DNA of 60,394 nucleotides, taken from positions 1-60,394 of IMG/VR virus record IMGVR_UViG_3300036828_000746. One strand, written 5' to 3'. This document shows, in pieces, positions 1 through 60,394 of the stretch (position 1 is the first letter of the stretch; every line of letters begins with the position of its first letter). The stretch is from a virus. Below the pieces are notes generated by a model, which was not told the DNA's origin, ran no database searches, and saw only the letters and a program-made list of their open reading frames with translations. Position numbers and translations under genes: made by a program.

Positions 1-164
1 GTCGCGCAACCAACTGCGGAAGTTCCTAATCGACCGCCCCCCTTCAGCGAAACGCGCGCGCTTCGAGCGACGCTCACGCGCGACCCAGCATCTCCACCGC
101 GAATCGGAGCACGCTAAGGGCGTAGTTTTGCCCCCAAGCTTTCGCCCGACATCGACACCCATGG
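1..164. other. Left-end non-coding segment
   Basis: No convincing gene is seen. A single CTAAG motif (114-118) in the context CACGCTAAGGGC resembles the dispersed operator-like motif found elsewhere. The segment lies directly downstream of the minus-strand HNH gene and, if the ends join, between HNH and the small terminase, where a cos site would be expected. Confidence 0.4.
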
Positions 165-497
165 TCAAGTCAACCTTAGTGATCGCTTTTCCTCGGGCAC
201 AGGCACCTGCGCACGATGCGCGCTCTTAGCGCCACGCTTCTTGTTGCACGTCTCACAGGCAGGCACGAGATTGGAGACGTCGTCTGTTCCTCCCGAGACA
301 ACGGGGACCAAGTGGTCAGCGGTAGTGGCAAGCGCTACCTTGCACCAAAAGCAAAGCGGGTTATTTGCCAGGATCGTCTCACGCGCTTTCCGGTACTGCG
401 CTAATGATCGCGGGTCTGACTTCGTGGGTTGACATACGCTGCAAGGAGTACGCTCGCTGACACGACCACAGCGAGTACAGGTTATGAGGCGGGTCAT
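165..497 (-). CDS. HNH endonuclease
   Basis: This 110-residue protein has the HNH nuclease layout. An N-terminal zinc pair (CTRC, then CSVC) is followed by a second pair around CFWC, the catalytic core DHLVP, and the closing CETCNKKRG segment. Small HNH proteins of this type lie beside the terminase genes in many cos phages and assist DNA cleavage at packaging. That fits here: if the genome is circularised this gene lies immediately upstream of the small terminase on the same strand. Its ATG overlaps the stop of the upstream 55-residue gene (ATGA), implying translational coupling. A homing HNH is the main alternative. Confidence 0.9.
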   Translation of the reverse strand: MTRLITCTRCGRVSERTPCSVCQPTKSDPRSLAQYRKARETILANNPLCFWCKVALATTADHLVPVVSGGTDDVSNLVPACETCNKKRGAKSAHRAQVPVPEEKRSLRLT

Positions 498-661
498 TCA
501 TCCTCCGGTTGCTTAGCGATTGCAATTAGGGCATGCGCTATTGCTACCTGGATATGCTTCTCAGCATGCTGCTCCTCCCACGTTACTGAACCGTCGTCGT
601 TCATAATCGCTGCTTCGCTGACGAAGTATTCTGCTGATGAGATATGTTGCTTGACGTTCAC
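494..661 (-). CDS. Small hypothetical protein coupled to HNH
   Basis: This 55-residue ORF begins with GTG and ends with TGA overlapping the ATG of the HNH gene. It begins VNVKQHISSAEYF and has a helix-rich C-terminal half containing HAEKHIQVAIAHAL. The function is unknown. The start is preceded by a weak AGCGAGG ribosome site inside a tandem 9-bp repeat. The ATGA overlap and the protein-like composition support it being real. Confidence 0.6.
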   Translation of the reverse strand: MNVKQHISSAEYFVSEAAIMNDDGSVTWEEQHAEKHIQVAIAHALIAIAKQPEDE

Positions 662-666
662 TTGAC

Positions 667-705
667 CTCGCTTCGCTCGCTTCGCTCGCTTCGCTCGCTT
701 CGCTT
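667..705. repeat. Tandem 9-bp repeat, four copies
   Basis: Four exact copies of CTCGCTTCG run from 667 to 702 and a partial copy follows. The array sits in the leader of the small gene and HNH, next to an AT-rich inverted repeat and downstream of the primase. It could be an iteron array or simple slippage. Confidence 0.9.
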
Positions 706-742
706 ATAACCTTCGCTTCTTCCTGCGCCCCCAAAAATAATC

Positions 743-824
743 AATACAGAATACATACATAGGCCCCTAAACTCGTACATGTGCGCGATGGCAAAAGTTA
801 GGTGTGTAAATATGTATTTGTATT
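743..824. repeat. Long imperfect inverted repeat in AT-rich tract (origin candidate)
   Basis: The left arm AATACAGAATACATA (743-757) pairs with TATGTATTTGTATT (811-824) apart from one extra G. The pairing can be extended inward through CCTAAACT against AGTTAGG. The interval is far more AT-rich than its surroundings and lies immediately downstream of the primase-helicase gene. A replication origin, or a terminator-like or structured RNA element, are possible readings; the sequence alone does not decide. Confidence 0.5.
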
Positions 825-864
825 GGATTTCCGACCTCTACACTAGGATTTGCTTTACCGCCTG

Positions 865-3159
865 TTATTGCGCCTTTTGCAGGGGTAACCCAACACCGAA
901 GAACCCGCGATCCTGTTTTCCGTCAATACTCGGTTGACCTTCCCGGACACCTGTGTCCTCGGTCGACGCCTTGAACGCTGAACGAAAAGCACTGGATAAC
1001 ATGGGACGTTGAACCCCATGCATACTGCACCAGGACAAATAAGCTTGGTGTAGCGCTGCCCGGTGCACTTTCTGCCGGTCGCCAAACACGAGTTCAGACA
1101 CGAAACCTTCAAGAGGGTCAGTTTCCTCCTGCATCGTCATAACCTGTTCAGTCACAACACCGGGCACCTCGATGATGCGGCCTTTGCTCCCATATTCCCT
1201 CCACCAGCGAACCGCACCTTCAACAACCCACCGCAAAATACCAGGTCCATGCTCCTCGGTTGCAAGGCGATACCGCATTGTGGGGTTCACACGGATGACC
1301 CGGTGCTCAAACGGGAGGATTTTGACCCGTCGCCAAAAACCATCCCGCTTTGTTGCCCCAGGCACACGCGGAAAGTGATTCGCCGCAAAAAACAGGGTCC
1401 ACTGAGGTTTGAACACGATCGGCGCTTTGGCGTAGGGCATGCGTGCGCTAATGGTGTCCTGTCCAGTGAGGCGGTTGAGGACTGAGGTCGAAAACCGGGA
1501 GCCTTGAGCGATCTCAGTCGATGTGACAAGACGAGCATGACGAAGTGCCGCGAGATCCGCACGATGCGACACACCCATGGTCGCTTGCGACATCATAAAC
1601 GTCTCAGGATCAGCAGCAGTCGCGTATCCGCCAAGTGCGTGACTGACTGCCTCAAGAACCGTTGTCTTGCCCGTTCCTCCAGGACCGTGGAAATAGAAGA
1701 ACGCATCCTCACGCGTATCACCGGTCGCTGCATACCCAAACGCGAGTTGAAGGAAGTCGATCAGGTCGTCATCCGACGAACACGCAGCATCGACAACTTC
1801 GTCCCATAAATCGGAGGTAGCGTCCTTGTAATACGCAAAACTAGTGGTTCGAGTGATGTAATCCTCCCGATGTTGCTCACGCGGTTCGCCAGTACGAAGA
1901 TCAACGGTACAGTTGGTGCAATTGAGGAGCATGCGCTCAGTATCGAAGATCGAATCCTTGCATTTGATGTCCGTCAGCGCTGCCGCTTCTCTGATGATGT
2001 TTGAGATTGCGCCTGTTCGCTGGATCGCCTCAGCTTCCTTACGCTTCGACGTTGCTGCTTCACCTTCACTAAGCAACGCCTGCGCATGCTCAACACGCCC
2101 CATCTCGTGAACTTGTTCTCGTACGTCGTCCTCAGCGATTGATTGCCATGCTGACGAATCCCACGTGTACCACGACTGCTGCGTATGTTTGAGATTTCCC
2201 CGGGCAAATGCACGAAGGCGGTACGCTCGACCCACGTCCGTTGACAATCCCGCTCCTTGTGGGATCTCAAGCGATTTACTCGGTTGCTTGTTGTATTCGT
2301 CAGCGACAAGGCGATGAACTTGATTCTCTGTCCACGGTTCGCCTGCCCACTCACACTTTGAGATCGCGTCCCAGATCAGCGCTGCTGCTTCCTCCGGTTT
2401 CACCCGAATTCCCCACAACGCACGCGCCGCCTTACACGCCATTGCTCGTTGACCGCCAGCAGGCGTGCCACCGTTGCGCAGGAATTCCCGAACTGCTCCT
2501 GAAGGCGGTATTCCAGTAGGTTCGCCTGTTGCTGCCCCGAAAAGAACATCCTGCTCAACTACCCCGGGTGCTAACGACACAAGCCAAGCAGGCATGATCA
2601 CTGCATCGTCAATCGGGGTGACGAACTCGTACTGAACTCCTGACTTGTGCATCGACGGAGTTACAACAGCATAAACCGATGATGTCGCGAGCAAGTCAAC
2701 GCCTGGATACCCAGGTAGCGGTTTCTTCGTGTTGACCTCGACACCTGGGGGAATCAAGAACCAATAATGCAACCCTCGATTCCCGTTCTTGTCCTCTCCT
2801 GTTTCCTCAACCCACGTATCCGGCAGACGTTCGTGATCACGGATCATCGCCTCGAAGGATTCGAGACCTTTGTTCTTCGGGTCAACATCGAGACACGCCC
2901 AACCGTCACCACAAACAGCGCCGATATTGTAACCGCGGTACTTGCCTTTCTCGCCAAACCACCTCTCGATCTGCTGACGGTTCTGAGTCGCTTGGTTGTG
3001 ACCTCCTGCTCCGTTCGCTGGATGCTTGCCAACACTGGCGCACGACTTCGCGCCACATGAGCATCCGCCTTCAGTAGGAAACTCGATCGGGAATACAGAG
3101 AAACCTTTGTCCACGTACTCGTTGGCTGCTTCATACACCTGCTTAGACGCCGTGTCCAA
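865..3159 (-). CDS. Bifunctional primase-polymerase / SF3 helicase (D5-like)
   Basis: This 764-residue protein combines a prim-pol domain with a D5/P4-type helicase. Residues about 1-200 carry the prim-pol fold: a zinc-like cluster CSCGAKSC (33-40), the catalytic pair CLDVDP (Asp91 and Asp93) and GLHYWF. The helicase part has a Walker A motif HGPGGTGKTT at 491-500. Such proteins unwind DNA and make primers at a phage origin. The start is TTG, chosen because AAGGAGG lies five bases upstream in the leader CCCGACAAGGAGGCAAG. It is transcribed away from the plus-strand tail-fibre genes and toward HNH. The neighbouring AT-rich repeats may be its origin. Confidence 0.93.
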   Translation of the reverse strand: MDTASKQVYEAANEYVDKGFSVFPIEFPTEGGCSCGAKSCASVGKHPANGAGGHNQATQNRQQIERWFGEKGKYRGYNIGAVCGDGWACLDVDPKNKGLESFEAMIRDHERLPDTWVEETGEDKNGNRGLHYWFLIPPGVEVNTKKPLPGYPGVDLLATSSVYAVVTPSMHKSGVQYEFVTPIDDAVIMPAWLVSLAPGVVEQDVLFGAATGEPTGIPPSGAVREFLRNGGTPAGGQRAMACKAARALWGIRVKPEEAAALIWDAISKCEWAGEPWTENQVHRLVADEYNKQPSKSLEIPQGAGLSTDVGRAYRLRAFARGNLKHTQQSWYTWDSSAWQSIAEDDVREQVHEMGRVEHAQALLSEGEAATSKRKEAEAIQRTGAISNIIREAAALTDIKCKDSIFDTERMLLNCTNCTVDLRTGEPREQHREDYITRTTSFAYYKDATSDLWDEVVDAACSSDDDLIDFLQLAFGYAATGDTREDAFFYFHGPGGTGKTTVLEAVSHALGGYATAADPETFMMSQATMGVSHRADLAALRHARLVTSTEIAQGSRFSTSVLNRLTGQDTISARMPYAKAPIVFKPQWTLFFAANHFPRVPGATKRDGFWRRVKILPFEHRVIRVNPTMRYRLATEEHGPGILRWVVEGAVRWWREYGSKGRIIEVPGVVTEQVMTMQEETDPLEGFVSELVFGDRQKVHRAALHQAYLSWCSMHGVQRPMLSSAFRSAFKASTEDTGVREGQPSIDGKQDRGFFGVGLPLQKAQ

Positions 3160-3189
3160 CTTGCCTCCTTGTCGGGTTGAGGGGCGTGC

Positions 3190-3195
3190 AACGTA
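3190..3195 (-). promoter_or_regulatory. Predicted extended -10 for primase
   Basis: Read on the minus strand the sequence is TGTGATACGTT, giving an extended TGA before TACGTT. It lies about 30 bases upstream of the TTG start and matches the TGnTAnnnT style of other promoters in the window. No good -35 box is visible. Confidence 0.45.
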
Positions 3196-3337
3196 TCACA
3201 AAATTACGTGTCTAATCGTGGGTTGTGTGCGTAAGTCACATGCCTAAATGTGTCCTAGGTGTGTCCTATTTCCCACGCTCGCGCGGGCGTCATATCCGCA
3301 GGATTCGCGAGACCCCTAAAAACCGCGGTACCGCCTG

Positions 3338-3451
3338 TGAGGTCATCTAAGGCCCGCTAAGCGGTTTGACCCCCGGAGAGGTAGGTTAGGTCCTAAAAGA
3401 AATCTTTGAGCTTCTTCCCTGCAAATCCCAATAAACAGTTTCTTGAGGCAG
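3338..3451 (+). repeat. Long dispersed repeat, copy R1
   Basis: The element begins TGAGG, has CTAAG at 3347 and 3357 (10-bp spacing) and a conserved 35-nt core at 3401-3435 starting AATCTTTGAGCTTC. The second CTAAG starts 44 nt before the core, the same distance as in the other two copies (19.7 kb and 34.7 kb). It lies between divergent operons. Confidence 0.85.
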
Positions 3452-3501
3452 AGAAAAACTGTGCATCATTTTCCCCCGCTCAAAACCGAGCAAATCTGCG
3501 A

Positions 3502-3507
3502 TACGAT
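3502..3507 (+). promoter_or_regulatory. Predicted -10 box of the tail-fibre module
   Basis: GCGATACGAT contains the -10-like TACGAT, 44 bases upstream of the ATG at 3551. The same GCGATACG context occurs before the RuvC-like gene at 26163. No convincing -35 is seen. Confidence 0.4.
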
Positions 3508-3550
3508 CACGACGACAGACGCCCATATACAACCGGAGATCGAGGCAAGT

Positions 3551-4204
3551 ATGACCACTGTCCTATTCGGGAAACAGGCGCGAAAAATTGAGCCCGTGTA
3601 CCTCGAAGTCGCTGAGGTCAAACCCACAGAGTGCGGCAAGCGTTGGCTTGAGCGATTCGCTGAAACCCAACAGCGATTCAACGCTACCATCCGCGACATC
3701 GGTAAGCTCGCGCACAAGGAACTCCTACGCTGGGACGACATCACGCGCCTCCTCGATGCCGAGGGCGTTGCGCAGGCGGCGATCTCATCGGGCGTCTCGC
3801 AGACGCAGATGGTTGCGCTGATCAACGCGTCAACGAAACAAGCGACGTACACAGCGCCAGCAGCGTTTGCCGTTGCGCTCACGAACGCTGCACCGACATC
3901 CACATCGACCGGTGTGCTTGGCGCTGTTGAGGCAACATATACAGGTTACGCCAGGACCGCAGCGACGATGGGCGCAGCGTCAGCAGCAACCCCGTCAGTC
4001 GCAACGAACACCGCAACCGTCACATTCCCGAACTGCACGGGCACAGGCGCAACGCTCCTAGGGTTCGTGATCGCGGACTCAGCAACAACCAACGTCGGCA
4101 ACGCGATCTGGTACGGCACGCTCACATCGACCGCAATCTCGACAACCCAGACACCACCGACGATTGCTGCCGGCGCGCTGTCGCTCTCAATGACTGGAAC
4201 ATGA
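3551..4204 (+). CDS. Putative minor tail / fibre-associated structural protein
   Basis: This 217-residue protein starts at the ATG at 3551, not at the upstream in-frame GTG, because the upstream segment holds the predicted promoter. The N-terminal ~100 residues are mixed helical. The C-terminal part is rich in Ala, Thr and Ser and contains YTAPAAFAVALTNAAP and YTGYAR, a pattern I associate with phage fibre-type proteins. It is followed two bases later by the next gene and is first in a plus-strand tail-fibre module. A virion role is inferred from composition and position. Confidence 0.6.
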   Translation: MTTVLFGKQARKIEPVYLEVAEVKPTECGKRWLERFAETQQRFNATIRDIGKLAHKELLRWDDITRLLDAEGVAQAAISSGVSQTQMVALINASTKQATYTAPAAFAVALTNAAPTSTSTGVLGAVEATYTGYARTAATMGAASAATPSVATNTATVTFPNCTGTGATLLGFVIADSATTNVGNAIWYGTLTSTAISTTQTPPTIAAGALSLSMTGT

Positions 4205-4205
4205 T

Positions 4206-4478
4206 ATGAGCGCCGATTACGAACCGCACTTCGACTTGCTTGGCACACATCGCCGCGTGCTTGGGTTCATCACAGACGAAGAACACCAGGGTCGACCACG
4301 CAACACCGCTGAGGTGCTTGCTGAGGATCTGAACGATGATCCGAACACTCGCTTCGACATCGCCACAGATGACGTACAGGAATTCCTGGACGACCTCGAA
4401 GCAGAAGGTTTCGTCTCAAAGAAGAAGGACGGCGCCTACAGCGTCACAGACGCCGGTCGGGTTGAACTGACGAGCTAA
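4206..4478 (+). CDS. Hypothetical winged-helix-like protein in tail-fibre module
   Basis: This 90-residue acidic protein ends with a DLEAEGFVSKKKDGAYSVT segment that looks like the last helix and wing of a winged-helix domain. It begins one base after the preceding gene, so co-transcription is likely. Whether it is regulatory or a chaperone for the fibre is unknown. Confidence 0.65.
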   Translation: MSADYEPHFDLLGTHRRVLGFITDEEHQGRPRNTAEVLAEDLNDDPNTRFDIATDDVQEFLDDLEAEGFVSKKKDGAYSVTDAGRVELTS

Positions 4479-4483
4479 CCGGG

Positions 4484-7400
4484 ATGGCCGCTCCGGCTGC
4501 CACCAGTATCGCCGTTCTATCGGCTAAGGGATTATCGGGCACGTCGTACACGACGGCGGCCATCGGGGTGGCCGATAGTGGTGCTGGGGCGTACGCGGTG
4601 CTGTTGGCTGGCCAAGGTGGCACCAACGTAATTTCGTCGGTCACTGATTCGGCAGGCAACACCTACACGGCGATACCGGGGACGAACGCGACCAGCGGTG
4701 GCAATGCGGGCACGTGGATTTTCCTAAGCGGTTCGAACCCGCACCCGCTTTTGACGACGACGACGTTCACCGTGGTGAACAGCCTCAGCGTGGGTCGATA
4801 TGTCCTGCACGTTTTCAAAATAGACGTGGTCCCGGCAGTTGTCGCTGGGACCGGCGCGTTTGGATTCTCGACATCTTCGACGGCAATAGCAGTTACGTCG
4901 GGGACGCCTTCGGTCAGCGGTGATTATCTCTGGCTGGCGGTCACCGGCTGGCAGAGCACTGGGCAAACGCTGACCATCTCGTCCACGGGGTACACGCTCA
5001 TCCCTACCGGCACGGCAGTCGAGGGAACTACGGGCGGCAGCGCCACAACAAATATCTCAGCCAAGGTAGGCTACAAGCAGGTGCTGGGCTCAGCGGCGGC
5101 ACAGAATTTCAATGGAACGCAGAGCGCCTTCGTCACCTGGGGGAACTCGATCGCGGCACTCACCGTCGGCGCCGCCACCGTCGCGCCGATCACGCCAGCG
5201 GCCGGGGCGAAGGCCGCAGCGACTGCCGTCGTCAGTACGCCTGCTTTTCTTTCATCGCCGGGCGCGGTAGGTGCAGGAGGCCCGGCCTACGCAAAGACGG
5301 TGTTGGCCGACTCGCCGTCCGGGTATTGGCGGCTGGACGAAACAGCCGGAACGTCGTTCGTGGATTCGTCGGGCAACGGCTACACGGGCGCCGCGTATTC
5401 GGCTGGGTCAATGACACTGGCCCAACCCGGGCTGATTTCTGCCGATCCCGACACATGCGTCAACTTCAACGAAGGGTGCTTCCGCGTCGGCGGGTTGACG
5501 CCGTTTGTACCCGGCAGCGCAATCACGGTCGAAGCATGGTCGGTGCGGGTCACGCCAAACCAATATTGCGCGTGGGTCAAGTCGGACATGTCGAACGCCG
5601 GGCCAATCGTGTCCGTCAACGACGACGGAAGTGTCGGTTGGCAAGCCGGGCCAAGCCAAGCCGTCAGTTGGCCGTCGGGCACCGTTCCCGTCAACACGCC
5701 CGTCTATATGGCGATCACGTACGACGACTCGACGTTGACGTCCGAACTGTTCGTCAACGGCGCTTCGCAGGGAACGCGCACGTTTGGCGCTGGCTACGGC
5801 TATTCAAGTTCCGGGTCGGGCGTTTCCACTTCTCCAATCCACATCGCGGGCGATGTCGGCAACGGCGCGTGGAACTGGCAAGGTCAGTTCGATGAAGCAG
5901 CGGTGTACCCGCGCGTGTTGTCAGCCGCAACGATCGCGAAACACTACGCCGCCGGCCGCACTTACGACCAAATTGTCATGGCAGACGGACCGGCGTCATA
6001 TTGGCCGTTGAACGACGCAACAGGCACCGCAGCGGCGGACGTGGCCGGCAGCGCGCCCGGAACTTACGTTGGCGGAATAACACTCGGCGTACCCGGAATT
6101 GGGGACGGCGACACGGCGGTTGCGCTTGACGGTGCTGCCTCGACGGTAATTTCAATGGCAAGCTTCGGTTCCACCCAAGGGTCGATCACTTGGGAGGTTT
6201 GGGGTTATTTGACGCCGCCATCACTTAGCGGTTATGGTGCTTTGTTGACCCGAACCGTTGGCAACGGCGGGGCACCTTATGACTGGTATGTCGTCAGCAA
6301 CGCTGGCAGCGTAGATTTCTACATCAACGGGAACGGGTTCTTGTCCGCAACGGGAGTGGTGCCGTCCAATGCTTGGACCCATTTTGTCTTCACGTACGAC
6401 GGTACCAGCCATCAGATACGCGTTTACGTAAACGGCCAGCAAGTAATCAGCGACCCTGGGAACTACACAGCGCCGGCAGATGGTGCCAAGCCACTTCTTT
6501 TTGGCAACCGCGACGACCAAGCGACAGCATTCAAGGGAAGCGCGGCGAAAGCGGCGGTGTATCGCCATGTGCTTACGCCAGCCCAAGTCCCGGTACATTA
6601 TGCCGCGGGCACGACGCCGCTAGCGCCGGCCCAACCCATCGTCGCCGCCCAAGCCGCGACCGCCGCCACCGCAACAGTCACGATCCCGGCGCCGGCCGCG
6701 TTCCTTACGCCGTCTGCACAAGCAGCCGCGCAAGCAATTGCCAGCGTCGTCGCTCAGCAGAAATTGACGTTGACGGCAGGAACGGCAGCAGCGGCGACAA
6801 CACTGATTTCCGCGCCGACCAAACTGACGCCAGCAGCAGGAAGCGCAACGCAGGCGACAATCGTTCTGAGCGCCCCGACCACCCTGTCAGTTACAGCAGG
6901 CGCTGCTGCACAGGCAATCGCGCTCGTCACGACACCAGTCGGTTTGACGGCGTCCGCAGGTACAACGAGTCAGGCGCTGGCATTCGTTGGCATTCCGGTC
7001 CCACTCGTAATAAACGCAGGCGCTGCGACTGCTGCCACTGCACGCACCACGCCTTTGATCGTGTGTGCTGCGAATGCCACCACGTCTGCCGCCTGCGTCG
7101 TCGTCGCTACGACGATACTCACCTTGTCTGCCTCCTGCGCATCACAAGCGGTAATGGCAGTGACAGCGGGCGGCAAATTGACTCCATCTGCTGGCGCCAC
7201 AACTGTCGCTACCGGCGTTCTGACTGCGCCGATAGTTTTGCAGATATCTGCTCAGGCAACATCGCAGGCAATCGCTCCGCTAACTGCGCCTACTCGATTG
7301 ACAGCGACTGCTCAGGCAACGTCGAGCGCAACGGCAGTCCTCACAGCCCAACTCACGCTTCACGCCCAAGCAACTACAAGCGCTACTGCGATCGTCGTCG

Positions 7401-8137
7401 CCGTTGCGCAGATCGTTCTAACGGCTCAGGCAACAACGCAAGCGACCTCTGGAATACAGGTACCCGGAGTCGCGTTCCTCACCCTCAATGGCGCAGCGGC
7501 AACGCAGGCGACAGCAGCGCTTTCTGCTTCTGGCAAGGTAACAGCGAGCGCGGGTTCATCCACATCTGCGCTGTCCCTCGTTACCGCCCAGGCGCGTTTG
7601 ACAGCGACCGCTGCTGCTGCGACCCAGGCAATCAACACGGTCACAGCGGTTGCCGGTGCGCCGTTGTCAGTGACCGCACGATGCACTACGAGCGCAGTAG
7701 CAGCAGTAACAGCGCCTGTCGCGTTGACCCCGCTTTCCACGAGCACCTCGTCTGCTACTGCAACGGCAACAGCAACGTCGCTATTGACTGCGGTCGCGAG
7801 TTCGACAACTGCTGCCTCCGCAGAGTTGAACGCTGCAGCCGTGCTTACTTTGGACGCCTCAAGCGTCAGCAATGCAACGGCAGCGCTTGCCCCGTTGCTC
7901 GTTGGGTTCAGTTCGTGCACCACGAGCGCGCGGGTGACGCTAGTAGCACACGGGGTCGTAGATATCCTACGAGTCGACGTGGTAGAAAGCGTCGCAGGTT
8001 TGTCGTGGACGGCAACGGTCGCAACGCTTGGGATCAGTGAGACGCAGAGTAACCTATTGATCACGGAGGAAGAACAAACTGACTTGTTGATCACGGCAGA
8101 GGAACAAACTGACCTGTTGATCACGGAGGAGGATTGA
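4484..8137 (+). CDS. Tail fibre / receptor-binding protein with two LamG domains and repeat stalk
   Basis: This 1217-residue protein is the likely host-recognition fibre. Residues ~1-230 form a beta-rich domain. Two concanavalin-type LamG domains follow: about 269-490, starting with SPSGYWRLDE, and about 493-708, starting with GPASYWPLND. Both end in the family signature VLSAA..KHYAAG or VLTPAQ..HYAAG. Residues ~720-1148 are a tandem Ala/Thr-rich repeat of about 20 residues (for example LTPAAGSATQATIVLSAPTT), probably a beta-solenoid or stalk. The last ~30 residues are an acidic triplicate ending LLITEED. The terminal TGA overlaps the next ATG. No strong ribosome site is seen at the ATG. Confidence 0.85.
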   Translation: MAAPAATSIAVLSAKGLSGTSYTTAAIGVADSGAGAYAVLLAGQGGTNVISSVTDSAGNTYTAIPGTNATSGGNAGTWIFLSGSNPHPLLTTTTFTVVNSLSVGRYVLHVFKIDVVPAVVAGTGAFGFSTSSTAIAVTSGTPSVSGDYLWLAVTGWQSTGQTLTISSTGYTLIPTGTAVEGTTGGSATTNISAKVGYKQVLGSAAAQNFNGTQSAFVTWGNSIAALTVGAATVAPITPAAGAKAAATAVVSTPAFLSSPGAVGAGGPAYAKTVLADSPSGYWRLDETAGTSFVDSSGNGYTGAAYSAGSMTLAQPGLISADPDTCVNFNEGCFRVGGLTPFVPGSAITVEAWSVRVTPNQYCAWVKSDMSNAGPIVSVNDDGSVGWQAGPSQAVSWPSGTVPVNTPVYMAITYDDSTLTSELFVNGASQGTRTFGAGYGYSSSGSGVSTSPIHIAGDVGNGAWNWQGQFDEAAVYPRVLSAATIAKHYAAGRTYDQIVMADGPASYWPLNDATGTAAADVAGSAPGTYVGGITLGVPGIGDGDTAVALDGAASTVISMASFGSTQGSITWEVWGYLTPPSLSGYGALLTRTVGNGGAPYDWYVVSNAGSVDFYINGNGFLSATGVVPSNAWTHFVFTYDGTSHQIRVYVNGQQVISDPGNYTAPADGAKPLLFGNRDDQATAFKGSAAKAAVYRHVLTPAQVPVHYAAGTTPLAPAQPIVAAQAATAATATVTIPAPAAFLTPSAQAAAQAIASVVAQQKLTLTAGTAAAATTLISAPTKLTPAAGSATQATIVLSAPTTLSVTAGAAAQAIALVTTPVGLTASAGTTSQALAFVGIPVPLVINAGAATAATARTTPLIVCAANATTSAACVVVATTILTLSASCASQAVMAVTAGGKLTPSAGATTVATGVLTAPIVLQISAQATSQAIAPLTAPTRLTATAQATSSATAVLTAQLTLHAQATTSATAIVVAVAQIVLTAQATTQATSGIQVPGVAFLTLNGAAATQATAALSASGKVTASAGSSTSALSLVTAQARLTATAAAATQAINTVTAVAGAPLSVTARCTTSAVAAVTAPVALTPLSTSTSSATATATATSLLTAVASSTTAASAELNAAAVLTLDASSVSNATAALAPLLVGFSSCTTSARVTLVAHGVVDILRVDVVESVAGLSWTATVATLGISETQSNLLITEEEQTDLLITAEEQTDLLITEED
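6640..7930 (+). repeat. Protein-level tandem repeats of about 20 codons
   Basis: About 20 successive units share the frame L-T-x-S/T-A-x-A-T-x-Q-A followed by V-x-T-A-P. The period is 20 residues over much of the tract. The DNA is diverged between units, so the repeat is old or under protein-level selection. Confidence 0.8.
8054..8137 (+). repeat. Three near-identical 30-bp direct repeats at fibre gene 3' end
   Basis: Units begin at 8054, 8084 and 8114 (the last is truncated). Each contains TTGTTGATCACGG or a one-base variant followed by GAGGAACAAACTGAC. They encode three copies of an LLITEEEQTD-type acidic tail. The high DNA identity suggests recent expansion. Confidence 0.9.
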
Positions 8138-8412
8138 TGAGAGTACAAGGCACGATCGTAGCGCTGTCCATTACCTTCGACGCAGCACCGCCCGATGTAC
8201 AAATAGCCGTCCAACCTCCTGACCCGCTGCCGGTGGTGGTGGGCAAGTTGTCAACCGGCGAAGTGACGGCAAACACTGACGGGACATACGCCTACGCGAT
8301 CGACACGACGCCAGCACCTGGACGCTGGGAGTATGAGGTCGCGTCAATCGGCGGGCTCACGAATGTCCGCAAGCAACGGGCATTCGATGTCAGACCGATG
8401 ATTGGCCCCTGA
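8137..8412 (+). CDS. Small Ig-like / fibre-associated protein
   Basis: The start is the ATG at 8137, five bases after GGAGGAGG and overlapping the stop of the fibre gene. The 91-residue product is beta-rich, with a DGTYAYAIDTTPAPGRWEYEV segment typical of Ig-like or carbohydrate-binding beta-sandwiches found beside tail fibres. It probably acts with the LamG fibre, but a binding role is inferred only. Confidence 0.65.
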   Translation: MRVQGTIVALSITFDAAPPDVQIAVQPPDPLPVVVGKLSTGEVTANTDGTYAYAIDTTPAPGRWEYEVASIGGLTNVRKQRAFDVRPMIGP

Positions 8413-8449
8413 GGGGCGCCACTGACGTCTCGAACAGCGACGCCCCTCA
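8410..8449. terminator. Candidate bidirectional terminator
   Basis: TGAGGGGCG (8410-8418) is perfectly complementary to CGCCCCTCA (8441-8449) with a 22-nt loop, exactly between a plus gene ending at 8412 and a minus gene ending at 8457. There is no clear U-tract and the loop is large, so confidence is moderate. Confidence 0.45.
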
Positions 8450-8456
8450 AGTCCCG

Positions 8457-8957
8457 TTACTCAGCCTCCTCGCCCACCCACTGGAACGCAACCCGCGAAC
8501 GACCTGCGCCGTCAGTGCCACTCGCGCGTGCCGTGAACTTGCGCACGAGGTCGAAGTCCTCGAGGGCGTACATCGCGATCACGAGGTCCTCAGGATACTT
8601 CGCGCCGGCGCTCGTAGCCACCTCGTTGAACACGAGGGGTTCCTCCGACTCCTGGTAGCGTTCGAGGATCGCCCGCATGATCTCAGCAGACGCTGTGACC
8701 TTGTTGGACGATGTGAACTCGTAGTCATCCGTGACGATCAGGTCACCCGCCTCGATTGCGTCAGCGCGCTCCTTCGCCGCTGCTTCCTCCTTCTCACGGC
8801 GTGCGGCGTCGCGTGCTGACTCCTTCTCCTCCTCTTCCTCCTGAGCCTCCTCTTCGGGCTCCTCTTCAGTCGTCTCGGGTTCGGGTTCAGGCGCCTTCGA
8901 CTTCGCCTTGCCTGTACGGGGCGAGCGCGCGGCTTTCGCCTTCGCTGCGGGGGACAT
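8457..8957 (-). CDS. Acidic-linker winged-helix-like protein
   Basis: This 166-residue protein has a basic N-terminus, a long Glu-rich linker (about 25-60) and a C-terminal domain that is clearly related to the C-terminal half of the protein at 21177-22031: AGAKYPEDLVIAMYALEDF here against VGAKYPQDVQAAMFALDII there. Both end SRVAFQW or SRVAYGW. It is the only minus-strand gene in the plus-strand early block and is divergent from the coiled-coil/winged-helix gene at 9165, so a regulatory role is plausible. The ribosome site is AGGAGG before the ATG. Histone-like DNA binding is another possibility. Confidence 0.75.
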   Translation of the reverse strand: MSPAAKAKAARSPRTGKAKSKAPEPEPETTEEEPEEEAQEEEEEKESARDAARREKEEAAAKERADAIEAGDLIVTDDYEFTSSNKVTASAEIMRAILERYQESEEPLVFNEVATSAGAKYPEDLVIAMYALEDFDLVRKFTARASGTDGAGRSRVAFQWVGEEAE

Positions 8958-8996
8958 GACTCGACCTCCTGTTGGGATTGGATGTGGGACGAGTCG

Positions 8997-9002
8997 ACAA
9001 TA
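8997..9002 (-). promoter_or_regulatory. Predicted extended -10 for the minus-strand regulator-like gene
   Basis: Read on the minus strand it is CGTGATATTGTCG, i.e. TGA plus TATTGT. It lies about 40 bases upstream of the ATG and divides the divergent intergenic region 8958-9164. Confidence 0.45.
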
Positions 9003-9110
9003 TCACGTAATCACGGGTTCTGCCGGGCCTCGGTAAGCGACAAGGAATACGGAAACGCTACCCGAGCTCACGAGGACCCCTCCTACCCGGCAGGCCTACC
9101 CGTGACCTCA

Positions 9111-9135
9111 TACATGTTTGCACACAATGTAAAAT
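9111..9135 (+). promoter_or_regulatory. Inverted repeat overlapping a -10 box
   Basis: TACAT (9111) and ATGTA (9127-9131) form an inverted repeat whose right arm overlaps the -10-like TAAAAT at 9130-9135. This looks like an operator over the promoter of the gene at 9165. Confidence 0.4.
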
Positions 9136-9164
9136 GATGCGCCCCGGACAAGGAAAGGACCTTG

Positions 9165-9644
9165 ATGCAGGCACAGAACAATGGCGCGTCCGACATGTAC
9201 GACGCGACAGACATCATCAAAGAACTCGAAGGAGTCATCAGCGCGCTCGTGGCGGAGAAGGAGGAACTCAAGGGACAAATGGGAGCGATTGACGCAGCGA
9301 TCAAGCGCTACGGAAGGGCGATATCCGCGCTCGAATTGCCACAGGCGCTAGCGCCAAAGGCACCCAAGGAACGCTCAGGGCAGAAGCGCGAGGCATCCAA
9401 GGATTCGATGCGTCGGTCAGCGCGCTGGGATGACCTTCAAACGGCGGTCATCGCATACGCACGCGAACACGACGAATTCCGCCAGGTTGACCTCAGGAAC
9501 GATCTCGAAGATCTGAAACTCACGAGCGGGCACTCCTCGATCGCGTTCGACATCCTCCGCGACGACAACATCCTCCGCGTGTCCCGCATCGACGGGAACT
9601 CAAAGTTCTACCGCCTCACCCAGGAGGCGCTCAGCAATGCCTAG
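9165..9644 (+). CDS. Coiled-coil and winged-helix-like protein
   Basis: The ATG at 9165 is preferred over the in-frame TTG at 9162 because AAAGGAC is correctly spaced from it. The 159-residue product has an N-terminal coiled coil (about 15-55), a basic linker (KAPKERSGQKREA) and a C-terminal segment with the pattern of a winged helix (REHDEFRQVDLRNDL, then SSIAFDILRDDNILRVSR). It may be a DNA-binding early regulator. It is the first gene of the early block and overlaps the next gene by eight bases. Confidence 0.7.
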   Translation: MQAQNNGASDMYDATDIIKELEGVISALVAEKEELKGQMGAIDAAIKRYGRAISALELPQALAPKAPKERSGQKREASKDSMRRSARWDDLQTAVIAYAREHDEFRQVDLRNDLEDLKLTSGHSSIAFDILRDDNILRVSRIDGNSKFYRLTQEALSNA

Positions 9645-10050
9645 TCGTAACGGCAGGATCGACACGTCGATCTGGGGAATCTCAGACACCGAACTGCTCG
9701 CGATCGTTGATGACCTGAGCAACGAGGATGGTTGGACGGAGAACATGGACGTCCGTCTGCAACTGGGCGAGAACGTCGAAGCGAAGGACGTGCGCTCGGG
9801 CGTCGGGTCACGCCTTGCCTGGATGCGCAGGTATGGGTGGCTTGAGAGGAATCCCGACTCGCGTACTCAACACCGACTCTCAGAGGTCGGGCGCGTACTC
9901 CTCGCGAATCCCCGATTGACGAAGGCAGTTGAGAGCGCGCTCGTGAACATGAACCCAGCGCAACGCCTCGCGCTCACGCGTGAACTCGCGGAGGGCGGAC
10001 AGGATATTCGAACAGCGCTACGCCGGCAATGGACGAGGTCGCTACGATGA
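9637..10050 (+). CDS. Winged-helix-like hypothetical protein
   Basis: This 137-residue protein contains ISDTELLAIVDDLSNEDGW, then RLAWMRRYGWLER and QHRLSEVGRVLL. The order suggests a helix-turn-helix followed by a wing. A C-terminal helix contains LALTRELAEGG. It overlaps both neighbours, so it is part of a coupled early operon. DNA binding is inferred. Confidence 0.7.
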   Translation: MPSRNGRIDTSIWGISDTELLAIVDDLSNEDGWTENMDVRLQLGENVEAKDVRSGVGSRLAWMRRYGWLERNPDSRTQHRLSEVGRVLLANPRLTKAVESALVNMNPAQRLALTRELAEGGQDIRTALRRQWTRSLR

Positions 10051-10241
10051 CACTGGATAAATTCGGACAACCGTACGGGTCAAGCTGGGAAGGCATGAGC
10101 ATGGGCGAAGGACGCAAACTCGCCCCGACTGGCAAATGTGACAAAGCGCCCGACGGCAAGCACCACTACACCGCAGTTACCTGCGTGCAATCGGTCGAGC
10201 ACTTCGTGTGCGATTACTGCGGCGACGATTGGTGGGACTGA
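10047..10241 (+). CDS. Small CxxC zinc-ribbon-like protein
   Basis: The start at 10047 gives an ATGA overlap with the upstream stop; an in-frame ATG at 10029 is an alternative. The 64-residue product has GKCDKAPDGKHHY and CDYCGDDWW, which could bind one zinc ion with two histidines. The TGA overlaps the next ATG. Function unknown. Confidence 0.65.
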   Translation: MTLDKFGQPYGSSWEGMSMGEGRKLAPTGKCDKAPDGKHHYTAVTCVQSVEHFVCDYCGDDWWD

Positions 10242-10453
10242 TGAGTTTCACCCAACCGCTTTGCTTGACGTGTTGGCACACGCCGCCCGATTGGACGCCC
10301 GAATCTCTTCTAGCGGTCCTCAAGGAACACGCAGACGCTGACCCGATACAAGTCACAGGCGTCGGCATTGAAACCTGCTGTCTGTGTGGACGTCGTTCTG
10401 ACCACGGGATCTACGTCCGCGTTGACCCAAGGTCCGTTCCATACCCGCGATGA
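10241..10453 (+). CDS. Small zinc-ribbon-like protein
   Basis: This 70-residue protein has two cysteine pairs, CLTC near residue 8 and CCLCG near 46, consistent with a single zinc ribbon. It starts in a TGATG overlap with the upstream gene and ends overlapping the next. Function unknown. Confidence 0.65.
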   Translation: MSFTQPLCLTCWHTPPDWTPESLLAVLKEHADADPIQVTGVGIETCCLCGRRSDHGIYVRVDPRSVPYPR

Positions 10454-10674
10454 TGTGGCACCGAAAAGGCAACGGGCACGCGACGAGCGGCGTGGTGTTC
10501 ACAGCGCCACGCTGCGGTCGCCTGCAACATCCGGAACCTTGCTCGATGGTGTGGCCCGACTGTGATTGCACCGGATGTGTGCTGCGTGAGATCTCGCAAG
10601 CCGTATGGGTAGGCCTGTTCTCGTCGTGGGGTGAATGGCCGAGGGAACGAGCGGACGGTTGCAAACGCTACTGA
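10450..10674 (+). CDS. Small cysteine-rich hypothetical protein
   Basis: This 74-residue product contains APRCGRLQH and CDCTGCVLREI. The ATG overlaps the upstream stop (ATGATG). It is the fourth member of a tightly overlapping run of small cysteine-rich genes. No family was recognised. Confidence 0.6.
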   Translation: MMWHRKGNGHATSGVVFTAPRCGRLQHPEPCSMVWPDCDCTGCVLREISQAVWVGLFSSWGEWPRERADGCKRY

Positions 10675-10697
10675 GCGTTGGATTGCATGGAGGGGAG

Positions 10698-10799
10698 TTG
10701 GCGTATGTCTTGGTTATCGCAGCGATCCCGTTCCTCGTCGGATGGGCGGGTGAGCAACTGTTGTGGCGCTTCTCTAAGAAATATCGAAGAGGAAGGTGA
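10698..10799 (+). CDS. Possible small membrane peptide
   Basis: A 33-codon ORF starts with TTG just after GGAGGGGAG. It encodes one hydrophobic helix (AYVLVIAAIPFLVGWAGEQL) followed by a basic tail (KKYRRGR), the standard pattern of an inner-membrane peptide. The start codon is unusual and spacing to the ribosome site is tight, so this is a moderate call. The early promoter at 10815 follows immediately. Confidence 0.4.
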   Translation: MAYVLVIAAIPFLVGWAGEQLLWRFSKKYRRGR

Positions 10800-10814
10800 G
10801 TTCCCGGTGAGACC

Positions 10815-10834
10815 TGTCAATATGTCGGTGTAGG
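10815..10834 (+). promoter_or_regulatory. Early promoter repeat P1
   Basis: The sequence TGTCAATATGTCGGTGTAGG is repeated almost unchanged at 12.9, 14.7, 22.6 and 23.8 kb. Alignment with TATATT (15362) and TATGAT (19883) variants places the -10 at CAATAT and transcription start near GTGTAGG. It precedes the DUF6011 gene by about 30 bases. Confidence 0.65.
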
Positions 10835-10862
10835 CAAACCCCCAGGAACACAAGGAGTCACA

Positions 10863-11756
10863 ATGAGCACCGATCCGAACACCATCACCGACAAGCAGCA
10901 AAACTTCATCAACAACCTGCTCGCGCAGCGCGAGGTTCCTGCCCACGTTGCCCGCACGCTGCAAGACGTGCCGGTTGAGACACTTTCGAAGCAGGCGGCG
11001 TCTGAGATCATCAGCGCGCTGCTCGAAGCGCCTGAGACAACAGGCGTGCAGAAGACAGGCAGCGCGGATGACAATTACGGCATCCCGAGCGCCGACGCGC
11101 TGCCCACCGGGCGTTACGCGATCGACAGCGCGGATGGCGAATTGACCTTCTACCGCGTGTGGCGCGGGACGCGCAACCCCGACTACGTCAAGGTCTACCT
11201 GCTGCACGGACCGGACGAGACGGAGGTCCCGTTCGGCAAAGGCCTCGTGACGATCACGAAGGACATTGCCGCTGACGCCGCTGGCGCCGCGATTCGTTAC
11301 GGTCACGAGATTGGCGCGTGCAGCGTATGCGCCAAGCGCCTCACGAACCGCGTATCCCGCGCACTCGGCATCGGGCCGATCTGCGGCGGGCACTTTTACG
11401 GCGAGGAGTGGAAGTCAACCGTTCACGGTGCACGCGAGCAGATCAAGGCCGCAGGCCTCGATCCCGACGAGAACGTGGAGGACGATGAGCAGGTTGTCCG
11501 CTACGACGTGCGCGGCGACTACGTTGCGCCCGAGCCCGTCGCGACGATCACGCGCAAAGCAGACATCGACGGCAACCCGCGTATGTCGGACATCCTGTCT
11601 GACCTCGACACCCGCTCGATTGTCGAACTTGAGGGCATCATCGCAGAAGCCCAGCGCTTGATCGAGAAGCGCGTGTTCGCAGTACGCGAGCAGGAGCAGG
11701 AGCGCGCAGCGTACACCGCGAAAATGAACCGCGACCAGACGTTCCTGGGACGCTGA
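10863..11756 (+). CDS. DUF6011-like zinc-containing protein
   Basis: This 297-residue protein carries CSVCAKRLTNRVSRALGIGP-I-CGG around residues 155-180, the signature of the DUF6011 zinc domain seen in actinophage proteins. The N-terminal ~60 residues (TDKQQNFINNLLAQREV) resemble a small helical binding domain often found with it. The C-terminal 60 residues are helical and charged. The ribosome site ACAAGGAGTCACA precedes the ATG. No enzymatic role is known to me. Confidence 0.75.
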   Translation: MSTDPNTITDKQQNFINNLLAQREVPAHVARTLQDVPVETLSKQAASEIISALLEAPETTGVQKTGSADDNYGIPSADALPTGRYAIDSADGELTFYRVWRGTRNPDYVKVYLLHGPDETEVPFGKGLVTITKDIAADAAGAAIRYGHEIGACSVCAKRLTNRVSRALGIGPICGGHFYGEEWKSTVHGAREQIKAAGLDPDENVEDDEQVVRYDVRGDYVAPEPVATITRKADIDGNPRMSDILSDLDTRSIVELEGIIAEAQRLIEKRVFAVREQEQERAAYTAKMNRDQTFLGR

Positions 11757-11782
11757 TTCGAACGAACAGCGGGACACGCCGT

Positions 11783-11788
11783 TACAAT
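11783..11788 (+). promoter_or_regulatory. Predicted -10 box
   Basis: CCGTTACAATTG contains TACAAT 36 bases upstream of the next ATG, followed by the standard CCCAACAAGGAGACA leader. Confidence 0.45.
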
Positions 11789-11824
11789 TGCCGCGTGTCC
11801 CGCTCAACCCAACAAGGAGACATG

Positions 11825-12094
11825 ATGAATACACGCAAACACAACACCGAAGGCATGATGCCGTACAAGCACCGCGGGGTCACGTACTTCCTCGATGACG
11901 AGACGTTCTATACGGAGGACGGAATCGCGATTGGATACGTCTCCCGCCGGTACACGTCATACGTCGCCCAACTGCTGGACGATGACCTCGAACCTGTCAT
12001 GGAAGGCAGCAGCCCGGGCGTCGTGAACGTCGAAGGCGACGACCTGGATGACTTGCTCGCGATGTTCGAGGTCTATCAGGAGACGACGACATGA
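11825..12094 (+). CDS. Hypothetical early protein
   Basis: Of two consecutive ATG codons the second (11825) has better spacing to AAGGAG. The 89-residue product is acidic with an alternating polar/aromatic beta-like core (YKHRGVTYFLDDETFY). Its ATGA overlaps the next gene. No family was recognised. Confidence 0.65.
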   Translation: MNTRKHNTEGMMPYKHRGVTYFLDDETFYTEDGIAIGYVSRRYTSYVAQLLDDDLEPVMEGSSPGVVNVEGDDLDDLLAMFEVYQETTT

Positions 12095-12303
12095 TCACTG
12101 AACTGGTACTTGACGAATACAACGAGGATCCGGTCAACCTGGTCATCGTTCGCCTTGCGGAGCACAACGTCAACAAAACATGTGCTGAGGACCCGGGAGA
12201 AGACGTGTACGTTGTGGAGCACATCATCGAAGCACGTGGGTCTCAGCACGTAAAAGCGAGCATGACGATCCAAGTACCTGCGCGGGATCAGGAGGCGACA
12301 TGA
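12091..12303 (+). CDS. Hypothetical early protein
   Basis: This 70-residue acidic protein begins MITELVLDEYNEDPVNLVIV and is predicted mostly beta. It overlaps both neighbours by four bases. Function unknown. Confidence 0.65.
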   Translation: MITELVLDEYNEDPVNLVIVRLAEHNVNKTCAEDPGEDVYVVEHIIEARGSQHVKASMTIQVPARDQEAT

Positions 12304-12719
12304 TGGACGAATGGACATCAGCACGCCTCGATCGCTTGCACCACGAATACCAGGAGCGTTTGGACGCGTGGGAGACACGCACGCTTTTCCAGTTACGGAA
12401 CGGGTTCGTCGTCGCTTCTGACGGAACGGCAACAGCAACCTACAACGTCGATGAGTACAACGAGCTCCTTTGGTTGAGGTCGCGGCGCGTGTTCTGGTTG
12501 TGGATGAGTCGCTACCCGAACATGCAGCACGACGGCCTTTGGGCGTCGGTGGATTACGCCCTTGGGGTGGTAGACAAACGTGTGGGCCTGCGCAAGTCGT
12601 TCCCGCGCACATATCTCGACCGCTACGTGCGCGCTGCAGTTCGAGAGCAGGTTGACGGAATCATCGCTTCGCTCGATGACATCAAGGAATCCCTTGATGG
12701 TTGGGAGCGCGACGTCTGA
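12300..12719 (+). CDS. Hypothetical early protein
   Basis: This 139-residue helical protein has a Trp/Arg-rich centre (LRSRRVFWLWMSRYP) and a charged C-terminal helix ending in GWERDV. It is the last gene of a three-gene cassette coupled by ATGA overlaps. No known domain was recognised. Confidence 0.65.
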   Translation: MMDEWTSARLDRLHHEYQERLDAWETRTLFQLRNGFVVASDGTATATYNVDEYNELLWLRSRRVFWLWMSRYPNMQHDGLWASVDYALGVVDKRVGLRKSFPRTYLDRYVRAAVREQVDGIIASLDDIKESLDGWERDV

Positions 12720-12954
12720 CCGGGCAGAGCAGGACGCTGAGCGATTGGCAGGGTAGGACAGGCGTAAGGTGCCGCGCTTGACACTACGCCCACGCAGCAG
12801 GCGTTAGACGAGGACTCAGCGGTGTTGGGTATTGCCGCCGGGTTCTCGTCGTCAGATGTTATCTAAGAACACCCGAAGGATATCCGGAAACCCCCGGGAA
12901 ACGTGTCAATATGTCGGTGTAGGAAAAAACCCAGGGAACACAAGGAGACACCAA
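12720..12954 (+). promoter_or_regulatory. Intergenic region with early promoter repeat P2 (12904-12923)
   Basis: No gene is seen. The exact promoter repeat TGTCAATATGTCGGTGTAGG lies at 12904-12923, about 30 bases before the next ATG. Upstream is TTATCTAAGAACACC (from 12859) and ATATCCGGAAAC (from about 12880), related to elements before other early promoters. A TTGACA at 12778 lacks a well-spaced -10. Confidence 0.6.
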
Positions 12955-13290
12955 ATGAAGGACTACACTCGCACACTCACCGCTCGTCATCCCGGAACCT
13001 GCCAGGCCTGCAAGGGCGCAATCGTCCCGGGCGACAAGATCGCTCGCAAGCAGAACCGCAACGGTTGGAACGCTCGGGGATGGAATCACGCTCGTTGCGA
13101 GCTCATTTGGCTGTGTGACGGACGCACGATTCAGGGCAGCGGCGGCGTCGCGCTTTACGTCGCGATCAGCGCCGAGGGCAAGGTCGTCGGTGACAATCGC
13201 GAGTCAGTACTTGGCGGCATCGCGGAGTACGCGCCCGACACGGACGCACGTGCGAAGGCACAGGCAGCATACGAGGACCTCCCCTTCTGA
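12955..13290 (+). CDS. Small zinc-ribbon protein
   Basis: This 111-residue protein has CQACKGAIVPGDKIAR near residue 16 and GWNHARC near 48, a four-ligand pattern (C-x2-C ... H-x2-C) typical of small treble-clef or PARP-like zinc fingers in actinophage early proteins. The ATG at 12955 follows ACAAGGAGACACCAA. Its TGA stop doubles as part of the extended -10 of the next promoter. Confidence 0.7.
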   Translation: MKDYTRTLTARHPGTCQACKGAIVPGDKIARKQNRNGWNARGWNHARCELIWLCDGRTIQGSGGVALYVAISAEGKVVGDNRESVLGGIAEYAPDTDARAKAQAAYEDLPF

Positions 13291-13296
13291 TATTAT
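13288..13296 (+). promoter_or_regulatory. Extended -10 promoter overlapping a stop codon
   Basis: TGATATTAT: the TGA stop of the upstream gene supplies the extended TGn and TATTAT (13291-13296) is the -10. The DUF2786 gene begins 58 bases later behind CCAACAAGGAGACACACC. Confidence 0.6.
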
Positions 13297-13353
13297 CCAC
13301 GCGGGACGCGCACAACGCGCGTTCCGCACCTACCCAACAAGGAGACACACCAA

Positions 13354-14298
13354 ATGACAATCGACAGCGCAATCCAAAAGGTCCGCAAACTGCTCGACCT
13401 CGCGAACGAAGCGAGCAAGGGCACGGAGGCGGAGCGTGATCTCGCGATGCAACGCGCTCAGGAGATCATGTTGAAGCACGGCCTGGAGATGGCCGCGATC
13501 GACGCATCACGCGAGGACAAGTCGCGGGAAGTCGGAGAAGAGCGTTACGACATCATGGAGGAGGATTGGCAGCGCGCGCTCCTCGACAACATCGCTCGCG
13601 GGTCGTTCGCTCGCACGTACTTCTACCAGGGGTCGAACCGCACCGTCATCGTCGGGCGCCCGGAGCAGGTCGCGTTCGTCAAGACGCTGTACCAGTGGTT
13701 GCTCCCGCAGGTTGAGGCAGCGGCGATCAAGACGGCGAAGTCGTACGACAAGCGGGCGCAGTACGCCTACCTGTACGGCCTGCGTGCGTTGACCATCGAG
13801 ATCGCGGCGGGACGCGATGATCGCGACATCCGCGAAGCATCCCAGGAGGACATCGCGTGGGCAGGCCTATCGCGCTTCCTGGACAAAAACGATCGCGGCG
13901 ACGGAGCGGAAGACATCTCGAACCTTTGCGGGATCGCGCTGAACTACGCCAAGGAGGTGCGCCCGTTCGTCAAGCGCGAGGAGGTCGCGCCAGGGTTCGC
14001 GCAGCACACCGGCGTCTTCATGCGCTCGTTCTTCCTATCCGCTGCTGCGACGGTCGGTCAGCGCCTACGTGAGACGCAGACGCGCTTCGCGGAGGAAGGC
14101 GGCGACAACGCGTCCGCGCTCGTCGTGCAGGAGACGAAGGCGGTCGATGACTTCCTGAAGGCGCTCGACCTCGGGAAGGTGTCGTCATCCGCGAAGTACG
14201 ATCGCGAGGGGTGGAAAGCTGGCGCAAACGCAGCGAAGGATTTCTCACTGCACACGAACCGCGAGGTCGCAGGCGGGCGGAAGGAGTTGAACGCCTGA
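13354..14298 (+). CDS. DUF2786-domain protein
   Basis: This 314-residue protein starts with the DUF2786 signature: IQKVRKLLDLANEASKGTEAE followed by AMQRAQEIMLKHGLEM (about residues 5-50). The family occurs in phages and mobile elements, often as a putative DNA-associated or metallopeptidase-like protein, and its biochemical role is not established. The rest is helical, with no zinc motif. Strong ribosome site AACAAGGAGACA. Confidence 0.8.
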   Translation: MTIDSAIQKVRKLLDLANEASKGTEAERDLAMQRAQEIMLKHGLEMAAIDASREDKSREVGEERYDIMEEDWQRALLDNIARGSFARTYFYQGSNRTVIVGRPEQVAFVKTLYQWLLPQVEAAAIKTAKSYDKRAQYAYLYGLRALTIEIAAGRDDRDIREASQEDIAWAGLSRFLDKNDRGDGAEDISNLCGIALNYAKEVRPFVKREEVAPGFAQHTGVFMRSFFLSAAATVGQRLRETQTRFAEEGGDNASALVVQETKAVDDFLKALDLGKVSSSAKYDREGWKAGANAAKDFSLHTNREVAGGRKELNA

Positions 14299-14510
14299 CA
14301 CCAAACGAGTGGATCGTGTTCGACGCGCTACGCCTGACGGGCGAACGTGGGATGACGCTTCAGGAGCTCGCTCACTTCACCCGTCGGGCGTTGCCCGTTG
14401 TTGCTGTCGGCGTCAGAGACCTCCACTCACGCGGGGTCGTAGAAAGGCGTATCATCGAGGGGATCGTGTATTGGTCGACAAGCAACAGGAGGACACGTGC
14501 CTACCATTGA
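14295..14510 (+). CDS. Winged-helix-like protein with probable CTG start
   Basis: The protein-like part is LTPNEWIVFDALRLTGERGM, then a recognition-helix-like segment (LPVVAVGVRDLHSRGVV) and a wing. A CTG at 14295 forms a CTGA overlap with the DUF2786 stop and sits after GGAAGGAG; the alternative is a GTG at 14316. About 71 residues. The next gene starts inside its 3' end. Confidence 0.55.
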   Translation: MTPNEWIVFDALRLTGERGMTLQELAHFTRRALPVVAVGVRDLHSRGVVERRIIEGIVYWSTSNRRTRAYH

Positions 14511-14676
14511 GAACCGGTGGGCGCAGTTCAACGACGACGAACGAACCATCCTGTCTGTGGGCCTAGCGTTGGCGTCGAAAGGCGCTCCCGTCGAGGTGCT
14601 GCGACTGATCGACCGGTTGATCGTTGAACTGTCGCAGAATAAGGATAGGCGAAGAGTGGCGGACATTCCCGGATAG
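14497..14676 (+). CDS. Small helical hypothetical protein
   Basis: A 59-residue ORF with a GTG start behind an excellent site (ACAGGAGGACAC). It reads VPTIENRWAQFNDDERTIL and then a helical segment ending in IVELSQNKDRRR. It overlaps the upstream gene by 14 bases, and the promoter repeat at 14680 follows its stop by three bases. Function unknown. Confidence 0.6.
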   Translation: MPTIENRWAQFNDDERTILSVGLALASKGAPVEVLRLIDRLIVELSQNKDRRRVADIPG

Positions 14677-14679
14677 ACC

Positions 14680-14699
14680 TGTCAATATGTCGGTGTAGG
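14680..14699 (+). promoter_or_regulatory. Early promoter repeat P3
   Basis: An exact copy of TGTCAATATGTCGGTGTAGG, 33 bases before the ATG at 14732. Confidence 0.65.
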
Positions 14700-14731
14700 C
14701 AAATTCACCCGCTCACACAAGGAGACATCAA

Positions 14732-15310
14732 ATGACCACCACACAGAACACCCGCCGCGATAACCTGCACGCCGTCTTCTTCGACATCGTCCACAACTGG
14801 GCAGTCGACGTGGCCGAGATCGCGGAGCACACGGACCTCACGAAGGACCAGGTTCGCTCACTGCTCAGCACGTTGGAGCGCAAGGGCATGGTCGCCGGCG
14901 CACACGTCAACGGCGAGCCCACGAAGATTTGGCAGACCTACTACGACATCCAGAACGAGACGGACGTGATCGAGCGCGCTGAGGCCGAGTTCGCAGAGAA
15001 GTTCCCGAACGAGGTTGCTGACACGAAGTCGCCCGCGCAGACGCCGAAGACGCGCCCGGATGAGGGTCAGGTTATCTACGAGGTCAAGAAGACACGCACG
15101 ACAGGCGCACACGTCACCCTCACGAACTACTCGAAGGGCACAGGCGAGCGCCGCTACGTCGCACAGTGCTACACGCACAGCACGGTGCACGAGTTCGCAA
15201 AGCGACTGCCCGCCGAGGCGATGTGCCATCACCCCGAGGAGTGGTGCGCCGATTGCCAGGTCATCGACACGACGAACCAGCACGCAGCGCTGCAGGAGCA
15301 GGGGATCTAA
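14732..15310 (+). CDS. MarR-like winged-helix protein
   Basis: This 192-residue protein has an N-terminal winged helix (about residues 12-60) with AVDVAEIAEHTDLTKDQVRS as the HTH, LLSTLERKGMV as the recognition helix and a wing. A C-terminal part contains CHHPEEWCADC, a possible zinc site. It may regulate early phage or host genes. It forms a one-gene cassette under its own promoter. Confidence 0.75.
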   Translation: MTTTQNTRRDNLHAVFFDIVHNWAVDVAEIAEHTDLTKDQVRSLLSTLERKGMVAGAHVNGEPTKIWQTYYDIQNETDVIERAEAEFAEKFPNEVADTKSPAQTPKTRPDEGQVIYEVKKTRTTGAHVTLTNYSKGTGERRYVAQCYTHSTVHEFAKRLPAEAMCHHPEEWCADCQVIDTTNQHAALQEQGI

Positions 15311-15361
15311 GAGGAGGCGAAGAATACGCGCTCGGTGGACACCAAACCTCCGCTGAGCGCG

Positions 15362-15378
15362 TATATTTGTCGTGTAGG
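15362..15378 (+). promoter_or_regulatory. Early promoter repeat P4 (variant)
   Basis: TATATTTGTCGTGTAGG carries a near-consensus -10 TATATT followed by the start-region motif TGTCGTGTAGG. This variant defines where the -10 lies in the other copies. Confidence 0.6.
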
Positions 15379-15408
15379 AACAAACCCCCAGAAACAAGGA
15401 GACACCAA

Positions 15409-15687
15409 ATGACCTTCAAGAACATCACTCGCGGAGACGTCGATTCCGGCACGCGCGCTTCCTTCATCTCGCGCCTTGGGCGCGGCAACGTCGTCCTCGT
15501 CAAGGGCCTTCGCGGGCAGAAGGACGTGCCCCAGATGGTCATCAAGAAGGATGGCAGCGACGTGTACGTCAAGCCATATGACGGCGCGATCAACGCGCGG
15601 CACGCACGCCGCGACCACATCGACCACAAGATCGACGGCAAGAAGGTCAGCACCGAGCAGATCATCGGCATCGCGATCTCACGGTAA
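15409..15687 (+). CDS. Small basic beta-rich hypothetical protein
   Basis: This 92-residue protein is strongly basic, with LVKGLRGQKDVPQMVIKKDG and a His/Arg-rich NARHARRDHIDHKIDGKK. Nucleic-acid binding is a reasonable guess from charge only. The ATG follows AAACAAGGAGACACCAA. Confidence 0.65.
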   Translation: MTFKNITRGDVDSGTRASFISRLGRGNVVLVKGLRGQKDVPQMVIKKDGSDVYVKPYDGAINARHARRDHIDHKIDGKKVSTEQIIGIAISR

Positions 15688-15692
15688 TCGAC

Positions 15693-15878
15693 ATGCGCTG
15701 CTACATCTGCAACAATCCCACTGGCGTCAACGCGATGGACGACCTCGATGAGAGGGAATTCGATCTCGTCGTGGAGCACCACGGCCTCATCCATTGCCAA
15801 GGAACAGACGAGCAGTTCGACGCGGAGGGCAACGTCATCATGTGCCCCGAGTGCGCTGCCGACGCAACGACCCACTAA
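15693..15878 (+). CDS. Small zinc-ribbon protein
   Basis: The 61-residue product begins MRCYICNNPTG and ends CPECAADATTH, giving two CxxC knuckles with HHGLIHC between them. It is a typical early-phage zinc ribbon. No good ribosome site is seen, so it may depend on translation of the gene five bases upstream. Confidence 0.65.
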   Translation: MRCYICNNPTGVNAMDDLDEREFDLVVEHHGLIHCQGTDEQFDAEGNVIMCPECAADATTH

Positions 15879-15899
15879 CCCCCACAAGGAGACACACCT

Positions 15900-16142
15900 A
15901 TGACCATCGAAATCCACAACGGCGTAGCACACGGCATGGACGACTACGTCTACACCGCGCTGTGCAGCATGCCCGACACGCCCCGCGGCGAGTACGACGA
16001 GGAGATAGACCTCATCGTGCGCAACACGACGCACCACAACCGGCGACCCAGCGTCGCAGCGCTCAAGCGCGCAGCACAGGAGGAATGCGCTCGGGGTTAC
16101 GAGACAGGCCTTCGTGTCCGGCGAATCGTCCGCGTGTGGTAA
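15900..16142 (+). CDS. Hypothetical early protein
   Basis: This 80-residue protein contains DDYVYTALCSMPDTPRGEYD and a basic helix ending RVRRIVRVW. It starts after CCCACAAGGAGACACACC. No known domain was recognised. Confidence 0.65.
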   Translation: MTIEIHNGVAHGMDDYVYTALCSMPDTPRGEYDEEIDLIVRNTTHHNRRPSVAALKRAAQEECARGYETGLRVRRIVRVW

Positions 16143-16147
16143 CAACC

Positions 16148-16156
16148 TGATAACAT
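16148..16156 (+). promoter_or_regulatory. Extended -10 promoter
   Basis: CCTGATAACATC holds TGA plus TAACAT (16151-16156), 30 bases upstream of the next ATG and its CCCAAACAAGGAGATACA leader. Confidence 0.5.
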
Positions 16157-16185
16157 CACCGACCCAACCCAAACAAGGAGATACA

Positions 16186-16953
16186 ATGCCAAGGATCTAC
16201 ACAGTCAACAAGGCGCGCGCTAGCAAACGCACGCGTACATGCCGCGTTTGCGGACATGTCGTGCAACCCGGTGAGTCGTACCGCTACTTTGAGCCGCGGT
16301 TCGGACCCGCAGTCGTGTACTGCGCGGAACATCACCCGAGGCGTTCGCACATGACAAGCAGCAAGATGGGCGCACTGTACGATGCTCAGGATGACTTCAC
16401 GCCGAGTGACTTCGAGTCGGTCGAGGACCTGCAGTCGGCACTCAGCGCTGTCGCTGACACGGCGCGCGAGGTCGCATCGGAGTACGAGGAGTCGATCTCG
16501 AACATGCCCGAAGGCCTGCAAGACTCATCGCCCGCCGCTGAGGAGATGCGCGAGAAGATCGACGCGCTCGAATCATACGCCGACGCACTCGACGGGTTCG
16601 ACCCGGACGTGGAGGAGTTCGATGAGGATGAGGCCCGCACGGCAGTCGAAGAGGAGATCGCTAACGACATGATCGCGGAGTGGGAGGACAGCGGTCAGCT
16701 CGATGACATCCGCGCCCAGATTCGTCAAGACGAGGAACCGGGCCTGGACGATGACGACGAGGCAGCAGACCCGCTCGAAGGCGAAGACCCACTGGACATC
16801 GTGCGCGGACACGCGCGGGACGAGTCGGAGTTTGACCTTCGCGTGGATGAGGAGATTGAGCGCCGGCGTGACGAGTTCATCGAGGAGCATGGCAACCCGA
16901 TCGAAGACGCTCAGAACGAGGCTGCTGACCTCGTGTCTGAGTTCGAATACTAG
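16186..16953 (+). CDS. Zinc-finger protein with long acidic C-terminus
   Basis: The ATG at 16186 is chosen because it follows AACAAGGAGATACA; the upstream in-frame extension overlaps the promoter. The 255-residue product has a basic N-terminal zinc knuckle (CRVCGHVVQPGESY, then YCAEHH) and a very acidic, helical remainder (for example EEFDEDEARTAVEEEI). Acidic early proteins of this shape sometimes mimic DNA or bind host polymerase, but that is speculation. Confidence 0.7.
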   Translation: MPRIYTVNKARASKRTRTCRVCGHVVQPGESYRYFEPRFGPAVVYCAEHHPRRSHMTSSKMGALYDAQDDFTPSDFESVEDLQSALSAVADTAREVASEYEESISNMPEGLQDSSPAAEEMREKIDALESYADALDGFDPDVEEFDEDEARTAVEEEIANDMIAEWEDSGQLDDIRAQIRQDEEPGLDDDDEAADPLEGEDPLDIVRGHARDESEFDLRVDEEIERRRDEFIEEHGNPIEDAQNEAADLVSEFEY

Positions 16954-16959
16954 GATCCA

Positions 16960-17280
16960 GTGACGACAAAATCGAGGTGCTCAGAAATGACCGTGAACCG
17001 AGTCGAACAGCAGGAGTGCGTCAAGCGCCTAAACGAACTCGAACGAGTCGTCCCAATCTACCGACAGGCATTAGAACACATCGCTGACACGAACGGCTCA
17101 GGCACACTCGGCAGAATCGCAGATCGAGCGTTACGTGAAGCGCTCATCCCACGTGATAACGTACGAGATCATCATCCGGCGCCAGGTTCGTTGCCGAAAC
17201 TACCTCAAAGCATCTTCAATCTAGAGAACGACCCTGTGCGATCAACCCAACAAGGAGACACAACCGATGCACCTACCTGA
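16960..17280 (+). CDS. Hypothetical helical protein
   Basis: The GTG at 16960 is preceded by AGGA at good spacing; an ATG at 16987 behind GAGGTG is equally possible. The 106-residue form contains VKRLNELERVVPIYRQALEH, a likely long helix. The 3' end overlaps the next gene by 14 bases and encodes that gene's leader. Function unknown. Confidence 0.55.
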   Translation: MTTKSRCSEMTVNRVEQQECVKRLNELERVVPIYRQALEHIADTNGSGTLGRIADRALREALIPRDNVRDHHPAPGSLPKLPQSIFNLENDPVRSTQQGDTTDAPT

Positions 17281-17719
17281 CCTAAAAACGGAGGACGACG
17301 GGATCACCCCCGTTATGCCACAAGGCGCATACGCGCCCGACTACAAGGACGATTGGGTCGCGCTAGTCACAAGGCGCCTCACGAAGAAGATGCCCGACCT
17401 GTCGACCGGACAGCGTCGTGTTCTCGCTAGCATCGCGTTCACGCGGCGGTACGAGAGGATGACCGTCAAGTGCTCACGATGCGAGGGGAACGGGTACGAC
17501 CCGACCTACTCAGGATCGTCCCAAGGTTCGCCGTCGTGCCAGGTGTGCCAAGGACGCGGGCAGGTCTCAAAGCCAACTGTTCGTTATGTCGGACGAGACG
17601 CACGCACGCGCCCCGTTGCCGAACGCTACGAATACGGGCAATGGAAGCGTTGGGCGATCGGGCGCTCAGGTGACCCGCAAGACATCGCTGAACCCATCGC
17701 CGAAGGCAGGCCGTACTGA
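17267..17719 (+). CDS. DnaJ-type zinc-finger-like protein
   Basis: This 150-residue protein has two CxxCxGxG-type repeats, CSRCEGNGY and CQVCQGRGQ, separated by about 20 residues, like the central zinc domain of DnaJ. No J-domain is present. It may be a stand-alone chaperone-like or nucleic-acid-binding module. It starts behind CCCAACAAGGAGACACAACC and its stop overlaps the next ATG. Confidence 0.7.
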   Translation: MHLPDLKTEDDGITPVMPQGAYAPDYKDDWVALVTRRLTKKMPDLSTGQRRVLASIAFTRRYERMTVKCSRCEGNGYDPTYSGSSQGSPSCQVCQGRGQVSKPTVRYVGRDARTRPVAERYEYGQWKRWAIGRSGDPQDIAEPIAEGRPY

Positions 17720-17964
17720 TGATCCTACGCCCGTCCGACGTTGGCGCCTTGACATTCGTGTCGGGGCGTCATCCGGACAGGGAACTCACAGTCACGATCA
17801 TGCTCATGCCGATCGACCCGAACGAACCCCGAACGTCGTACCTGAGCATCTACGTGTACGGCGTCGAACCCACTGCCCGCTACATCGCGACGGACGATGG
17901 CGACGTGTACGAGTCAGCGAACGGACACACGTTGACGACACTCGCCCACCGGGCGAAGGCATGA
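17719..17964 (+). CDS. Hypothetical early protein
   Basis: This 81-residue beta-rich protein contains FVSGRHPDRELTVTIMLMPI. Its start overlaps the upstream stop and its end overlaps the next gene (ATGA). No family was recognised. Confidence 0.6.
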   Translation: MILRPSDVGALTFVSGRHPDRELTVTIMLMPIDPNEPRTSYLSIYVYGVEPTARYIATDDGDVYESANGHTLTTLAHRAKA

Positions 17965-18113
17965 CCTTCATCCGTAAGGCCCTCGTCGTCGCGATGTCCT
18001 ACCTGCCTTACAGCGTCCTTGACGCGATCGGCAGTCGCACGCAAGCTTTCTCTCAGCGCTGGCACCTTGTTTCCGTTGCTTGGTTCAGGCGGGATCGCCG
18101 TAGGGGCAAGTGA
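17961..18113 (+). CDS. Small amphipathic/membrane-like protein
   Basis: A 50-residue ORF starts in an ATGA overlap and begins MTFIRKALVVAMSYLPYSVL, a short hydrophobic segment followed by a very basic end (WFRRDRRRGK). It may associate with the membrane. The call rests mainly on overlap and composition. Confidence 0.45.
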   Translation: MTFIRKALVVAMSYLPYSVLDAIGSRTQAFSQRWHLVSVAWFRRDRRRGK

Positions 18114-18120
18114 AACACAT

Positions 18121-18366
18121 GTGACCGAGCCAGATACCTACTTGGCACGTACACTCATGCGAATCGCCGCGGCGCAGGCCGCAGATATCGCCGCAACACT
18201 AGACCCAAGTGTCGGTGACCTCGGCGCACTCGCTGATCAATTCGAGGCTGCGGGACTTGACAGCCTTGCTACCCACGGCCTTGACGCAAGGACATACATA
18301 GCGCACGACACGAAAGGAGGAGCACCACACGGCCAACACAACGCACGCCCCGAAGTAAACGAGTAG
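18121..18366 (+). CDS. Hypothetical helical protein
   Basis: A GTG at 18121 gives an 81-residue product starting VTEPDTYLARTLMRIAAAQ, seven bases after the previous stop. It is Ala-rich and helical, with no known domain. The start is not supported by a strong ribosome site. Confidence 0.45.
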   Translation: MTEPDTYLARTLMRIAAAQAADIAATLDPSVGDLGALADQFEAAGLDSLATHGLDARTYIAHDTKGGAPHGQHNARPEVNE

Positions 18367-18413
18367 GGGAGCAACGTGCGCTGCTGGACAGTGCATCCAA
18401 CGGAAGGAATAGC

Positions 18414-18788
18414 ATGGCCAAGTTCGTTGTCGTTGCGGGCCTCACGCTCGCGGGCGTGTTCGGGCAAGTCATCGAACACAAGCAGCACCACGCAGTACAC
18501 GCGCATCGGCACGCAGCACCCAAACCCCCGCCGATGCAATACGCGGTCGCGTCGTGGTATTACGATGCAGGCGAAACCGCATCCGGGTTCCACGCAACCT
18601 ACGGCGTAGCGAGTAAGACGCTCCCGTTCGGGACCAAGGTGATGTTTACCTACCATGGGCGCACGGTCGAAGCGATTGTTGACGATCGCGGGCCGTTCGT
18701 GTACGGCAGGACGTTCGACCTCAACCAAACGCTCGCAGGAGCGCTTGGGTTTGCAGGAGTCGACGTAGTCGGGTATCGCATCGTCTGA
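18414..18788 (+). CDS. RlpA-like double-psi beta-barrel protein with signal peptide
   Basis: This 124-residue protein starts with a signal-like segment (MAKFVVVAGLTLAGVFGQV), then a His/Pro linker, then a double-psi beta-barrel. The barrel contains SWYYDAGETASGFHATYGVA, LPFGTKVMFTY, DDRGPFVYGRTFDL and a hydrophobic C-terminal helix, the diagnostic RlpA order. The conserved Asp of DDRGP is present. RlpA proteins act on peptidoglycan as lytic transglycosylases or binding modules. In a phage this could help lysis, DNA entry or wall remodelling. The ribosome site GGAAGGA precedes the ATG. Confidence 0.85.
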   Translation: MAKFVVVAGLTLAGVFGQVIEHKQHHAVHAHRHAAPKPPPMQYAVASWYYDAGETASGFHATYGVASKTLPFGTKVMFTYHGRTVEAIVDDRGPFVYGRTFDLNQTLAGALGFAGVDVVGYRIV

Positions 18789-18861
18789 CCGGGCAGCGCC
18801 GCGCGCTAAGCAGGTTCCACGACGTTACCCGGGACAACCTATGGCTTCGGTGTCTGCGCAC

Positions 18862-18876
18862 CTTAGCGCCCCTTAG
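18862..18876 (-). promoter_or_regulatory. CTAAG tandem motif over promoter
   Basis: Two CTTAG (CTAAG on the minus strand) at 18862 and 18872 are spaced 10 bp and cover the position expected for the -35 region of the TATAAT promoter at 18893. An upstream CTAAG lies at 18806. Confidence 0.5.
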
Positions 18877-18889
18877 CGCGCGTCCGCTG

Positions 18890-18898
18890 TGATATAAT
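18890..18898 (+). promoter_or_regulatory. Extended -10 promoter with perfect TATAAT
   Basis: TGTGATATAATGGG contains TGA plus TATAAT (18893-18898). It is the best -10 in the window and precedes the gene at 18943 with the CCCAACAAGGA leader between. Confidence 0.65.
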
Positions 18899-18942
18899 GG
18901 GATTGAACGATGACAACCACCCAACAAGGAAAGCGGGTCATA

Positions 18943-19662
18943 ATGAAACCAAGCCATAACGCTTGGGTCCGACAAGATCGCGTCTTCTGGATAGACGAGA
19001 ATGCCGGTACCTTGGAGTACAAGATCGACAACGACACCGTCCAGGCAACGCTGCAAGACATCACCGTGTGGGCGCCTGCGTCAACACGCAAACTCGCTGA
19101 CCTGCTTGGCGACCGTCTGCAGGAGCAACGTGCCAAGGTGTTCGCCTTCGCGTTACGCGAGTGGCAGGTTACGGACAACATGGGCGAAGCGATTGCCTAC
19201 CTGGAGCGCGTCGTCGCGGACATCGAATGTCTGAAGACACTCGACTGGCATTACCCGCCGAGTCACGCGTACTCGTTCAACGCACGAGGCCCGATTGCTC
19301 AGCGCTACTTCTCACAACCTGGAGACGACCTCGGGACGGTGACCGCCGAGATGCGTGCGTTCGCGCGTGTTGCGTCACACGTCGGGCGCTCGTACGGAGG
19401 TACTCCGAACACAGGGCCTGTCTGGTTCATTGAGACGCACCTTGAGAACATGCCCGAGTACCTCGAAAGCCTCAAGGACGACATCGACATGTACGACCTC
19501 AAGGATTTTCGCGACGTGCAGCACGCAACGGAGATCATCCTTGAGGTGACGAAGCGAACACGCTGCGAGGAGTGCGGCAAATGGATCTCACTGACGCGGA
19601 AGGACACGAGGTACTGCGACCAGAAATGCAAGCAACGAGCGTACCGCAAACGTAACCGCTGA
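18943..19662 (+). CDS. Protein with C-terminal zinc finger
   Basis: The ATG at 18943 is chosen because the usual CCCAACAAGGA leader lies just before it; an ATG at 18910 would translate the leader. The 239-residue product has a helical body and a C-terminal CEECGKWISLTRKDTRYCDQ-x-C zinc finger with a basic tail (RAYRKRNR). This C-terminal type occurs in many actinobacterial proteins of unknown role. Confidence 0.7.
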   Translation: MKPSHNAWVRQDRVFWIDENAGTLEYKIDNDTVQATLQDITVWAPASTRKLADLLGDRLQEQRAKVFAFALREWQVTDNMGEAIAYLERVVADIECLKTLDWHYPPSHAYSFNARGPIAQRYFSQPGDDLGTVTAEMRAFARVASHVGRSYGGTPNTGPVWFIETHLENMPEYLESLKDDIDMYDLKDFRDVQHATEIILEVTKRTRCEECGKWISLTRKDTRYCDQKCKQRAYRKRNR

Positions 19663-19714
19663 CTCGTTACGGCTCGGTTTCATTATGACCCACTCCAAAA
19701 TCCACGGTTACCCC

Positions 19715-19827
19715 TGAGACGCACGCTAAGCGGCGCTAAGCGGTTTCGAGGTCGTGCCCCTAGGTTAGGTCCCAGAAACAATCTTTGAGCTTCCTCCCTG
19801 CAATTCCCAATAAAAAGCTTTCTAGGC
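19715..19827 (+). repeat. Long dispersed repeat, copy R2
   Basis: TGAGACGCACG is followed by CTAAG at 19726 and 19736 (10-bp spacing) and the 35-nt core at 19780-19814. The second CTAAG to core distance is 44 nt, as in R1 and R3. A CTTTCT/AGAAAG inverted repeat follows the core. It lies in the 263-base gap between two plus-strand genes. Confidence 0.85.
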
Positions 19828-19882
19828 GAGAAATGGAGCGAAGAAAGTTATAAGAACGGTGGGCGTTATCCGGAAAGCGTCG

Positions 19883-19899
19883 TATGATCGTCGTGTAGG
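19883..19899 (+). promoter_or_regulatory. Early promoter repeat P5 (variant)
   Basis: TATGATCGTCGTGTAGG has -10 TATGAT and the shared start region. TTATCCGGAAA lies just upstream (from 19866). Confidence 0.6.
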
Positions 19900-19925
19900 A
19901 ACAACCCCCCGCTCAAGGAAACCAA

Positions 19926-20144
19926 ATGCCCACCTTCATCACTCTCGACAACATGCTTCACCTCTCCTGGATCGTCGCGATCATCATCTTGATCCGCAAG
20001 CGGCACGAGATCCTGGAGACGCTGAAGAAACTGTCTTGGGGGTGGCGTATCGTGATCGGCGCGGCGCTCATCGCGTGTGCGTTCATCCCGGGCCCGGTCG
20101 ATGACATCATCGTCCTGGCGCTCATCGCGAAGGTCGGCCGGTAA
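19926..20144 (+). CDS. Small two-helix membrane protein
   Basis: This 72-residue protein has a first hydrophobic helix (LHLSWIVAIIILI), a basic cytosolic loop (RKRHEILETLKK) and a second long hydrophobic segment (WRIVIGAALIACAFIPGPVD). It sits in the early block, so a role at the host membrane, such as exclusion or inhibition, is more likely than lysis. Confidence 0.7.
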   Translation: MPTFITLDNMLHLSWIVAIIILIRKRHEILETLKKLSWGWRIVIGAALIACAFIPGPVDDIIVLALIAKVGR

Positions 20145-20169
20145 ACCTCAACCAACAAGGAGACATACC

Positions 20170-20382
20170 ATGATCACTTTCAGCGATTCACTCTACTTCC
20201 GCTCACACGGTCGCGCGCCGAAAGGTCGCGGCGGATGGCTGTTCATCGACGCCGATCGCTACGACGACAGGCGCGAGCTCGATTGGGACCACGTTCGCAA
20301 CTTCAATGGCACCCTGACCGAAGCGAAGCAGCAAGCTCGCAGGGTGTACCCGCCGAACGCTTACGTCCTGATCCTGCCGTAA
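20170..20382 (+). CDS. Hypothetical early protein
   Basis: The start at the ATG 20170 follows AACAAGGAGACATACC. The 70-residue product contains RGGWLFIDADRYDDRREL and ends AYVLILP, an alpha/beta pattern. Not recognised. Confidence 0.65.
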   Translation: MITFSDSLYFRSHGRAPKGRGGWLFIDADRYDDRRELDWDHVRNFNGTLTEAKQQARRVYPPNAYVLILP

Positions 20383-20412
20383 AACAAAATACTCGCGTCG
20401 AGCGACCCCGGT

Positions 20413-20421
20413 TGATATGAT
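20413..20421 (+). promoter_or_regulatory. Extended -10 promoter
   Basis: TTGATATGATCGGGG contains TGA plus TATGAT (20416-20421), 48 bases upstream of the next start. Confidence 0.5.
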
Positions 20422-20468
20422 CGGGGTCGTTTGACGTTCAACCCCCACCAAACACGAAGGAGTACGAC

Positions 20469-20780
20469 GTGAACATCATGTCCGGGTATTCGATGACCGT
20501 CCGCCCGCTGATGCCTGAAGACGTGGACGTGCATAAGTTCGACCTCGGTGACCACGATCCCGATATGTGCGTCGCCGTCGAGGCTGCTGACCTCGGCCCG
20601 TGTCTGTGCGCGGTGATCGACCTCACGCGTCACGGACACAACCCGCTCGTTTGGTCGCAGGTACCCTCGACCGAACGCCCAGAGGCAGAGGAATGGGTCG
20701 CGATCACGGACGAACACTTCGCGGACAACGTCGCCGCTACGCTCGCGACCCTGTTCCCGGACATCCTGGAGAAAAGCTAA
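20469..20780 (+). CDS. Hypothetical acidic early protein
   Basis: The GTG start lies behind GAAGGAG. The 103-residue acidic product contains DLGPCLCAVIDLTRHGHNPL. No known family. Confidence 0.65.
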   Translation: MNIMSGYSMTVRPLMPEDVDVHKFDLGDHDPDMCVAVEAADLGPCLCAVIDLTRHGHNPLVWSQVPSTERPEAEEWVAITDEHFADNVAATLATLFPDILEKS

Positions 20781-20788
20781 GGATTCAA

Positions 20789-20794
20789 TAAGAT
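20789..20794 (+). promoter_or_regulatory. Predicted -10 box
   Basis: TTCAATAAGATGGC contains TAAGAT, nine bases after the previous stop. The next ATG at 20866 follows CCCCACAAGGAAACGAC. Confidence 0.35.
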
Positions 20795-20865
20795 GGCACG
20801 GGAACGCTTGATTCCCGTGTCATCATGTTGGAGAAGGAACAAAACACACCCCACAAGGAAACGAC

Positions 20866-21177
20866 ATGACCACGCTACCCGAAAAGATCAAACTCAACGA
20901 CGATGAGCGCTCGCGCATCCGTTGGGCGTCCACAAAGAAAGGCTTCGTGGTCCGCACCGAGTTCGAGAAGCATTGGACACGGCGTGGCAACCGCGACATC
21001 CGCCCAATGCGTTCCCGCGCATACACGACGGAGGCGGAGGCGCGCCGCAACGCTGGCGACGTCCGCAACCGGCCGCTGTTCGTGTCGGGCACGCGTCATC
21101 CCGCGATCGTCGCGGAAGTGCAGATCCTGCAGGTTGACGCGCTCGGCAACGTCGTTGACCTGATCGAGGTCCTCTGA
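20866..21177 (+). CDS. Small basic hypothetical protein
   Basis: This 103-residue basic protein has RIRWASTKKGFVVRTEFEKH followed by an Arg-rich segment and a beta C-terminus. Its TGA overlaps the next ATG. Not recognised. Confidence 0.65.
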   Translation: MTTLPEKIKLNDDERSRIRWASTKKGFVVRTEFEKHWTRRGNRDIRPMRSRAYTTEAEARRNAGDVRNRPLFVSGTRHPAIVAEVQILQVDALGNVVDLIEVL

Positions 21178-22031
21178 TGCTCACACCAACAGCAGCACGC
21201 ATTGCACGCACGAACTACGACGCGCTGGCCGCATTGCGCAATCGGATGGCGCCGGGGGATGTCGCATGGGATACAATCAACGCACGAGTGGAGGAGGCCC
21301 GCCAAGCAATGAAGGGAATGCCCGACGACATGATCACCCTCGGTGAACTTCACACCGCGTTCCGATGCGTACACGATCACGGTCCCGTAAGCAGCAAACG
21401 TGTAGGCAGCGCGATTCAATCGTCCACCGTGCGCGCCGGCAACGCGCTGCGCCAGTTGGAGGACGCGGGCCTCGTGCATGATCACGAAGGCGAGTGGGTC
21501 GCCTTCGTCAACGATCTTTCCCCCGAGGAAGCGAATGGCGCGTTCGACGCGGCTTTCCCAGGACTCGGGACAACCACCAAAACCAAACCACCGCGCTCGA
21601 AGAGCGCACAACCCAACAAGGAGCCAATCATGGCCACAGCAACAACCACCGGCGCGTTCACCCTCGACAAGGGCAAGCCCGCTGGCGTCAAGGCAGAGCA
21701 GGTCGCAAAGATGATCGGCGCGCTGCAGAAGTCAAAGGACCCGATCGCGTTCGACACGCTCTGCAAGCAGGTCGGAGCGAAGTACCCGCAGGACGTCCAG
21801 GCGGCGATGTTCGCACTCGACATCATCGGCGCGGTCAAGCGCTACACGTTCGTTGAGGAAGGCAGCACGCGCTCACGTGTCGCGTACGGTTGGGTCGCTG
21901 CTGACGACAACGAGGGTGAGACGGATGATGCCGCACGCCCTACCAAGTCGACCTCGACCGCCTCAAAGCCACGCTCGCGGCGTACGAAGAAGACGGAGGA
22001 GGCACCGGAAGCAACGCCGGCGGCAGCGTAA
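21177..22031 (+). CDS. Two-module winged-helix-like protein (in-frame fusion across a leader)
   Basis: This 284-residue ORF has two separate modules. Residues ~50-110 look like a winged helix (ITLGELHTAFRCVHDHGPV, then AGNALRQLEDAGLVHDHEG). Residues ~152-284 form a second module related to the minus-strand protein at 8457-8957 (VGAKYPQDVQAAMFALDII). The junction encodes QPNKEPIM, which is the translated standard leader CCCAACAAGGAGCCAATC plus ATG. So a shorter protein is probably also made from 21630. The tail is Lys/Arg/Ala-rich, like a DNA-binding tail. Confidence 0.65.
   Translation: MLTPTAARIARTNYDALAALRNRMAPGDVAWDTINARVEEARQAMKGMPDDMITLGELHTAFRCVHDHGPVSSKRVGSAIQSSTVRAGNALRQLEDAGLVHDHEGEWVAFVNDLSPEEANGAFDAAFPGLGTTTKTKPPRSKSAQPNKEPIMATATTTGAFTLDKGKPAGVKAEQVAKMIGALQKSKDPIAFDTLCKQVGAKYPQDVQAAMFALDIIGAVKRYTFVEEGSTRSRVAYGWVAADDNEGETDDAARPTKSTSTASKPRSRRTKKTEEAPEATPAAA
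21630..22031 (+). CDS. Probable internally initiated product of the same frame
   Basis: The ATG at 21630 lies seven bases after AAGGAG in the leader CCCAACAAGGAGCCAATC used by most early genes. The 133-residue product starts MATATTTGAFTLDKG and carries the module shared with 8457-8957 plus a basic tail. It may be the ancestral stand-alone gene, joined to the upstream gene by loss of a stop codon. Confidence 0.55.
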   Translation: MATATTTGAFTLDKGKPAGVKAEQVAKMIGALQKSKDPIAFDTLCKQVGAKYPQDVQAAMFALDIIGAVKRYTFVEEGSTRSRVAYGWVAADDNEGETDDAARPTKSTSTASKPRSRRTKKTEEAPEATPAAA

Positions 22032-22054
22032 ACAGCACAGGCCCGCGGGTATCG

Positions 22055-22255
22055 GTGGACGTGATCGCTGCTACCCGCGAGGCCGGGTGCCGATGCGAGG
22101 ACGAGGAATACATGCAAGCACTCTACCCCCGCGTTCGCGGGTTTCTCAGAGAAGGTATGTTCGTGTCCGACCTCACCCGCTTGGGATCAGGTTGCACCGA
22201 GGGGCAATGGGTTTGCCCTCGCCTCGACAAACTACGGCGCAGATACGGACGCTAA
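22055..22255 (+). CDS. Small cysteine-containing hypothetical protein
   Basis: This 66-residue protein has a GTG start with no strong ribosome site. It contains GCRCEDEEYMQALYP and ends WVCPRLDKLRRRYGR. The TAATG overlap with the next gene supports it. Confidence 0.5.
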   Translation: MDVIAATREAGCRCEDEEYMQALYPRVRGFLREGMFVSDLTRLGSGCTEGQWVCPRLDKLRRRYGR

Positions 22256-22350
22256 TGACTGTGGGGATCATCGTCGCGGTCGTAGCAATCGCCGCGTTCG
22301 CGCTGTTCCTGTGGGTCGTCTTCGGCCCGTGGGGTGATCCGCCACCATGA
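22255..22350 (+). CDS. Single-helix membrane peptide
   Basis: A 31-residue ORF begins MTVGIIVAVVAIAAFALFLW and is almost entirely one transmembrane helix ending in a Pro-rich tail. It starts in a TAATG overlap. Small membrane peptides like this recur in the early block. Confidence 0.5.
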   Translation: MTVGIIVAVVAIAAFALFLWVVFGPWGDPPP

Positions 22351-22393
22351 CACGCAGCACAGGGGCGTCCGCATCGGGCGCCTTCTGCGCGTG

Positions 22394-22399
22394 TACGAT
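22394..22399 (+). promoter_or_regulatory. Predicted -10 box close to start codon
   Basis: GTGTACGATCG contains TACGAT only ten bases before the ATG at 22409. If used, the transcript would be leaderless or nearly so. Confidence 0.3.
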
Positions 22400-22408
22400 C
22401 GAGACACG

Positions 22409-22615
22409 ATGTCCCGCCCGCTAAGCACAAGGCCCCTGACGTTGAGGCAACTCCACACCCTCGACAAACTCGACGCGTACGACCCAGCAGCGAAGGTCGT
22501 GGGATGGATGTTTTACGGTCCCCTCATCCGCGTGCAGGAGCGCTACGTGTACATCCTGCCTGATGGCGCGGCGATCAACGTCCCACGCGCTGTCCTCTTC
22601 CCAAATGAAGAATAG
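22409..22615 (+). CDS. Hypothetical early protein
   Basis: The ATG at 22409 (MSRPLSTRPLTLRQL) is preferred over an upstream GTG. The 68-residue product is beta-rich (VVGWMFYGPLIRVQERYVYI). A CTAAG occurs inside it at 22421. Function unknown. Confidence 0.5.
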   Translation: MSRPLSTRPLTLRQLHTLDKLDAYDPAAKVVGWMFYGPLIRVQERYVYILPDGAAINVPRAVLFPNEE

Positions 22616-22646
22616 GCGAAGTGTTATCCGGAAACACCCGCTGACG

Positions 22647-22666
22647 TGTCAATATGTTGGTGTAGG
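22647..22666 (+). promoter_or_regulatory. Early promoter repeat P6
   Basis: TGTCAATATGTTGGTGTAGG differs from the consensus copy at one base. TTATCCGGAAACACC (from 22624) lies upstream. Confidence 0.65.
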
Positions 22667-22688
22667 CAAACGACAAGGAGACACCGAC

Positions 22689-23009
22689 ATGAGCAACTAC
22701 ACCCCCGATGACCGCCGCTACATGACCCACGAAGAGCGAGCGATTGACAACCCCCGCTACCGCGGCAAGGTCGAGAAGCGCGTGCCGGCGATCGTCACCT
22801 GCTATTGCGGCAAGACGGTGATCGAAGCAGCGGGTCGTCCGACTGGTTACACCTGCCCGCGTGGGTGCGACGAGAGCAAGGATCGCGTGAAGCGGATGGA
22901 GATCCTGGAGCGTCGGTCGTATGACATGCGCTTCTCGTCCGCGTTGCGCGCTCGCGCCGCACGCGAGGCAGACAACATCCGCCGCGCGATCGAGCGGAGC
23001 GCACGATGA
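22689..23009 (+). CDS. Zinc-ribbon and helical protein
   Basis: The ATG at 22689 follows GACAAGGAGACACCGAC. The 106-residue product has CYCGKTVIEA and YTCPRGCDESK, a zinc ribbon, followed by an Arg-rich helix ending RRAIERSAR. It overlaps the next gene by four bases. Confidence 0.65.
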   Translation: MSNYTPDDRRYMTHEERAIDNPRYRGKVEKRVPAIVTCYCGKTVIEAAGRPTGYTCPRGCDESKDRVKRMEILERRSYDMRFSSALRARAAREADNIRRAIERSAR

Positions 23010-23245
23010 ACCAGGACACGAAACAGCAGAAAGCGATCTTGCGTCAGAGCAAGTCGGCACGTGCCGCCCGCAAGAAGTTCCCGGTGGGCGCACACGTCAC
23101 GAGCGCAGACCACGAAGGATTGCCTGTCGGCGTCGTCGTGCGCCACGTGCCGGGCAGCAGTGCCCAAGGCGGCGTGATCGTCGTACAATGGCCGAACGGC
23201 CAAATCGGCCGCCACGGGCCCATCACTTTACGAGTAGTCAACTAA
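23006..23245 (+). CDS. Small SH3-like hypothetical protein
   Basis: This 79-residue protein has a basic N-terminus and a beta-barrel-like core (FPVGAHVTSADHEGLPVGVV, then GGVIVVQWPNGQIGRHG), suggesting an SH3- or KOW-like fold. The start overlaps the upstream stop (ATGA). Function unknown. Confidence 0.65.
   Translation: MNQDTKQQKAILRQSKSARAARKKFPVGAHVTSADHEGLPVGVVVRHVPGSSAQGGVIVVQWPNGQIGRHGPITLRVVN
23184..23189 (+). promoter_or_regulatory. Predicted -10 box inside upstream gene
   Basis: GTCGTACAATGG contains TACAAT near the 3' end of the upstream gene. The next gene starts behind CCCAACAAGGAGAACCC. Confidence 0.4.
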
Positions 23246-23264
23246 AACCCAACAAGGAGAACCC

Positions 23265-23543
23265 ATGCTGAGCAAAGACATCAAACCCGGATCCTACTAC
23301 CGCGTACGCTTCCAACGCTGGGGCGGCGAGACAGAGTACGACAAGTACGTCCGAATCGAACGCCTCGCAGACCTGCGCTACGACGGCGACATCTACGTCT
23401 GGGAAGGCAGACGCTTCCAGGTGCGAGGCACGTTCCTCATCCGGATCGCTGCCCGCGACATCATCGAGGAGACGTTTCCTGATGAAAAGGCACAGCGCAT
23501 CCTGCGCCTGATGGAGGCAGAAGGCGAGGTGACAACAGCGTGA
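23265..23543 (+). CDS. Hypothetical early protein
   Basis: This 92-residue protein starts MLSKDIKPGSYYRVRFQRWG, which reads as a beta-barrel, and ends in a helix (EKAQRILRLMEAEGEV). It overlaps the next GTG (GTGA). Not recognised. Confidence 0.65.
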   Translation: MLSKDIKPGSYYRVRFQRWGGETEYDKYVRIERLADLRYDGDIYVWEGRRFQVRGTFLIRIAARDIIEETFPDEKAQRILRLMEAEGEVTTA

Positions 23544-23767
23544 AGTGCAACGCAAATGTCCGTGGAGGTGGGCAGTGTCAACTTGATGCTGGCCACCGTG
23601 GGCATCATTCGACTGTGACCTACGGATGTGACGGGTGCGGCAAACGTCGTCGCGGCACTCCGTACCGCTGGTCGCCTGACGGTGAGTACGAGAGGGGCTT
23701 GGCGTTCTGCTTCATGTGCGTCCTTGAAGACGAACGGCGCGCCGAGGAGATGGGTTGGGAAGGATGA
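23540..23767 (+). CDS. Small zinc-ribbon protein
   Basis: The 75-residue product starts with GTG in a GTGA overlap. It has CQLDAGHRGHH, CDGCGKRRRG and CFMC, enough ligands for two zinc sites. The early promoter P7 lies just downstream. Confidence 0.65.
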   Translation: MKCNANVRGGGQCQLDAGHRGHHSTVTYGCDGCGKRRRGTPYRWSPDGEYERGLAFCFMCVLEDERRAEEMGWEG

Positions 23768-23823
23768 ACACGTCGCGGGAGGTGAAGGATTATCTAAGGA
23801 ACATCCGGACGCCTCCCGCGTCG

Positions 23824-23843
23824 TGTCAATATGTGGGTGTAGG
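23824..23843 (+). promoter_or_regulatory. Early promoter repeat P7
   Basis: TGTCAATATGTGGGTGTAGG, one change from consensus, 27 bases before the helicase ATG. TTATCTAAGGAACATCC (from 23791) lies upstream, matching the element before P2. Confidence 0.65.
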
Positions 23844-23870
23844 AACAAACCCGCACAACAAGGAGATCAA

Positions 23871-25721
23871 ATGACAACCACCAACACCCGCCCGCTTGAA
23901 GTAGACGGGAAGGACATCATCGTCTTCCCGCCGAAGTACCCATCCCAGGAGGTCAAGGACGAACTCGGTGGCAAGTGGGACAAGGAGCACAAGGGGTGGC
24001 GCGTTGCGCCCACCGCGCTGAACGTGCAGGTCCTCGTGTCGTGGTACGGCGAAGAGATCCTTGACGGCGCGCCCACCGCGGTACGCGAACTGTTCACCGA
24101 GGAGTGGGGATTCCCGGGATGGTACGTGCCGGGCACGACCACGCCGAACGATCACCATAACGCGTTGCGCGAGCGCGCCGAGAATCACCCGAAGTGGAAC
24201 GACCTGTATCCGTTCCAGCGGGTCGCCGTCGAATACCTCTGTACCAACCCACACCGCGGCGCGCTGCTCGCGCTGTCGCCGGGCCTGGGCAAGACGCCGG
24301 TGAGCGCCGTCGCGATGGATGTCCTCAACTGCACGCGTGTCCTCGTTCTTGCACCGCTGACGCTGGCGCGGAACTGGATCGCGGAAATGGACACGTGGTC
24401 ATGCGAGTATCGGTCGATGTCGCGTGCGACCGCCGCTGAAAAGGATCCGAAGACGGAGTTCGTCGTCACGAACTTTGAGACGCTGTTCGAAGCGATCTTC
24501 CGTGACGAGAACGGCAACGTCGTTGACGTTCCCGGCGGGCCTCGCAAGCAGAAGGAATGGATCGACGCAGGCCCGAAGAAAATCGCGCCGAACGGCAAGC
24601 GCGTACCTGCCCGGGAGCGCATCGTGCAAGCACGCAAGTCGTACGCCTCGCAGGATTGGGACCTCGTCCTTGTTGACGAGTCGATCCTCTTCAAGAACCG
24701 CAAGGCGGTCAAGGTAGGCGTCGTGCAGCAACTCGCGAAGTTCAGCAATCAGGTGTGGCTCCTGAGCGGGTCGCCAACGTCGAAGTATCGGGACGACCTG
24801 TTCCCGCAACTGCAGACGATCATGCCGCGTGGGTTCACGTCCTACTGGCGCTTCGCGGAGATGTTCACCGTAGTCGAGCGTGGCAAGTGGGGATGGGACA
24901 TCGTTGGCGATCGTCCCGGCGTTGATGTTCACTCGCTGCTGCGTGACTTCCTGTTCGCCCGCGACCAGTCAGAGGTGTTGCCTGACCTGCCGGATTACAT
25001 TTACCGCCCGATCGCGCTCAACCTGAACGCCGAGCAGGCCCGCGCACACCGCAGCATGAACGATGAGTGGATCGCGAAGGTCGAGGCAGCGATGCAAGGC
25101 GACGAGGTCAAGGCGCCGAATCGCCTCGCTCAGATGACCCGCCTGCAGCAGATCACGAGCAACACCGTGAACCTGACGAAGGACGACGGCAAGGCGTATC
25201 CGAACAGCAGCGCGAAGGAGGATGCGCTGGTCGACCTCATTGCGAACGAAGAGGTGGAGACGCCGCTGCTCGTGTGGGTCAATTACGTTCCGACCGGCGA
25301 GTCGTACAAGGCGAGGATTGAGAAGGAGTTCAAGGACCTCAGCGTCGCCTTCGTCCACGGCGACGCAACGACGACGAGCAGAAAGGCACAGCGGGAAGAC
25401 ACGCTGCAGTCTTTCAAGGACGGCAACCTCGACGTGTTGATCATGCAGTACAAGGTTGGCAAGTTCGGGCACACGTTCACGCAGACCCGCACCGTGTACT
25501 ACGCCGATCGCTCGTGGGACGCTGACGACATCGTCCAGTCGCTGCGCCGCGTGCGCCGCATTGGCCTCACGCACTCGCCCGTGTTGATCGTCCCGCGTTG
25601 CCCGGGCACGATTGATGACCTCGTAGAGAAGATCCTCGAAGGCAAGTTGACTTCGATCAGCAACGTGAGCAACGCTGACCTGATTGAGCTCCTACGCTCG
25701 CTTGGACGCGATGCCCGCTGA
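23871..25721 (+). CDS. SNF2-family DNA helicase
   Basis: This 616-residue ATPase has an N-terminal ~110-residue accessory region (DELGGKWDKEHKGWRVAP), then a superfamily 2 core: DLYPFQRVAVEYL (Q-motif-like), Walker A SPGLGKT (136-142), VLVLAPLTLARNWIAEM (Ia), LVLVDES (II, in place of DEAH), WLLSGSPTSK (III), and in the C-terminal lobe FVHGDATTTSRKAQRE and SLRRVRRIGLTHS (VI). Such enzymes remodel DNA or displace bound proteins during replication or recombination. Start ATG 23871 follows ACAACAAGGAGATCAA. Confidence 0.92.
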   Translation: MTTTNTRPLEVDGKDIIVFPPKYPSQEVKDELGGKWDKEHKGWRVAPTALNVQVLVSWYGEEILDGAPTAVRELFTEEWGFPGWYVPGTTTPNDHHNALRERAENHPKWNDLYPFQRVAVEYLCTNPHRGALLALSPGLGKTPVSAVAMDVLNCTRVLVLAPLTLARNWIAEMDTWSCEYRSMSRATAAEKDPKTEFVVTNFETLFEAIFRDENGNVVDVPGGPRKQKEWIDAGPKKIAPNGKRVPARERIVQARKSYASQDWDLVLVDESILFKNRKAVKVGVVQQLAKFSNQVWLLSGSPTSKYRDDLFPQLQTIMPRGFTSYWRFAEMFTVVERGKWGWDIVGDRPGVDVHSLLRDFLFARDQSEVLPDLPDYIYRPIALNLNAEQARAHRSMNDEWIAKVEAAMQGDEVKAPNRLAQMTRLQQITSNTVNLTKDDGKAYPNSSAKEDALVDLIANEEVETPLLVWVNYVPTGESYKARIEKEFKDLSVAFVHGDATTTSRKAQREDTLQSFKDGNLDVLIMQYKVGKFGHTFTQTRTVYYADRSWDADDIVQSLRRVRRIGLTHSPVLIVPRCPGTIDDLVEKILEGKLTSISNVSNADLIELLRSLGRDAR

Positions 25722-25974
25722 CCGCGTCCCACGTGCGCTCCGGCGCGGCTGGCAGAACAATCGTCCTGCCTGGTCGCGCCGTTGTCGTTGGTACGAGTGG
25801 CGCAGCAATGAGGGCGTGTCGATTCGTCTGCAGTTCGAAACCCGCGACCTCACGACAGGAACGCGTAAGCGCGTGAACCGCTTTTACTCAGATGACGCGC
25901 TCGCGCTCAACGACATGGAGCGATTCGAGCAAGGCGAGTCATTGCGCGTTCTACGTAATGAAGCAGACACGTAA
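25711..25974 (+). CDS. Small basic hypothetical protein
   Basis: This 87-residue Arg/Trp-rich protein (RRGWQNNRPAWSRRCRWYEW) overlaps the helicase 3' end by 11 bases. It may bind nucleic acid. Its stop is followed by the palindromic CTAAG region at 26001. Confidence 0.55.
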   Translation: MPADRVPRALRRGWQNNRPAWSRRCRWYEWRSNEGVSIRLQFETRDLTTGTRKRVNRFYSDDALALNDMERFEQGESLRVLRNEADT

Positions 25975-26000
25975 CCGCTGCTGCGACCTCACACGCTGCC

Positions 26001-26073
26001 CGCTAAGCGGTTTCCACGGGTCAGCGAAGGGGATTCGTTGGACCCGCGTTTCTTAGCGCTTAGAACCGCTTAG
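26001..26073. promoter_or_regulatory. Nested palindrome with CTAAG motifs at operon boundary
   Basis: CGCTAAG (26001) pairs with CTTAGCG (26052), and inside it CGGGTC (26017) pairs with GACCCG (26041). Two further CTTAG follow at 26059 and 26069, spaced 10 bp. It separates the helicase cassette from the recombination operon and could be an operator or terminator. Confidence 0.55.
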
Positions 26074-26138
26074 ATTGCCTCTGACGAACATCCCGACACA
26101 TCTTTTCCCGCATTTTGCAGGAACTTCTCAACTTCGCA

Positions 26139-26168
26139 TTGACATAGCAAGGAGGCACGCGATACGCT
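26139..26168 (+). promoter_or_regulatory. Predicted promoter with consensus -35
   Basis: TTGACA (26139-26144), 18-bp spacing, then TACGCT (26163-26168). It is one of the few places in the window with a perfect -35 box and drives the recombination and 7-deazaguanine operon. Confidence 0.55.
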
Positions 26169-26203
26169 CGTTGCTTCGCGTTCAACTTGCAAACCCGACA
26201 AGG

Positions 26204-26572
26204 ATGATACTCCTCGCTATTGACCCAGGAATCACCACAGGCGTCGCCCTCCTTGACTACGATGGCTCAGTGATCGAGTCATACGAAGTCAGCGGGGACG
26301 AGGCTTACGCGATCGTCGCCCTCATTGCGGAGCAGGTAAGCAATGAAGTCGTCATCGAGCGTGGTCCCGCAGCACGTAGCAATATCTTCCTAGATGAATT
26401 GGACGGGTGGCTTCGCGCCGTTTACCCAGACGCTCATTGGATGTACCCCGGTGAGTGGAAAGGCACGCCTCGGGCACTGCAAGAAGTGAATGGCGTCCCC
26501 TCGCACCACGCGAAGGACGCTGTCCGCATGGGACGTGAGTTCCTATTCCAGCGGGCGCTCACTTCGACGTGA
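26204..26572 (+). CDS. RuvC-like Holliday junction resolvase
   Basis: This 122-residue protein opens with MILLAIDPGITTG, the first catalytic Asp of the RuvC/RNase H-like fold (Asp7). It continues with VVIERGP (second acidic residue) and HHAKDAVRMG (final Asp). It is shorter than bacterial RuvC, as phage versions usually are. The ATG at 26204 is preferred over a TTG at 26075 because the promoter lies between them. The ribosome motif ACAAGG is unusually close to the ATG. It probably resolves branched DNA before packaging. Confidence 0.8.
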   Translation: MILLAIDPGITTGVALLDYDGSVIESYEVSGDEAYAIVALIAEQVSNEVVIERGPAARSNIFLDELDGWLRAVYPDAHWMYPGEWKGTPRALQEVNGVPSHHAKDAVRMGREFLFQRALTST

Positions 26573-27831
26573 CGACAGCACGCAAGCGTTACAAGATTCG
26601 TAGTCGTCCCCAGGCACGAGGGCAAACCAACCTGATTCGTCCCGAACGCCCGCTCGACCTCACGAGAAGCGTTCGGGACATATCAGTTACAGAACGCGGA
26701 GCGTTCAGGTCGTGCCATCGTCGTTGGCGCCTGGAGGTCGTTGACAACCTGACGCCGAAAGCGCCCACATGGGCGTTCCAGTTTGGAACGGGCATCCACG
26801 CTGCGCTCGAAGCGTACTACGGAATCGTTGCGGGCACAATCAAGCCGAAAGGCGATCCACTCGACTACGTCCAATCCGTGTTCGAAAAGTGGTACCAACA
26901 AATGGACCACGAGCAGGCGATCCTCCTCGGTGGGTTGTATACGGACGAAGCGAAGAATGAGGTGTGGGAATTGCGCAACCTCGGCATGACCATGCTCACG
27001 AACTACGCTGAGTATTCAGCAGACATCGCAGAGCACGATCCTTGGGAGATCGTCGCGATCGAAGGCCGTGGCGCTGAAACCCTCGGCGCCGGTCCTCCGA
27101 AAGGATACCCGCCCGCGTTCCTCCAAGAAGGGCGCGTCCTTGTCCCGATCGTCAACCCGCGAACGCTCGAAGCGCTCCCAGGCATGCCGTGCCTGTCAGG
27201 TCGGATTGATCTGATCACTCGCCGGCGGGGCAAGTTGTGGGTTGTCGATCACAAGACGACAGCGACACAACCGAACGATCGAGGCATCGACTTCGAGGAT
27301 CAGATCACGGGATACTCCTACATCGTGTGGCGACTCACGGGAGTCCTCGTACGTGGGACCATGTTCAATTACTTAGTCAAACAAGCGCCGAAGCCCCCGC
27401 GGCGTATCCAACCAACGAAGGACAACCCGACGGGCCTCAGCACCGCGAAGGATCAGTTATGCTTAGCGCGTGACTACAGGGAGGCGTTGATCGAGGGCGG
27501 GTTGATGGTGCGAGGGGAGATCGTATCGAAGAAGCATAGCGAGTGCTATGCTGCACTTCTCTCAACGGGGTGGGACCCGTACTTCAAGCGCTTTGAGGTA
27601 CAGCGCAATCAGCATGAGATCCAATCGTTCGAGCAGCGCTTGTTCTACGAACGGGAGGACATGTTCAGGGCGTACGAACACGAGGAGTGGGCGTACCCGA
27701 ACCCCTCAACTTGGCATTGTCCGTCGTGTTCAGTCGCACCGATATGCCAGGCAATCGAAGACGGATCAGACGTTGAGGGCATCATTGAATCGCGCTACAT
27801 GCAAGCGCCCGACCGTAAGGTTGAGAGGTGA
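26569..27831 (+). CDS. Cas4/RecB-like PD-(D/E)XK nuclease with Fe-S cysteines
   Basis: This 420-residue nuclease has the core GRIDLI and WVVDHKTTA, the PD-(D/E)XK active-site pair. Cys49 (FRSCHRRW) and a C-terminal C-x2-C-x5-C (Cys384, Cys387, Cys393) match the iron-sulphur staple of AddB and Cas4. It begins with GTG in a GTGA overlap with the RuvC-like gene. It likely resects DNA for single-strand annealing together with the downstream Sak4-like ATPase. Confidence 0.88.
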   Translation: MTTARKRYKIRSRPQARGQTNLIRPERPLDLTRSVRDISVTERGAFRSCHRRWRLEVVDNLTPKAPTWAFQFGTGIHAALEAYYGIVAGTIKPKGDPLDYVQSVFEKWYQQMDHEQAILLGGLYTDEAKNEVWELRNLGMTMLTNYAEYSADIAEHDPWEIVAIEGRGAETLGAGPPKGYPPAFLQEGRVLVPIVNPRTLEALPGMPCLSGRIDLITRRRGKLWVVDHKTTATQPNDRGIDFEDQITGYSYIVWRLTGVLVRGTMFNYLVKQAPKPPRRIQPTKDNPTGLSTAKDQLCLARDYREALIEGGLMVRGEIVSKKHSECYAALLSTGWDPYFKRFEVQRNQHEIQSFEQRLFYEREDMFRAYEHEEWAYPNPSTWHCPSCSVAPICQAIEDGSDVEGIIESRYMQAPDRKVER

Positions 27832-27837
27832 AGTGAA

Positions 27838-28008
27838 GTGGCGGAACAACAAGAAACGCTCACCGCTGAGTACGATCGCGACACGACGAAAGGCAAGCGT
27901 CGCTACCGCATCGAGAACGGAGTTGTGTCGGGTACCTTGTACATCGCGCCCGATGACCCGCGCGCCAAGTATGACAAACTCGTGGTCGAACTCAAACCAG
28001 CGGTGTAG
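27838..28008 (+). CDS. Small hypothetical protein between nuclease and ATPase
   Basis: A 56-residue ORF starts with GTG after GAGGTGAA and reads VAEQQETLTAEYDRDTTKGK, ending YDKLVVELKPAV. The beta-rich look and tight packing (six bases after one gene, three before the next) support it. Function unknown. Confidence 0.65.
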   Translation: MAEQQETLTAEYDRDTTKGKRRYRIENGVVSGTLYIAPDDPRAKYDKLVVELKPAV

Positions 28009-28011
28009 GAC

Positions 28012-29073
28012 GTGGAGGTCATATCGCCCACAGACAGGCGCTACTGCAAGGCGCTCATCTTTGCTCCTGCAGGCGCCGGCAAAACTGTCCTCCTCGGCAC
28101 AGCACAAGCAGACGAGCGAACGTACCCAATGCTCCTGCTTGACTTCGAAGGAGGCACGGAGTCACTCGCAGGCCTTGACATCGACACCGTGCCGATCAGA
28201 TCCTGGGAGGACTACAACCAGGCCTACGAAGCGCTTGCGAACGGCGACACCATGGAGTTCGATGACGACGACGGCGGGTACTCGATCGACTTCAGCGCAT
28301 ACCGATCACTCGGCATCGACTCGATCTCAGAGACGCACAAGTTCGCACTCCTAGAAATCCTCCGCAAGGAAGGCCCGTCGCGCCGCGACCCCGACCTTGT
28401 CGAGCAAGGCGACTACGGGCGCGCCACGACGCAGATGCGCCGCTTGTTGCGTGAGTTTCGCGACCTCGACCTCCACGTGTTCTTCGCTGCACACGCCAAG
28501 GAGATGGACGTCCCGCGGGAAGGGCGTGTTCGTGTGCCCGACCTCGCGGGGCAACTCGCTGAGGAGGTGTCGGGCCTCATGTCGATCGCTGGGTACTTGG
28601 CTCAGTTCGAGGATGATGACGGGTCGATGCACCGCACGCTCCTGCTGCACTCGTTTCCCAAGTTCAGGATCAAGGCACGAACACGATGGGGCGTTGAAGC
28701 GCCAGCAGAAATCATTGACCCGACGATCACGAAGATTCTCGACGCACTCGGGTACGGTGAGTCAACGTTCGAGCAACAGGGGTCGAGTCGCGGGAAGCAG
28801 GTTGAGGATGAGGTTCCAGAGGACGAACCCGACCGTCTTCCGGGGCGTGAGGCGTCAGCAGGCGCGCTAAGCGGTGAAGATGATAATTCCGACGTATCCC
28901 CTGGGGAGGAGGATTCTGAGCCGGAGAACGAGGCAGATGAGGTCGATCTGGATCTGACCACCATGACGCTACGTGAGATGAAGGCGTACGCGGTGGAGGC
29001 AGGCATCGACCTCAATGGCGCACGGACGCGCACAGCAGCACGCGACATCATCGAACGAGCAATGGAACCCTAA
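28012..29073 (+). CDS. Sak4-like RecA-family ATPase
   Basis: This 353-residue protein has Walker A FAPAGAGKTVLL (about 18-28), LLLDFEGGTESL, a Walker B-like LHVFFAAHA and a conserved RecA-like core, as in phage Sak4/AAA_24 single-strand annealing ATPases. The C-terminal ~100 residues are an acidic linker (EVPEDEPDRLPGRE) followed by a HeH/SAP-like helical end (LREMKAYAVEAGIDLNGART). It acts with the upstream nuclease and the downstream DUF669 protein. Start is GTG. A CTAAG motif falls inside the linker at 28867. Confidence 0.85.
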   Translation: MEVISPTDRRYCKALIFAPAGAGKTVLLGTAQADERTYPMLLLDFEGGTESLAGLDIDTVPIRSWEDYNQAYEALANGDTMEFDDDDGGYSIDFSAYRSLGIDSISETHKFALLEILRKEGPSRRDPDLVEQGDYGRATTQMRRLLREFRDLDLHVFFAAHAKEMDVPREGRVRVPDLAGQLAEEVSGLMSIAGYLAQFEDDDGSMHRTLLLHSFPKFRIKARTRWGVEAPAEIIDPTITKILDALGYGESTFEQQGSSRGKQVEDEVPEDEPDRLPGREASAGALSGEDDNSDVSPGEEDSEPENEADEVDLDLTTMTLREMKAYAVEAGIDLNGARTRTAARDIIERAMEP

Positions 29074-29108
29074 CAAGGAAAAGGACAAGGACACCATGGG
29101 TTGGATGC

Positions 29109-29531
29109 GTGAACTTACTCGTCCGAGGTAAAGACACTAAATTGGTCAAAGACGCCACACAGGTCTTCATGTTCGAGATACCCGAAGACCCACGGTTCCG
29201 AAAGGGGTGTGTCATCGGAGATCCTATTCTCTGCACAGCAGCAAAAGCAATCGGACAAGAGCCTCATGTAGAGTTCGCATTCGTCGGCGCGAATGTCGCG
29301 ATTGTCGAGTTCGATGCTGGAGACATCCTTCGCTATACACACAACGGGTTGATCCCCAAATCTCAGGATGACCTGTTGATGGCCCCTCCAGGAATCTACT
29401 ACTTGATCCCACCTTGCCCGAGCAAATGCTTAGGTGCTCAACGCCGAGTAGGCACAGGCAAGAAGAAGAACCCGAATGCTGGACGGCGTAAGTCGTTCAC
29501 ATACACAACGGCAGGGCAATTGAGGAGCTGA
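29109..29531 (+). CDS. Hypothetical protein
   Basis: A GTG at 29109 gives 140 residues with FEIPEDPRFRKGCVIGDPIL and a lysine-rich C-terminal segment (TGKKKNPNAGRRK). A better ribosome site, ACAAGGACACC, precedes an ATG at 29096 in another frame that encodes only 11 residues and ends after this GTG, so coupling via a short upstream ORF is possible. No family recognised. Confidence 0.6.
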   Translation: MNLLVRGKDTKLVKDATQVFMFEIPEDPRFRKGCVIGDPILCTAAKAIGQEPHVEFAFVGANVAIVEFDAGDILRYTHNGLIPKSQDDLLMAPPGIYYLIPPCPSKCLGAQRRVGTGKKKNPNAGRRKSFTYTTAGQLRS

Positions 29532-29564
29532 CCTAAGTATGGACAACGAACGAGAGGAAGACGC

Positions 29565-30074
29565 ATGACGCGAGTCACCATCAACTTCAGTGAAGTCGAA
29601 GGCGGGTTTGAGCCTGTGCCCGAGGGGACGTATCGCTGCGAGATCGTCACGGTCGAATGCCGCGAGTCGAAGTCGTCTGAGAACGATTACCTGAACTGGG
29701 AGTTCAAAATCCTCGACGGCGATGGCGCCGAAGGACAGCACCTGTGGATGATCACGTCGCTGTCACCACGCGCGCTGTTCCGCCTCAAGGATGTGTTTGA
29801 GGCACTCGACGTCTTGGAAGACGAGATGAACTTGGACTTCGATGACGACGTGGAAATCACGCCGACTGCCGGCCCACGCATGCTGGAACCAGACGTCGAA
29901 GGGTTGGAGTGCGTCGTCGTAGTCAAGAATGAGATGTACGAGAACCGCGAGCGCAACCGGGTCAACGAGGTGCGCCCCGCCAAGGCGCAGAAGGTACAAA
30001 GCAGAAACGGTGGCGATCGCCCAGCGCGTTCGTCATCGCGCAGTGATAAGCCGTCACGCCGCGCGCTTCGGTAA
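29565..30074 (+). CDS. DUF669-like single-strand DNA-associated protein
   Basis: This 169-residue protein matches the DUF669 pattern: FSEVEGGFEPVPEGTYRCEI at the N-terminus, YLNWEFKILDGDGAEGQHLW, then PRALFRLKDVFEALDV and GLECVVVVKNEMYENRERNR. The last 35 residues are basic and disordered. DUF669 proteins lie beside Sak4 or Erf recombinases and are thought to act in ssDNA binding. It follows the Sak4-like gene here and precedes the modification genes. Confidence 0.8.
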   Translation: MTRVTINFSEVEGGFEPVPEGTYRCEIVTVECRESKSSENDYLNWEFKILDGDGAEGQHLWMITSLSPRALFRLKDVFEALDVLEDEMNLDFDDDVEITPTAGPRMLEPDVEGLECVVVVKNEMYENRERNRVNEVRPAKAQKVQSRNGGDRPARSSSRSDKPSRRALR

Positions 30075-30076
30075 TC

Positions 30077-30574
30077 GTGGGCGTTCCTGCAATCCACGGT
30101 GAGGGCGTCCTTGGCAAGCAAGTCAAGGGCGCGCCCATCGGGCTCGACACGTTCGACCTCCCACCAACAGTTGTGGACGTGCGGTACACGTCAGATGAGG
30201 TGACCGCCTTGTGTCCCGTGACAGGACAACCTGATTGGTACACGGTCACGATTGCGCTCAGCGGGTCAGCACAGGGGATCGAGTCGAAGTCACTCAAATT
30301 GTACCTCCAGTCATATCGGAACGAAGGCCTGTTCTGCGAAGCGTTCGCTGATGAGGTCGCACGCGACATCGCAGCAGCAACAGGCGCGAACTCCGTCCTA
30401 GTCACTGTCAACCAGAAGCCGCGCGGGGGCATCGCGATCGAAGCACGTAGCACAGTGTGGAAGTCAACACTCGAAAAATTGGCAAGGTGTGACGATGGGG
30501 AAAGCAGTACTATCCAAGACGTTCCGATTCGAAGCGGCACATCATTTGCCGAATCACCTCGGGAAGTGCCGTGA
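30077..30574 (+). CDS. queF: QueF-like preQ0 reductase
   Basis: This 165-residue protein is the length of unimodular QueF. It has the catalytic segment LCPVTGQPDW (Cys46 nucleophile, Asp53), the QueF signature ESKSLKLYLQSYRNE (69-83) and KPRGGIAIE near 114-122. QueF reduces preQ0 to preQ1 with NADPH. Archaeal QueF-L amidinotransferases lack the ESKSLK-type motif, so a reductase is favoured. One oddity: the His that normally precedes the substrate-binding Glu (FHE) is Cys87 here (FCE). The last ~27 codons overlap queD in another frame. Start is GTG three bases after the DUF669 stop. Confidence 0.85.
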   Translation: MGVPAIHGEGVLGKQVKGAPIGLDTFDLPPTVVDVRYTSDEVTALCPVTGQPDWYTVTIALSGSAQGIESKSLKLYLQSYRNEGLFCEAFADEVARDIAAATGANSVLVTVNQKPRGGIAIEARSTVWKSTLEKLARCDDGESSTIQDVPIRSGTSFAESPREVP

Positions 30575-30938
30575 CCCTCACGGTCACTCGTACCGCGTCA
30601 CCATCAACGTCGAGGGGAAGGTGGACAAGCGCCCGGGCGAACCGACAGAAGGCATGGTCCTCGACTTCGACACGATCAGAGTAGCATGGGAAGAACACCT
30701 GAAACCGATCCTTGATCACAAGGACCTCAATGAGCAGTTCGTGTTCGTCACGACCGCTGAGAACATCGCTGCGTGGATCTTGATCGCGTTCCGTGACCGC
30801 GGGATCAACGCACACTCAGTAGATCTGTGGGAGACAGAGTCGGCGTCCGTACACGTCACATACTCAGACGTGTGGGATGACGAGTCGATGTTTCGAGCGT
30901 TGACGGCAGCAGCAATGGCGGGAGGCGAAGTAAGGTGA
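30495..30938 (+). CDS. queD: 6-carboxytetrahydropterin synthase
   Basis: This 147-residue QueD/PTPS-family enzyme converts dihydroneopterin triphosphate to 6-carboxy-tetrahydropterin. Zinc ligands and catalytic residues are present: FEAAHHLP, KCRDPHGHSY (Cys and HxH), LDHKDLN, a TAENIAAWI variant of the PTxExxA motif, and WETESASVHV. The ATG at 30495 follows AAGG; a GTG at 30489 is an alternative. It overlaps queF upstream and shares a GTGA overlap with queE. Confidence 0.93.
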   Translation: MGKAVLSKTFRFEAAHHLPNHLGKCRDPHGHSYRVTINVEGKVDKRPGEPTEGMVLDFDTIRVAWEEHLKPILDHKDLNEQFVFVTTAENIAAWILIAFRDRGINAHSVDLWETESASVHVTYSDVWDDESMFRALTAAAMAGGEVR

Positions 30939-31684
30939 GAGGCCCGCCCGTCGCTGAATTGTTCGGGCCGACAATTCAAGGCGAGGGAAAGTTCCAAGGC
31001 ATGCCCGCGTACTTCATCCGCTTCGGAGGATGTGAGTATCGTTGTGAGTGGTGCGACACGCCACACGCAGTCCTGCCGAACGTCGTGCGCACGCTGCCCC
31101 GGATGACGACTGAGGAGATTGTCGATCGCCTCAGAGTACTCCCGCCAGGTCCGCAACTGATCGTCCTTACGGGTGGCAATCCTGTCCTCCACGAACTCGG
31201 TGACTTAGTCGATGAACTGCACACACTCGACTACATCGTGTCAGTCGAAACCCAAGGAGCGAAGTTCAAACCTTGGGTCATTTGGTGCGACTCGATCTGC
31301 GTGTCTCCCAAACCGCCGTCGTCTGGACATCTGAACGCAGCACAGGACCTCGCTCAGTTCATGGATCAAGCAAAGTCAACGGGCGGCATCGCTCACCTTT
31401 TCTTCAAGGTCGTTGTGTTCGATCAGCAGGATTACGAGTGGGCCCGCACGCTTCACATGGAGTACGACACTATACCGATGTTCCTGTCTGCCGGCAACGA
31501 TGCAGGCAAGACAGTAGGCAATCCCGATCGAGTGGATGAGCGCTCACTTGACCAAATTGTCCGCGACCTGCTCGCACGAGCAAGGTGGCTCACAAACTAC
31601 ACGATGGTCGACCCCGCGATGAGCGACGTCCGGGTACAGACACAACAGCACGTCCTCTATTGGGGCAATGAGAAGGGGCATTGA
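30935..31684 (+). CDS. queE: 7-carboxy-7-deazaguanine synthase (radical SAM)
   Basis: This 249-residue radical-SAM enzyme has FGPTIQGEGKFQGMPAYFIR, the cluster motif CEYRCEWC (C-x3-C-x2-C) and a VETQG-type strand. It makes 7-carboxy-7-deazaguanine from the QueD product. The usual LTGGEP is LTGGNP here, a substitution in the SAM-binding region whose effect cannot be judged from sequence alone. The GTG start overlaps the queD stop. It is followed by a small gene and then folE. Confidence 0.93.
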   Translation: MRGPPVAELFGPTIQGEGKFQGMPAYFIRFGGCEYRCEWCDTPHAVLPNVVRTLPRMTTEEIVDRLRVLPPGPQLIVLTGGNPVLHELGDLVDELHTLDYIVSVETQGAKFKPWVIWCDSICVSPKPPSSGHLNAAQDLAQFMDQAKSTGGIAHLFFKVVVFDQQDYEWARTLHMEYDTIPMFLSAGNDAGKTVGNPDRVDERSLDQIVRDLLARARWLTNYTMVDPAMSDVRVQTQQHVLYWGNEKGH

Positions 31685-31690
31685 GAAGAC

Positions 31691-31921
31691 ATGGTAACTG
31701 AACTATCAAACGGAGCAACCGATTCACCCCGCGGGTCCTTGAAAGATGCTTTGATGCGCATAGATTCCTGCGCCGATGAGATCCTCCACCAACTCACGAA
31801 ACCAGGCACAAGCAGGGACCCAGTCAAGGCAATGGAGGATGTCCTCGCGCGATGCCAAGCGGTCAAGGTCAAGACAGAGCAGATCAAAGTACAATCATCC
31901 CATTGGCGCCTGTATGTCTGA
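31691..31921 (+). CDS. Small helical protein between queE and folE
   Basis: This 76-residue helical protein reads [19 protein letters not shown] and then a second helix ([20 protein letters not shown]). It overlaps folE by eight bases. No known role; its place in the pathway cluster suggests co-expression only. Confidence 0.65.
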
Positions 31922-32486
31922 CGCATACAGTACCGAGGACCTGATCGCCGGCAGCGTACGCGAAATCTTAGAGTGCATACCCGACGGGATACGCGAAGGC
32001 ACAGACGACACTCCGCAGCGCGTAGCGCGGATGTACGTTCGCGAACTGTTCGCTGGGTATGAGGTCGATATCAAAGAACTGTTCCGCACGTTCGACCATG
32101 AAGGGTACGATGGGATGATCGTGGTCAAGGACATCCCGCTCGTGTCACTGTGCGAACACCACCTTGTCCCGTTCGTCGGATGGGCGCACGTCGGGTACTT
32201 CCCAAACGGCAATGTCCTTGGGTTGTCGAAGGTCGCTCGCGTCGTCAACGCCTTCGCCCGTCGCCTTCAGATACAGGAGCGCCTCACGCGCCAAGTCGCC
32301 GACGCAATGGAGGAATGGCTACACCCACGCGGGGTGATCGTCGTCGTAGAAGCAGAACACATGTGCATCACCATCCGCGGTGCGCAAGCGCCCGGGACCC
32401 GCGCAATCACCTCGGCGGTGCGTGGGTTGTTCAACACGAACACTGAAGGCGAGAAAGAAGAATTCTTTCGCCTGATCCACCGATAG
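31914..32486 (+). CDS. folE: GTP cyclohydrolase I
   Basis: This 190-residue enzyme converts GTP to 7,8-dihydroneopterin triphosphate, the first step toward 7-deazaguanines. The zinc/active-site motifs are LCEHHLVPF and [28 protein letters not shown] and [19 protein letters not shown] are strongly conserved FolE segments. The ATG at 31914 is chosen; an upstream in-frame extension lies inside the previous gene. Having its own FolE makes the pathway independent of host pterin supply. Confidence 0.96.
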
Positions 32487-32496
32487 GAGATTACTG

Positions 32497-32685
32497 ATGG
32501 ATGAATTCCCGATCTTGAGGTTCTTCGAGTATGAACATTTGCCGCTTGCCAGTCAGGCGATCAGCATTCCGTTCCACGATCTCGCACACCGAATGGTAGA
32601 CGCTTTGCCTGCCACGGCCGAAGTCAGCGCTGGGTTGCGTAAGTTGCTCGAAGCCAAGGATTGCTTCGTACGCGCTGGGCTGTAA
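32497..32685 (+). CDS. Small conserved actinophage protein (RFFEYEHLP family)
   Basis: The 62-residue product contains LRFFEYEHLPLASQ, FHDLAHRMVDALP and GLRKLLEAKDCFVRAG, a short family I know from many actinobacteriophages, of unknown function. It is preceded by TAGGAG and lies between folE and a zinc-ribbon gene. Confidence 0.8.
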   Translation: MDEFPILRFFEYEHLPLASQAISIPFHDLAHRMVDALPATAEVSAGLRKLLEAKDCFVRAGL

Positions 32686-32688
32686 GAC

Positions 32689-32877
32689 GTGGACGTTGAA
32701 ATCTGGATCTGCCCGCGGTGCCTGCGTTACTACGCAGCAAGCGGTGCTGGTGACTTGACTGCCCAAATGAACACAGACGAGAAGAACCGCCCGACGTTCC
32801 CGCGCTCACGTTGTCCTACTTGCGAAATACCACGGGTCCTACATCACGTCGAAGTACAAGTAGAAAGGCAGGAATGA
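32689..32877 (+). CDS. Small zinc-ribbon protein
   Basis: This 62-residue protein has WICPRCLRYY and SRCPTCEIP, two zinc knuckles. It starts with GTG and its TGA overlaps the queC ATG. A role in the modification pathway is not evident. Confidence 0.65.
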   Translation: MDVEIWICPRCLRYYAASGAGDLTAQMNTDEKNRPTFPRSRCPTCEIPRVLHHVEVQVERQE

Positions 32878-33584
32878 TGGATACGATTGTACTGCTAAGC
32901 GGAGGACAGGACAGCACGACGGTTCTCGCCTGGGCGTTGCGCGACCTCGGGGAGGCGCGGACAGTATCATTCGACTACGGGCAACGCCATCGTGTCGAAC
33001 TCGAACAATCAGAGAAGATCTCGAAGACGCTTGGCGCTCAATCGCACATCGTCCTTCCAGTCGAAGCGCTCAAAGTCCTCGGCGGTGCAGCGCTGACAAA
33101 TGACGGGATCGCAGTAGAAGCGGAGGCAGGACCTGACTCGCTCAACATGCACGCGTTCAACCATGGATTGCCGTCAACGTTCGTGCCCGGGCGGAACATG
33201 TTGTTCCTCACGCTCGCTGCTGCGTACGGTGCGAAGTTCGGGATCTACGATCTCGTGACCGGAGTATGTGGACAAGACCGCGCGGGGTATCCTGACTGCC
33301 GCGCTGAGTTCGTCACAGCAGCGGAAGTCGCGTTGACAGCAGCGCTCGATGAGAAAGTCACGATCACTGCACCGCTCCTCGACTACACGAAAGCCCAGAC
33401 ATGGTCGCTCGCAGAAGAGTTAGGAGTCCTTGATGTCATCATCGAACTCACCCACACCTGCTACCACGGCGAACATAACCTCAGGTTCGAGTGGGGATTC
33501 GGATGCGGCGTGTGCCCCGCTTGCGAAGAACGCGCCCGTGGGTGGGAAGAGTACGTTCATCCGACCATCATCAATCCTCGCTGA
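32874..33584 (+). CDS. queC: 7-cyano-7-deazaguanine (preQ0) synthase
   Basis: This 236-residue PP-loop enzyme uses ATP and ammonia to make preQ0 from 7-carboxy-7-deazaguanine. It has the P-loop LLSGGQDSTT, VSFDYGQRHR, STFVPGRNMLFLTLA and the C-terminal zinc site with CGVCPACEERARG. No glutamine amidotransferase domain is fused, so this is not the Gat-QueC of archaeosine-type phages. Of two consecutive ATGs the first forms an ATGA overlap with the upstream stop and has AAAGG at good spacing. Confidence 0.96.
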   Translation: MMDTIVLLSGGQDSTTVLAWALRDLGEARTVSFDYGQRHRVELEQSEKISKTLGAQSHIVLPVEALKVLGGAALTNDGIAVEAEAGPDSLNMHAFNHGLPSTFVPGRNMLFLTLAAAYGAKFGIYDLVTGVCGQDRAGYPDCRAEFVTAAEVALTAALDEKVTITAPLLDYTKAQTWSLAEELGVLDVIIELTHTCYHGEHNLRFEWGFGCGVCPACEERARGWEEYVHPTIINPR

Positions 33585-33852
33585 AGCAGACGCGATCGTC
33601 TCGGGGGAGCGCTGGGAAGAACATGGGCATCCCGCACCTAACCTCGAACGTGTCGCTGGCATGTGGCGAGCGACGTTCGGATGGGACGCTACGGGGGAGG
33701 ACGTTGCACTTGCCATGATCCTGTTCAAGGTTGCTCGCGCCAAGGCCGGCCACACGCGGGACAACCTCGTAGACATCGCCGGATACGCCCGAACTATCGA
33801 GATGATATGGGACCTGAGCAATGAAGACGGCACTGATTCCTCCCGTACCTGA
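33538..33852 (+). CDS. DUF6378-like protein
   Basis: The family-like part is SILAEADAIVSGERWEEHGH, then NLERVAGMW and LAMILFKVARAKAGHTRDNL-VDIAGYA, which I recognise as the DUF6378 pattern seen in phages. The likely start is GTG at 33538 inside the queC 3' end, giving 104 residues. The 3' end overlaps dpdA by 32 bases. Its biochemical function is not established. Confidence 0.75.
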   Translation: MGGKSTFIRPSSILAEADAIVSGERWEEHGHPAPNLERVAGMWRATFGWDATGEDVALAMILFKVARAKAGHTRDNLVDIAGYARTIEMIWDLSNEDGTDSSRT

Positions 33853-34648
33853 CCTGACCCACCACGCGACAACAGACATCCACCTGTTGCTATCGCACCT
33901 GACGCACTACCCGGGTTACCTTGATTTCTACCGCAAGCGCGGACGACAAGGCGATTACCTGATCTTGGACAACAGCGCCCACGAGCATGGGCACGGCAAC
34001 AGAGCACAGGAACTGCTGTTTCAAGCGATGGTCGTCGGAGCACACGAAGTCGTCTGCTCAGATGTGTTGTTCGACGCACACGGCACAGCTCAGGCGTCTG
34101 AGGCGATGATGCGCTACATCTCCTCCGACTACGGTTGGGAGTCGTACATGACGGCAGGATCGCCGCGCCTGATGCTCGTCCCACAAGGTAAGACGGAGCG
34201 CGAAGTCGAACAATGCCTCCACCGTCTGATCTTCCTGTGGACGGTTCACATGGAGCGATTGTCAACTCATCCGCCCGTGATCGGAATCTCGAAGGACTAC
34301 GACGACGAGATCATGGACGGCGGGATCGCGGGGTTCATTGCGAAGTACTGTGAGCCGATCCGAAACCGTCTCAACATCGACGTCCATTGCTTGGGGTGGC
34401 CGAAGAACCTATGGTCGCTTTCTGAAGTGCACCGCCAGGCGCCGTGGGTGCGCTCCGTTGACTCGGCCAAACCGTTCGTCTACGCTCGTGCGGGCATCCG
34501 TCTCGAACCAGGAGGCGACGTTCCGACGTACCCTCATCGCACCCCCGATTACTTCAATACCGCATTAGGTCGATGCACTAACATTGCCCAGGTCAACGTC
34601 GAGGTGTTTCAGGCCGCTGCAAGCAACGAATTGATCTTGGCGACCTAG
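33821..34648 (+). CDS. dpdA: DNA 7-deazaguanine transglycosylase
   Basis: This 275-residue TGT-like protein is the phage DpdA that swaps guanine in DNA for a 7-deazaguanine base. Family-like segments are LILDNSAHEHG (Asp50), VVCSDVLFD (Asp81, Asp85), LMLVPQGKT, PPVIGISKD, VHCLGWP and VRSVDSAKP. The last contains Asp214, which by analogy to TGT is the candidate nucleophile (inference). The sequence is shorter than tRNA TGT and lacks its C-terminal zinc site, as DpdA proteins do. It is the last gene of the queF-queD-queE-folE-queC run. Confidence 0.87.
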   Translation: MKTALIPPVPDLTHHATTDIHLLLSHLTHYPGYLDFYRKRGRQGDYLILDNSAHEHGHGNRAQELLFQAMVVGAHEVVCSDVLFDAHGTAQASEAMMRYISSDYGWESYMTAGSPRLMLVPQGKTEREVEQCLHRLIFLWTVHMERLSTHPPVIGISKDYDDEIMDGGIAGFIAKYCEPIRNRLNIDVHCLGWPKNLWSLSEVHRQAPWVRSVDSAKPFVYARAGIRLEPGGDVPTYPHRTPDYFNTALGRCTNIAQVNVEVFQAAASNELILAT

Positions 34649-34758
34649 AAAACCAAAAGTTGGAAATTGCAGGGAAGAAGCTCAAAGATTATTTTTTGGA
34701 CGTAGCATAGGGGCACGACCCGCAAACCGCTTAGAACCGCTTACAACGCGTCTGAGGC
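34649..34758 (-). repeat. Long dispersed repeat, copy R3 (inverted)
   Basis: On the minus strand it reads TCAGACGCG, GTAAG and CTAAG (10-bp spacing, plus-strand positions 34740 and 34730), then 44 nt to the 35-nt core at 34656-34690. It lies between dpdA and polA, two plus-strand genes, so a minus-strand promoter here would run antisense into dpdA. Confidence 0.85.
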
Positions 34759-34762
34759 ATAA

Positions 34763-37255
34763 ATGGGAGATTTCTGTGTAACTGACCGGTGTCGATCGTG
34801 CCCGATCACAAAACCGGCACAGATCACCCGGCAAAACCCGGGAGCAGACATCGCGCTCGTAGTCGATTTTCCGACGTACGAGGACACCGTTCGCGGCACA
34901 TTCCTCCAAGGTCAATCGGGCATCCTCGCACGTCGCACTCTTGAGGAGTATGGCATCGACGTGGACGATTGCTACATCACGTCAGCGCTCAACTGCAAAC
35001 CCGCGAAGGACAAGAAGGGCGCGCTCAAGAACGCCATGCTGTCGTGTCGTCAGCGCCTTGTAGACGAACTCCACGAGGTCAACCCCACGAAGGTGCTGTC
35101 CCTGGGCCCGCTCGGCTTCTCCGCACTTAGATCAGCGCCTGATAACTATCCGATCACGAAGGTCAGAGGACGCTGGCATCGCTGTTTCGGGATAGACGTA
35201 CTCGCGACGTTCTCACCTGTCACCCTCATGGGCGCGTTTGAGTATTTCCGTGACTTCGAGTGGGACGTCCAAAAGTTCGCGACGACGCAACCTGAACCTA
35301 CGCCCCGCGTGGAAATGTGGGTGCCGGACACGATCGCAGAGGCACACCTTGCGTTCGATTACATCTCCGGCGCTTCGTTCGTCTCCCTCGACATCGAATC
35401 AACAGGTTTCTCGCCGTACCGCAACGAACTGCTCGCCGTCGGCCTCGGTGTGCTGTTCGAGGATTCAACGGACGGCGTCTCGATCGTGTTCGACAAAGAC
35501 CTACTCGACAGTCGCGACGTATGGGAGGAGTTCGAGTACCTCCTTCAACGCGAGGACCAAGCGACCGTCATGCACAACGCCAAGTTTGACCTCAAGTGGA
35601 TGAAGGCATCGCTTGAAGCAATGGGCCTTGAGTTTGTGCCCCGTCGCATCGAAGACACGATGTTGCTCAACTACTGCCTCGATGAGCGGGCGATGGGGCA
35701 ATTCCAGTCGCACTCGCTCAAGAACATGGCGCGCGTTCGCTGCGATGCTCCTGACTACGACATCGAGATGGGCAAGTGGATCAAGGCGTGGACCGTTGCG
35801 AACGACACACAACGAGACATCCTGCGTGCGAAGATGCGCACGTACCTCTCGCTCGACTGCTACTACACAGCGCGTTTGTTCTCGCAACTACCGGACGAGG
35901 TCGCGGAGGAATCCATTGGCCTCATGTCACTCTACACCAACCTGTTGATCCCGGGCGCGCTCGCATTGTGCGACATTGAGTCCCACGGCGTCGCGATCGA
36001 CCGCAAGTTCTACGAAGACACGTGGGCGACGATTCAGGAACGTGCCGCGCCTATCCTCGCCCGCGTTCGCGAGCAAACGGGCCTTGAGGAGTTCAATCCG
36101 AACTCCCCGCAACAGGTTCGGAAGTACCTGTACGAGATCAACGACCTGCCCGTCCTGCGCACCGCGCGGCGCGGCAAGTTGCAGGAAGGACCGACATCCA
36201 AACCGGTCCTCAAAATGTTGAAGAAGGAGTTCCCGTCCTACGCCCAAGTGATTGACGACATCTTGGAGTACCGAAACCTCGTCAAGACAGCAGGCACGTA
36301 CGTCAAGGGGATGATGGATCGCGCGGACGACGATGACCGCATCCGTGGTGACTTCCTGCAGCACGGCACGTCAACAGGTCGCCTGTCGTCATCTAACCCC
36401 AACCTGCAGAACATCCCGGAGACATCCCACACGAAGATCGAGATCCGGAACGGGTTCGTCGCGCCGCCTGACTTCGTGCTCCTCAACGCTGATTACTCCC
36501 AGCTTGAACTGCGACTCGCTGCTCACCTCTCGAACGATGAAAACTTCTCCGCCGTCTTCATCGAGGGACGCGATCCGCACCAGGAGGTTGCGTTCGCATT
36601 CTTCGACAAGCCAGAGGATCAAATCTCGCCTTACGAACGCTACATGGCAAAGTGCGTAAACTTCGGCGTCGCATACGGTCGAGGCGCCGAGTCGATTGCG
36701 CTCGGCCCGGAGATGGAGTACGTTGAGGAGATCGGCGGGCAACGTTGGTCGGTTGAGCAGGTCAAGCAATTCTTCACTGCGTACTTCGATCACTTCCCAG
36801 AATTCCTCGCGTGGTGCGAGGATCAGAAGCGCTTTGCTTATCGACACCAGTACGTCGAATCGCCTCTTGGCCGCAGACGACGGTTCCCGTTGATCCTGCG
36901 CAACGACGCCGGCGCGGTCGGCAGGCAAGCAGTGAACACACCGATCCAAGGCACAGCAAGCGACTTCACGTTCAGCGCGCTCATCCGCATCCACAAGCGT
37001 TTGTGTGACCTCAACGCTCGCTGTGGGCGTGTTGTCGCCTTCATCGTGTCGACTGTCCATGACTCGCTGCTGATCGAATGTCATAAGCGCTACGTCAGGA
37101 AGGTTACCGCGATCGTGCACCAGGAGATGGAGAACGTCCCACTTGCATCACGCGTCCCCTTCGAGTGTGAGGTGAAGATCGGAACGCGGTGGGGCGACCT
37201 ACACAAGATCGACAAGGAGGAGGACGTTGCGATCGCTACAGCGTCCGACGACTGA
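34763..37255 (+). CDS. polA: Family A DNA polymerase with N-terminal UDG-like domain
   Basis: This 830-residue polymerase has three parts. Residues 1-175 resemble family-4 uracil-DNA glycosylase, with four candidate Fe-S cysteines (10, 13, 78, 95), TSALNCKP and ITKVRGRWH, but the GEAPG loop is VDFPT and the HPA motif is SPV, so glycosylase activity is doubtful. Residues ~205-375 are a 3'-5' exonuclease with all motifs: DIE (210-212), HNAKFD (271-276) and YLSLD (361-365). The polymerase has motif A DYSQLELR (577-584), B KCVNFGVAYG (630-639) and C VHDSLLIE. It likely replicates the genome using a modified-base template. Confidence 0.94.
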   Translation: MGDFCVTDRCRSCPITKPAQITRQNPGADIALVVDFPTYEDTVRGTFLQGQSGILARRTLEEYGIDVDDCYITSALNCKPAKDKKGALKNAMLSCRQRLVDELHEVNPTKVLSLGPLGFSALRSAPDNYPITKVRGRWHRCFGIDVLATFSPVTLMGAFEYFRDFEWDVQKFATTQPEPTPRVEMWVPDTIAEAHLAFDYISGASFVSLDIESTGFSPYRNELLAVGLGVLFEDSTDGVSIVFDKDLLDSRDVWEEFEYLLQREDQATVMHNAKFDLKWMKASLEAMGLEFVPRRIEDTMLLNYCLDERAMGQFQSHSLKNMARVRCDAPDYDIEMGKWIKAWTVANDTQRDILRAKMRTYLSLDCYYTARLFSQLPDEVAEESIGLMSLYTNLLIPGALALCDIESHGVAIDRKFYEDTWATIQERAAPILARVREQTGLEEFNPNSPQQVRKYLYEINDLPVLRTARRGKLQEGPTSKPVLKMLKKEFPSYAQVIDDILEYRNLVKTAGTYVKGMMDRADDDDRIRGDFLQHGTSTGRLSSSNPNLQNIPETSHTKIEIRNGFVAPPDFVLLNADYSQLELRLAAHLSNDENFSAVFIEGRDPHQEVAFAFFDKPEDQISPYERYMAKCVNFGVAYGRGAESIALGPEMEYVEEIGGQRWSVEQVKQFFTAYFDHFPEFLAWCEDQKRFAYRHQYVESPLGRRRRFPLILRNDAGAVGRQAVNTPIQGTASDFTFSALIRIHKRLCDLNARCGRVVAFIVSTVHDSLLIECHKRYVRKVTAIVHQEMENVPLASRVPFECEVKIGTRWGDLHKIDKEEDVAIATASDD

Positions 37256-37363
37256 TAGCAGGTCGTCTCCGCCATCGCAGCAGGACGCTAACAGGAAGCT
37301 ACGCCCGGTCCCCCGCAATCCCCTGAATTCGCGGTTCTGAGGCTTAGATCGCGTTAGCGCGCC
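37256..37363. other. Convergent gap with hairpin and CTAAG motif
   Basis: Between polA (plus) and endolysin (minus). GACGAC (37247-37252) pairs with GTCGTC (37262-37267) across the polA stop, a possible weak terminator. On the minus strand GTGAGGC, CTAAC and CTAAG (plus positions 37353 and 37343, 10-bp spacing) repeat the operator-like pattern. Confidence 0.45.
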
Positions 37364-38227
37364 TCACCCAGGCAGTGGGGCGAACTCAGCGATTTGCTTG
37401 CCCGCTTCACCGCCCGACCAACCGCTTTGACCTCTTGACTGCCAGCAGTGCGCAACGTTCCCGTCTGCGTAGCGGCAGAAGACCTCAAGTGTGCCTGTCG
37501 CTGACAACGACGCAGACAGACCTGCGATCTTCTTCTGGGTCTTCGTGAACACGTCGCCGTCGTTCCACTTCGTTTCGCCTTTACGCTGGTAGCGATAACG
37601 GACGGTTTGCTCATCGGTTTCGACCCACCATACGTGAAGCGTGCCGCCATCGGACACACCTGATGCGACCATTTCTTTCTCCTTCTCTCGTTGTGGCGGT
37701 TTTGGCGGCGACGGTGCCGTCCCGCCACGAGCCATACTCAAAACCCTGTCCATCGGGAATCCGGTACCGCAATCGTGGTGACCGCCTCCACGTGGCCCAA
37801 GATCGACGTGTTGGCAAACGCCTCGTCCCGCTACCTGCGCCTCAGAGGCAGAGAGACGCCTGATTGGAATGCCGAAGTGCGCTGCCTCCTCAGCGATCCA
37901 TGCAGCACAGTTTGCGAGCATGTTCGGATGACGATCCCACTCAGCAGTCGACCAAGCGGCGAACGCACACAGCTCGATCGAGACGGCTACTGCGTTGAAG
38001 TCAGATTGTGTCCACGCCTTGTTAGGACGGTGAACATACTCACCGATCACGCCCGCCTTGTCATCCGCGCCGACGTGCGACGACGCCTGCACGTTTCCTT
38101 GGAAGAACCCGCCGAGCGATTCGATCGTCCGCGCGCCCTCTGCCGTGTGCAGCACGATCAAGCGCACGCCTCGCTCGTTCCGGGATGAGTAATTGGGACT
38201 AGGAATCCAAATACGCCTGAGCGCCAT
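37364..38227 (-). CDS. Endolysin: N-acetylmuramoyl-L-alanine amidase with lectin-like binding domain
   Basis: This 287-residue endolysin has an Amidase_2 domain (about 1-170): RLIVLHTAEG with the zinc His, SSHVGADDKAGVIGEYV, VSIELCAF and a second zinc region CQHVDLGPRGGGHHDC. A Pro-rich linker (PSPPKPPQRE) leads to a beta-rich domain with LEVFCRYADGNVAHCWQSRG, similar to PLL-lectin repeats, which probably binds the cell wall. An internal ATG (minus, 37672) with GGAG eight bases upstream could make the binding domain alone. Start overlaps the upstream stop (TGATG). Confidence 0.9.
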   Translation of the reverse strand: MALRRIWIPSPNYSSRNERGVRLIVLHTAEGARTIESLGGFFQGNVQASSHVGADDKAGVIGEYVHRPNKAWTQSDFNAVAVSIELCAFAAWSTAEWDRHPNMLANCAAWIAEEAAHFGIPIRRLSASEAQVAGRGVCQHVDLGPRGGGHHDCGTGFPMDRVLSMARGGTAPSPPKPPQREKEKEMVASGVSDGGTLHVWWVETDEQTVRYRYQRKGETKWNDGDVFTKTQKKIAGLSASLSATGTLEVFCRYADGNVAHCWQSRGQSGWSGGEAGKQIAEFAPLPG

Positions 38228-38424
38228 CAGTCCTCCCTAAAGCGCCTGCCACGCCGCGTCTCAGCAGCGATACGGCGAGGATCGTTTTCCCTGAGGAATC
38301 GGCCATCCTCGTCGTCATCCAACGGTCCGGCGTGGGGATCGCTTGGTTCGTTGTCTGGTGCAGGATTTGCCTCGACCTCAATCTCAACCTCGACCTCGAC
38401 TTCTACCTTGGGCTCGTCATTCAT
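38227..38424 (-). CDS. Small acidic protein in lysis cassette
   Basis: This 65-residue protein starts at the ATG behind GGAG and overlaps the holin-like gene. It begins MNDEPKVEVEVEVEIEVE, an alternating Glu/Val stretch, then an acidic Pro-rich middle and a basic end (RRGRRFRED). It sits between holin-like and endolysin genes and may modulate lysis. No family recognised. Confidence 0.6.
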   Translation of the reverse strand: MNDEPKVEVEVEVEIEVEANPAPDNEPSDPHAGPLDDDEDGRFLRENDPRRIAAETRRGRRFRED

Positions 38425-38677
38425 TGTCATCTCCATTGCCGTTGCCGTTGCTGCCGTTGGGCGTTGCTGGCAGTCGTTGTAGCCATTGGTCAACAGGCAC
38501 AAGGCCGATCAAAACAGCACCCACGATGATGTAGGGGATATTCGTGCCTGTCGCAAGCACGGAGTAGACGATCAAAATGACCCCGAGGCTGAACATGAGG
38601 ACAACACGAGCTTGATTGAACCATCGGTAGAATCCTTCACCGCCGCGTTCCGCGAGTTGGTCAATCGACGGATTCAC
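38417..38677 (-). CDS. Holin-like membrane protein
   Basis: An 86-residue protein with a GTG start overlapping the upstream TGA and GGAG upstream. It has two hydrophobic helices (VVLMFSLGVILIVYSVLA and IPYIIVGAVLIGLVPV), a charged N-terminus and an Asn/Gly/Asp-rich tail. Two helices and position just upstream of the endolysin fit a class II holin. Confidence 0.7.
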   Translation of the reverse strand: MNPSIDQLAERGGEGFYRWFNQARVVLMFSLGVILIVYSVLATGTNIPYIIVGAVLIGLVPVDQWLQRLPATPNGSNGNGNGDDNE

Positions 38678-38979
38678 AACTCTTCTCCGATCCCCCCAAG
38701 GTCTTTGCGTGCCTGCGAAGCATGCTCCGCCGCGACTGCCGCATCGTTCGCACGTTTGGTCAGAAGTTCCTTCACGATCACGCGCTGCTCTGCCGCAATT
38801 GCGAGGTCGTCCTTGCCCTCCCAGCGTTCGTCGTCTGCGTCCCACACGATCTCCTCCACCTGACTGATGAACTCAACCTCCTCCTCGTCAATGATTTCCA
38901 CAAACGTAGTGCCAAATACCAAGCGGTACACGTTCGCGTCGGCGTCGAAGTGATGACCTATGACCACTGTCTTGCTCAT
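38674..38979 (-). CDS. Hypothetical protein upstream of holin
   Basis: This 101-residue protein has an N-terminal beta-rich part (TVVIGHHFDADANVYRLVFG) and a helical C-terminus. It overlaps the collar protein start and the holin-like gene. A role in lysis control or tail assembly cannot be assigned. Confidence 0.65.
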   Translation of the reverse strand: MSKTVVIGHHFDADANVYRLVFGTTFVEIIDEEEVEFISQVEEIVWDADDERWEGKDDLAIAAEQRVIVKELLTKRANDAAVAAEHASQARKDLGGIGEEL

Positions 38980-40025
38980 TACGAGATCCTAACTATGTAG
39001 CAGTCACACTCGTATGGCCCCAGATTGTTGTGTGTTCCACTCCCGCCATCGTTGCCAATGGCGTGCAGATGGTTGATGTCGTCGTTCTGAATGCTAGCGC
39101 TGATCCCAGTTGGTTCCGTGTACATCGGCAACGTGCCGCCGTCGATGTACATTGGCCAACCGCCAGAAGCAACAGTCGAAGCGCGATACGCGAATGACGC
39201 GCCACCGTTGTTCACGTAAACCTGTTCCGGGATCGGGTGACTGTGGCCCGGGTCACTCCAGTTGAGGCCGTGCGCGTGTGGGTTGTTACGATCCATCCAA
39301 CCTGTGCCGCCACCATGACTATGAACAGGCATTTCCCCGTTAGCAAGCAGGTGCGTGACCTCGCCGCCTTGCTGCCCGCGCCCGATTTGAGCATGGGCGT
39401 TGTCTGACAATCCTGGACCCGTGCCCATGTTGATCGCGCCGACCGAATGCTTCCCACGTTTGTCCGGGATCTTGACCTTGTTGTTGCCCGGGTCAGCGCC
39501 ACCGTTGTAGGCGTGCCCCGTAACAGCAAAGAACGCAGGATACTGTGTGCGGTCGATCAACCTCCCATCAGCTACGATCCAAGCACCCGGGATGGGATCG
39601 CCGTTGCCTGAATAGGAAGCGATCGTCCCGACGGGCACGCCTGCGCCAAGACGGGGGTCATTACCAGCGCACGCTTGCTGAGCGCCGCTGCCGAGTGTAC
39701 GGCGCGACGGCGTGCCAGGCGCTGCGTCTGCAGCGAGTGCTAACTTCGACTCCGCAATTGCTGCGTTTGCGTCAACGTCCAAGTCCATGATGTCGAGTGG
39801 AGCAAGCTTCGTCTTTGCAACGTTCGCGTTTGCAGCGAGGTCCGCGTTTGCGATTGCGCCACGTTTCGCTGCCTGCGCGTCAAAGGTATCCGTAACCCCG
39901 TTGACCTGATCCCAGAAGTCAGCAGGATCGTTGCCTGAAAACCTCGGCGCCGCGAAGTTCGGAGACGTAGGTGGCGTGCCTGTGCCCACCACCGTTGTGT
40001 ACTGTGATGGGCCTCCAGTCGACAT
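38979..40025 (-). CDS. Tail fibre with phage collar domain
   Basis: The ATG at 40025 is preferred because AAGGAG lies six bases upstream; a TTG precedes it. The 348-residue protein has an Ala/Asn-rich coiled N-terminus, then a tail-collar domain with VPVGTIASYSGNGDPIPGAW, DRTQYPAFFAVTGHAYNGG, KVKIPDKRGK and the His-rich GEMPVHSHGGGTG region that binds metal in related fibres. The C-terminus HNNLGPYECDCYIVRIS is the usual collar end. Confidence 0.85.
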   Translation of the reverse strand: MSTGGPSQYTTVVGTGTPPTSPNFAAPRFSGNDPADFWDQVNGVTDTFDAQAAKRGAIANADLAANANVAKTKLAPLDIMDLDVDANAAIAESKLALAADAAPGTPSRRTLGSGAQQACAGNDPRLGAGVPVGTIASYSGNGDPIPGAWIVADGRLIDRTQYPAFFAVTGHAYNGGADPGNNKVKIPDKRGKHSVGAINMGTGPGLSDNAHAQIGRGQQGGEVTHLLANGEMPVHSHGGGTGWMDRNNPHAHGLNWSDPGHSHPIPEQVYVNNGGASFAYRASTVASGGWPMYIDGGTLPMYTEPTGISASIQNDDINHLHAIGNDGGSGTHNNLGPYECDCYIVRIS

Positions 40026-40183
40026 CAACCACTCCTTCTCAATTTGGCTTCAATGCCCGTCTGGGCCGTATAGGTGAAGGTACGGATGAGTCCTTTGAAC
40101 GCCCCTTCCTGCGTCTCCGGCAATCCGATTGCCTCGACCGATTCGAACAGGTGCCCCCGTAATGCGTTCATCTCCTCACGCAC
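40025..40183 (-). CDS. Small helical tail-region protein
   Basis: A GTG at 40183 in a TAGTG overlap gives 52 residues (VREEMNALRGHLFESVEAIG, then EGAFKGLIRTFTYTAQTGIE), a helical protein as often seen between baseplate and fibre genes. The longer in-frame reading upstream is a shadow of the preceding gene. Confidence 0.65.
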   Translation of the reverse strand: MREEMNALRGHLFESVEAIGLPETQEGAFKGLIRTFTYTAQTGIEAKLRRSG

Positions 40184-40887
40184 TACCCCGATGGTGTCGT
40201 CATTCCTGGGCGATCCCACTGGGACGACCCCGGCCTGAACCCGCGCACGGCGCCCCACGTCGGGAACGCTGCTTTGACTGCGTTCCACGTTGCGTAGGTT
40301 TGGTGAATGTCTAGCCATTTAGGACCTACCTCTGTTTCGTAGTTGCATACCATGTCCGCCGGAATGACGGTGAGGAGATCCTGCCACACCTGAGCCGGGT
40401 CCGGAGTTTGATCGGTGTAAGTCACGACAGTAAAGTTGTCGCCGTTCGGGTCAACCGTACCATCGCTCTTTGTGCGCTCAAGGAGCTGCACAAGGCGATC
40501 GCCTGTCAAAGTTCGCTGGGCAGCGCGTGCAATCGACACGGGTGTTCCCCGCCGTTGGTTCGGCCCATCAACGATCCAGGCCCGCGCTTCCACTTCAGAT
40601 ATGCCAGCGGGCAGCGACTCACCAACCCATTGCGCAAGGTACGCGGTGCCGTACGGGTACGGCGTGCGGTCAACGTCAAGAAGGATGCACCATCCTCCTG
40701 TGCCATCGCCAGTCGGGTCATCGAGCGTGTAGACTTCAACCTGCGTAAACATCGACCCGAGAGCATCGAAGTAAGTAGACAGGTCACCTGTCAGTTGCGG
40801 GGCAAGGTCGTTCTTGAGCTCATCGCTGATCGTACCTGAGGACTCAGGCGGCTCAACGAGAATATTTACGGGACCTGAAGTGCTCAT
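40183..40887 (-). CDS. Baseplate/tail protein
   Basis: This 234-residue protein is beta-rich with a WIVDGPNQRRGTPVSIARAA segment and a C-terminal WLDIHQTYATWNAVKAAFPT. It directly follows the baseplate J-like gene (ATGA overlap), the usual place for a gpI/YmfQ-type baseplate protein. Assignment is by position. Confidence 0.7.
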   Translation of the reverse strand: MSTSGPVNILVEPPESSGTISDELKNDLAPQLTGDLSTYFDALGSMFTQVEVYTLDDPTGDGTGGWCILLDVDRTPYPYGTAYLAQWVGESLPAGISEVEARAWIVDGPNQRRGTPVSIARAAQRTLTGDRLVQLLERTKSDGTVDPNGDNFTVVTYTDQTPDPAQVWQDLLTVIPADMVCNYETEVGPKWLDIHQTYATWNAVKAAFPTWGAVRGFRPGSSQWDRPGMTTPSG

Positions 40888-42020
40888 TGTGCTGTACCTG
40901 TCATTGTACCTGGTTTTGGCAATGGAAACGTGCCGGGAAGAGTCAACGAACCATTACCAGCAGCGCCTGCGATTGTCAGCGACTGCACGTATCGCACGCC
41001 AAGAACCTGCGCCGTGATCTGCCCGATGAGCCAGTTAGGCCTGATCGTTGGGTCGTTGATCCACTGCACGCCCGATTGCCCCGCCGTTGGCGCACCGTAA
41101 TACACAGGACTAAGCAATTGGCTCAAGTAGGCGTTCGTACGGTTCACCATGTCCGTGGGATCATAACCGGGGTACATGACGATTGAGTAGGTAACACTGA
41201 CCGTCGTGTATTGAGGATCTTCGATTTGGACGGTGATGTTGATAAGGCGGTTCTGATTGACCAGAGTCGTGTATGTGTCCTTGATCGACTGCGGGACCGG
41301 GTTCCCGCTAGCGTCTGCGAGCGCGACCTGGATTTGCCTCGCCTGGTTGCCGATGCACACAGCACGTCCGATACCGCCTTGGAGTAGCGCAAGCGCCACG
41401 TAGTCAGCAGCGGTGACAAGCGTACGTCCGCGAAGTTGCAGTTCAAGGATAAGGCGGGTCGTGTACTGGTTGTCATCATCCGGGTCTGTTGCATCAGCAG
41501 TCGGTCCACCGTCGACTGCGATCGACGCAACAAACGCCGGCATGGAGATAGGAACGACAACGGAACCTGGAAGGCCATTCGCTGCTGTCGTCCACAACGT
41601 ACTCTCAACCGGCACATGACTGACCGATGTCGAACCAGGAGGCACGACCGTATCATTGCTCAACTGGAACGCGTAACTGTCGATCTCAAGTTGAGCACCA
41701 CCTGGCACGGTGTATCCAGTCGCGTCGACCATCGCCATGGTGACTGTTGTGAGCGCCGGCGAACCTTGACCATACGGGATGCCGAGGATCTTCGTACCAT
41801 ACGCACGCAGCGCTGCTGCGGGCATTTGACCCGCTGTCTCACCGCACGCAGCCGCCATTGGTGCGACTGCCTCGATCATCATGGTTTCCATGTCCGCTTC
41901 GTTAGGCTCCCAGTCGGGCCACGCGTTCTGGAGGACGCCGATTGCGTTGTCCTGCAGCCACTGAGGCGTTGCGACGAACGGGATGTCTACGAAAGGTGGG
42001 CCTGGTGAGGTTACGCTCAT
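40884..42020 (-). CDS. Baseplate J-like protein
   Basis: This 378-residue protein matches the baseplate J family: PQWLQDNAIGVLQNAWPDWE, then GIPYGQGSPALTTVTM, ATGYTVPGGAQLEIDSYAF and VPPGSTS at the N-terminal domain and a GRAVCIGNQARQIQVALAD section. Baseplate J proteins form the wedges around the hub of contractile tails. Confidence 0.88.
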   Translation of the reverse strand: MSVTSPGPPFVDIPFVATPQWLQDNAIGVLQNAWPDWEPNEADMETMMIEAVAPMAAACGETAGQMPAAALRAYGTKILGIPYGQGSPALTTVTMAMVDATGYTVPGGAQLEIDSYAFQLSNDTVVPPGSTSVSHVPVESTLWTTAANGLPGSVVVPISMPAFVASIAVDGGPTADATDPDDDNQYTTRLILELQLRGRTLVTAADYVALALLQGGIGRAVCIGNQARQIQVALADASGNPVPQSIKDTYTTLVNQNRLINITVQIEDPQYTTVSVTYSIVMYPGYDPTDMVNRTNAYLSQLLSPVYYGAPTAGQSGVQWINDPTIRPNWLIGQITAQVLGVRYVQSLTIAGAAGNGSLTLPGTFPLPKPGTMTGTAQ

Positions 42021-42023
42021 TGG

Positions 42024-42341
42024 TTACTCCGTTTGGATCGAGACGTCATAGCGAACATGAGCGATGCCTTGATTGATCAAGTCGGTGTACTGCGACGGAT
42101 TAGCGTCTCCACGAGGTTCCCACTTCTGCATCGCTGCGCTGATCCCACCGAGGTCAATAGGGATGTTGTCGAACATTGGCCATGGGATGCCAAATTCAGG
42201 CTTCTCAACACGCGACCCGATCGGCGTTGAGACGACCCGAGCCTCACACGCGACCACGTGTTCGACCGTGTCCTGCTCAACGTATAGCCCCCGTGTGAAC
42301 GGGAAGCCCCAATGCGGGTTGTCAAATTGAGGCGTTGCCAT
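42024..42341 (-). CDS. Baseplate wedge protein, gp25-like
   Basis: A 105-residue member of the GPW/gp25 family: WGFPFTRGLYVEQDTVEHVV, STPIGSRVEKPEFGIPWPMF. It forms the first wedge component and links to the sheath in T4-like systems. Adjacent to baseplate J, as expected. Confidence 0.88.
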   Translation of the reverse strand: MATPQFDNPHWGFPFTRGLYVEQDTVEHVVACEARVVSTPIGSRVEKPEFGIPWPMFDNIPIDLGGISAAMQKWEPRGDANPSQYTDLINQGIAHVRYDVSIQTE

Positions 42342-42607
42342 TACGCCGTCGAAGCTGCCTCGTGCGTATGAGTGATCGTGAACTCCTCAACTCCGCCCGA
42401 CCCACTTTTTCCAGATCCTGCAACAGGCAGCACCCACACAGTATCTGCACCGTGAAAAAACCCGTACTCAAACGCTGTGTCCAATGCTTCCTGCGAACTG
42501 TCTGCATTGACGATGGCACATTGAGCGCCCTGAACTACTGGAGGCGGGAGCGAGCCTTCAGGCGTAAACGGCGCTTGCATACGCGTAAACAGTACAAACT
42601 CAGCCAT
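42341..42607 (-). CDS. Hypothetical baseplate-region protein
   Basis: This 88-residue protein reads MAEFVLFTRMQAPFTPEGS and has a central GAQCAIVNADSSQEALDTAF. No family recognised; position suggests a virion or assembly role. Confidence 0.6.
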   Translation of the reverse strand: MAEFVLFTRMQAPFTPEGSLPPPVVQGAQCAIVNADSSQEALDTAFEYGFFHGADTVWVLPVAGSGKSGSGGVEEFTITHTHEAASTA

Positions 42608-42618
42608 TCAATCCTCCT

Positions 42619-43818
42619 TCAATACTTGATCACGTAATTGACTGCCTCATACGGAGGCAGATTGTTGTGGGCGTTCCCGCTGCCGTCGTTTGCGATCGAC
42701 AACGCTGGGACACTGAGGCTAGGAACAGATAGACCCGGGACGCTGAGACCTGGAACACTGAGGCTAGGAACACTGAGTCCCGGAATGCTGAGCGCCGGCA
42801 CAGAGTGATTGTGATTCGCGCTAATCCCACTCGTCGTCCCGGAAAAGTTGTGGTTGTGGTTTTGGTTCTGTGTCGCAGTCGTGCCGCTGTATGTGTGTTG
42901 GTGGGCGTAGTCGTTGTACTTGCGGTTGTCGCCGCCGACGAGCGTTGCTCCCCAGGTGATCGCTACGAAGTTCGCCCCGCCTGTGCAAGACCAGACGTTG
43001 TATCCCTGAACGCCGTTCCACTGTGAGACGTCAGACGTCGTGCCCGAGTAATTGTGGTTGAAACCCTGATTCTCGGTCGCCGTTGTTCCCGAGTACGTGT
43101 GCGTATGGTCGTTCGACACGTACCCCGTTGTGCCTCCTCCTGTTGAGCTACCTCCTGTCGTACCCGTGCCAGTCGATCCACCGCCCGTCGTGCCCGTGCC
43201 TGTTGTGGCCGTGCCCGTCGTACCTGTGCCCGTCGTACCCCCGTGCTGATGAACCGGCATTTCTGCCTTGCTCAACGTATGTGCTGCCTCGCCACCTGTT
43301 GAACCAAGCGGATACGTTGTACTAGCGCCGATCGGCATTTTACCTTGCCAGTTCGGCAAGTTGAACGTCGTGCTCCCGTCACCAGGACCGTACTTCGTAC
43401 CAATCAATGCGAACAGCGCAGCGGTGGTCCCTGTTCGAGGCACCGCCTGACCGTTGCACATCCCCCACCCAGGAGGAGCAACTGCCGCCACTGTCATCTT
43501 CACATCCCCGACGTTGACACCAACGTCCGCGCTATTGACCAACGAATCGACACCCTCCCACATCGGGACCCACGCGTCACCAGTCGGGTGATCGAAGCAC
43601 ACGACACACGAGGCACCAACAGCAGGCAACGTCTTCCCGCGCGGCGACCAATTACCCGGTGGAACCTCGTATGTGTACTGCGACGTATACCCGACCAGCA
43701 TGACCTCCATCGAGTCAGTCGCTGACTGAGGCGGAACAGCAACAACTGCCCGCGCTACATTCGGCTGATCTGCATGACCCGGGCCACCAACAATACCGGT
43801 ATAGTCAGTGATGCCCAT
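42619..43818 (-). CDS. Baseplate spike protein with collar domain and low-complexity repeats
   Basis: This 399-residue protein starts with an OB-fold spike domain (about 1-90: GIVGGPGHADQPNVARAVVA, GASCVVCFDHPTGDAWVP). A collar-like domain follows (GTTAALFALIGTKYGPGDGS, FNLPNWQGKMPIG, EMPVHQHGGTTG). The middle has TTGTG-type repeats, and the C-terminal part repeats the pentad LSVPG/LSVPS/LSVPA about seven times before IANDGSGNAHNNLPPYEAVN. It likely forms the tail tip that contacts the cell. Confidence 0.82.
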   Translation of the reverse strand: MGITDYTGIVGGPGHADQPNVARAVVAVPPQSATDSMEVMLVGYTSQYTYEVPPGNWSPRGKTLPAVGASCVVCFDHPTGDAWVPMWEGVDSLVNSADVGVNVGDVKMTVAAVAPPGWGMCNGQAVPRTGTTAALFALIGTKYGPGDGSTTFNLPNWQGKMPIGASTTYPLGSTGGEAAHTLSKAEMPVHQHGGTTGTGTTGTATTGTGTTGGGSTGTGTTGGSSTGGGTTGYVSNDHTHTYSGTTATENQGFNHNYSGTTSDVSQWNGVQGYNVWSCTGGANFVAITWGATLVGGDNRKYNDYAHQHTYSGTTATQNQNHNHNFSGTTSGISANHNHSVPALSIPGLSVPSLSVPGLSVPGLSVPSLSVPALSIANDGSGNAHNNLPPYEAVNYVIKY

Positions 43819-45848
43819 TACAACCCCTTAGCACCTTGCTGCTTGAGCCACTCACGAATTGACTTGCCTGCCGGCGTTTCTTGACCTTCAGAATATCCCG
43901 TGGTTGACTGCGCGAGCGTTTGCCACGTTGCAGTCCCCCACCCGAACTCGAATCCCGTGCCCGAGTCAGCAAAGTTGCAGATCGTATCGCCCTGCCCGAG
44001 CGTTTGCCCTTTAGACGCAAGGTTCGTGATTTGCTCCGCGATGTACTGGTACTTACCTTGGTCAGGCCCGTCGAGGAGTTGCCACCAAATGTACGGTTGT
44101 CCTGAGTACCAGTTTTGCTGAATATCCACGATCCTGATCTTGCCCGGCGCCACGATCTTCGCTCCCGGCGTCATGTGCCCGTCAATACCCATATCCACTC
44201 GACTAAACGTCGCGCCTGCCAGCGGGTTGACATACCCACCTGTCCCGACCTGATTCGTCGTTGTCGCAGTTTTCACCTGTGGCGCAGGTTCACGCGTCGG
44301 CAATGAAGGTTGTTTGAGGGTGAACTTGGAATCGAGGTTCGCACGATCTCGGTCAATCTGCGCAACCAGCCACCTGCCTGGCAGTTTGACCGTTGAGGCA
44401 GTCGTAGCGGTGCCAAAACCTTCGACCGTGAGTACGTCGCCCGCTGCAAACTCGAACGGGTCGCAGAACAGCGACACGGTCATCTGCGTACAGATCGCTC
44501 GTGCGTCCCAGTTGTATGTCCAGTCGGTGATCGGCTCAGTGCCACGAACAAGATGCGCTGCTGGCTTCGCACGTATCAGTTGCGGTTCGGGGTCGTAGTA
44601 CATGCGATTGCCAATGAGGATCAATGGCCAATTGACCTCCTGTGCGAGTCGCTGCATAGCGTCCCAGTACGATTCGTTGGAGTTCGTTGACGTGCCCACC
44701 GTGAAGTAGTATGGCTCAACTGTCGTTGTCGTTGTCGTCACAGCGCCTGCGCCTTGAGTCGCGCCTCCTCCTGCTCCAACGATCGCTGCTGCTTCTGCAA
44801 GGCCTTTCGCTTGTCCTCCTGTCCCCCACTGGTGACCGTACGAATCGCCGTGACTGTTGTTCCACACGGCGTTCGCCTCGACTTCGTTTGCGATCATCCA
44901 CACAGGATCGCCACGCTTTGCACACGCAATCGCGCCGCCCGCCTGAAACCCATACTGCCCCGTCAGGTACGCATGCGCCTCAGCAGAAACGTTGTGGGGG
45001 TCAGGCGACGACAAATCCTGCCACACGCCGCCACCAGGCGCTACCGTGATGCCCGACTCGCCCATCGCTGAGTACATCATCGCTTCAAGCGCTGCCTGTG
45101 GCGCGCCCAACTGCGAGCCTACTCCCAGGGCGATGTTGATGATCTGCATTTGAGACGTCGTCAACGGGACGCCCTTACAGGTGAGCGTGCCGGCGTTTGC
45201 GCCAAGGCCTACACTCTTCCGCCCCTTTTTCGTAGCCGCTGCTGGGTGTTTGAGTGACGACGACGTGGACGCTTGTACCGCGCCGTCGACCGCCTGTTTA
45301 TGGTCTAGTTGCTCACAGTAGAATTCCAGGCCCGGGACGTGCGATGCCAAGCGCCTGAGGAACTGCGCCCGCGTCACCTGACCGCGTTGTGCTTTGATCG
45401 GCGCGAGCTTCGGTGTCGCCTTGGGATTGATGCGGGTGAGTTGGTCGGCGTACCAATTCCAGAACGTCATCTGGATGGTATGATCCTTGCCTAGCGGGGA
45501 AACCTGCGTGCATACCCAACGGAAATCAATCCCGTTGGATTGACTAGGAGGCGGGTACACGAGTTCGATGCGATCGAGGATCCCATCCTTGTCAGTGTCG
45601 AAGAACCCAGAATCGAGTAGGTGCCACTGAGGATCAATAAGCGTGATCGTTAGCGACGGCGAACCAATGTTGATGCTCTGCGTTTGGATTGACGTGATCG
45701 CTTGTTCCAACTGCTGCGTCGAGATCTTATGCCCGTTCTGCTTTGCTGACGCTGACAGGTTCCCAGCGATCAACCCAACGTCCGGGATCATTTGTCCCGT
45801 GACTGGTGACAGTTCCTTGAGGTCGGAATATACGCTCGTCGTACTCAT
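43818..45848 (-). CDS. Baseplate hub with lysozyme-like insert and degenerate M23 fold
   Basis: This 676-residue hub has an N-terminal gp27/gpD-like region including a calcium-loop motif DTDKDGILD (84-92). A lysozyme-like insert follows near 225-350 (TTSQMQIINIALGVG, MMYSAMGESG with Glu264). After a Gly/Thr linker, a second hub domain continues, and the C-terminus (about 545-650) resembles an M23 peptidase but with SRVDMGID in place of the zinc-binding HxGxD and no second His motif, so it is probably inactive. It likely breaches the cell wall during DNA injection. Confidence 0.78.
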   Translation of the reverse strand: MSTTSVYSDLKELSPVTGQMIPDVGLIAGNLSASAKQNGHKISTQQLEQAITSIQTQSINIGSPSLTITLIDPQWHLLDSGFFDTDKDGILDRIELVYPPPSQSNGIDFRWVCTQVSPLGKDHTIQMTFWNWYADQLTRINPKATPKLAPIKAQRGQVTRAQFLRRLASHVPGLEFYCEQLDHKQAVDGAVQASTSSSLKHPAAATKKGRKSVGLGANAGTLTCKGVPLTTSQMQIINIALGVGSQLGAPQAALEAMMYSAMGESGITVAPGGGVWQDLSSPDPHNVSAEAHAYLTGQYGFQAGGAIACAKRGDPVWMIANEVEANAVWNNSHGDSYGHQWGTGGQAKGLAEAAAIVGAGGGATQGAGAVTTTTTTVEPYYFTVGTSTNSNESYWDAMQRLAQEVNWPLILIGNRMYYDPEPQLIRAKPAAHLVRGTEPITDWTYNWDARAICTQMTVSLFCDPFEFAAGDVLTVEGFGTATTASTVKLPGRWLVAQIDRDRANLDSKFTLKQPSLPTREPAPQVKTATTTNQVGTGGYVNPLAGATFSRVDMGIDGHMTPGAKIVAPGKIRIVDIQQNWYSGQPYIWWQLLDGPDQGKYQYIAEQITNLASKGQTLGQGDTICNFADSGTGFEFGWGTATWQTLAQSTTGYSEGQETPAGKSIREWLKQQGAKGL

Positions 45849-46615
45849 TTGTGCCGTCGACTTGCCTTCGCCTTCGCACGGTCAACAAGTGAGGTTTGCA
45901 ATGTGTGGGGCGTGTACTCCCACATCGTCACGACAGCCGATTGCTGGATGCGACGACCGCTCCTGTTGCGCCATGGTTTCGTATCCCACTTGATCGCCTC
46001 GATTCGCCACAGCGGCGAACCTCCATTGTGCAGCGACGCGTTCCACTGATAGTTCAGCGGGATGAGGGGCACGACCTGACCCTTGTTGTCCGTCGTCGTC
46101 AAGCGGATGACTGGGGGTGCGCCGCGTCCCGAACCTGAGAAGTTCCCGCGCCCCGCCATGCGCTCAAGCGCCATGATGTCCATCTCTATGCTGAGCGCGT
46201 TCGCGTAATCCTCAGCAAGGAACTGCACAGGCACGTCCATGGTGAGCGGGTTGTAACCCATGAACTGCGAAACGCCCACAAGGCCTGGGCGCGCCACAAC
46301 CTGAAGAATCGCGTATCCGTCCGTCACAGTAGGCGCCGCCATGTCGTCGCCCATCACGTCCACCGTCTCGCCTGGCTTGAGCGAGTTCGGGATCTTGACT
46401 CGCGTATTGTGCTTGAACCGGTAGAACGCAGACACGTGGTTGATTCGTGCGATGTCCTCCCTAAATTCCGTGTGTCCCAACTGCGCTGCGATGATCGCGC
46501 AATTATGTCCCTTCCTCGCCGTGATCCAGAAGAATCCCGTCCGCCCGACGAAGTGCTGAATCGCGAACGTGATAAGCTGCGCCCCGCCGATAACAGGATC
46601 AGTTCGCCTGGGCAT
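45845..46615 (-). CDS. Baseplate hub/tube adaptor, LysM-like
   Basis: A 256-residue protein encoded between tape measure and hub, with FYRFKHNTRVKIPNSLKPGETVD broken by GDDMAA, a LysM or tube-adaptor-like section in contractile phages. C-terminal RRIQQSAVVTMWEYTPHTLQ. Position matches the T4 gp53/XkdP slot. Confidence 0.65.
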   Translation of the reverse strand: MPRRTDPVIGGAQLITFAIQHFVGRTGFFWITARKGHNCAIIAAQLGHTEFREDIARINHVSAFYRFKHNTRVKIPNSLKPGETVDVMGDDMAAPTVTDGYAILQVVARPGLVGVSQFMGYNPLTMDVPVQFLAEDYANALSIEMDIMALERMAGRGNFSGSGRGAPPVIRLTTTDNKGQVVPLIPLNYQWNASLHNGGSPLWRIEAIKWDTKPWRNRSGRRIQQSAVVTMWEYTPHTLQTSLVDRAKAKASRRHK

Positions 46616-48468
46616 CAGCGCAACGCTAATTGCCGCGTGCTTGCGCGGGCGATCGCTTGTGCCATGACTTGCCCATCGACCATGAGGTAATTGTGGATGA
46701 CAACCTCCCCGCTTGCTTGCGTCCCGCTCGGTTGCACGACAGTGCCCGTTGGCAGGTACACGTTCTCAGGCCCCTTCTCACCGACTGTGAACATGCCCGG
46801 ACGATCGACTTGCCCGCCTGACTGCAACCCGAGGAACGACCCAACCGAACTTACTGCGCTCGCCGCACCGCCAACTACGCTCTTACCTGCGCCGATAACC
46901 GAGCTTGCGGCACCAACAATCTTGTTGATGGGTCCAAGGATCTTGTTGATGATCGGCGTAATCTCACCGACCAACCATTTGATGATGCGGACGATCTCGT
47001 GCACCACCGTCTGCACGAACGACCATAGCGCTTTGAACGGCGCGAGGAAGATGGCAGTGAGCGTTTTCCACACCGATGACAACACGTGGACAGCGTCATT
47101 GACTGCACCTTTGATCCAAGAAACGAACGATGACCAAGCGCCAGTGATCGCGTGAATGACTCCCATCACAACGCTTTGGATTGTTTTCCATGCAGCTTCG
47201 AAGAATGTTAGGAACATCTTCCAGTGTGTGATCACGAACACGATCGCTGCGAGGAACGGTCCCCCGAGGATAAGCGCCATGCCCGTGACCACGAGTTTCC
47301 AGTGGTCACCGATGAAGTCAACCACGTCGGTGAATATCTGCTTGATGAGCTTCCACGCGTCGTTCACGAAGTCACGGAACCACTTGACCTTCATGTAAAG
47401 GACAACAAAGATGGCAATCAACGCGACAATTGCCGCGATCACGAGGAACACGGGATTGGCGAGGAACGCAGCGTCCAGGCCTTCCTGCGCGACCGTTTGC
47501 TCCTCAGTTAGCGCCGTCTGCTCTGAGGTCATCGCCTTGATGATCGACTGCCACAGGTTGTAGACCTTCATCGCTCCCGTGGCAACAAGGTACGCTGTCG
47601 TCAGCGCGGCCATCGTGATCACGAGGCCTTCAAGAATCGACTTGTGCTGAGCAAGGAACTTGATCACTGCCTCGACCATCGGGAGGAACGTCTGCCCGAG
47701 AGTTGTTGACATGACCTCCATCTCATGCGTGAGGTCCGACCACGAACCTTGCGCTGACTTCGAGTACGCTTCCGTTGATCCTTTGAATTTGTCCTGAAGC
47801 GCCCGAAGCGTTACAAGGCGTGTCGCGTTCTGATCCTGCAACTTCGCTTGCTCGCGCTGGTACACGGTCGCTTTGACACCCGATGCCGTCAACGCATCCT
47901 GCGCTGTCGTCACCTTCGGGATGTTGATCCCGAGCCTAGCAAGGCCCGTCGATCTGCCCATTTCTGCCTGGGACACGAGTTTGACCGCCGACTCAAGTGA
48001 AAGGTGACGAGCGCGGGCGATGTCAGTCGCCAAATTGAGATTGTGCATCGCCGTCGTTGCCTTCTCACCAGCAGTCGTGAAGTTGGTCAGCGCCTGGATT
48101 TCCTCCGTTGGCGCGAACCCACCTGCCTGCGACAATGCGTCCGCCCCTTCAGTCATCGACTTCATTGCCGGCGTGACCGATTGGTGCGTGTTCTTGAGCG
48201 CTGTTGCCAAGTTGTTCTGCGTCTGTTGCAACGCCAATGTCTGCTTTGCAACTTCACCGATCCCAAGCGCGAGTCCCCCAAAGGCAATGCCAGTAGCAAT
48301 GCCTTTGAGGCTTTTCATCGTTGACCCGAACCCACCCGCCGCCTTTGACGTCTTGACGGATTGAGCCTCGACCCCTTCCATCGAACGAGTAACGCCGCTG
48401 ATCTCAACCTCAGTCGTCGCGCCGCCTTCGGCACGCATGCGGATGATAAGGGTGTCCTCAGCAGGCAT
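46615..48468 (-). CDS. Tape measure protein
   Basis: This 617-residue protein has the tape-measure layout: charged coiled N-terminus, TMKSLKGIATGIAFGGLALG, long helices, and three hydrophobic segments (for example VFLVIAAIVALIAIFVVLY and LVVTGMALILGGPFLAAIVF), ending in Gly/Val-rich QSGGQVDRPGMFTVGEKGPE. At about 1.5 angstrom per residue it predicts a tail near 90 nm. It starts in a TAATG overlap with the frameshifted chaperone. Confidence 0.9.
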   Translation of the reverse strand: MPAEDTLIIRMRAEGGATTEVEISGVTRSMEGVEAQSVKTSKAAGGFGSTMKSLKGIATGIAFGGLALGIGEVAKQTLALQQTQNNLATALKNTHQSVTPAMKSMTEGADALSQAGGFAPTEEIQALTNFTTAGEKATTAMHNLNLATDIARARHLSLESAVKLVSQAEMGRSTGLARLGINIPKVTTAQDALTASGVKATVYQREQAKLQDQNATRLVTLRALQDKFKGSTEAYSKSAQGSWSDLTHEMEVMSTTLGQTFLPMVEAVIKFLAQHKSILEGLVITMAALTTAYLVATGAMKVYNLWQSIIKAMTSEQTALTEEQTVAQEGLDAAFLANPVFLVIAAIVALIAIFVVLYMKVKWFRDFVNDAWKLIKQIFTDVVDFIGDHWKLVVTGMALILGGPFLAAIVFVITHWKMFLTFFEAAWKTIQSVVMGVIHAITGAWSSFVSWIKGAVNDAVHVLSSVWKTLTAIFLAPFKALWSFVQTVVHEIVRIIKWLVGEITPIINKILGPINKIVGAASSVIGAGKSVVGGAASAVSSVGSFLGLQSGGQVDRPGMFTVGEKGPENVYLPTGTVVQPSGTQASGEVVIHNYLMVDGQVMAQAIARASTRQLALR

Positions 48469-49144
48469 TACTTAGCAGCTTCGCGGGCACGTTCGTTCGT
48501 GGCGTTGACCATCTTCGTCACCGACGACAACCACAACATGTAGTCGGGACTGTCGTTGGAGAATAGGTGCCACGAGTCGAATCCTATTTGGAGAACAGCA
48601 GCGTTGTGCGCCAGGAGCGTTACTTCGTCGCCGGAAAATCCCGCTCAAGCTCGCGGTCCATGTCCATCCGCTGACCTCCCATCCATTCCTGCCAATCGTT
48701 CCACAGCAGCGGGATCGCCTCTGCGCCGAGAAGCGCGAGCAATGCCTGGCGTGGCGTCGCATCGTCGCGAAGGTCATCGGCAAGGACAAGCTCAGCGAGC
48801 GAATTCCACGAGTAGTCCTTCGGGATGCCTTCCTCGTCGTCCGACGACCTGAGTTCGTAGAACCCGACCGTCGCCGCAAGGATCGCATCACAAGCAGTGT
48901 AGAGTTCCTTCAACGCTGCGTTCCGCTGTCGCTTGTTGCGCTCGAACAGCGCACGCTGCCCCTCGTACCCGATCACACGCAGTTCAACCGCGCACATCGA
49001 CTCGAAGCGCGGCAACGGGAACTTCTCAGAGACGAGGCTTTCGATCTCCTCCCGGCGGACACGCATCCGCGCTTCCAGCGATTGGTTGAGATCGTCTTCA
49101 ACCGAGAACCCATCTGACCTGACCTGTTCGTCGTGCGTTGACAC
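48468..49144 (-). CDS. Tail assembly chaperone GT, -1 frameshift product
   Basis: At GGGATTTTCC (minus strand, TTTT at 48638-48635) a -1 slip of the Phe codon moves reading into SGDEVTLLAHNAAVLQIGFD, an open frame that continues for about 56 codons to a TAA overlapping the tape-measure ATG. The extension is protein-like and ends MVNATNERAREAAK. This G/GT arrangement is conserved among tailed phages. Confidence 0.8.
48620..49144 (-). CDS. Tail assembly chaperone G
   Basis: This 174-residue GTG-started protein (ribosome site GAGGTGATGTC) ends RELERDFPATK. It sits directly upstream of the tape measure, as tail assembly chaperones do. Residues near the end overlap a slippery TTTT at 48635-48638. 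The central region is acidic and helical. Confidence 0.8.
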   Translation of the reverse strand: MSTHDEQVRSDGFSVEDDLNQSLEARMRVRREEIESLVSEKFPLPRFESMCAVELRVIGYEGQRALFERNKRQRNAALKELYTACDAILAATVGFYELRSSDDEEGIPKDYSWNSLAELVLADDLRDDATPRQALLALLGAEAIPLLWNDWQEWMGGQRMDMDRELERDFPATK

Positions 49145-49167
49145 GACATCACCTCACTTATCGGATG

Positions 49168-49260
49168 TTATGTGCCCCAACCGTTGAAATAGCCCAGCAC
49201 GACGAATACCGCGATAACAAGCCACGCGATCTCGCCGACTGTGACTGAGCGGTAATTCAT
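49168..49260 (-). CDS. Single-helix membrane peptide
   Basis: A 30-residue ORF beginning directly after the tube gene stop: MNYRSVTVGEIAWLVIAVFV then LGYFNGWGT. One transmembrane helix. No strong ribosome site. Unusual inside a tail operon. Confidence 0.5.
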   Translation of the reverse strand: MNYRSVTVGEIAWLVIAVFVVLGYFNGWGT

Positions 49261-49677
49261 TTACGCCGCCGTCTCGTTGCAGGACATGATGAACTGGTAC
49301 ATACCCACCGCGTTCGACGTGTGGTTAGCGCCGGGTTCGGAGAACTCCTTGACCCGCCCAACACGTGTGAACGTCGACTTCGGGATGGGCTTCTTCGTGA
49401 TGAGGTCGAGCCACGTCACTTGGACCTCACAAGGATGGTTGATCAGGTTCTCGTTCTTACGGTGATGCGCTGACACGATATCGGTGAGCTGTGTTGTCAC
49501 CGTCAGGTCGGAACGCGTACCCGGGCCGCCACACGTCACCTCAGCACCCATGCCCCCAGGCCGCGTCTTCGCGTCGGTCGTAGCCAGCACGCCGCCAGCA
49601 GCAGTCGCCCACTTGTCGAAGACCTTTTTGCCATCCACCTTGACGTAGATGTTTGCTTGCCACTCCTCAACGTACAT
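49261..49677 (-). CDS. Tail tube protein
   Basis: A 138-residue beta-rich protein immediately downstream of the sheath, the standard tube position in myoviruses. It contains YVEEWQANIYVKVDGKKVFD, GGMGAEVTCGGPGTRSDLTV and a C-terminal FTRVGRVKEF. Assigned by size, position and fold look. Confidence 0.8.
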   Translation of the reverse strand: MYVEEWQANIYVKVDGKKVFDKWATAAGGVLATTDAKTRPGGMGAEVTCGGPGTRSDLTVTTQLTDIVSAHHRKNENLINHPCEVQVTWLDLITKKPIPKSTFTRVGRVKEFSEPGANHTSNAVGMYQFIMSCNETAA

Positions 49678-49687
49678 GACTTGTCTC

Positions 49688-50812
49688 CTATGTTAGGCTC
49701 CCGCCGATCGGCACGGTCACAAGGTCGATTTGGACGGACTTCGCGTGCATCGAGAACACGACATCAGCAGTCGCAGTCAGGATCCCCTGAGCGACGTTCT
49801 GCAATTGTTCGACCACCACGACGCTGTAGGCGTCGTCTGACGTGTCACCGTACAAGCCGTCCGCCGTCCACAACGCGAGGCACTCAGCGTCAAGGTCCGC
49901 CTTGAGCGATTCGGCAGTATGCCCTTGCCCGTCGATCGGAGCGAACATGTACTCCTGCCCGCGAATCTGACAACGATCCTTGAGGTACATCCTCGCCCGC
50001 GAGCAGTTGAACTGCCAGAATGGGTTGACGGCGTAATCCGCCTCCGGGATGTCCGTCTGGAACCCATAATTCTGGAGAATGTCGTACACGTTGGCGAACG
50101 CGTTGACACCCGCCGCGAACAACGCCGCACGCTCCGCGTCCGTTGCGTCGTAAAACGAAGTCACGTACTGCAGCGGCCAATACGGGCCGGCAGCAGCACG
50201 ATTCGGATTGCCCGCTATGTCAATGCGGTTGCACAGCGCGGCGATGACGACAGACGCAGGAACTTCGCGAGGACCCACGCCGAACACGCCGGCAGGACCC
50301 GGTACCGTCACCCAAGGCCCGAACGTTGCCCCGAGGTCGTCGTTGAGTGGCGCCAGTTTGCCTTTCGCTTCCATCGCTGCTGGCATGTCCGTTGCCCCGA
50401 CATCACGCAACGCGACCCGGTTGCAATTTTGGCAAACTGACTGCATGTCCGAATAAAGCATCGCATCGTAGGTGAGCGCTGGGCCAACCACAGTCACCTG
50501 TCCAGGACCAAGACGAGGATCATTGAGCAGTTGCAAACCCTCATCATAGGTCGAACCCGTGTACCCACCGAAGTACACGTGGTTGCCACCCTCGCGGAAG
50601 AACACATCGAGCGCGTCCCACGTTGGCGCGTTTGCCGCGACTGAACGATCAGACACAGCACCCTCGAAGTCAGCAAGTTGCGACAATTCGAGAACGGTTG
50701 TTGGTGTAGGCGTCGCCGGACCCGCGAGGAACATTGTGCCCGAGCGTGTTTGCGGGCCCGCGGCGGGTGTTGCCACGCTGGTGTTGACCTGGACGCCGAA
50801 GCTCATGTTCAA
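49688..50812 (-). CDS. Tail sheath protein
   Basis: This 374-residue protein has the sheath pattern: N-terminal SGTMFLAGPATPTPTTVLEL, DVFFREGGNHVYFGGYTG, and a C-terminal VEQLQNVAQGILTATADVVF and HAKSVQIDLVTVPIGG, which in sheaths hook neighbouring subunits. It is the key evidence for a contractile tail. It is compact compared with T4 gp18, like many smaller myovirus sheaths. Confidence 0.9.
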   Translation of the reverse strand: MNMSFGVQVNTSVATPAAGPQTRSGTMFLAGPATPTPTTVLELSQLADFEGAVSDRSVAANAPTWDALDVFFREGGNHVYFGGYTGSTYDEGLQLLNDPRLGPGQVTVVGPALTYDAMLYSDMQSVCQNCNRVALRDVGATDMPAAMEAKGKLAPLNDDLGATFGPWVTVPGPAGVFGVGPREVPASVVIAALCNRIDIAGNPNRAAAGPYWPLQYVTSFYDATDAERAALFAAGVNAFANVYDILQNYGFQTDIPEADYAVNPFWQFNCSRARMYLKDRCQIRGQEYMFAPIDGQGHTAESLKADLDAECLALWTADGLYGDTSDDAYSVVVVEQLQNVAQGILTATADVVFSMHAKSVQIDLVTVPIGGSLT

Positions 50813-51456
50813 TCCTCCGTTATAGACGTAGTTCCTTCGACATCAGTCGATACCTGCACGACTTCAGCGAGATCAGAATATGGTGTCGCGTTGGGGATAA
50901 GAGGCCCGCCACCTGACCATGAAGCAGCAACGTCTCCGAACACAACCCACTGACTGATGCCGGCAGCGAGGTAACGCCCCTTGCCAGTCGCATCGGGCAA
51001 CGGCGCCACGTTTGAACTCATCCAGCGACACCGCTTGGATTGAATCGCCTCGATGGCACCTTGCTGGATGAGCAACCGACGAACCGACCCCTCAAACAAC
51101 GCCGCGTTTCTACGTGCCTCCGCTGGCCGTGTCCCCCTGCCTCGAAGGATGCAAGACACGGTCATCTTCCAGTTCGTGATGTAACTAAAGTCATTCGTGA
51201 TCTCAGGAGGATTCGCCGTCGCTGCTGTCGTCACGATCACTGCCGGCAACGTGTGGTCGAGGAACTCAGCAGAATCGAGCGTGTTGGCGTACGCTTCAAG
51301 TTTCGGGCGCGGGAGGTACCCTGCGCCGAGTTCGCGTTCAATCTCGATCTGATCGAGGTACGTCGGAAGCCATTCCTGCAGCGTTGCGATAACTGCCTCG
51401 TCCACGTCAACCGTAGTGACGAGGGGCCCAAACTCAGCGATCGCAAACCCGGTCAT
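50809..51456 (-). CDS. Tail terminator / completion protein
   Basis: A 215-residue protein between head-tail joining genes and sheath, with LPAVIVTTAATANPPEIT and NWKMTVSCILRGRGTRPAEARR. This is the expected place for a tail terminator. Its ATGA overlaps both neighbours. Confidence 0.65.
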   Translation of the reverse strand: MTGFAIAEFGPLVTTVDVDEAVIATLQEWLPTYLDQIEIERELGAGYLPRPKLEAYANTLDSAEFLDHTLPAVIVTTAATANPPEITNDFSYITNWKMTVSCILRGRGTRPAEARRNAALFEGSVRRLLIQQGAIEAIQSKRCRWMSSNVAPLPDATGKGRYLAAGISQWVVFGDVAASWSGGGPLIPNATPYSDLAEVVQVSTDVEGTTSITED

Positions 51457-51878
51457 AGCGCCGCCAAGGAGATGAGCGTGTCTTCGACGCCGCCTGAGAC
51501 GATGTACCGCGCGACCGCTTCTGCTGCTGCACCGTGCGCGACCTCATCGGACATTTTGAGGATCGCTGACGGAGGACCGTGCAGACCTGTGCCTGTCGTG
51601 CCTTGGAAAATCCCGTACCATACCTTAGACCCGAATATCGCCTCCTCACCGTGCGCCTCGCGCAACGCGTCAGTCGCCTCTGGTTGCGTGAGCGATGCCT
51701 TGAGTGCTCCGGTGTCAACGTACTTGCCGCCGTACTCACCGAAGATCGCTCGCTCATCCGCCTCCATCACAGGAAACACTTTCTGCATACCTGGCGCGGG
51801 ATCGAGCGCGTGCCGAGCGCGTCGTTCGTAGTTTGCGATCGCTTCTCGCGCGCCGACGACCTCGAACCACTCAGCCAT
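51453..51878 (-). CDS. Head-tail joining protein (HK97 gp10-like)
   Basis: This 141-residue protein has FEVVGAREAIANYERRARHA, DTGALKASLTQPEATD and a YGIFQGTTGTGLHGPP segment, resembling HK97 gp10 or Mu gpG-type virion morphogenesis proteins. Position before the terminator agrees. Confidence 0.7.
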   Translation of the reverse strand: MAEWFEVVGAREAIANYERRARHALDPAPGMQKVFPVMEADERAIFGEYGGKYVDTGALKASLTQPEATDALREAHGEEAIFGSKVWYGIFQGTTGTGLHGPPSAILKMSDEVAHGAAAEAVARYIVSGGVEDTLISLAAL

Positions 51879-51960
51879 GATGTGCTACCCCGCTCAGCCG
51901 GGCGCTAACGGGAATCCAAACAAGGGTGCCTAGGATTCGATGGACTCGAGATCCTTGGCG

Positions 51961-51985
51961 CTTAGCGCCCCTTAGACCGCGTCTC
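51961..51985 (-). promoter_or_regulatory. CTAAG tandem motif within the structural operon
   Basis: On the minus strand it reads GTGAGACGCG, CTAAG (51975-51971) and CTAAG (51965-51961), 10-bp spacing. It lies in a 105-base gap with an AGGAT/ATCCT inverted repeat downstream. Confidence 0.55.
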
Positions 51986-52745
51986 ACGGGATCGCCCCCG
52001 GATTCCACCCAACACGTTGCCAAGGTTCGCGGCGTTCGGTGAATGGCGGTTCCATACGTTGCAGCATTCGCCATTGCTTCAAGTCGTACTCGATCTGACC
52101 TTGAAGCGCCGTGAGCGATGTGGTGTACAACGTCCGCCATACCGACATCGCGCCTTCAGTCGAAACCTGCTCCCGGAAGTACGATCCTTCGAGGAGGATA
52201 GCGGTGTAGAGGCAAACGAGGTGTTGGACGTCAGGATAGTACCTCGTTGGGAACGCCGCGCGGAGTGACCCACATACAGCAGGCACAGCTTGTTCAATGA
52301 GGTTCTCAACCTCCACATTCGTCGGGCGGGTACCCGAGTCGAACGTAAAGACCTCATCACCACTATCCTCGATCGTTCTCGTCCGCTCAAGCGACGCAAC
52401 CTGGTCAACCGTTGGCACGACCTGCGCAGGATCAAGCGGGGGAAAATCAGGCACAACGCCTGCCGGTTGCACAATCGACACCGGCACAACAGTGAGCGGG
52501 AGCGGTTCCCGGAATGACGGAGGATCATCAGGCGTCATCCAGTACAAGAGATAATCTCCTGGGCCTGGTGGGTCGATGACGCCATCACATACGACCGTCC
52601 ACACACCACCGGACAACGTCGCGTCCGACCACGGCGAAATGATCGCCCCGGTGATCGGCACCTCAACTCGTGCGCCCATGCGATCGTAACTCCCCGCTGG
52701 GTCGATGAGCTGCGACGTGATGTCTTGTCCGATCTGTACCTGCAT
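51984..52745 (-). CDS. Head-tail connector (adaptor) protein
   Basis: The ATG at 52745 follows GAAGGAAAG. The 253-residue product has an N-terminal Ig-like domain (ISPWSDATLSGGVWTVVCDG, GDYLLYWMTPDDPP) and a helical C-terminal half of adaptor type (VENLIEQAVPAVCGSLRAAF, LVCLYTAILLEGSYF). Its place after capsid and before the joining protein supports a head-completion role. Confidence 0.68.
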   Translation of the reverse strand: MQVQIGQDITSQLIDPAGSYDRMGARVEVPITGAIISPWSDATLSGGVWTVVCDGVIDPPGPGDYLLYWMTPDDPPSFREPLPLTVVPVSIVQPAGVVPDFPPLDPAQVVPTVDQVASLERTRTIEDSGDEVFTFDSGTRPTNVEVENLIEQAVPAVCGSLRAAFPTRYYPDVQHLVCLYTAILLEGSYFREQVSTEGAMSVWRTLYTTSLTALQGQIEYDLKQWRMLQRMEPPFTERREPWQRVGWNPGAIP

Positions 52746-53074
52746 CACTTTCCTTCAAGCGCCGCCAAGATGTCCGCTTTCTTCGCATCAGGCGTGACCA
52801 TGATGCCCCGATCTGACGCTGCCTCCTTGAGTTCAGGCAACGTCATCGTCCCGTAGTCAGGAGGCGCCGCGGGCATGTTCACATCGGGCCTGATCGCGGG
52901 AGGGTGCGTGCCCCCGCCAAGAACGAAGTTGCCTTGATTGGCGACCTCCTCGACATCTGCCGCATCGACGTTGTAGTGAGGAGGAACGAGCGCGCCTGCC
53001 TTCACCTGGCGCCTGACCTCAACGCCGTAGATTGGTTCCATTGCAAACGTATCCCGAATTGCTCTGAGTGGCAT
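52745..53074 (-). CDS. Small head-region protein with HeH/LEM-like end
   Basis: A 109-residue protein whose last 35 residues read MTLPELKEAASDRGIMVTPD and then KKADILAALEGK, a helix-extended-helix motif. The N-terminus contains IYGVEVRRQVKAG. It is often found next to the capsid gene in actinophages. Confidence 0.68.
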   Translation of the reverse strand: MPLRAIRDTFAMEPIYGVEVRRQVKAGALVPPHYNVDAADVEEVANQGNFVLGGGTHPPAIRPDVNMPAAPPDYGTMTLPELKEAASDRGIMVTPDAKKADILAALEGK

Positions 53075-53104
53075 TCTCGTTCCTCCTTCACTCGACCTTG
53101 TTTG

Positions 53105-54439
53105 TTACCCCTGCGCTGCGATGGCGAACGCTGACGGACGCCACACGGCGAAGGCAACACGTGTCTCAGCAAGAACCGTAATCCGGTTCCTCACGAAGTC
53201 ATCCTGGTCACTGTCGGACGTCTTCACGTTGACGCCCTCGCGAACCAGCAACGTGCAACCCATCGAGTCGCCGACGAGCGGGTTTGCCTGCGGGATAATC
53301 ACCGACGTTACGATCGGGAGGCCCCAAATCGTCTGCGCAACCACACCGCCAGGCAACTGACCCGGCGCGCCGTAGATGTAGTTCCCTTGAGTGTTCTTCA
53401 ACAACATGAGATCCTGCCACGTGAGCGGGTTCATCGCCACGAAGTTGGGCTCATTGAAGGACAAAATGACGGCGGTCATGGCGCGAAGCAGCGCGTCAGC
53501 CGGTGTGTCGCCACCCACGAGTGCAGGTTTTGCCACTCCCGTCGTGTTGTAGATGCCTGTCAGGTTCATGCCCGTGCCGTCGCCGGCAAGGATCTGAGCC
53601 ATGACTGCGCGCCGCACGTCATACGGGAGCAGCGTGTTGATCAGCGTAGACAGACCTGCAACGTCATCGAGCGATTGCCGTGAGGACTTGATCCAACCTG
53701 CGATGGTCCGGACAGGCGCCGTCGCGTCAACGGCGGTGATGCCTTCCTGCGGCTTCAGGACTGCCTCATCCACAGGCGCTGCAGAACCTGGGATTGCCGT
53801 AATTTGGACGTACTCGACCACGTTTGAATCTGTGGTTCCCGTTGGAATCAGGTCGAGTAGGTTTAGCGGCATGAGTTTTGGGGGCACGATCCCCCGGTAG
53901 TCAGGCGGGACGATCCACGCCGTGCTGGTTGTCGTCACGCCACCAGCAGGCGCCGCCGGCAAACCTGCTGCGAGGAAGCGCGCTGCGTCGTCGCGGGTCG
54001 CGATCTCCCCAAGGTTGATCGTGCCGAACTGATTGTGGGAATGCCACACGCCGATGGAACGTGAGCGTGCGTACTCCTCCGAACGAGCGAGCAACGTTTG
54101 CCCACTCCACGCAGACGGGGGCGTCACCCGTTCGCCTTGAGGACCGTGTCCGTTCTCATTCGGGAGCACCTCGCCCAAAAGGCCAAGGATTCCCGACTCG
54201 GCGTTGCGGAGTTCGTTGATCTCGTCGTCAATCGTCCCGAGTTCCCGCACTGCCTGCTCGGCATTGATGAACTCCGGGACTTCTGTGAGCTTGCGCCCCG
54301 TGGTTTCGGTACCTGCGAACGCGTCCCGTGCCGCGTCCCTTTCCTTCTTTGCCTGCGCCCGTCGATCCCGTGCACTGCTCAGTTGATCGCGGACTTCCTT
54401 GAGGCGGTCACGGATCTGAGCGTCTGCTGTTGATGGCAT
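53105..54439 (-). CDS. HK97-fold major capsid protein
   Basis: This 444-residue protein has an N-terminal helical/coiled delta domain (about 1-100; RLKEVRDQLSSARDRRAQAK), probably a built-in scaffold removed by the protease, then the HK97 core with PVRTIAGWIKSSRQSLDDVA, EPNFVAMNPLTWQDLMLLKN and WGLPIVTSVIIP. It is encoded immediately after the protease. Confidence 0.92.
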   Translation of the reverse strand: MPSTADAQIRDRLKEVRDQLSSARDRRAQAKKERDAARDAFAGTETTGRKLTEVPEFINAEQAVRELGTIDDEINELRNAESGILGLLGEVLPNENGHGPQGERVTPPSAWSGQTLLARSEEYARSRSIGVWHSHNQFGTINLGEIATRDDAARFLAAGLPAAPAGGVTTTSTAWIVPPDYRGIVPPKLMPLNLLDLIPTGTTDSNVVEYVQITAIPGSAAPVDEAVLKPQEGITAVDATAPVRTIAGWIKSSRQSLDDVAGLSTLINTLLPYDVRRAVMAQILAGDGTGMNLTGIYNTTGVAKPALVGGDTPADALLRAMTAVILSFNEPNFVAMNPLTWQDLMLLKNTQGNYIYGAPGQLPGGVVAQTIWGLPIVTSVIIPQANPLVGDSMGCTLLVREGVNVKTSDSDQDDFVRNRITVLAETRVAFAVWRPSAFAIAAQG

Positions 54440-54462
54440 CGCTGGCGTTCCTCCTTCATGTG

Positions 54463-55476
54463 CTAGTGGTTCATACCGAGTGCCGCCAGCGTGTCCAGCA
54501 CACGGTTCCGCTCATCGGGAGAATATGTCGCTTCTTCTTGCGACTCTTCGCCGTCATCCTGCGTGTCCTCCAACTCCTCGGCCTCGTCGTCGTCTTCCGA
54601 CAACGAGCGCCACGAGGAACGAGGAGACGACGCTGATAATCCCTCGCCCTTCACAGCGCGAGCCACTGCACTTGGCAACGTCTCGACACGATCAGCCAGA
54701 CCCGCGTCGACTGCACGCTTCGCCGTCAACGTGCGGCCTTCACCAAACCCATTCCGAACATCCGAAGTTGAAACACCTCGGCCTCGCGCAACATCCCGAG
54801 TAAACATCGAGTAGTAGTCGTTCACCGCCTCCTGTAGACCTTCGACTGCATCGGACGACAACGCTTCGTAAGGGTTCCCCTCCGTCTTACGCTTGCCAGC
54901 AGACACGATCGTTGGTTTCACTCCTGCCTTTGCGTGAGCTTCAGACAGGTCTTTGTGGACGGAATATACGCCGATCGACCCTGCCTCACCCGAAGGCGTG
55001 ACCGACAGTTCGGTTCCTTGTGATGCAAGCCAGTACGCGGCAGACGCAGCGAGCGTGTTCGCAACAGCAATGACTGGTTTCTTCGCCGCTGCTTGCCTGA
55101 TCTCCTGCGCCGCCTCCGGGATGTGGTCGACAAGGCCCCCCGGCGAGTCGATGTCGAGGACAATGTGAGAAACCTCGGGACTCACCGTCGCCTTTTGCAG
55201 ATCAGAACGGAAGGAATTGAGAGACGATCCCATGCCGAACAGCATGGCAAGCAACGATGCCGATGGCGTCAGGACACCCTTGAGCGGAATCGTTGCAACA
55301 CTACCTCCGTCCCTCGCCGGCGTGACTGAAAGTTCTCGTGCCTCCAGTTCCCGTGCCTCCATCGAGTACGCACGCAGCGTCTCAAGTTCGTCCTCCGAAA
55401 GAGGACGCTCCTGAAAGACAGCGAGACATTCGAGGAGTTCAGGACGAATTGCCCAAATATGCCCCGCTGTTTCCAT
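54463..55476 (-). CDS. Head maturation protease, S49/SppA type
   Basis: This 337-residue protease has VATIPLKGVLTPSASLL, VLDIDSPGG, NTLAASAAYWLAS with the catalytic Ser, GSIGVYSVHKD, and the Lys region VSAGKRKTEGNPYEAL. A Ser-Lys dyad is typical of S49. The C-terminal acidic tail may aid capsid assembly. It cleaves the delta domain of the capsid protein. Confidence 0.9.
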   Translation of the reverse strand: METAGHIWAIRPELLECLAVFQERPLSEDELETLRAYSMEARELEARELSVTPARDGGSVATIPLKGVLTPSASLLAMLFGMGSSLNSFRSDLQKATVSPEVSHIVLDIDSPGGLVDHIPEAAQEIRQAAAKKPVIAVANTLAASAAYWLASQGTELSVTPSGEAGSIGVYSVHKDLSEAHAKAGVKPTIVSAGKRKTEGNPYEALSSDAVEGLQEAVNDYYSMFTRDVARGRGVSTSDVRNGFGEGRTLTAKRAVDAGLADRVETLPSAVARAVKGEGLSASSPRSSWRSLSEDDDEAEELEDTQDDGEESQEEATYSPDERNRVLDTLAALGMNH

Positions 55477-55518
55477 GAAAACTCCTAATTGTTGATGTAC
55501 GGGCGGTTGTGCCGCACG

Positions 55519-55560
55519 CTAAGCGGTTTCGAGGACCTGGTCCATCGGATTGCATGGACC
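55519..55560. promoter_or_regulatory. CTAAG motif and hairpin between portal and protease
   Basis: CTAAGCGGTTT begins at 55519 on the plus strand, opposite to the surrounding genes. GGTCCAT (55539-55545) and ATGGACC (55554-55560) form a 7-bp stem with an 8-nt loop. It may attenuate transcription within the head operon. Confidence 0.5.
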
Positions 55561-55575
55561 CCGGGGCAATGAAGC

Positions 55576-57108
55576 TTAGACGGGCGCATATTCGTCCTCC
55601 TCAACGCTGCTCGGGACCCACAACTTCTTCGACGTGGGAGGTACCTGCTCAGGAGGCGCCGGTTGACCCGGGATACCACCTGGCCCGCCAAGGCCTGGCG
55701 TCGCCATCGGAATCGGAGGCGTGCCCACAGGAGCAAGGTTGTTGAACGGGAGGTAGAAGTCATCCATGCCGTCTAGCGACGATCGCTGGTAGTTCAACAC
55801 GTCGCGCCCCTCGTTCGGCGTCATCAGCGCTGTAGCGATCGCGTCCCTGACTGATTGGATTTCCTGGAGACGATCGCCACGCAGCACGCCGGCAAAGTCG
55901 AACTCGCAGAATATATCGTCCTCTCGCAGAAGCGCCCGGATGATCTGAGCATTGATCACCTGCTCGATCATTATGAGCGGGGGACCGAGGCAATCCGTGT
56001 ATGTCATCTCCCGCTGCGTCTCGATATTCGAGTACGTTGCTCGATCCATAATTCCAAGCATCGGAGGCGGGATCATGTAGACGCCGGCAACCTCCTCGCG
56101 AGTGATCTTGCGCTGGTCGATGAGTTCCGCCTCAACCGCTGAGTGCCCGATCATTTTCCAGTCGAGGCCTGGAGGCAACAGCGCAGGACGCCCCGCGTTC
56201 TCGGGCAGCGTGTATATCTCCTGAATGTCCTGCCGCAACTGCGCCATGATTTCTTGTCGCTCCGACCGGTCAAGTCCCAAGAAATCATCTGACGCAGTCA
56301 CGGCAGATGGTGGGCGAGCAGCATTGAGAAAGATCGCTTCCTGGTAACGTTGTGCAGCGTCCTCGATCCGCAGCGTCGTCCCGAGCATTTGCAACGGCGA
56401 ACACCCGATGGGTCCCTGCGGCGACCACCACGCACAATGGAGGCAGTCGTCGGGAGACACCTCACGGCGGTAATTCGTGTCGTCGATGTTGAAGGTCCAT
56501 CCGTCGATTGTGTCCCGGAACGGCATCATCGGCACGGTGAAGCGCCAATCCTGCGGGTAGAACTGAATCGAGTCGTTACTCCCGTTGAGGATCTCGGTCA
56601 CGCTGTTGCCATGCACGAGTACAGGCCCAAGCAGCGCTTGGATCAGTTGGGCCTGATACCCGCGCTCCCAAGGCGATTCGAGAGCAGTTGCCAGGGGATG
56701 TTCTCCCGTACGCAAGCGAATCCGCGAGTTCTCATCATCGCCTTCTCCTACTCGCCTGTACATCTTGAGCGGCACCCTCACCGCCCAAGTGAGCATGCGC
56801 ATCACCGCCGCCGCAACCCAAGGTTGAGACATGAACAGACGAGAGAAGGAGATGATTCGTCCACCGATCAACCACAACGCGGTCGGATACGCGGGGTAGA
56901 AAGAGGACGTGTAGTTCAAGTTGCCACGACCAGGCGCGATCTCGACAACTCCACCGTAGGTGAGGTCAGGCGTGGGCCACGCAACTTGCGGGCCACCGTA
57001 CTGCGCCTCATACTGGGCAGATGCGTGCTCTGTCGTAGGCTTCACGCGCGTTGCGCGTTGCTGCTCAAGGCGGGTGATGCGCTGATCTCGTTGGGCAGGC
57101 GTTTCCAT
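55576..57108 (-). CDS. Portal protein
   Basis: This 510-residue portal has FSRLFMSQPWVAAAVMRMLT, a conserved LHCAWWSPQGPIGCSPLQML region, AIFLNAARPPSAVTASDDF, ITREEVAGVYMIPPPMLGIM and ATYSNIETQREMTYTDCLGP, characteristic of HK97-type portals. It forms the dodecameric DNA channel at the vertex. Confidence 0.92.
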   Translation of the reverse strand: METPAQRDQRITRLEQQRATRVKPTTEHASAQYEAQYGGPQVAWPTPDLTYGGVVEIAPGRGNLNYTSSFYPAYPTALWLIGGRIISFSRLFMSQPWVAAAVMRMLTWAVRVPLKMYRRVGEGDDENSRIRLRTGEHPLATALESPWERGYQAQLIQALLGPVLVHGNSVTEILNGSNDSIQFYPQDWRFTVPMMPFRDTIDGWTFNIDDTNYRREVSPDDCLHCAWWSPQGPIGCSPLQMLGTTLRIEDAAQRYQEAIFLNAARPPSAVTASDDFLGLDRSERQEIMAQLRQDIQEIYTLPENAGRPALLPPGLDWKMIGHSAVEAELIDQRKITREEVAGVYMIPPPMLGIMDRATYSNIETQREMTYTDCLGPPLIMIEQVINAQIIRALLREDDIFCEFDFAGVLRGDRLQEIQSVRDAIATALMTPNEGRDVLNYQRSSLDGMDDFYLPFNNLAPVGTPPIPMATPGLGGPGGIPGQPAPPEQVPPTSKKLWVPSSVEEDEYAPV

Positions 57109-57140
57109 CGCGATCGCCTCGTTATATCACCTGCAAGGAC

Positions 57141-58793
57141 CTACAAACGCTCGATCCGAAAGTCCGACCTCTGCCCACGTTGCACGCCCTTTTTCTCTGG
57201 CATTGGCGACGTTACCACATTGAGCGCCATAGCGAGCGCGTCGAAACCGTCAATGAGGGTGTGATCGTCAGGCGCCTCACCACGCCAACGCTTGCCACCC
57301 GCTGTTGGTTGCATGATCGCTGACAGGACCTGGTTTGAAAACTTGTCGCTGCCGTCATGCTCAAGTTTTTGTCCTTCGACGTACTCACCAAGCTTCATCG
57401 AAGCGATGTCGAACGGAACGCCCTGACCGTGGTCAACGATCGTGATGCCGTGGCGCTCTTCAAGTTCCTCCGCAACGTCGCCTCCGCCTTGGGCACGGTC
57501 GAACGCAACGACCATGTCCGGCCAGCGATCGTGCATGACCTCAAGGATGTCACCAACATCGCTCGTCCTGCGCAAGCCGCTTTCCGGCAGCGAGTCGATG
57601 ATCACAGCGCCTGCAACGCGTACTTTGCCGATCGGAGGACGCCAAACGGGCACGATCGCAGTCGACGCCCACTTGTAACCTCGGTCGAGACCCACGACGA
57701 CTTGGATGCCCGGGCCTGACGGGATCTCAATGCCGTCCACGTGCATCGACCACCATTGTCCGCGATCGAGCGCCCCGAAGCCTGCGGTCACCCATTGATC
57801 GGCGTTCTGCCGAATGAATTGCCAGCGCCCGAGGCGACCAAGCGCTTTCCATACCCGCTTGAGTGCCTTCGGGGTGATCCACGTCGCTGGGTTCGCCTTC
57901 TTGACCTCATCAAGGTAGCGATCAAGCGCAGGGCCGTCCTTCGACGCTAGTGGAGGTGGCGTGATGTTCTCAGGCACTGCCCAGATGTGAGCGACCGTCT
58001 CCTGTTCTGCGTCGATCGCCCGAGTGTAATACCACCCGGGTCGAAGATCTCGCTGCACCACCGCGCCTGACTCTTCATCGAGGACCATCGCTTCGAGACG
58101 CCCCAGGTAAGAATCGCGATTGGTTCCAGCGGTTGTTCCAATGATGACCTTGACTGTTTGCCCACGCGCCGCCGCCTTGACTGTCTTCGATATGAGCGTA
58201 CCGACAGCAGCGCCGTTGTCACTGTGTCGATGTAGTTCCTCCACCATGATCAGCGTCGGGTCCTTACCTTCGACGGATGATCCGCCCTTCTGTTCTGTAC
58301 GGTTGCCTGCCGATCGAGCGAAGATCCCAACCTCGGGATTGTCGATCCACAATGGAGTCAAGCGCCCGCCGCTATATTCCTGCGGTTCCCACAGTGCGCC
58401 AAGGAGTCCGCGCCTGTTGCGGGATTCGAGTATGAACGCTGCGCCAGCGTTTGTCGTATTTCGGGCATGTTCAAGTTCACCCCCGATGACGAACACCCTC
58501 GGGCGCTTGACGACGTACATGGAATGGTGCAGCGCGATCGCTGCGAACAGCGACGACTTGCCGTTGCCTGTTGGCCATTCCCATAGGTGTTGGAAGAATT
58601 CAGCAACGCTACCTCCGCGGAAGAAATCAGCGAGCGGGTCGAGTTGGAATTCCTGAAGTTTGAAACGCCCGTCCACGGAATCCGGATCCGGCAACGTCCA
58701 ACAGAATCGCTCGAAGTGTTCGAGCGTTTCGTTCTCGGCGTGCGGTTCAGGGATCCGGATCCCGCGAGGCAGGCGTTGGGAACGGGCGCTCAC
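57141..58793 (-). CDS. terL: Terminase large subunit
   Basis: This 550-residue enzyme has an ATPase domain with Walker A EWPTGNGKSS (72-81), LIMVEEL as Walker B, VIIGTTAGTNRDSYLGR and, in the nuclease domain, VVVGLDRG, VVAFDRAQGGGDVAEEL and DGFDALAMALN acidic residues. It powers packaging and cuts the ends. It begins in an ATGA overlap with the small upstream gene. Confidence 0.93.
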   Translation of the reverse strand: MSARSQRLPRGIRIPEPHAENETLEHFERFCWTLPDPDSVDGRFKLQEFQLDPLADFFRGGSVAEFFQHLWEWPTGNGKSSLFAAIALHHSMYVVKRPRVFVIGGELEHARNTTNAGAAFILESRNRRGLLGALWEPQEYSGGRLTPLWIDNPEVGIFARSAGNRTEQKGGSSVEGKDPTLIMVEELHRHSDNGAAVGTLISKTVKAAARGQTVKVIIGTTAGTNRDSYLGRLEAMVLDEESGAVVQRDLRPGWYYTRAIDAEQETVAHIWAVPENITPPPLASKDGPALDRYLDEVKKANPATWITPKALKRVWKALGRLGRWQFIRQNADQWVTAGFGALDRGQWWSMHVDGIEIPSGPGIQVVVGLDRGYKWASTAIVPVWRPPIGKVRVAGAVIIDSLPESGLRRTSDVGDILEVMHDRWPDMVVAFDRAQGGGDVAEELEERHGITIVDHGQGVPFDIASMKLGEYVEGQKLEHDGSDKFSNQVLSAIMQPTAGGKRWRGEAPDDHTLIDGFDALAMALNVVTSPMPEKKGVQRGQRSDFRIERL

Positions 58794-58987
58794 GCCGGCG
58801 CAGGCTCCTCCGGCGGTTGCTCCGCCCGTGCTGCCTCGATCAACGCCTCAACCTCTTCGATCTTCATTGAGATCTCGCGAACCCTCGGGTTCTCCTGAAG
58901 CGTCTCGACCGCGTGAGCAGCGAGTGCCTGGACCTCAGCGATCAGGGCGTCGATCGTCGGCGTTTCCGGTGCTTCTGATGCCTCCAC
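58790..58987 (-). CDS. Small coiled-coil protein next to terminase
   Basis: The GTG at 58987 is chosen because AGGAGGG precedes it; the Arg-rich upstream reading is unlikely. The 65-residue product is VEASEAPETPTIDALIAEVQ followed by a coiled coil and an acidic Pro-rich tail. Could be an assembly or terminase accessory factor. Confidence 0.6.
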   Translation of the reverse strand: MEASEAPETPTIDALIAEVQALAAHAVETLQENPRVREISMKIEEVEALIEAARAEQPPEEPAPA

Positions 58988-59021
58988 GTCTGCCCTCCTA
59001 TTTCGCTTGATGCGGGATTCC

Positions 59022-59219
59022 CTACTTTTCTGACTTCGCCGCTGACGCCTTCGCCTTCTCCTCCTTTTCACCGCTCACCTGTTGTGCTGCGACATCGACA
59101 CCCTCGACGCCCTCATCCCCGATGCGAGGAACGTCCGTCTCCTCGACAAGGTCATAGTACGATGATCCCGTGCCTTCCACGTCAGGATCCTCCGCGTCGT
59201 CCTTCACTTTGTCTGCCAT
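59022..59219 (-). CDS. Small acidic protein
   Basis: A 65-residue acidic, probably disordered protein (MADKVKDDAEDPDVEGTGSS) with a Lys/Ala-rich end. Ribosome site GGAGG precedes its ATG. No family recognised. Confidence 0.6.
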   Translation of the reverse strand: MADKVKDDAEDPDVEGTGSSYYDLVEETDVPRIGDEGVEGVDVAAQQVSGEKEEKAKASAAKSEK

Positions 59220-59229
59220 TGCGCCTCCT

Positions 59230-59598
59230 TTACGTTGCCGTGAAAGCAGTAGGTAGTGTCGCTTGCCCGGAAAGCGTTGCCACGCTCACCGCTTTGACCG
59301 TACTCGCCTTTTTGGTCGGCGGCGCGGTGCAGACAATCGACGTTGCGGTATTGCTCGTAAGCACTGCAGGCGCACCTCCGAAAGTCACCATAGGTGGCTG
59401 TGCAGGTGCCACAGGAAAGTTGGTCCCGGTGAGCGTGCATGTCGTCCCGCCGGGTCCAGTTGTCGGCGCTACAGTCGCGAGTGTTGGCGCAGCGCCTCCT
59501 CCTACGCGCGGACTTACCGGCGTGTAAGGATTGAGTTCTGAGAAACTTCTGCCTGTGCCTGCCGCGTCCTGAGGTTCCGCGACACCGTTGCCTGACAT
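59230..59598 (-). CDS. IPT/TIG (Ig-like) domain protein
   Basis: This 122-residue protein has the IPT/TIG pattern: PTLATVAPTTGPGGTTCTLT-GTNF, MVTFGGAPAVLTSNTATSI and APPTKKAS. Such domains decorate capsids or tails of phages and may bind surface glycans. It lies between the small terminase and the acidic protein, an odd place for a fibre, so a capsid decoration is likely. Confidence 0.75.
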   Translation of the reverse strand: MSGNGVAEPQDAAGTGRSFSELNPYTPVSPRVGGGAAPTLATVAPTTGPGGTTCTLTGTNFPVAPAQPPMVTFGGAPAVLTSNTATSIVCTAPPTKKASTVKAVSVATLSGQATLPTAFTAT

Positions 59599-60182
59599 TA
59601 GAGTGGCCTCCCATCGGGTCCAAGTTGATCGTCGTAAACCTGCGAGTCCTCATCGGGCCAATCGCCGCCTTTGCCCTGGGGCGCTGACGGATCGGGTTCC
59701 AAACCCAGCGCAATCGCCGCTCGGCGCGCCGCTGTTGCTTCAACCTGCGACTGGTACCAACCCGGGTGAGGTTTGACGCTTCCGGCGTTCGTCGTCTGGT
59801 AAGGGTCGTACTCAGCATAGGCGCGGTGGAGTTCAGCAAGACGCTTGTGCTGGACGTAGTCCTCGATCATGTCCATGTCCACTGAGGCGAACGTGCCACG
59901 TTGCGCGGCGACAGCACGGACAGTGCGCTCCCACACCTTGCGCCAACGCTGAACGTACTGCTCGGGCGGGTCGATGACTGCCGTCTCCTCCCACAGTTCG
60001 ATGAGGCGCTTTGGCGCCCGAGAGCGGTAAGAAAGCGGTTCGGTGAGAAATCGGGCGTGCTCGGGACACGCATGAGGTTTGCCGCCTCGCGACTCAGGAC
60101 GCGTCCACGAATGTCCGGCGATGCACTGCAGCGTTTCGGTGGCGATGCCTGCAGTGAAGTCAGGGGTGCTCGTCGTGCGCAT
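59598..60182 (-). CDS. Putative terminase small subunit
   Basis: A 194-residue protein upstream of TerL with a helical body (PPEQYVQRWRKVWERTVRAV, MDMIEDYVQHKRLAELHRAY) of the small-terminase type and an N-terminal zinc-like CIAGHSW plus HACPEHARF. It would bind the packaging site, which should lie in the 212 bases upstream or at the left end. Confidence 0.68.
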   Translation of the reverse strand: MRTTSTPDFTAGIATETLQCIAGHSWTRPESRGGKPHACPEHARFLTEPLSYRSRAPKRLIELWEETAVIDPPEQYVQRWRKVWERTVRAVAAQRGTFASVDMDMIEDYVQHKRLAELHRAYAEYDPYQTTNAGSVKPHPGWYQSQVEATAARRAAIALGLEPDPSAPQGKGGDWPDEDSQVYDDQLGPDGRPL

Positions 60183-60394
60183 CCGCTTCTCGACGCGAGT
60201 GTTCGACCGCAGGCCTTAGGTTGGGCATCGCGAGGCATCATATCGCCTGACGCGCCCGCCTTCGTTGGGGGCCTTCGGGCGTGAGAGGTGACCTTCGCGC
60301 CTTCGACGCGAGGCGTCGAGGGGTCAAAGTAGACAATTTCTGTCCTGAAACCCCTGGTAATCCCCGGTTTCCCGGAATTTTTCTACGCAGGACT
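60183..60394. other. Right-end non-coding segment, candidate packaging site
   Basis: Contains a strong hairpin at 60300-60322 (CCTTCGACGC / GCGTCGAGGG, 3-nt loop GAG, one G-T pair) and CGCCCG/CGGGCG arms near 60256-60281. It lies directly upstream of the small terminase and, if circular, between it and HNH. No terminal direct repeat with the left end is visible. Confidence 0.5.

Follow-up and report, generated by a model that had tools for sequence, protein, structure and literature searches.

A phage gene cassette predicted to make preQ1-modified DNA, and a transglycosylase residue that tracks QueF

Phage DNA containing 7-deazaguanines defeats many restriction enzymes, and for a given phage the identity of the base is usually a guess based on the genes it carries. 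dPreQ1 makes up approximately 1.7% of G in the virion DNA of Streptococcus phage Dp-1 and approximately 30% of G in the DNA of halovirus HVTV-1, and dPreQ0 was measured in CAjan (PMC6884629). For Dp-1 and HVTV-1 the published proposal is that DpdA inserts preQ0 and QueF then reduces the DNA-bound dPreQ0 to dPreQ1 (PMC8306585), a question left open in PMC6884629.

We analyzed a viral DNA of 60,394 nucleotides (IMG/VR record IMGVR_UViG_3300036828_000746), which as a whole we call the window. One plus-strand run at 30077-34648 encodes QueF, QueD, QueE, FolE, QueC as a stand-alone protein and a transglycosylase resembling DpdA, and it adjoins DNA polymerase A. Profiles and motifs agree with signs of purifying selection and with the predicted structures, and this six-gene set is real and not due to chance. 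The order is QueF, QueD, QueE, a small ORF, FolE, two small ORFs, QueC, a DUF6378 ORF, DpdA and PolA, with every gene on the plus strand. QueD (6-carboxy-tetrahydropterin synthase, 30495..30938) scored 97.7 bits against PF01242 and 85.8 bits against TIGR03367, the latter slightly below the cut-off of 89.25. QueE (30935..31684) scored 224.8 bits against TIGR03365 and FolE (GTP cyclohydrolase I, 31914..32486) scored 218.6 bits against PF01227 and 207.6 against TIGR00063, all above cut-offs. QueC (preQ0 synthase, 32877..33584) matched PF06508 at 226.7 bits and TIGR00364 at 218 bits, above the cut-off of the latter; it is 235 aa long and has neither an extra domain nor an amidotransferase fusion.

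The small ORF in the gap between QueE and FolE (31691..31921, +) has no confident family, and blastp against the close sibling locus L008 gave no match. Of the two small ORFs after FolE, the first (32497..32685, +) falls in PHROG 1761/5120 and the second (32689..32877, +; conserved at 76% in L008) has two CxxC pairs and is a possible zinc ribbon. The DUF6378 protein (33430..33852, +; PF19905, 77.7 bits) overlaps the end of QueC and its true start is uncertain; the gene was found again beside DpdA in loci L029-L033, L035 and L059. DNA polymerase A (34763..37255, +) is a conserved downstream neighbor by synteny and is context outside the pathway. L008 has the same cassette, and compared with the window its dN/dS is 0.13-0.22 across the six pathway genes.

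We put a probability of about 0.72 on the cassette making preQ1-modified phage DNA by QueF reducing free preQ0 and DpdA then inserting preQ1. FolE, QueD, QueE and QueC would take GTP to preQ0, and the phage QueF would reduce free preQ0 to preQ1 with NADPH, with Cys46 as the thioimide nucleophile and Cys87 replacing the usual His. DpdA, which has a TGT fold and Asp214 as its probable nucleophile, would swap guanine in phage DNA for preQ1, recognizing the aminomethyl group through a loop that contains Asp159. The chemistry and the order of reduction and insertion are what we infer from these genes; by analogy with HVTV-1 and CAjan, dPreQ1 would most likely shield the genome from host restriction enzymes. 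The preliminary description had reported the complete GTP-to-preQ1 pathway with a DNA transglycosylase in one run, had noted the unfused QueC and had named dPreQ1 as the product. Our analysis supports the complete pathway and the transglycosylase, the lack of an amidotransferase route, and dPreQ1 as the likeliest product. An archaeosine route would have a GATase domain fused to QueC, or ArcS, and neither an ArcS-type (PF17884) nor a GATase_6 (PF13522) domain occurs anywhere in the 60,394-base record. We also found no preQ1-tailoring methyl- or formyltransferase in the approximately 20 other window proteins that were scanned.

The DpdA-like protein (33821..34648, +) belongs to a divergent subfamily and is identified by family profile, model and synteny. 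The ORF itself had no Pfam, NCBIfam or single-sequence PDB match, and a single-sequence search of viral contigs found no relatives; only the alignment profile works. The sole significant PDB match of that profile is 7ui4, a DNA-guanine transglycosylase (E 5e-4). Modelling of both DpdA and QueF had been suggested earlier as a check, and the DpdA model (pLDDT 95.8) is a TGT-fold (beta/alpha)8 barrel that matches TGTs and 7ui4 at a Foldseek probability of 1.00. Its conserved residues are D50, D81, Q122, H189, G192 and D214, of which D50, H189, G192 and D214 are invariant in 53 DpdA sequences, so that the catalytic Asp residues and the His known from 9g-type enzymes are conserved. We found approximately 80 related viral DpdA loci, nearly all beside preQ0 genes, and in most of them DpdA adjoins a DNA polymerase A gene. 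What emerges is a DpdA subfamily that is widespread, mostly lacks annotation and lies next to the DNA polymerase A of phages. We considered whether the protein is a DpdA2 of the nt-1 type, and this was unsupported: at E<=0.01 the DpdA profile finds nothing in the genome of nt-1, and the window DpdA has the His that DpdA2 reportedly lacks (PMC6884629).

One residue of this subfamily follows QueF. The loop G155-I-S-K-D-Y160 contains Asp159 (codon 34295..34297, +), a predicted base-selectivity residue. With near-copies removed, Asp159 was present in 32/32 loci with QueF vs 0/37 loci without it, and no other alignment column split the two groups perfectly. Among loci gathered after we first saw the pattern, all 24 with QueF have the Asp and none of the five without QueF do. 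The Asp159 loci with QueF include both unimodular and bimodular QueFs. The QueF label requires 4 changes on the tree. With so few independent lineage changes (about four) behind the association, the Fisher p-value overstates it. In L108 and L272 the Asp is present and QueF is absent in 43.7 and 124.9 kb; most preQ0 genes are also absent. Contigs without QueF had weak PF14489 matches, all below cut-off, which we took to be cross-matches to FolE because the analogous weak match in the window falls in FolE. Strand ends and the alignment would place Asp159 in the pocket, and in TGT the aminomethyl group of preQ1 is handled by the counterpart loop, Leu231-Glu235 (PMC3660597). The association is new here, although an earlier mention of the loop in the literature is possible.

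From these sequence comparisons we lean, by somewhat more than even odds, toward Asp159 being a switch that makes this subfamily preQ1-specific, so that phages with QueF would insert preQ1 directly. If so, the published order would be wrong for the QueF-bearing phages of this subfamily, and the DNA base of uncultured phages could be read from the loop sequence and QueF in their genomes. On this reading Mufasa8 and Cellulophaga phi38:2, which have an Asp loop, would hold dPreQ1. A single DpdA residue that tracks QueF would allow the base to be predicted from sequence alone, and the question of whether preQ0 is reduced before or after insertion could be put directly to a single purified enzyme and a variant of it with one residue exchanged.

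The alternative that survives best is the published order itself, which we judge to have perhaps one chance in five here. It has a parallel in archaeal QueF-L, which acts on preQ0-tRNA. The DpdAs of the separate 9g-type family bear on it in both directions. Four phages with QueF, including Dp-1, have an Asp-containing loop in that family, and CAjan and Rosebush-species DpdA have GG(M/L)VG. The mycobacteriophages Rinkes and Funsized, however, combine QueF with a different DpdA that has the preQ0-like loop GGMVG, and therefore the Asp rule does not hold in every family of DpdA. Perfect tracking of QueF by Asp159 in the window family is, though, unexpected for an enzyme that only ever encounters preQ0, and cellular Cys-type QueFs belong to pathways that reduce free preQ0. 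The pattern thus favors free preQ1 that would be made by QueF and directly inserted by DpdA.

QueF (preQ0 reductase/preQ1 synthase, 30077..30574, +) is a unimodular protein of 165 aa with a GTG start. It scored 53.6 bits against PF14489 (cut-off 27.3) and 76.9 bits against TIGR03139, slightly below the cut-off of 86.9. QueF is defined by Cys55, Asp62 and Glu97, together with a QueF motif that contains Glu78 (PMC5372742), and in our alignments the window protein has them all. Cys46 and Asp53 in CPVTGQPD correspond to B. subtilis Cys55, the catalytic Cys, and to Asp62 of CPxTGxPD, Glu88 is the substrate-anchoring Glu97 and is invariant in the QueF alignment, and ESKSLKLY fits the NADPH-binding QueF motif E(S/L)K(S/A)hK(L/Y)(Y/F/W). 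The active-site His that is present in characterized QueFs (V. cholerae H233), and which PMC5372742 does not count as a defining residue, is missing; beside the anchoring Glu its position is taken by Cys87 (codon 30335..30337, +). The preliminary description overlooked both this missing His and the divergent DpdA subfamily.

The replacement raises a second alternative, to which we give a low probability, that the QueF homolog is an amidotransferase of the QueF-L type or is crippled, leaving dG+, dPreQ0 or an aldehyde/imine by-product in the DNA. QueF and QueF-L are indeed hard to separate by sequence (PMC6884629). Against this, the NADPH motif is retained, dN/dS relative to L008 is 0.125, and the first fold match of the predicted model is B. 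subtilis QueF (4f8b), with nitrile reductase QueF ahead of QueF-L. Dp-1, whose QueF was predicted by HHpred to be QueF-L, had dPreQ1 and no dG+ (PMC6884629). A Cys at the His site is common to most of the viral QueF clade and Moorella QueF, and Cys, Ala or Asn also occur there in cellular QueFs; we therefore rejected the Cys type as a purely viral invention. In Moorella mulderi the Cys-type QueF is the sole QueF in a genome with TGT and QueA. It scores 108.8 where the equivalog cut-off for preQ1 synthase is 86.9, and the gene immediately upstream encodes a queuosine-precursor transporter (TIGR00697, above cut-off). An Actinomycetota MAG has a Cys-type QueF within a QueC-QueD-QueE-QueF run. Such cellular cases weaken a reading of the change as the mark of an amidotransferase, and because these relatives sit in ordinary queuosine pathways, the window QueF probably still makes preQ1.

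That the pathway serves host tRNA (queuosine) or mixed purposes, with the DpdA-like protein acting on RNA, is the least probable alternative. In its favor, QueF and preQ1 are the normal queuosine precursor route and TGT-fold enzymes act on cellular tRNA. Against it, the profile of this DpdA points to a DNA enzyme, its gene neighbors DNA polymerase A in most relatives, and no QueA/QueG-type genes were seen among the scanned window ORFs.

We could not support the earlier label of actinophage. No tRNA genes were found as a host clue, no relative of the terminase turned up among 50,697 phage records, and a DNA-level search of phage records with the cassette found no similarity; we rejected host assignment by terminase or PolA as giving no useful signal. 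A baseplate J protein is encoded, which points to a contractile-tailed phage. FolE had been read as a sign of an inadequate host pool, but most related cassettes carry FolE, so it says little on this.

Among known systems, Dp-1 has the same enzyme set (QueF, QueC, QueD, QueE, FolE and DpdA), and as a bacteriophage it extends dPreQ1 beyond archaeal viruses, from which the base had been noted earlier. It differs in that its QueF keeps the His (FHE), it has an extra transporter gene, QueT, and it carries a 9g-type DpdA, which the window profile misses at E<=0.01. HVTV-1 shares QueF and preQ0 genes, but its QueF also keeps the His (SHE) and the profile finds no window-type DpdA; the role of transglycosylase may fall to its DUF6610 protein. 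The closest isolate QueFs (42-45% identity) are those of Rinkes, Funsized and Knocker (Mycobacterium) and Mufasa8 (Arthrobacter). In Rinkes and Mufasa8 the His is likewise replaced by Cys, and both encode DpdA, QueC, QueD, QueE and FolE, so named actinophages in GenBank already have this gene set; the DpdAs of these four phages, however, are of other, 9g-like subfamilies and are not beside PolA. The only isolates we found with a DpdA-like protein of the window subfamily, annotated as hypothetical in BSP7 and Youna2, are Bacillus phages BSP7/BSTP and Weizmannia phage Youna2. There the gene is beside QueC, QueD, QueE, FolE and PolA, but the cassette has no QueF, the loop is GIPK with no Asp, and dPreQ0 is predicted. 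DpdA 7ui4 and bacterial TGT share the TGT fold, the conserved Asp nucleophile region and the H-x-L-G motif with the window enzyme; 7ui4, which inserts preQ0 according to its description, has the loop GGMV-PL, without an acid. The dPreQ1 prediction is thus not new in kind, as the base was measured in Dp-1 and HVTV-1 and the gene set is also present in Rinkes and Mufasa8; what is new here is the QueF variant with Cys in place of His, which occurs in phages and in some bacteria.

The preliminary description had named six genes that would make preQ1 from GTP and insert it into DNA, and all six were found on the plus strand between 30077 and 34648: QueF (30077-30574), QueD (30495-30938), QueE (30935-31684), FolE (31914-32486), QueC (32877-33584) and a DpdA-like gene (33821-34648). 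Pfam and NCBIfam identified the first five, with QueF and QueD scoring slightly under the NCBIfam equivalog cut-offs and clearly over Pfam's; DpdA was identified by family profile, structural model and synteny. One small plus-strand ORF lies between QueE and FolE and two between FolE and QueC, and DNA polymerase A comes directly after the DpdA-like gene. QueC does stand alone as described (235 aa, amidotransferase domain absent), and we found no ArcS-type or GATase_6 domain in the record. The cassette recurs in the sibling contig L008 at 75-79% protein identity, with a dN/dS of 0.13-0.22 across the six pathway genes, so we consider these genes to be maintained. The DUF6378 gene between QueC and DpdA (33430-33852), which occupies this place in several QueF-bearing relatives too, shows faster evolution than the genes around it, with a dN/dS of 0.45.

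The record, a 60,394-base contig from IMG/VR at 59% GC, has no tRNA genes, and direct terminal repeats of 11-200 bases are absent. It encodes a baseplate J protein, which suggests a contractile tail. The "actinophage" label is unproven, as there is no tRNA and the phage collection contains no relative of the terminase. An SNF2-family helicase gene (23628-25721) lies upstream of DUF460 (RuvC-like), PD-(D/E)XK nuclease and AAA_24 genes.

As a single sequence, DpdA had no match in Pfam, NCBIfam or PDB. When viral contigs were scanned with an alignment instead, 101 relatives came up, of which 80 were kept; nearly all adjoin QueC, QueD, QueE or FolE, usually with PolA directly downstream. The only significant PDB match of the family profile was the DNA preQ0 insertase DpdA (7ui4, E 5e-4), and the AlphaFold2 model (pLDDT 95.8) matches TGTs and 7ui4. 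Among 53 sequences D50, H189, G192 and D214 never vary and D81 and Q122 hardly do, and the model places all six at the C-terminal ends of barrel strands. Because the profile misses the nt-1 (DpdA2), Dp-1 and Rinkes enzymes at E<=0.01, we treat this DpdA as a separate subfamily. The only isolates found with it were Bacillus phages BSP7/BSTP and Weizmannia phage Youna2, where the gene is annotated as hypothetical or misnamed. Twelve of the 53 also match DUF6610. HVTV-1, reported without DpdA, has a DUF6610 protein adjoining FolE (gene 69, 33803-34963, minus strand; PF20314, 190.8 bits) with TGT-like motifs HLLGG and VSIDG, which may be the missing transglycosylase.

In TGT, the loop Leu231-Glu235 adjusts to the aminomethyl group of preQ1 (PMC3660597); its counterpart here is G155-I-S-K-D159-Y160. 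All QueF-bearing members of our first locus set had Asp at 159, and it was absent from every member that had a complete preQ0 cassette but lacked QueF. A second scan, run after the pattern was noticed, added 24 QueF-bearing loci, all with Asp, and five QueF-less full cassettes, none with it. With near-copies removed, this column alone separates the groups perfectly (32/32 vs 0/37). Mapped onto the DpdA tree, the QueF label needs four changes; the support therefore amounts to deep conservation and a few changes that agree, and the 69 loci do not count as independent points. Asp-type DpdAs accompany unimodular and bimodular QueFs alike, and whole-contig searches of the QueF-less records tested gave no QueF over cut-off. 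One exception group (contigs L108 and L272; 43.7 and 124.9 kb; loop ICIPFDVP) has Asp while lacking QueF and most preQ0 genes, and may rely on host preQ1.

A similar split appears in the distinct 9g-type DpdAs. The loop contains Asp, as [GC][IV]SPxND, in Dp-1, Mufasa8, phi38:2 and R26L, which carry QueF; in CAjan, 9g, Arbiter (Rosebush species) and Bipper, which lack it, the loop reads GG(M/L)VG or GKLLG. Dp-1 DNA contains dPreQ1 with dPreQ0 undetectable, and CAjan and Rosebush DNA contain dPreQ0 (PMC6884629). The exceptions are mycobacteriophages Rinkes and Funsized, where QueF accompanies the preQ0-like loop GGMVG; they offer a natural test of whether reduction can follow insertion.

Alignments show that QueF has the defining Cys, Asp, Glu and NADPH motif (PMC5372742), and the top match of its model is B. 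subtilis QueF. Cys87 occupies the active-site His position, unlike in Dp-1 and HVTV-1, the two viruses with measured dPreQ1, whose QueFs keep His. Most QueFs of the window's viral clade, and those of actinophages Rinkes and Mufasa8, have the Cys form. In Moorella mulderi it is the genome's sole QueF, scores above the preQ1-synthase cut-off and has a gene overlapping the end of a queuosine-precursor transporter gene, with TGT and QueA also encoded; in an Actinomycetota MAG it comes after QueC, QueD and QueE. Given these cellular queuosine-type contexts, the Cys form is probably a working preQ1 synthase on free preQ0. Bacteria also have Ala and Asn forms (L113-L119, L121, L123, L128, L142), some adjoining QueC and QueE.

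Most likely, then, FolE, QueD, QueE and QueC would convert GTP to preQ0, QueF would reduce this to preQ1, and DpdA would exchange guanine in phage DNA for preQ1, which probably protects against restriction. The analysis itself establishes the genes, their motifs, folds, synteny and selection, and the Asp159 association; the chemistry, the order of its steps and the protection are inferred. Making preQ1 before insertion differs from an earlier proposal in which preQ0 enters the DNA and its modification follows (PMC8306585); PMC6884629 left the order open. Dp-1 and HVTV-1 carry dPreQ1, so this kind of system is already known, and GenBank already has actinophages with the same gene set. In the literature searched we found no earlier account of three features, and these are what is new: this divergent subfamily of DpdA, a Cys-type QueF that occurs in both phages and bacteria, and the link between Asp159 and QueF.
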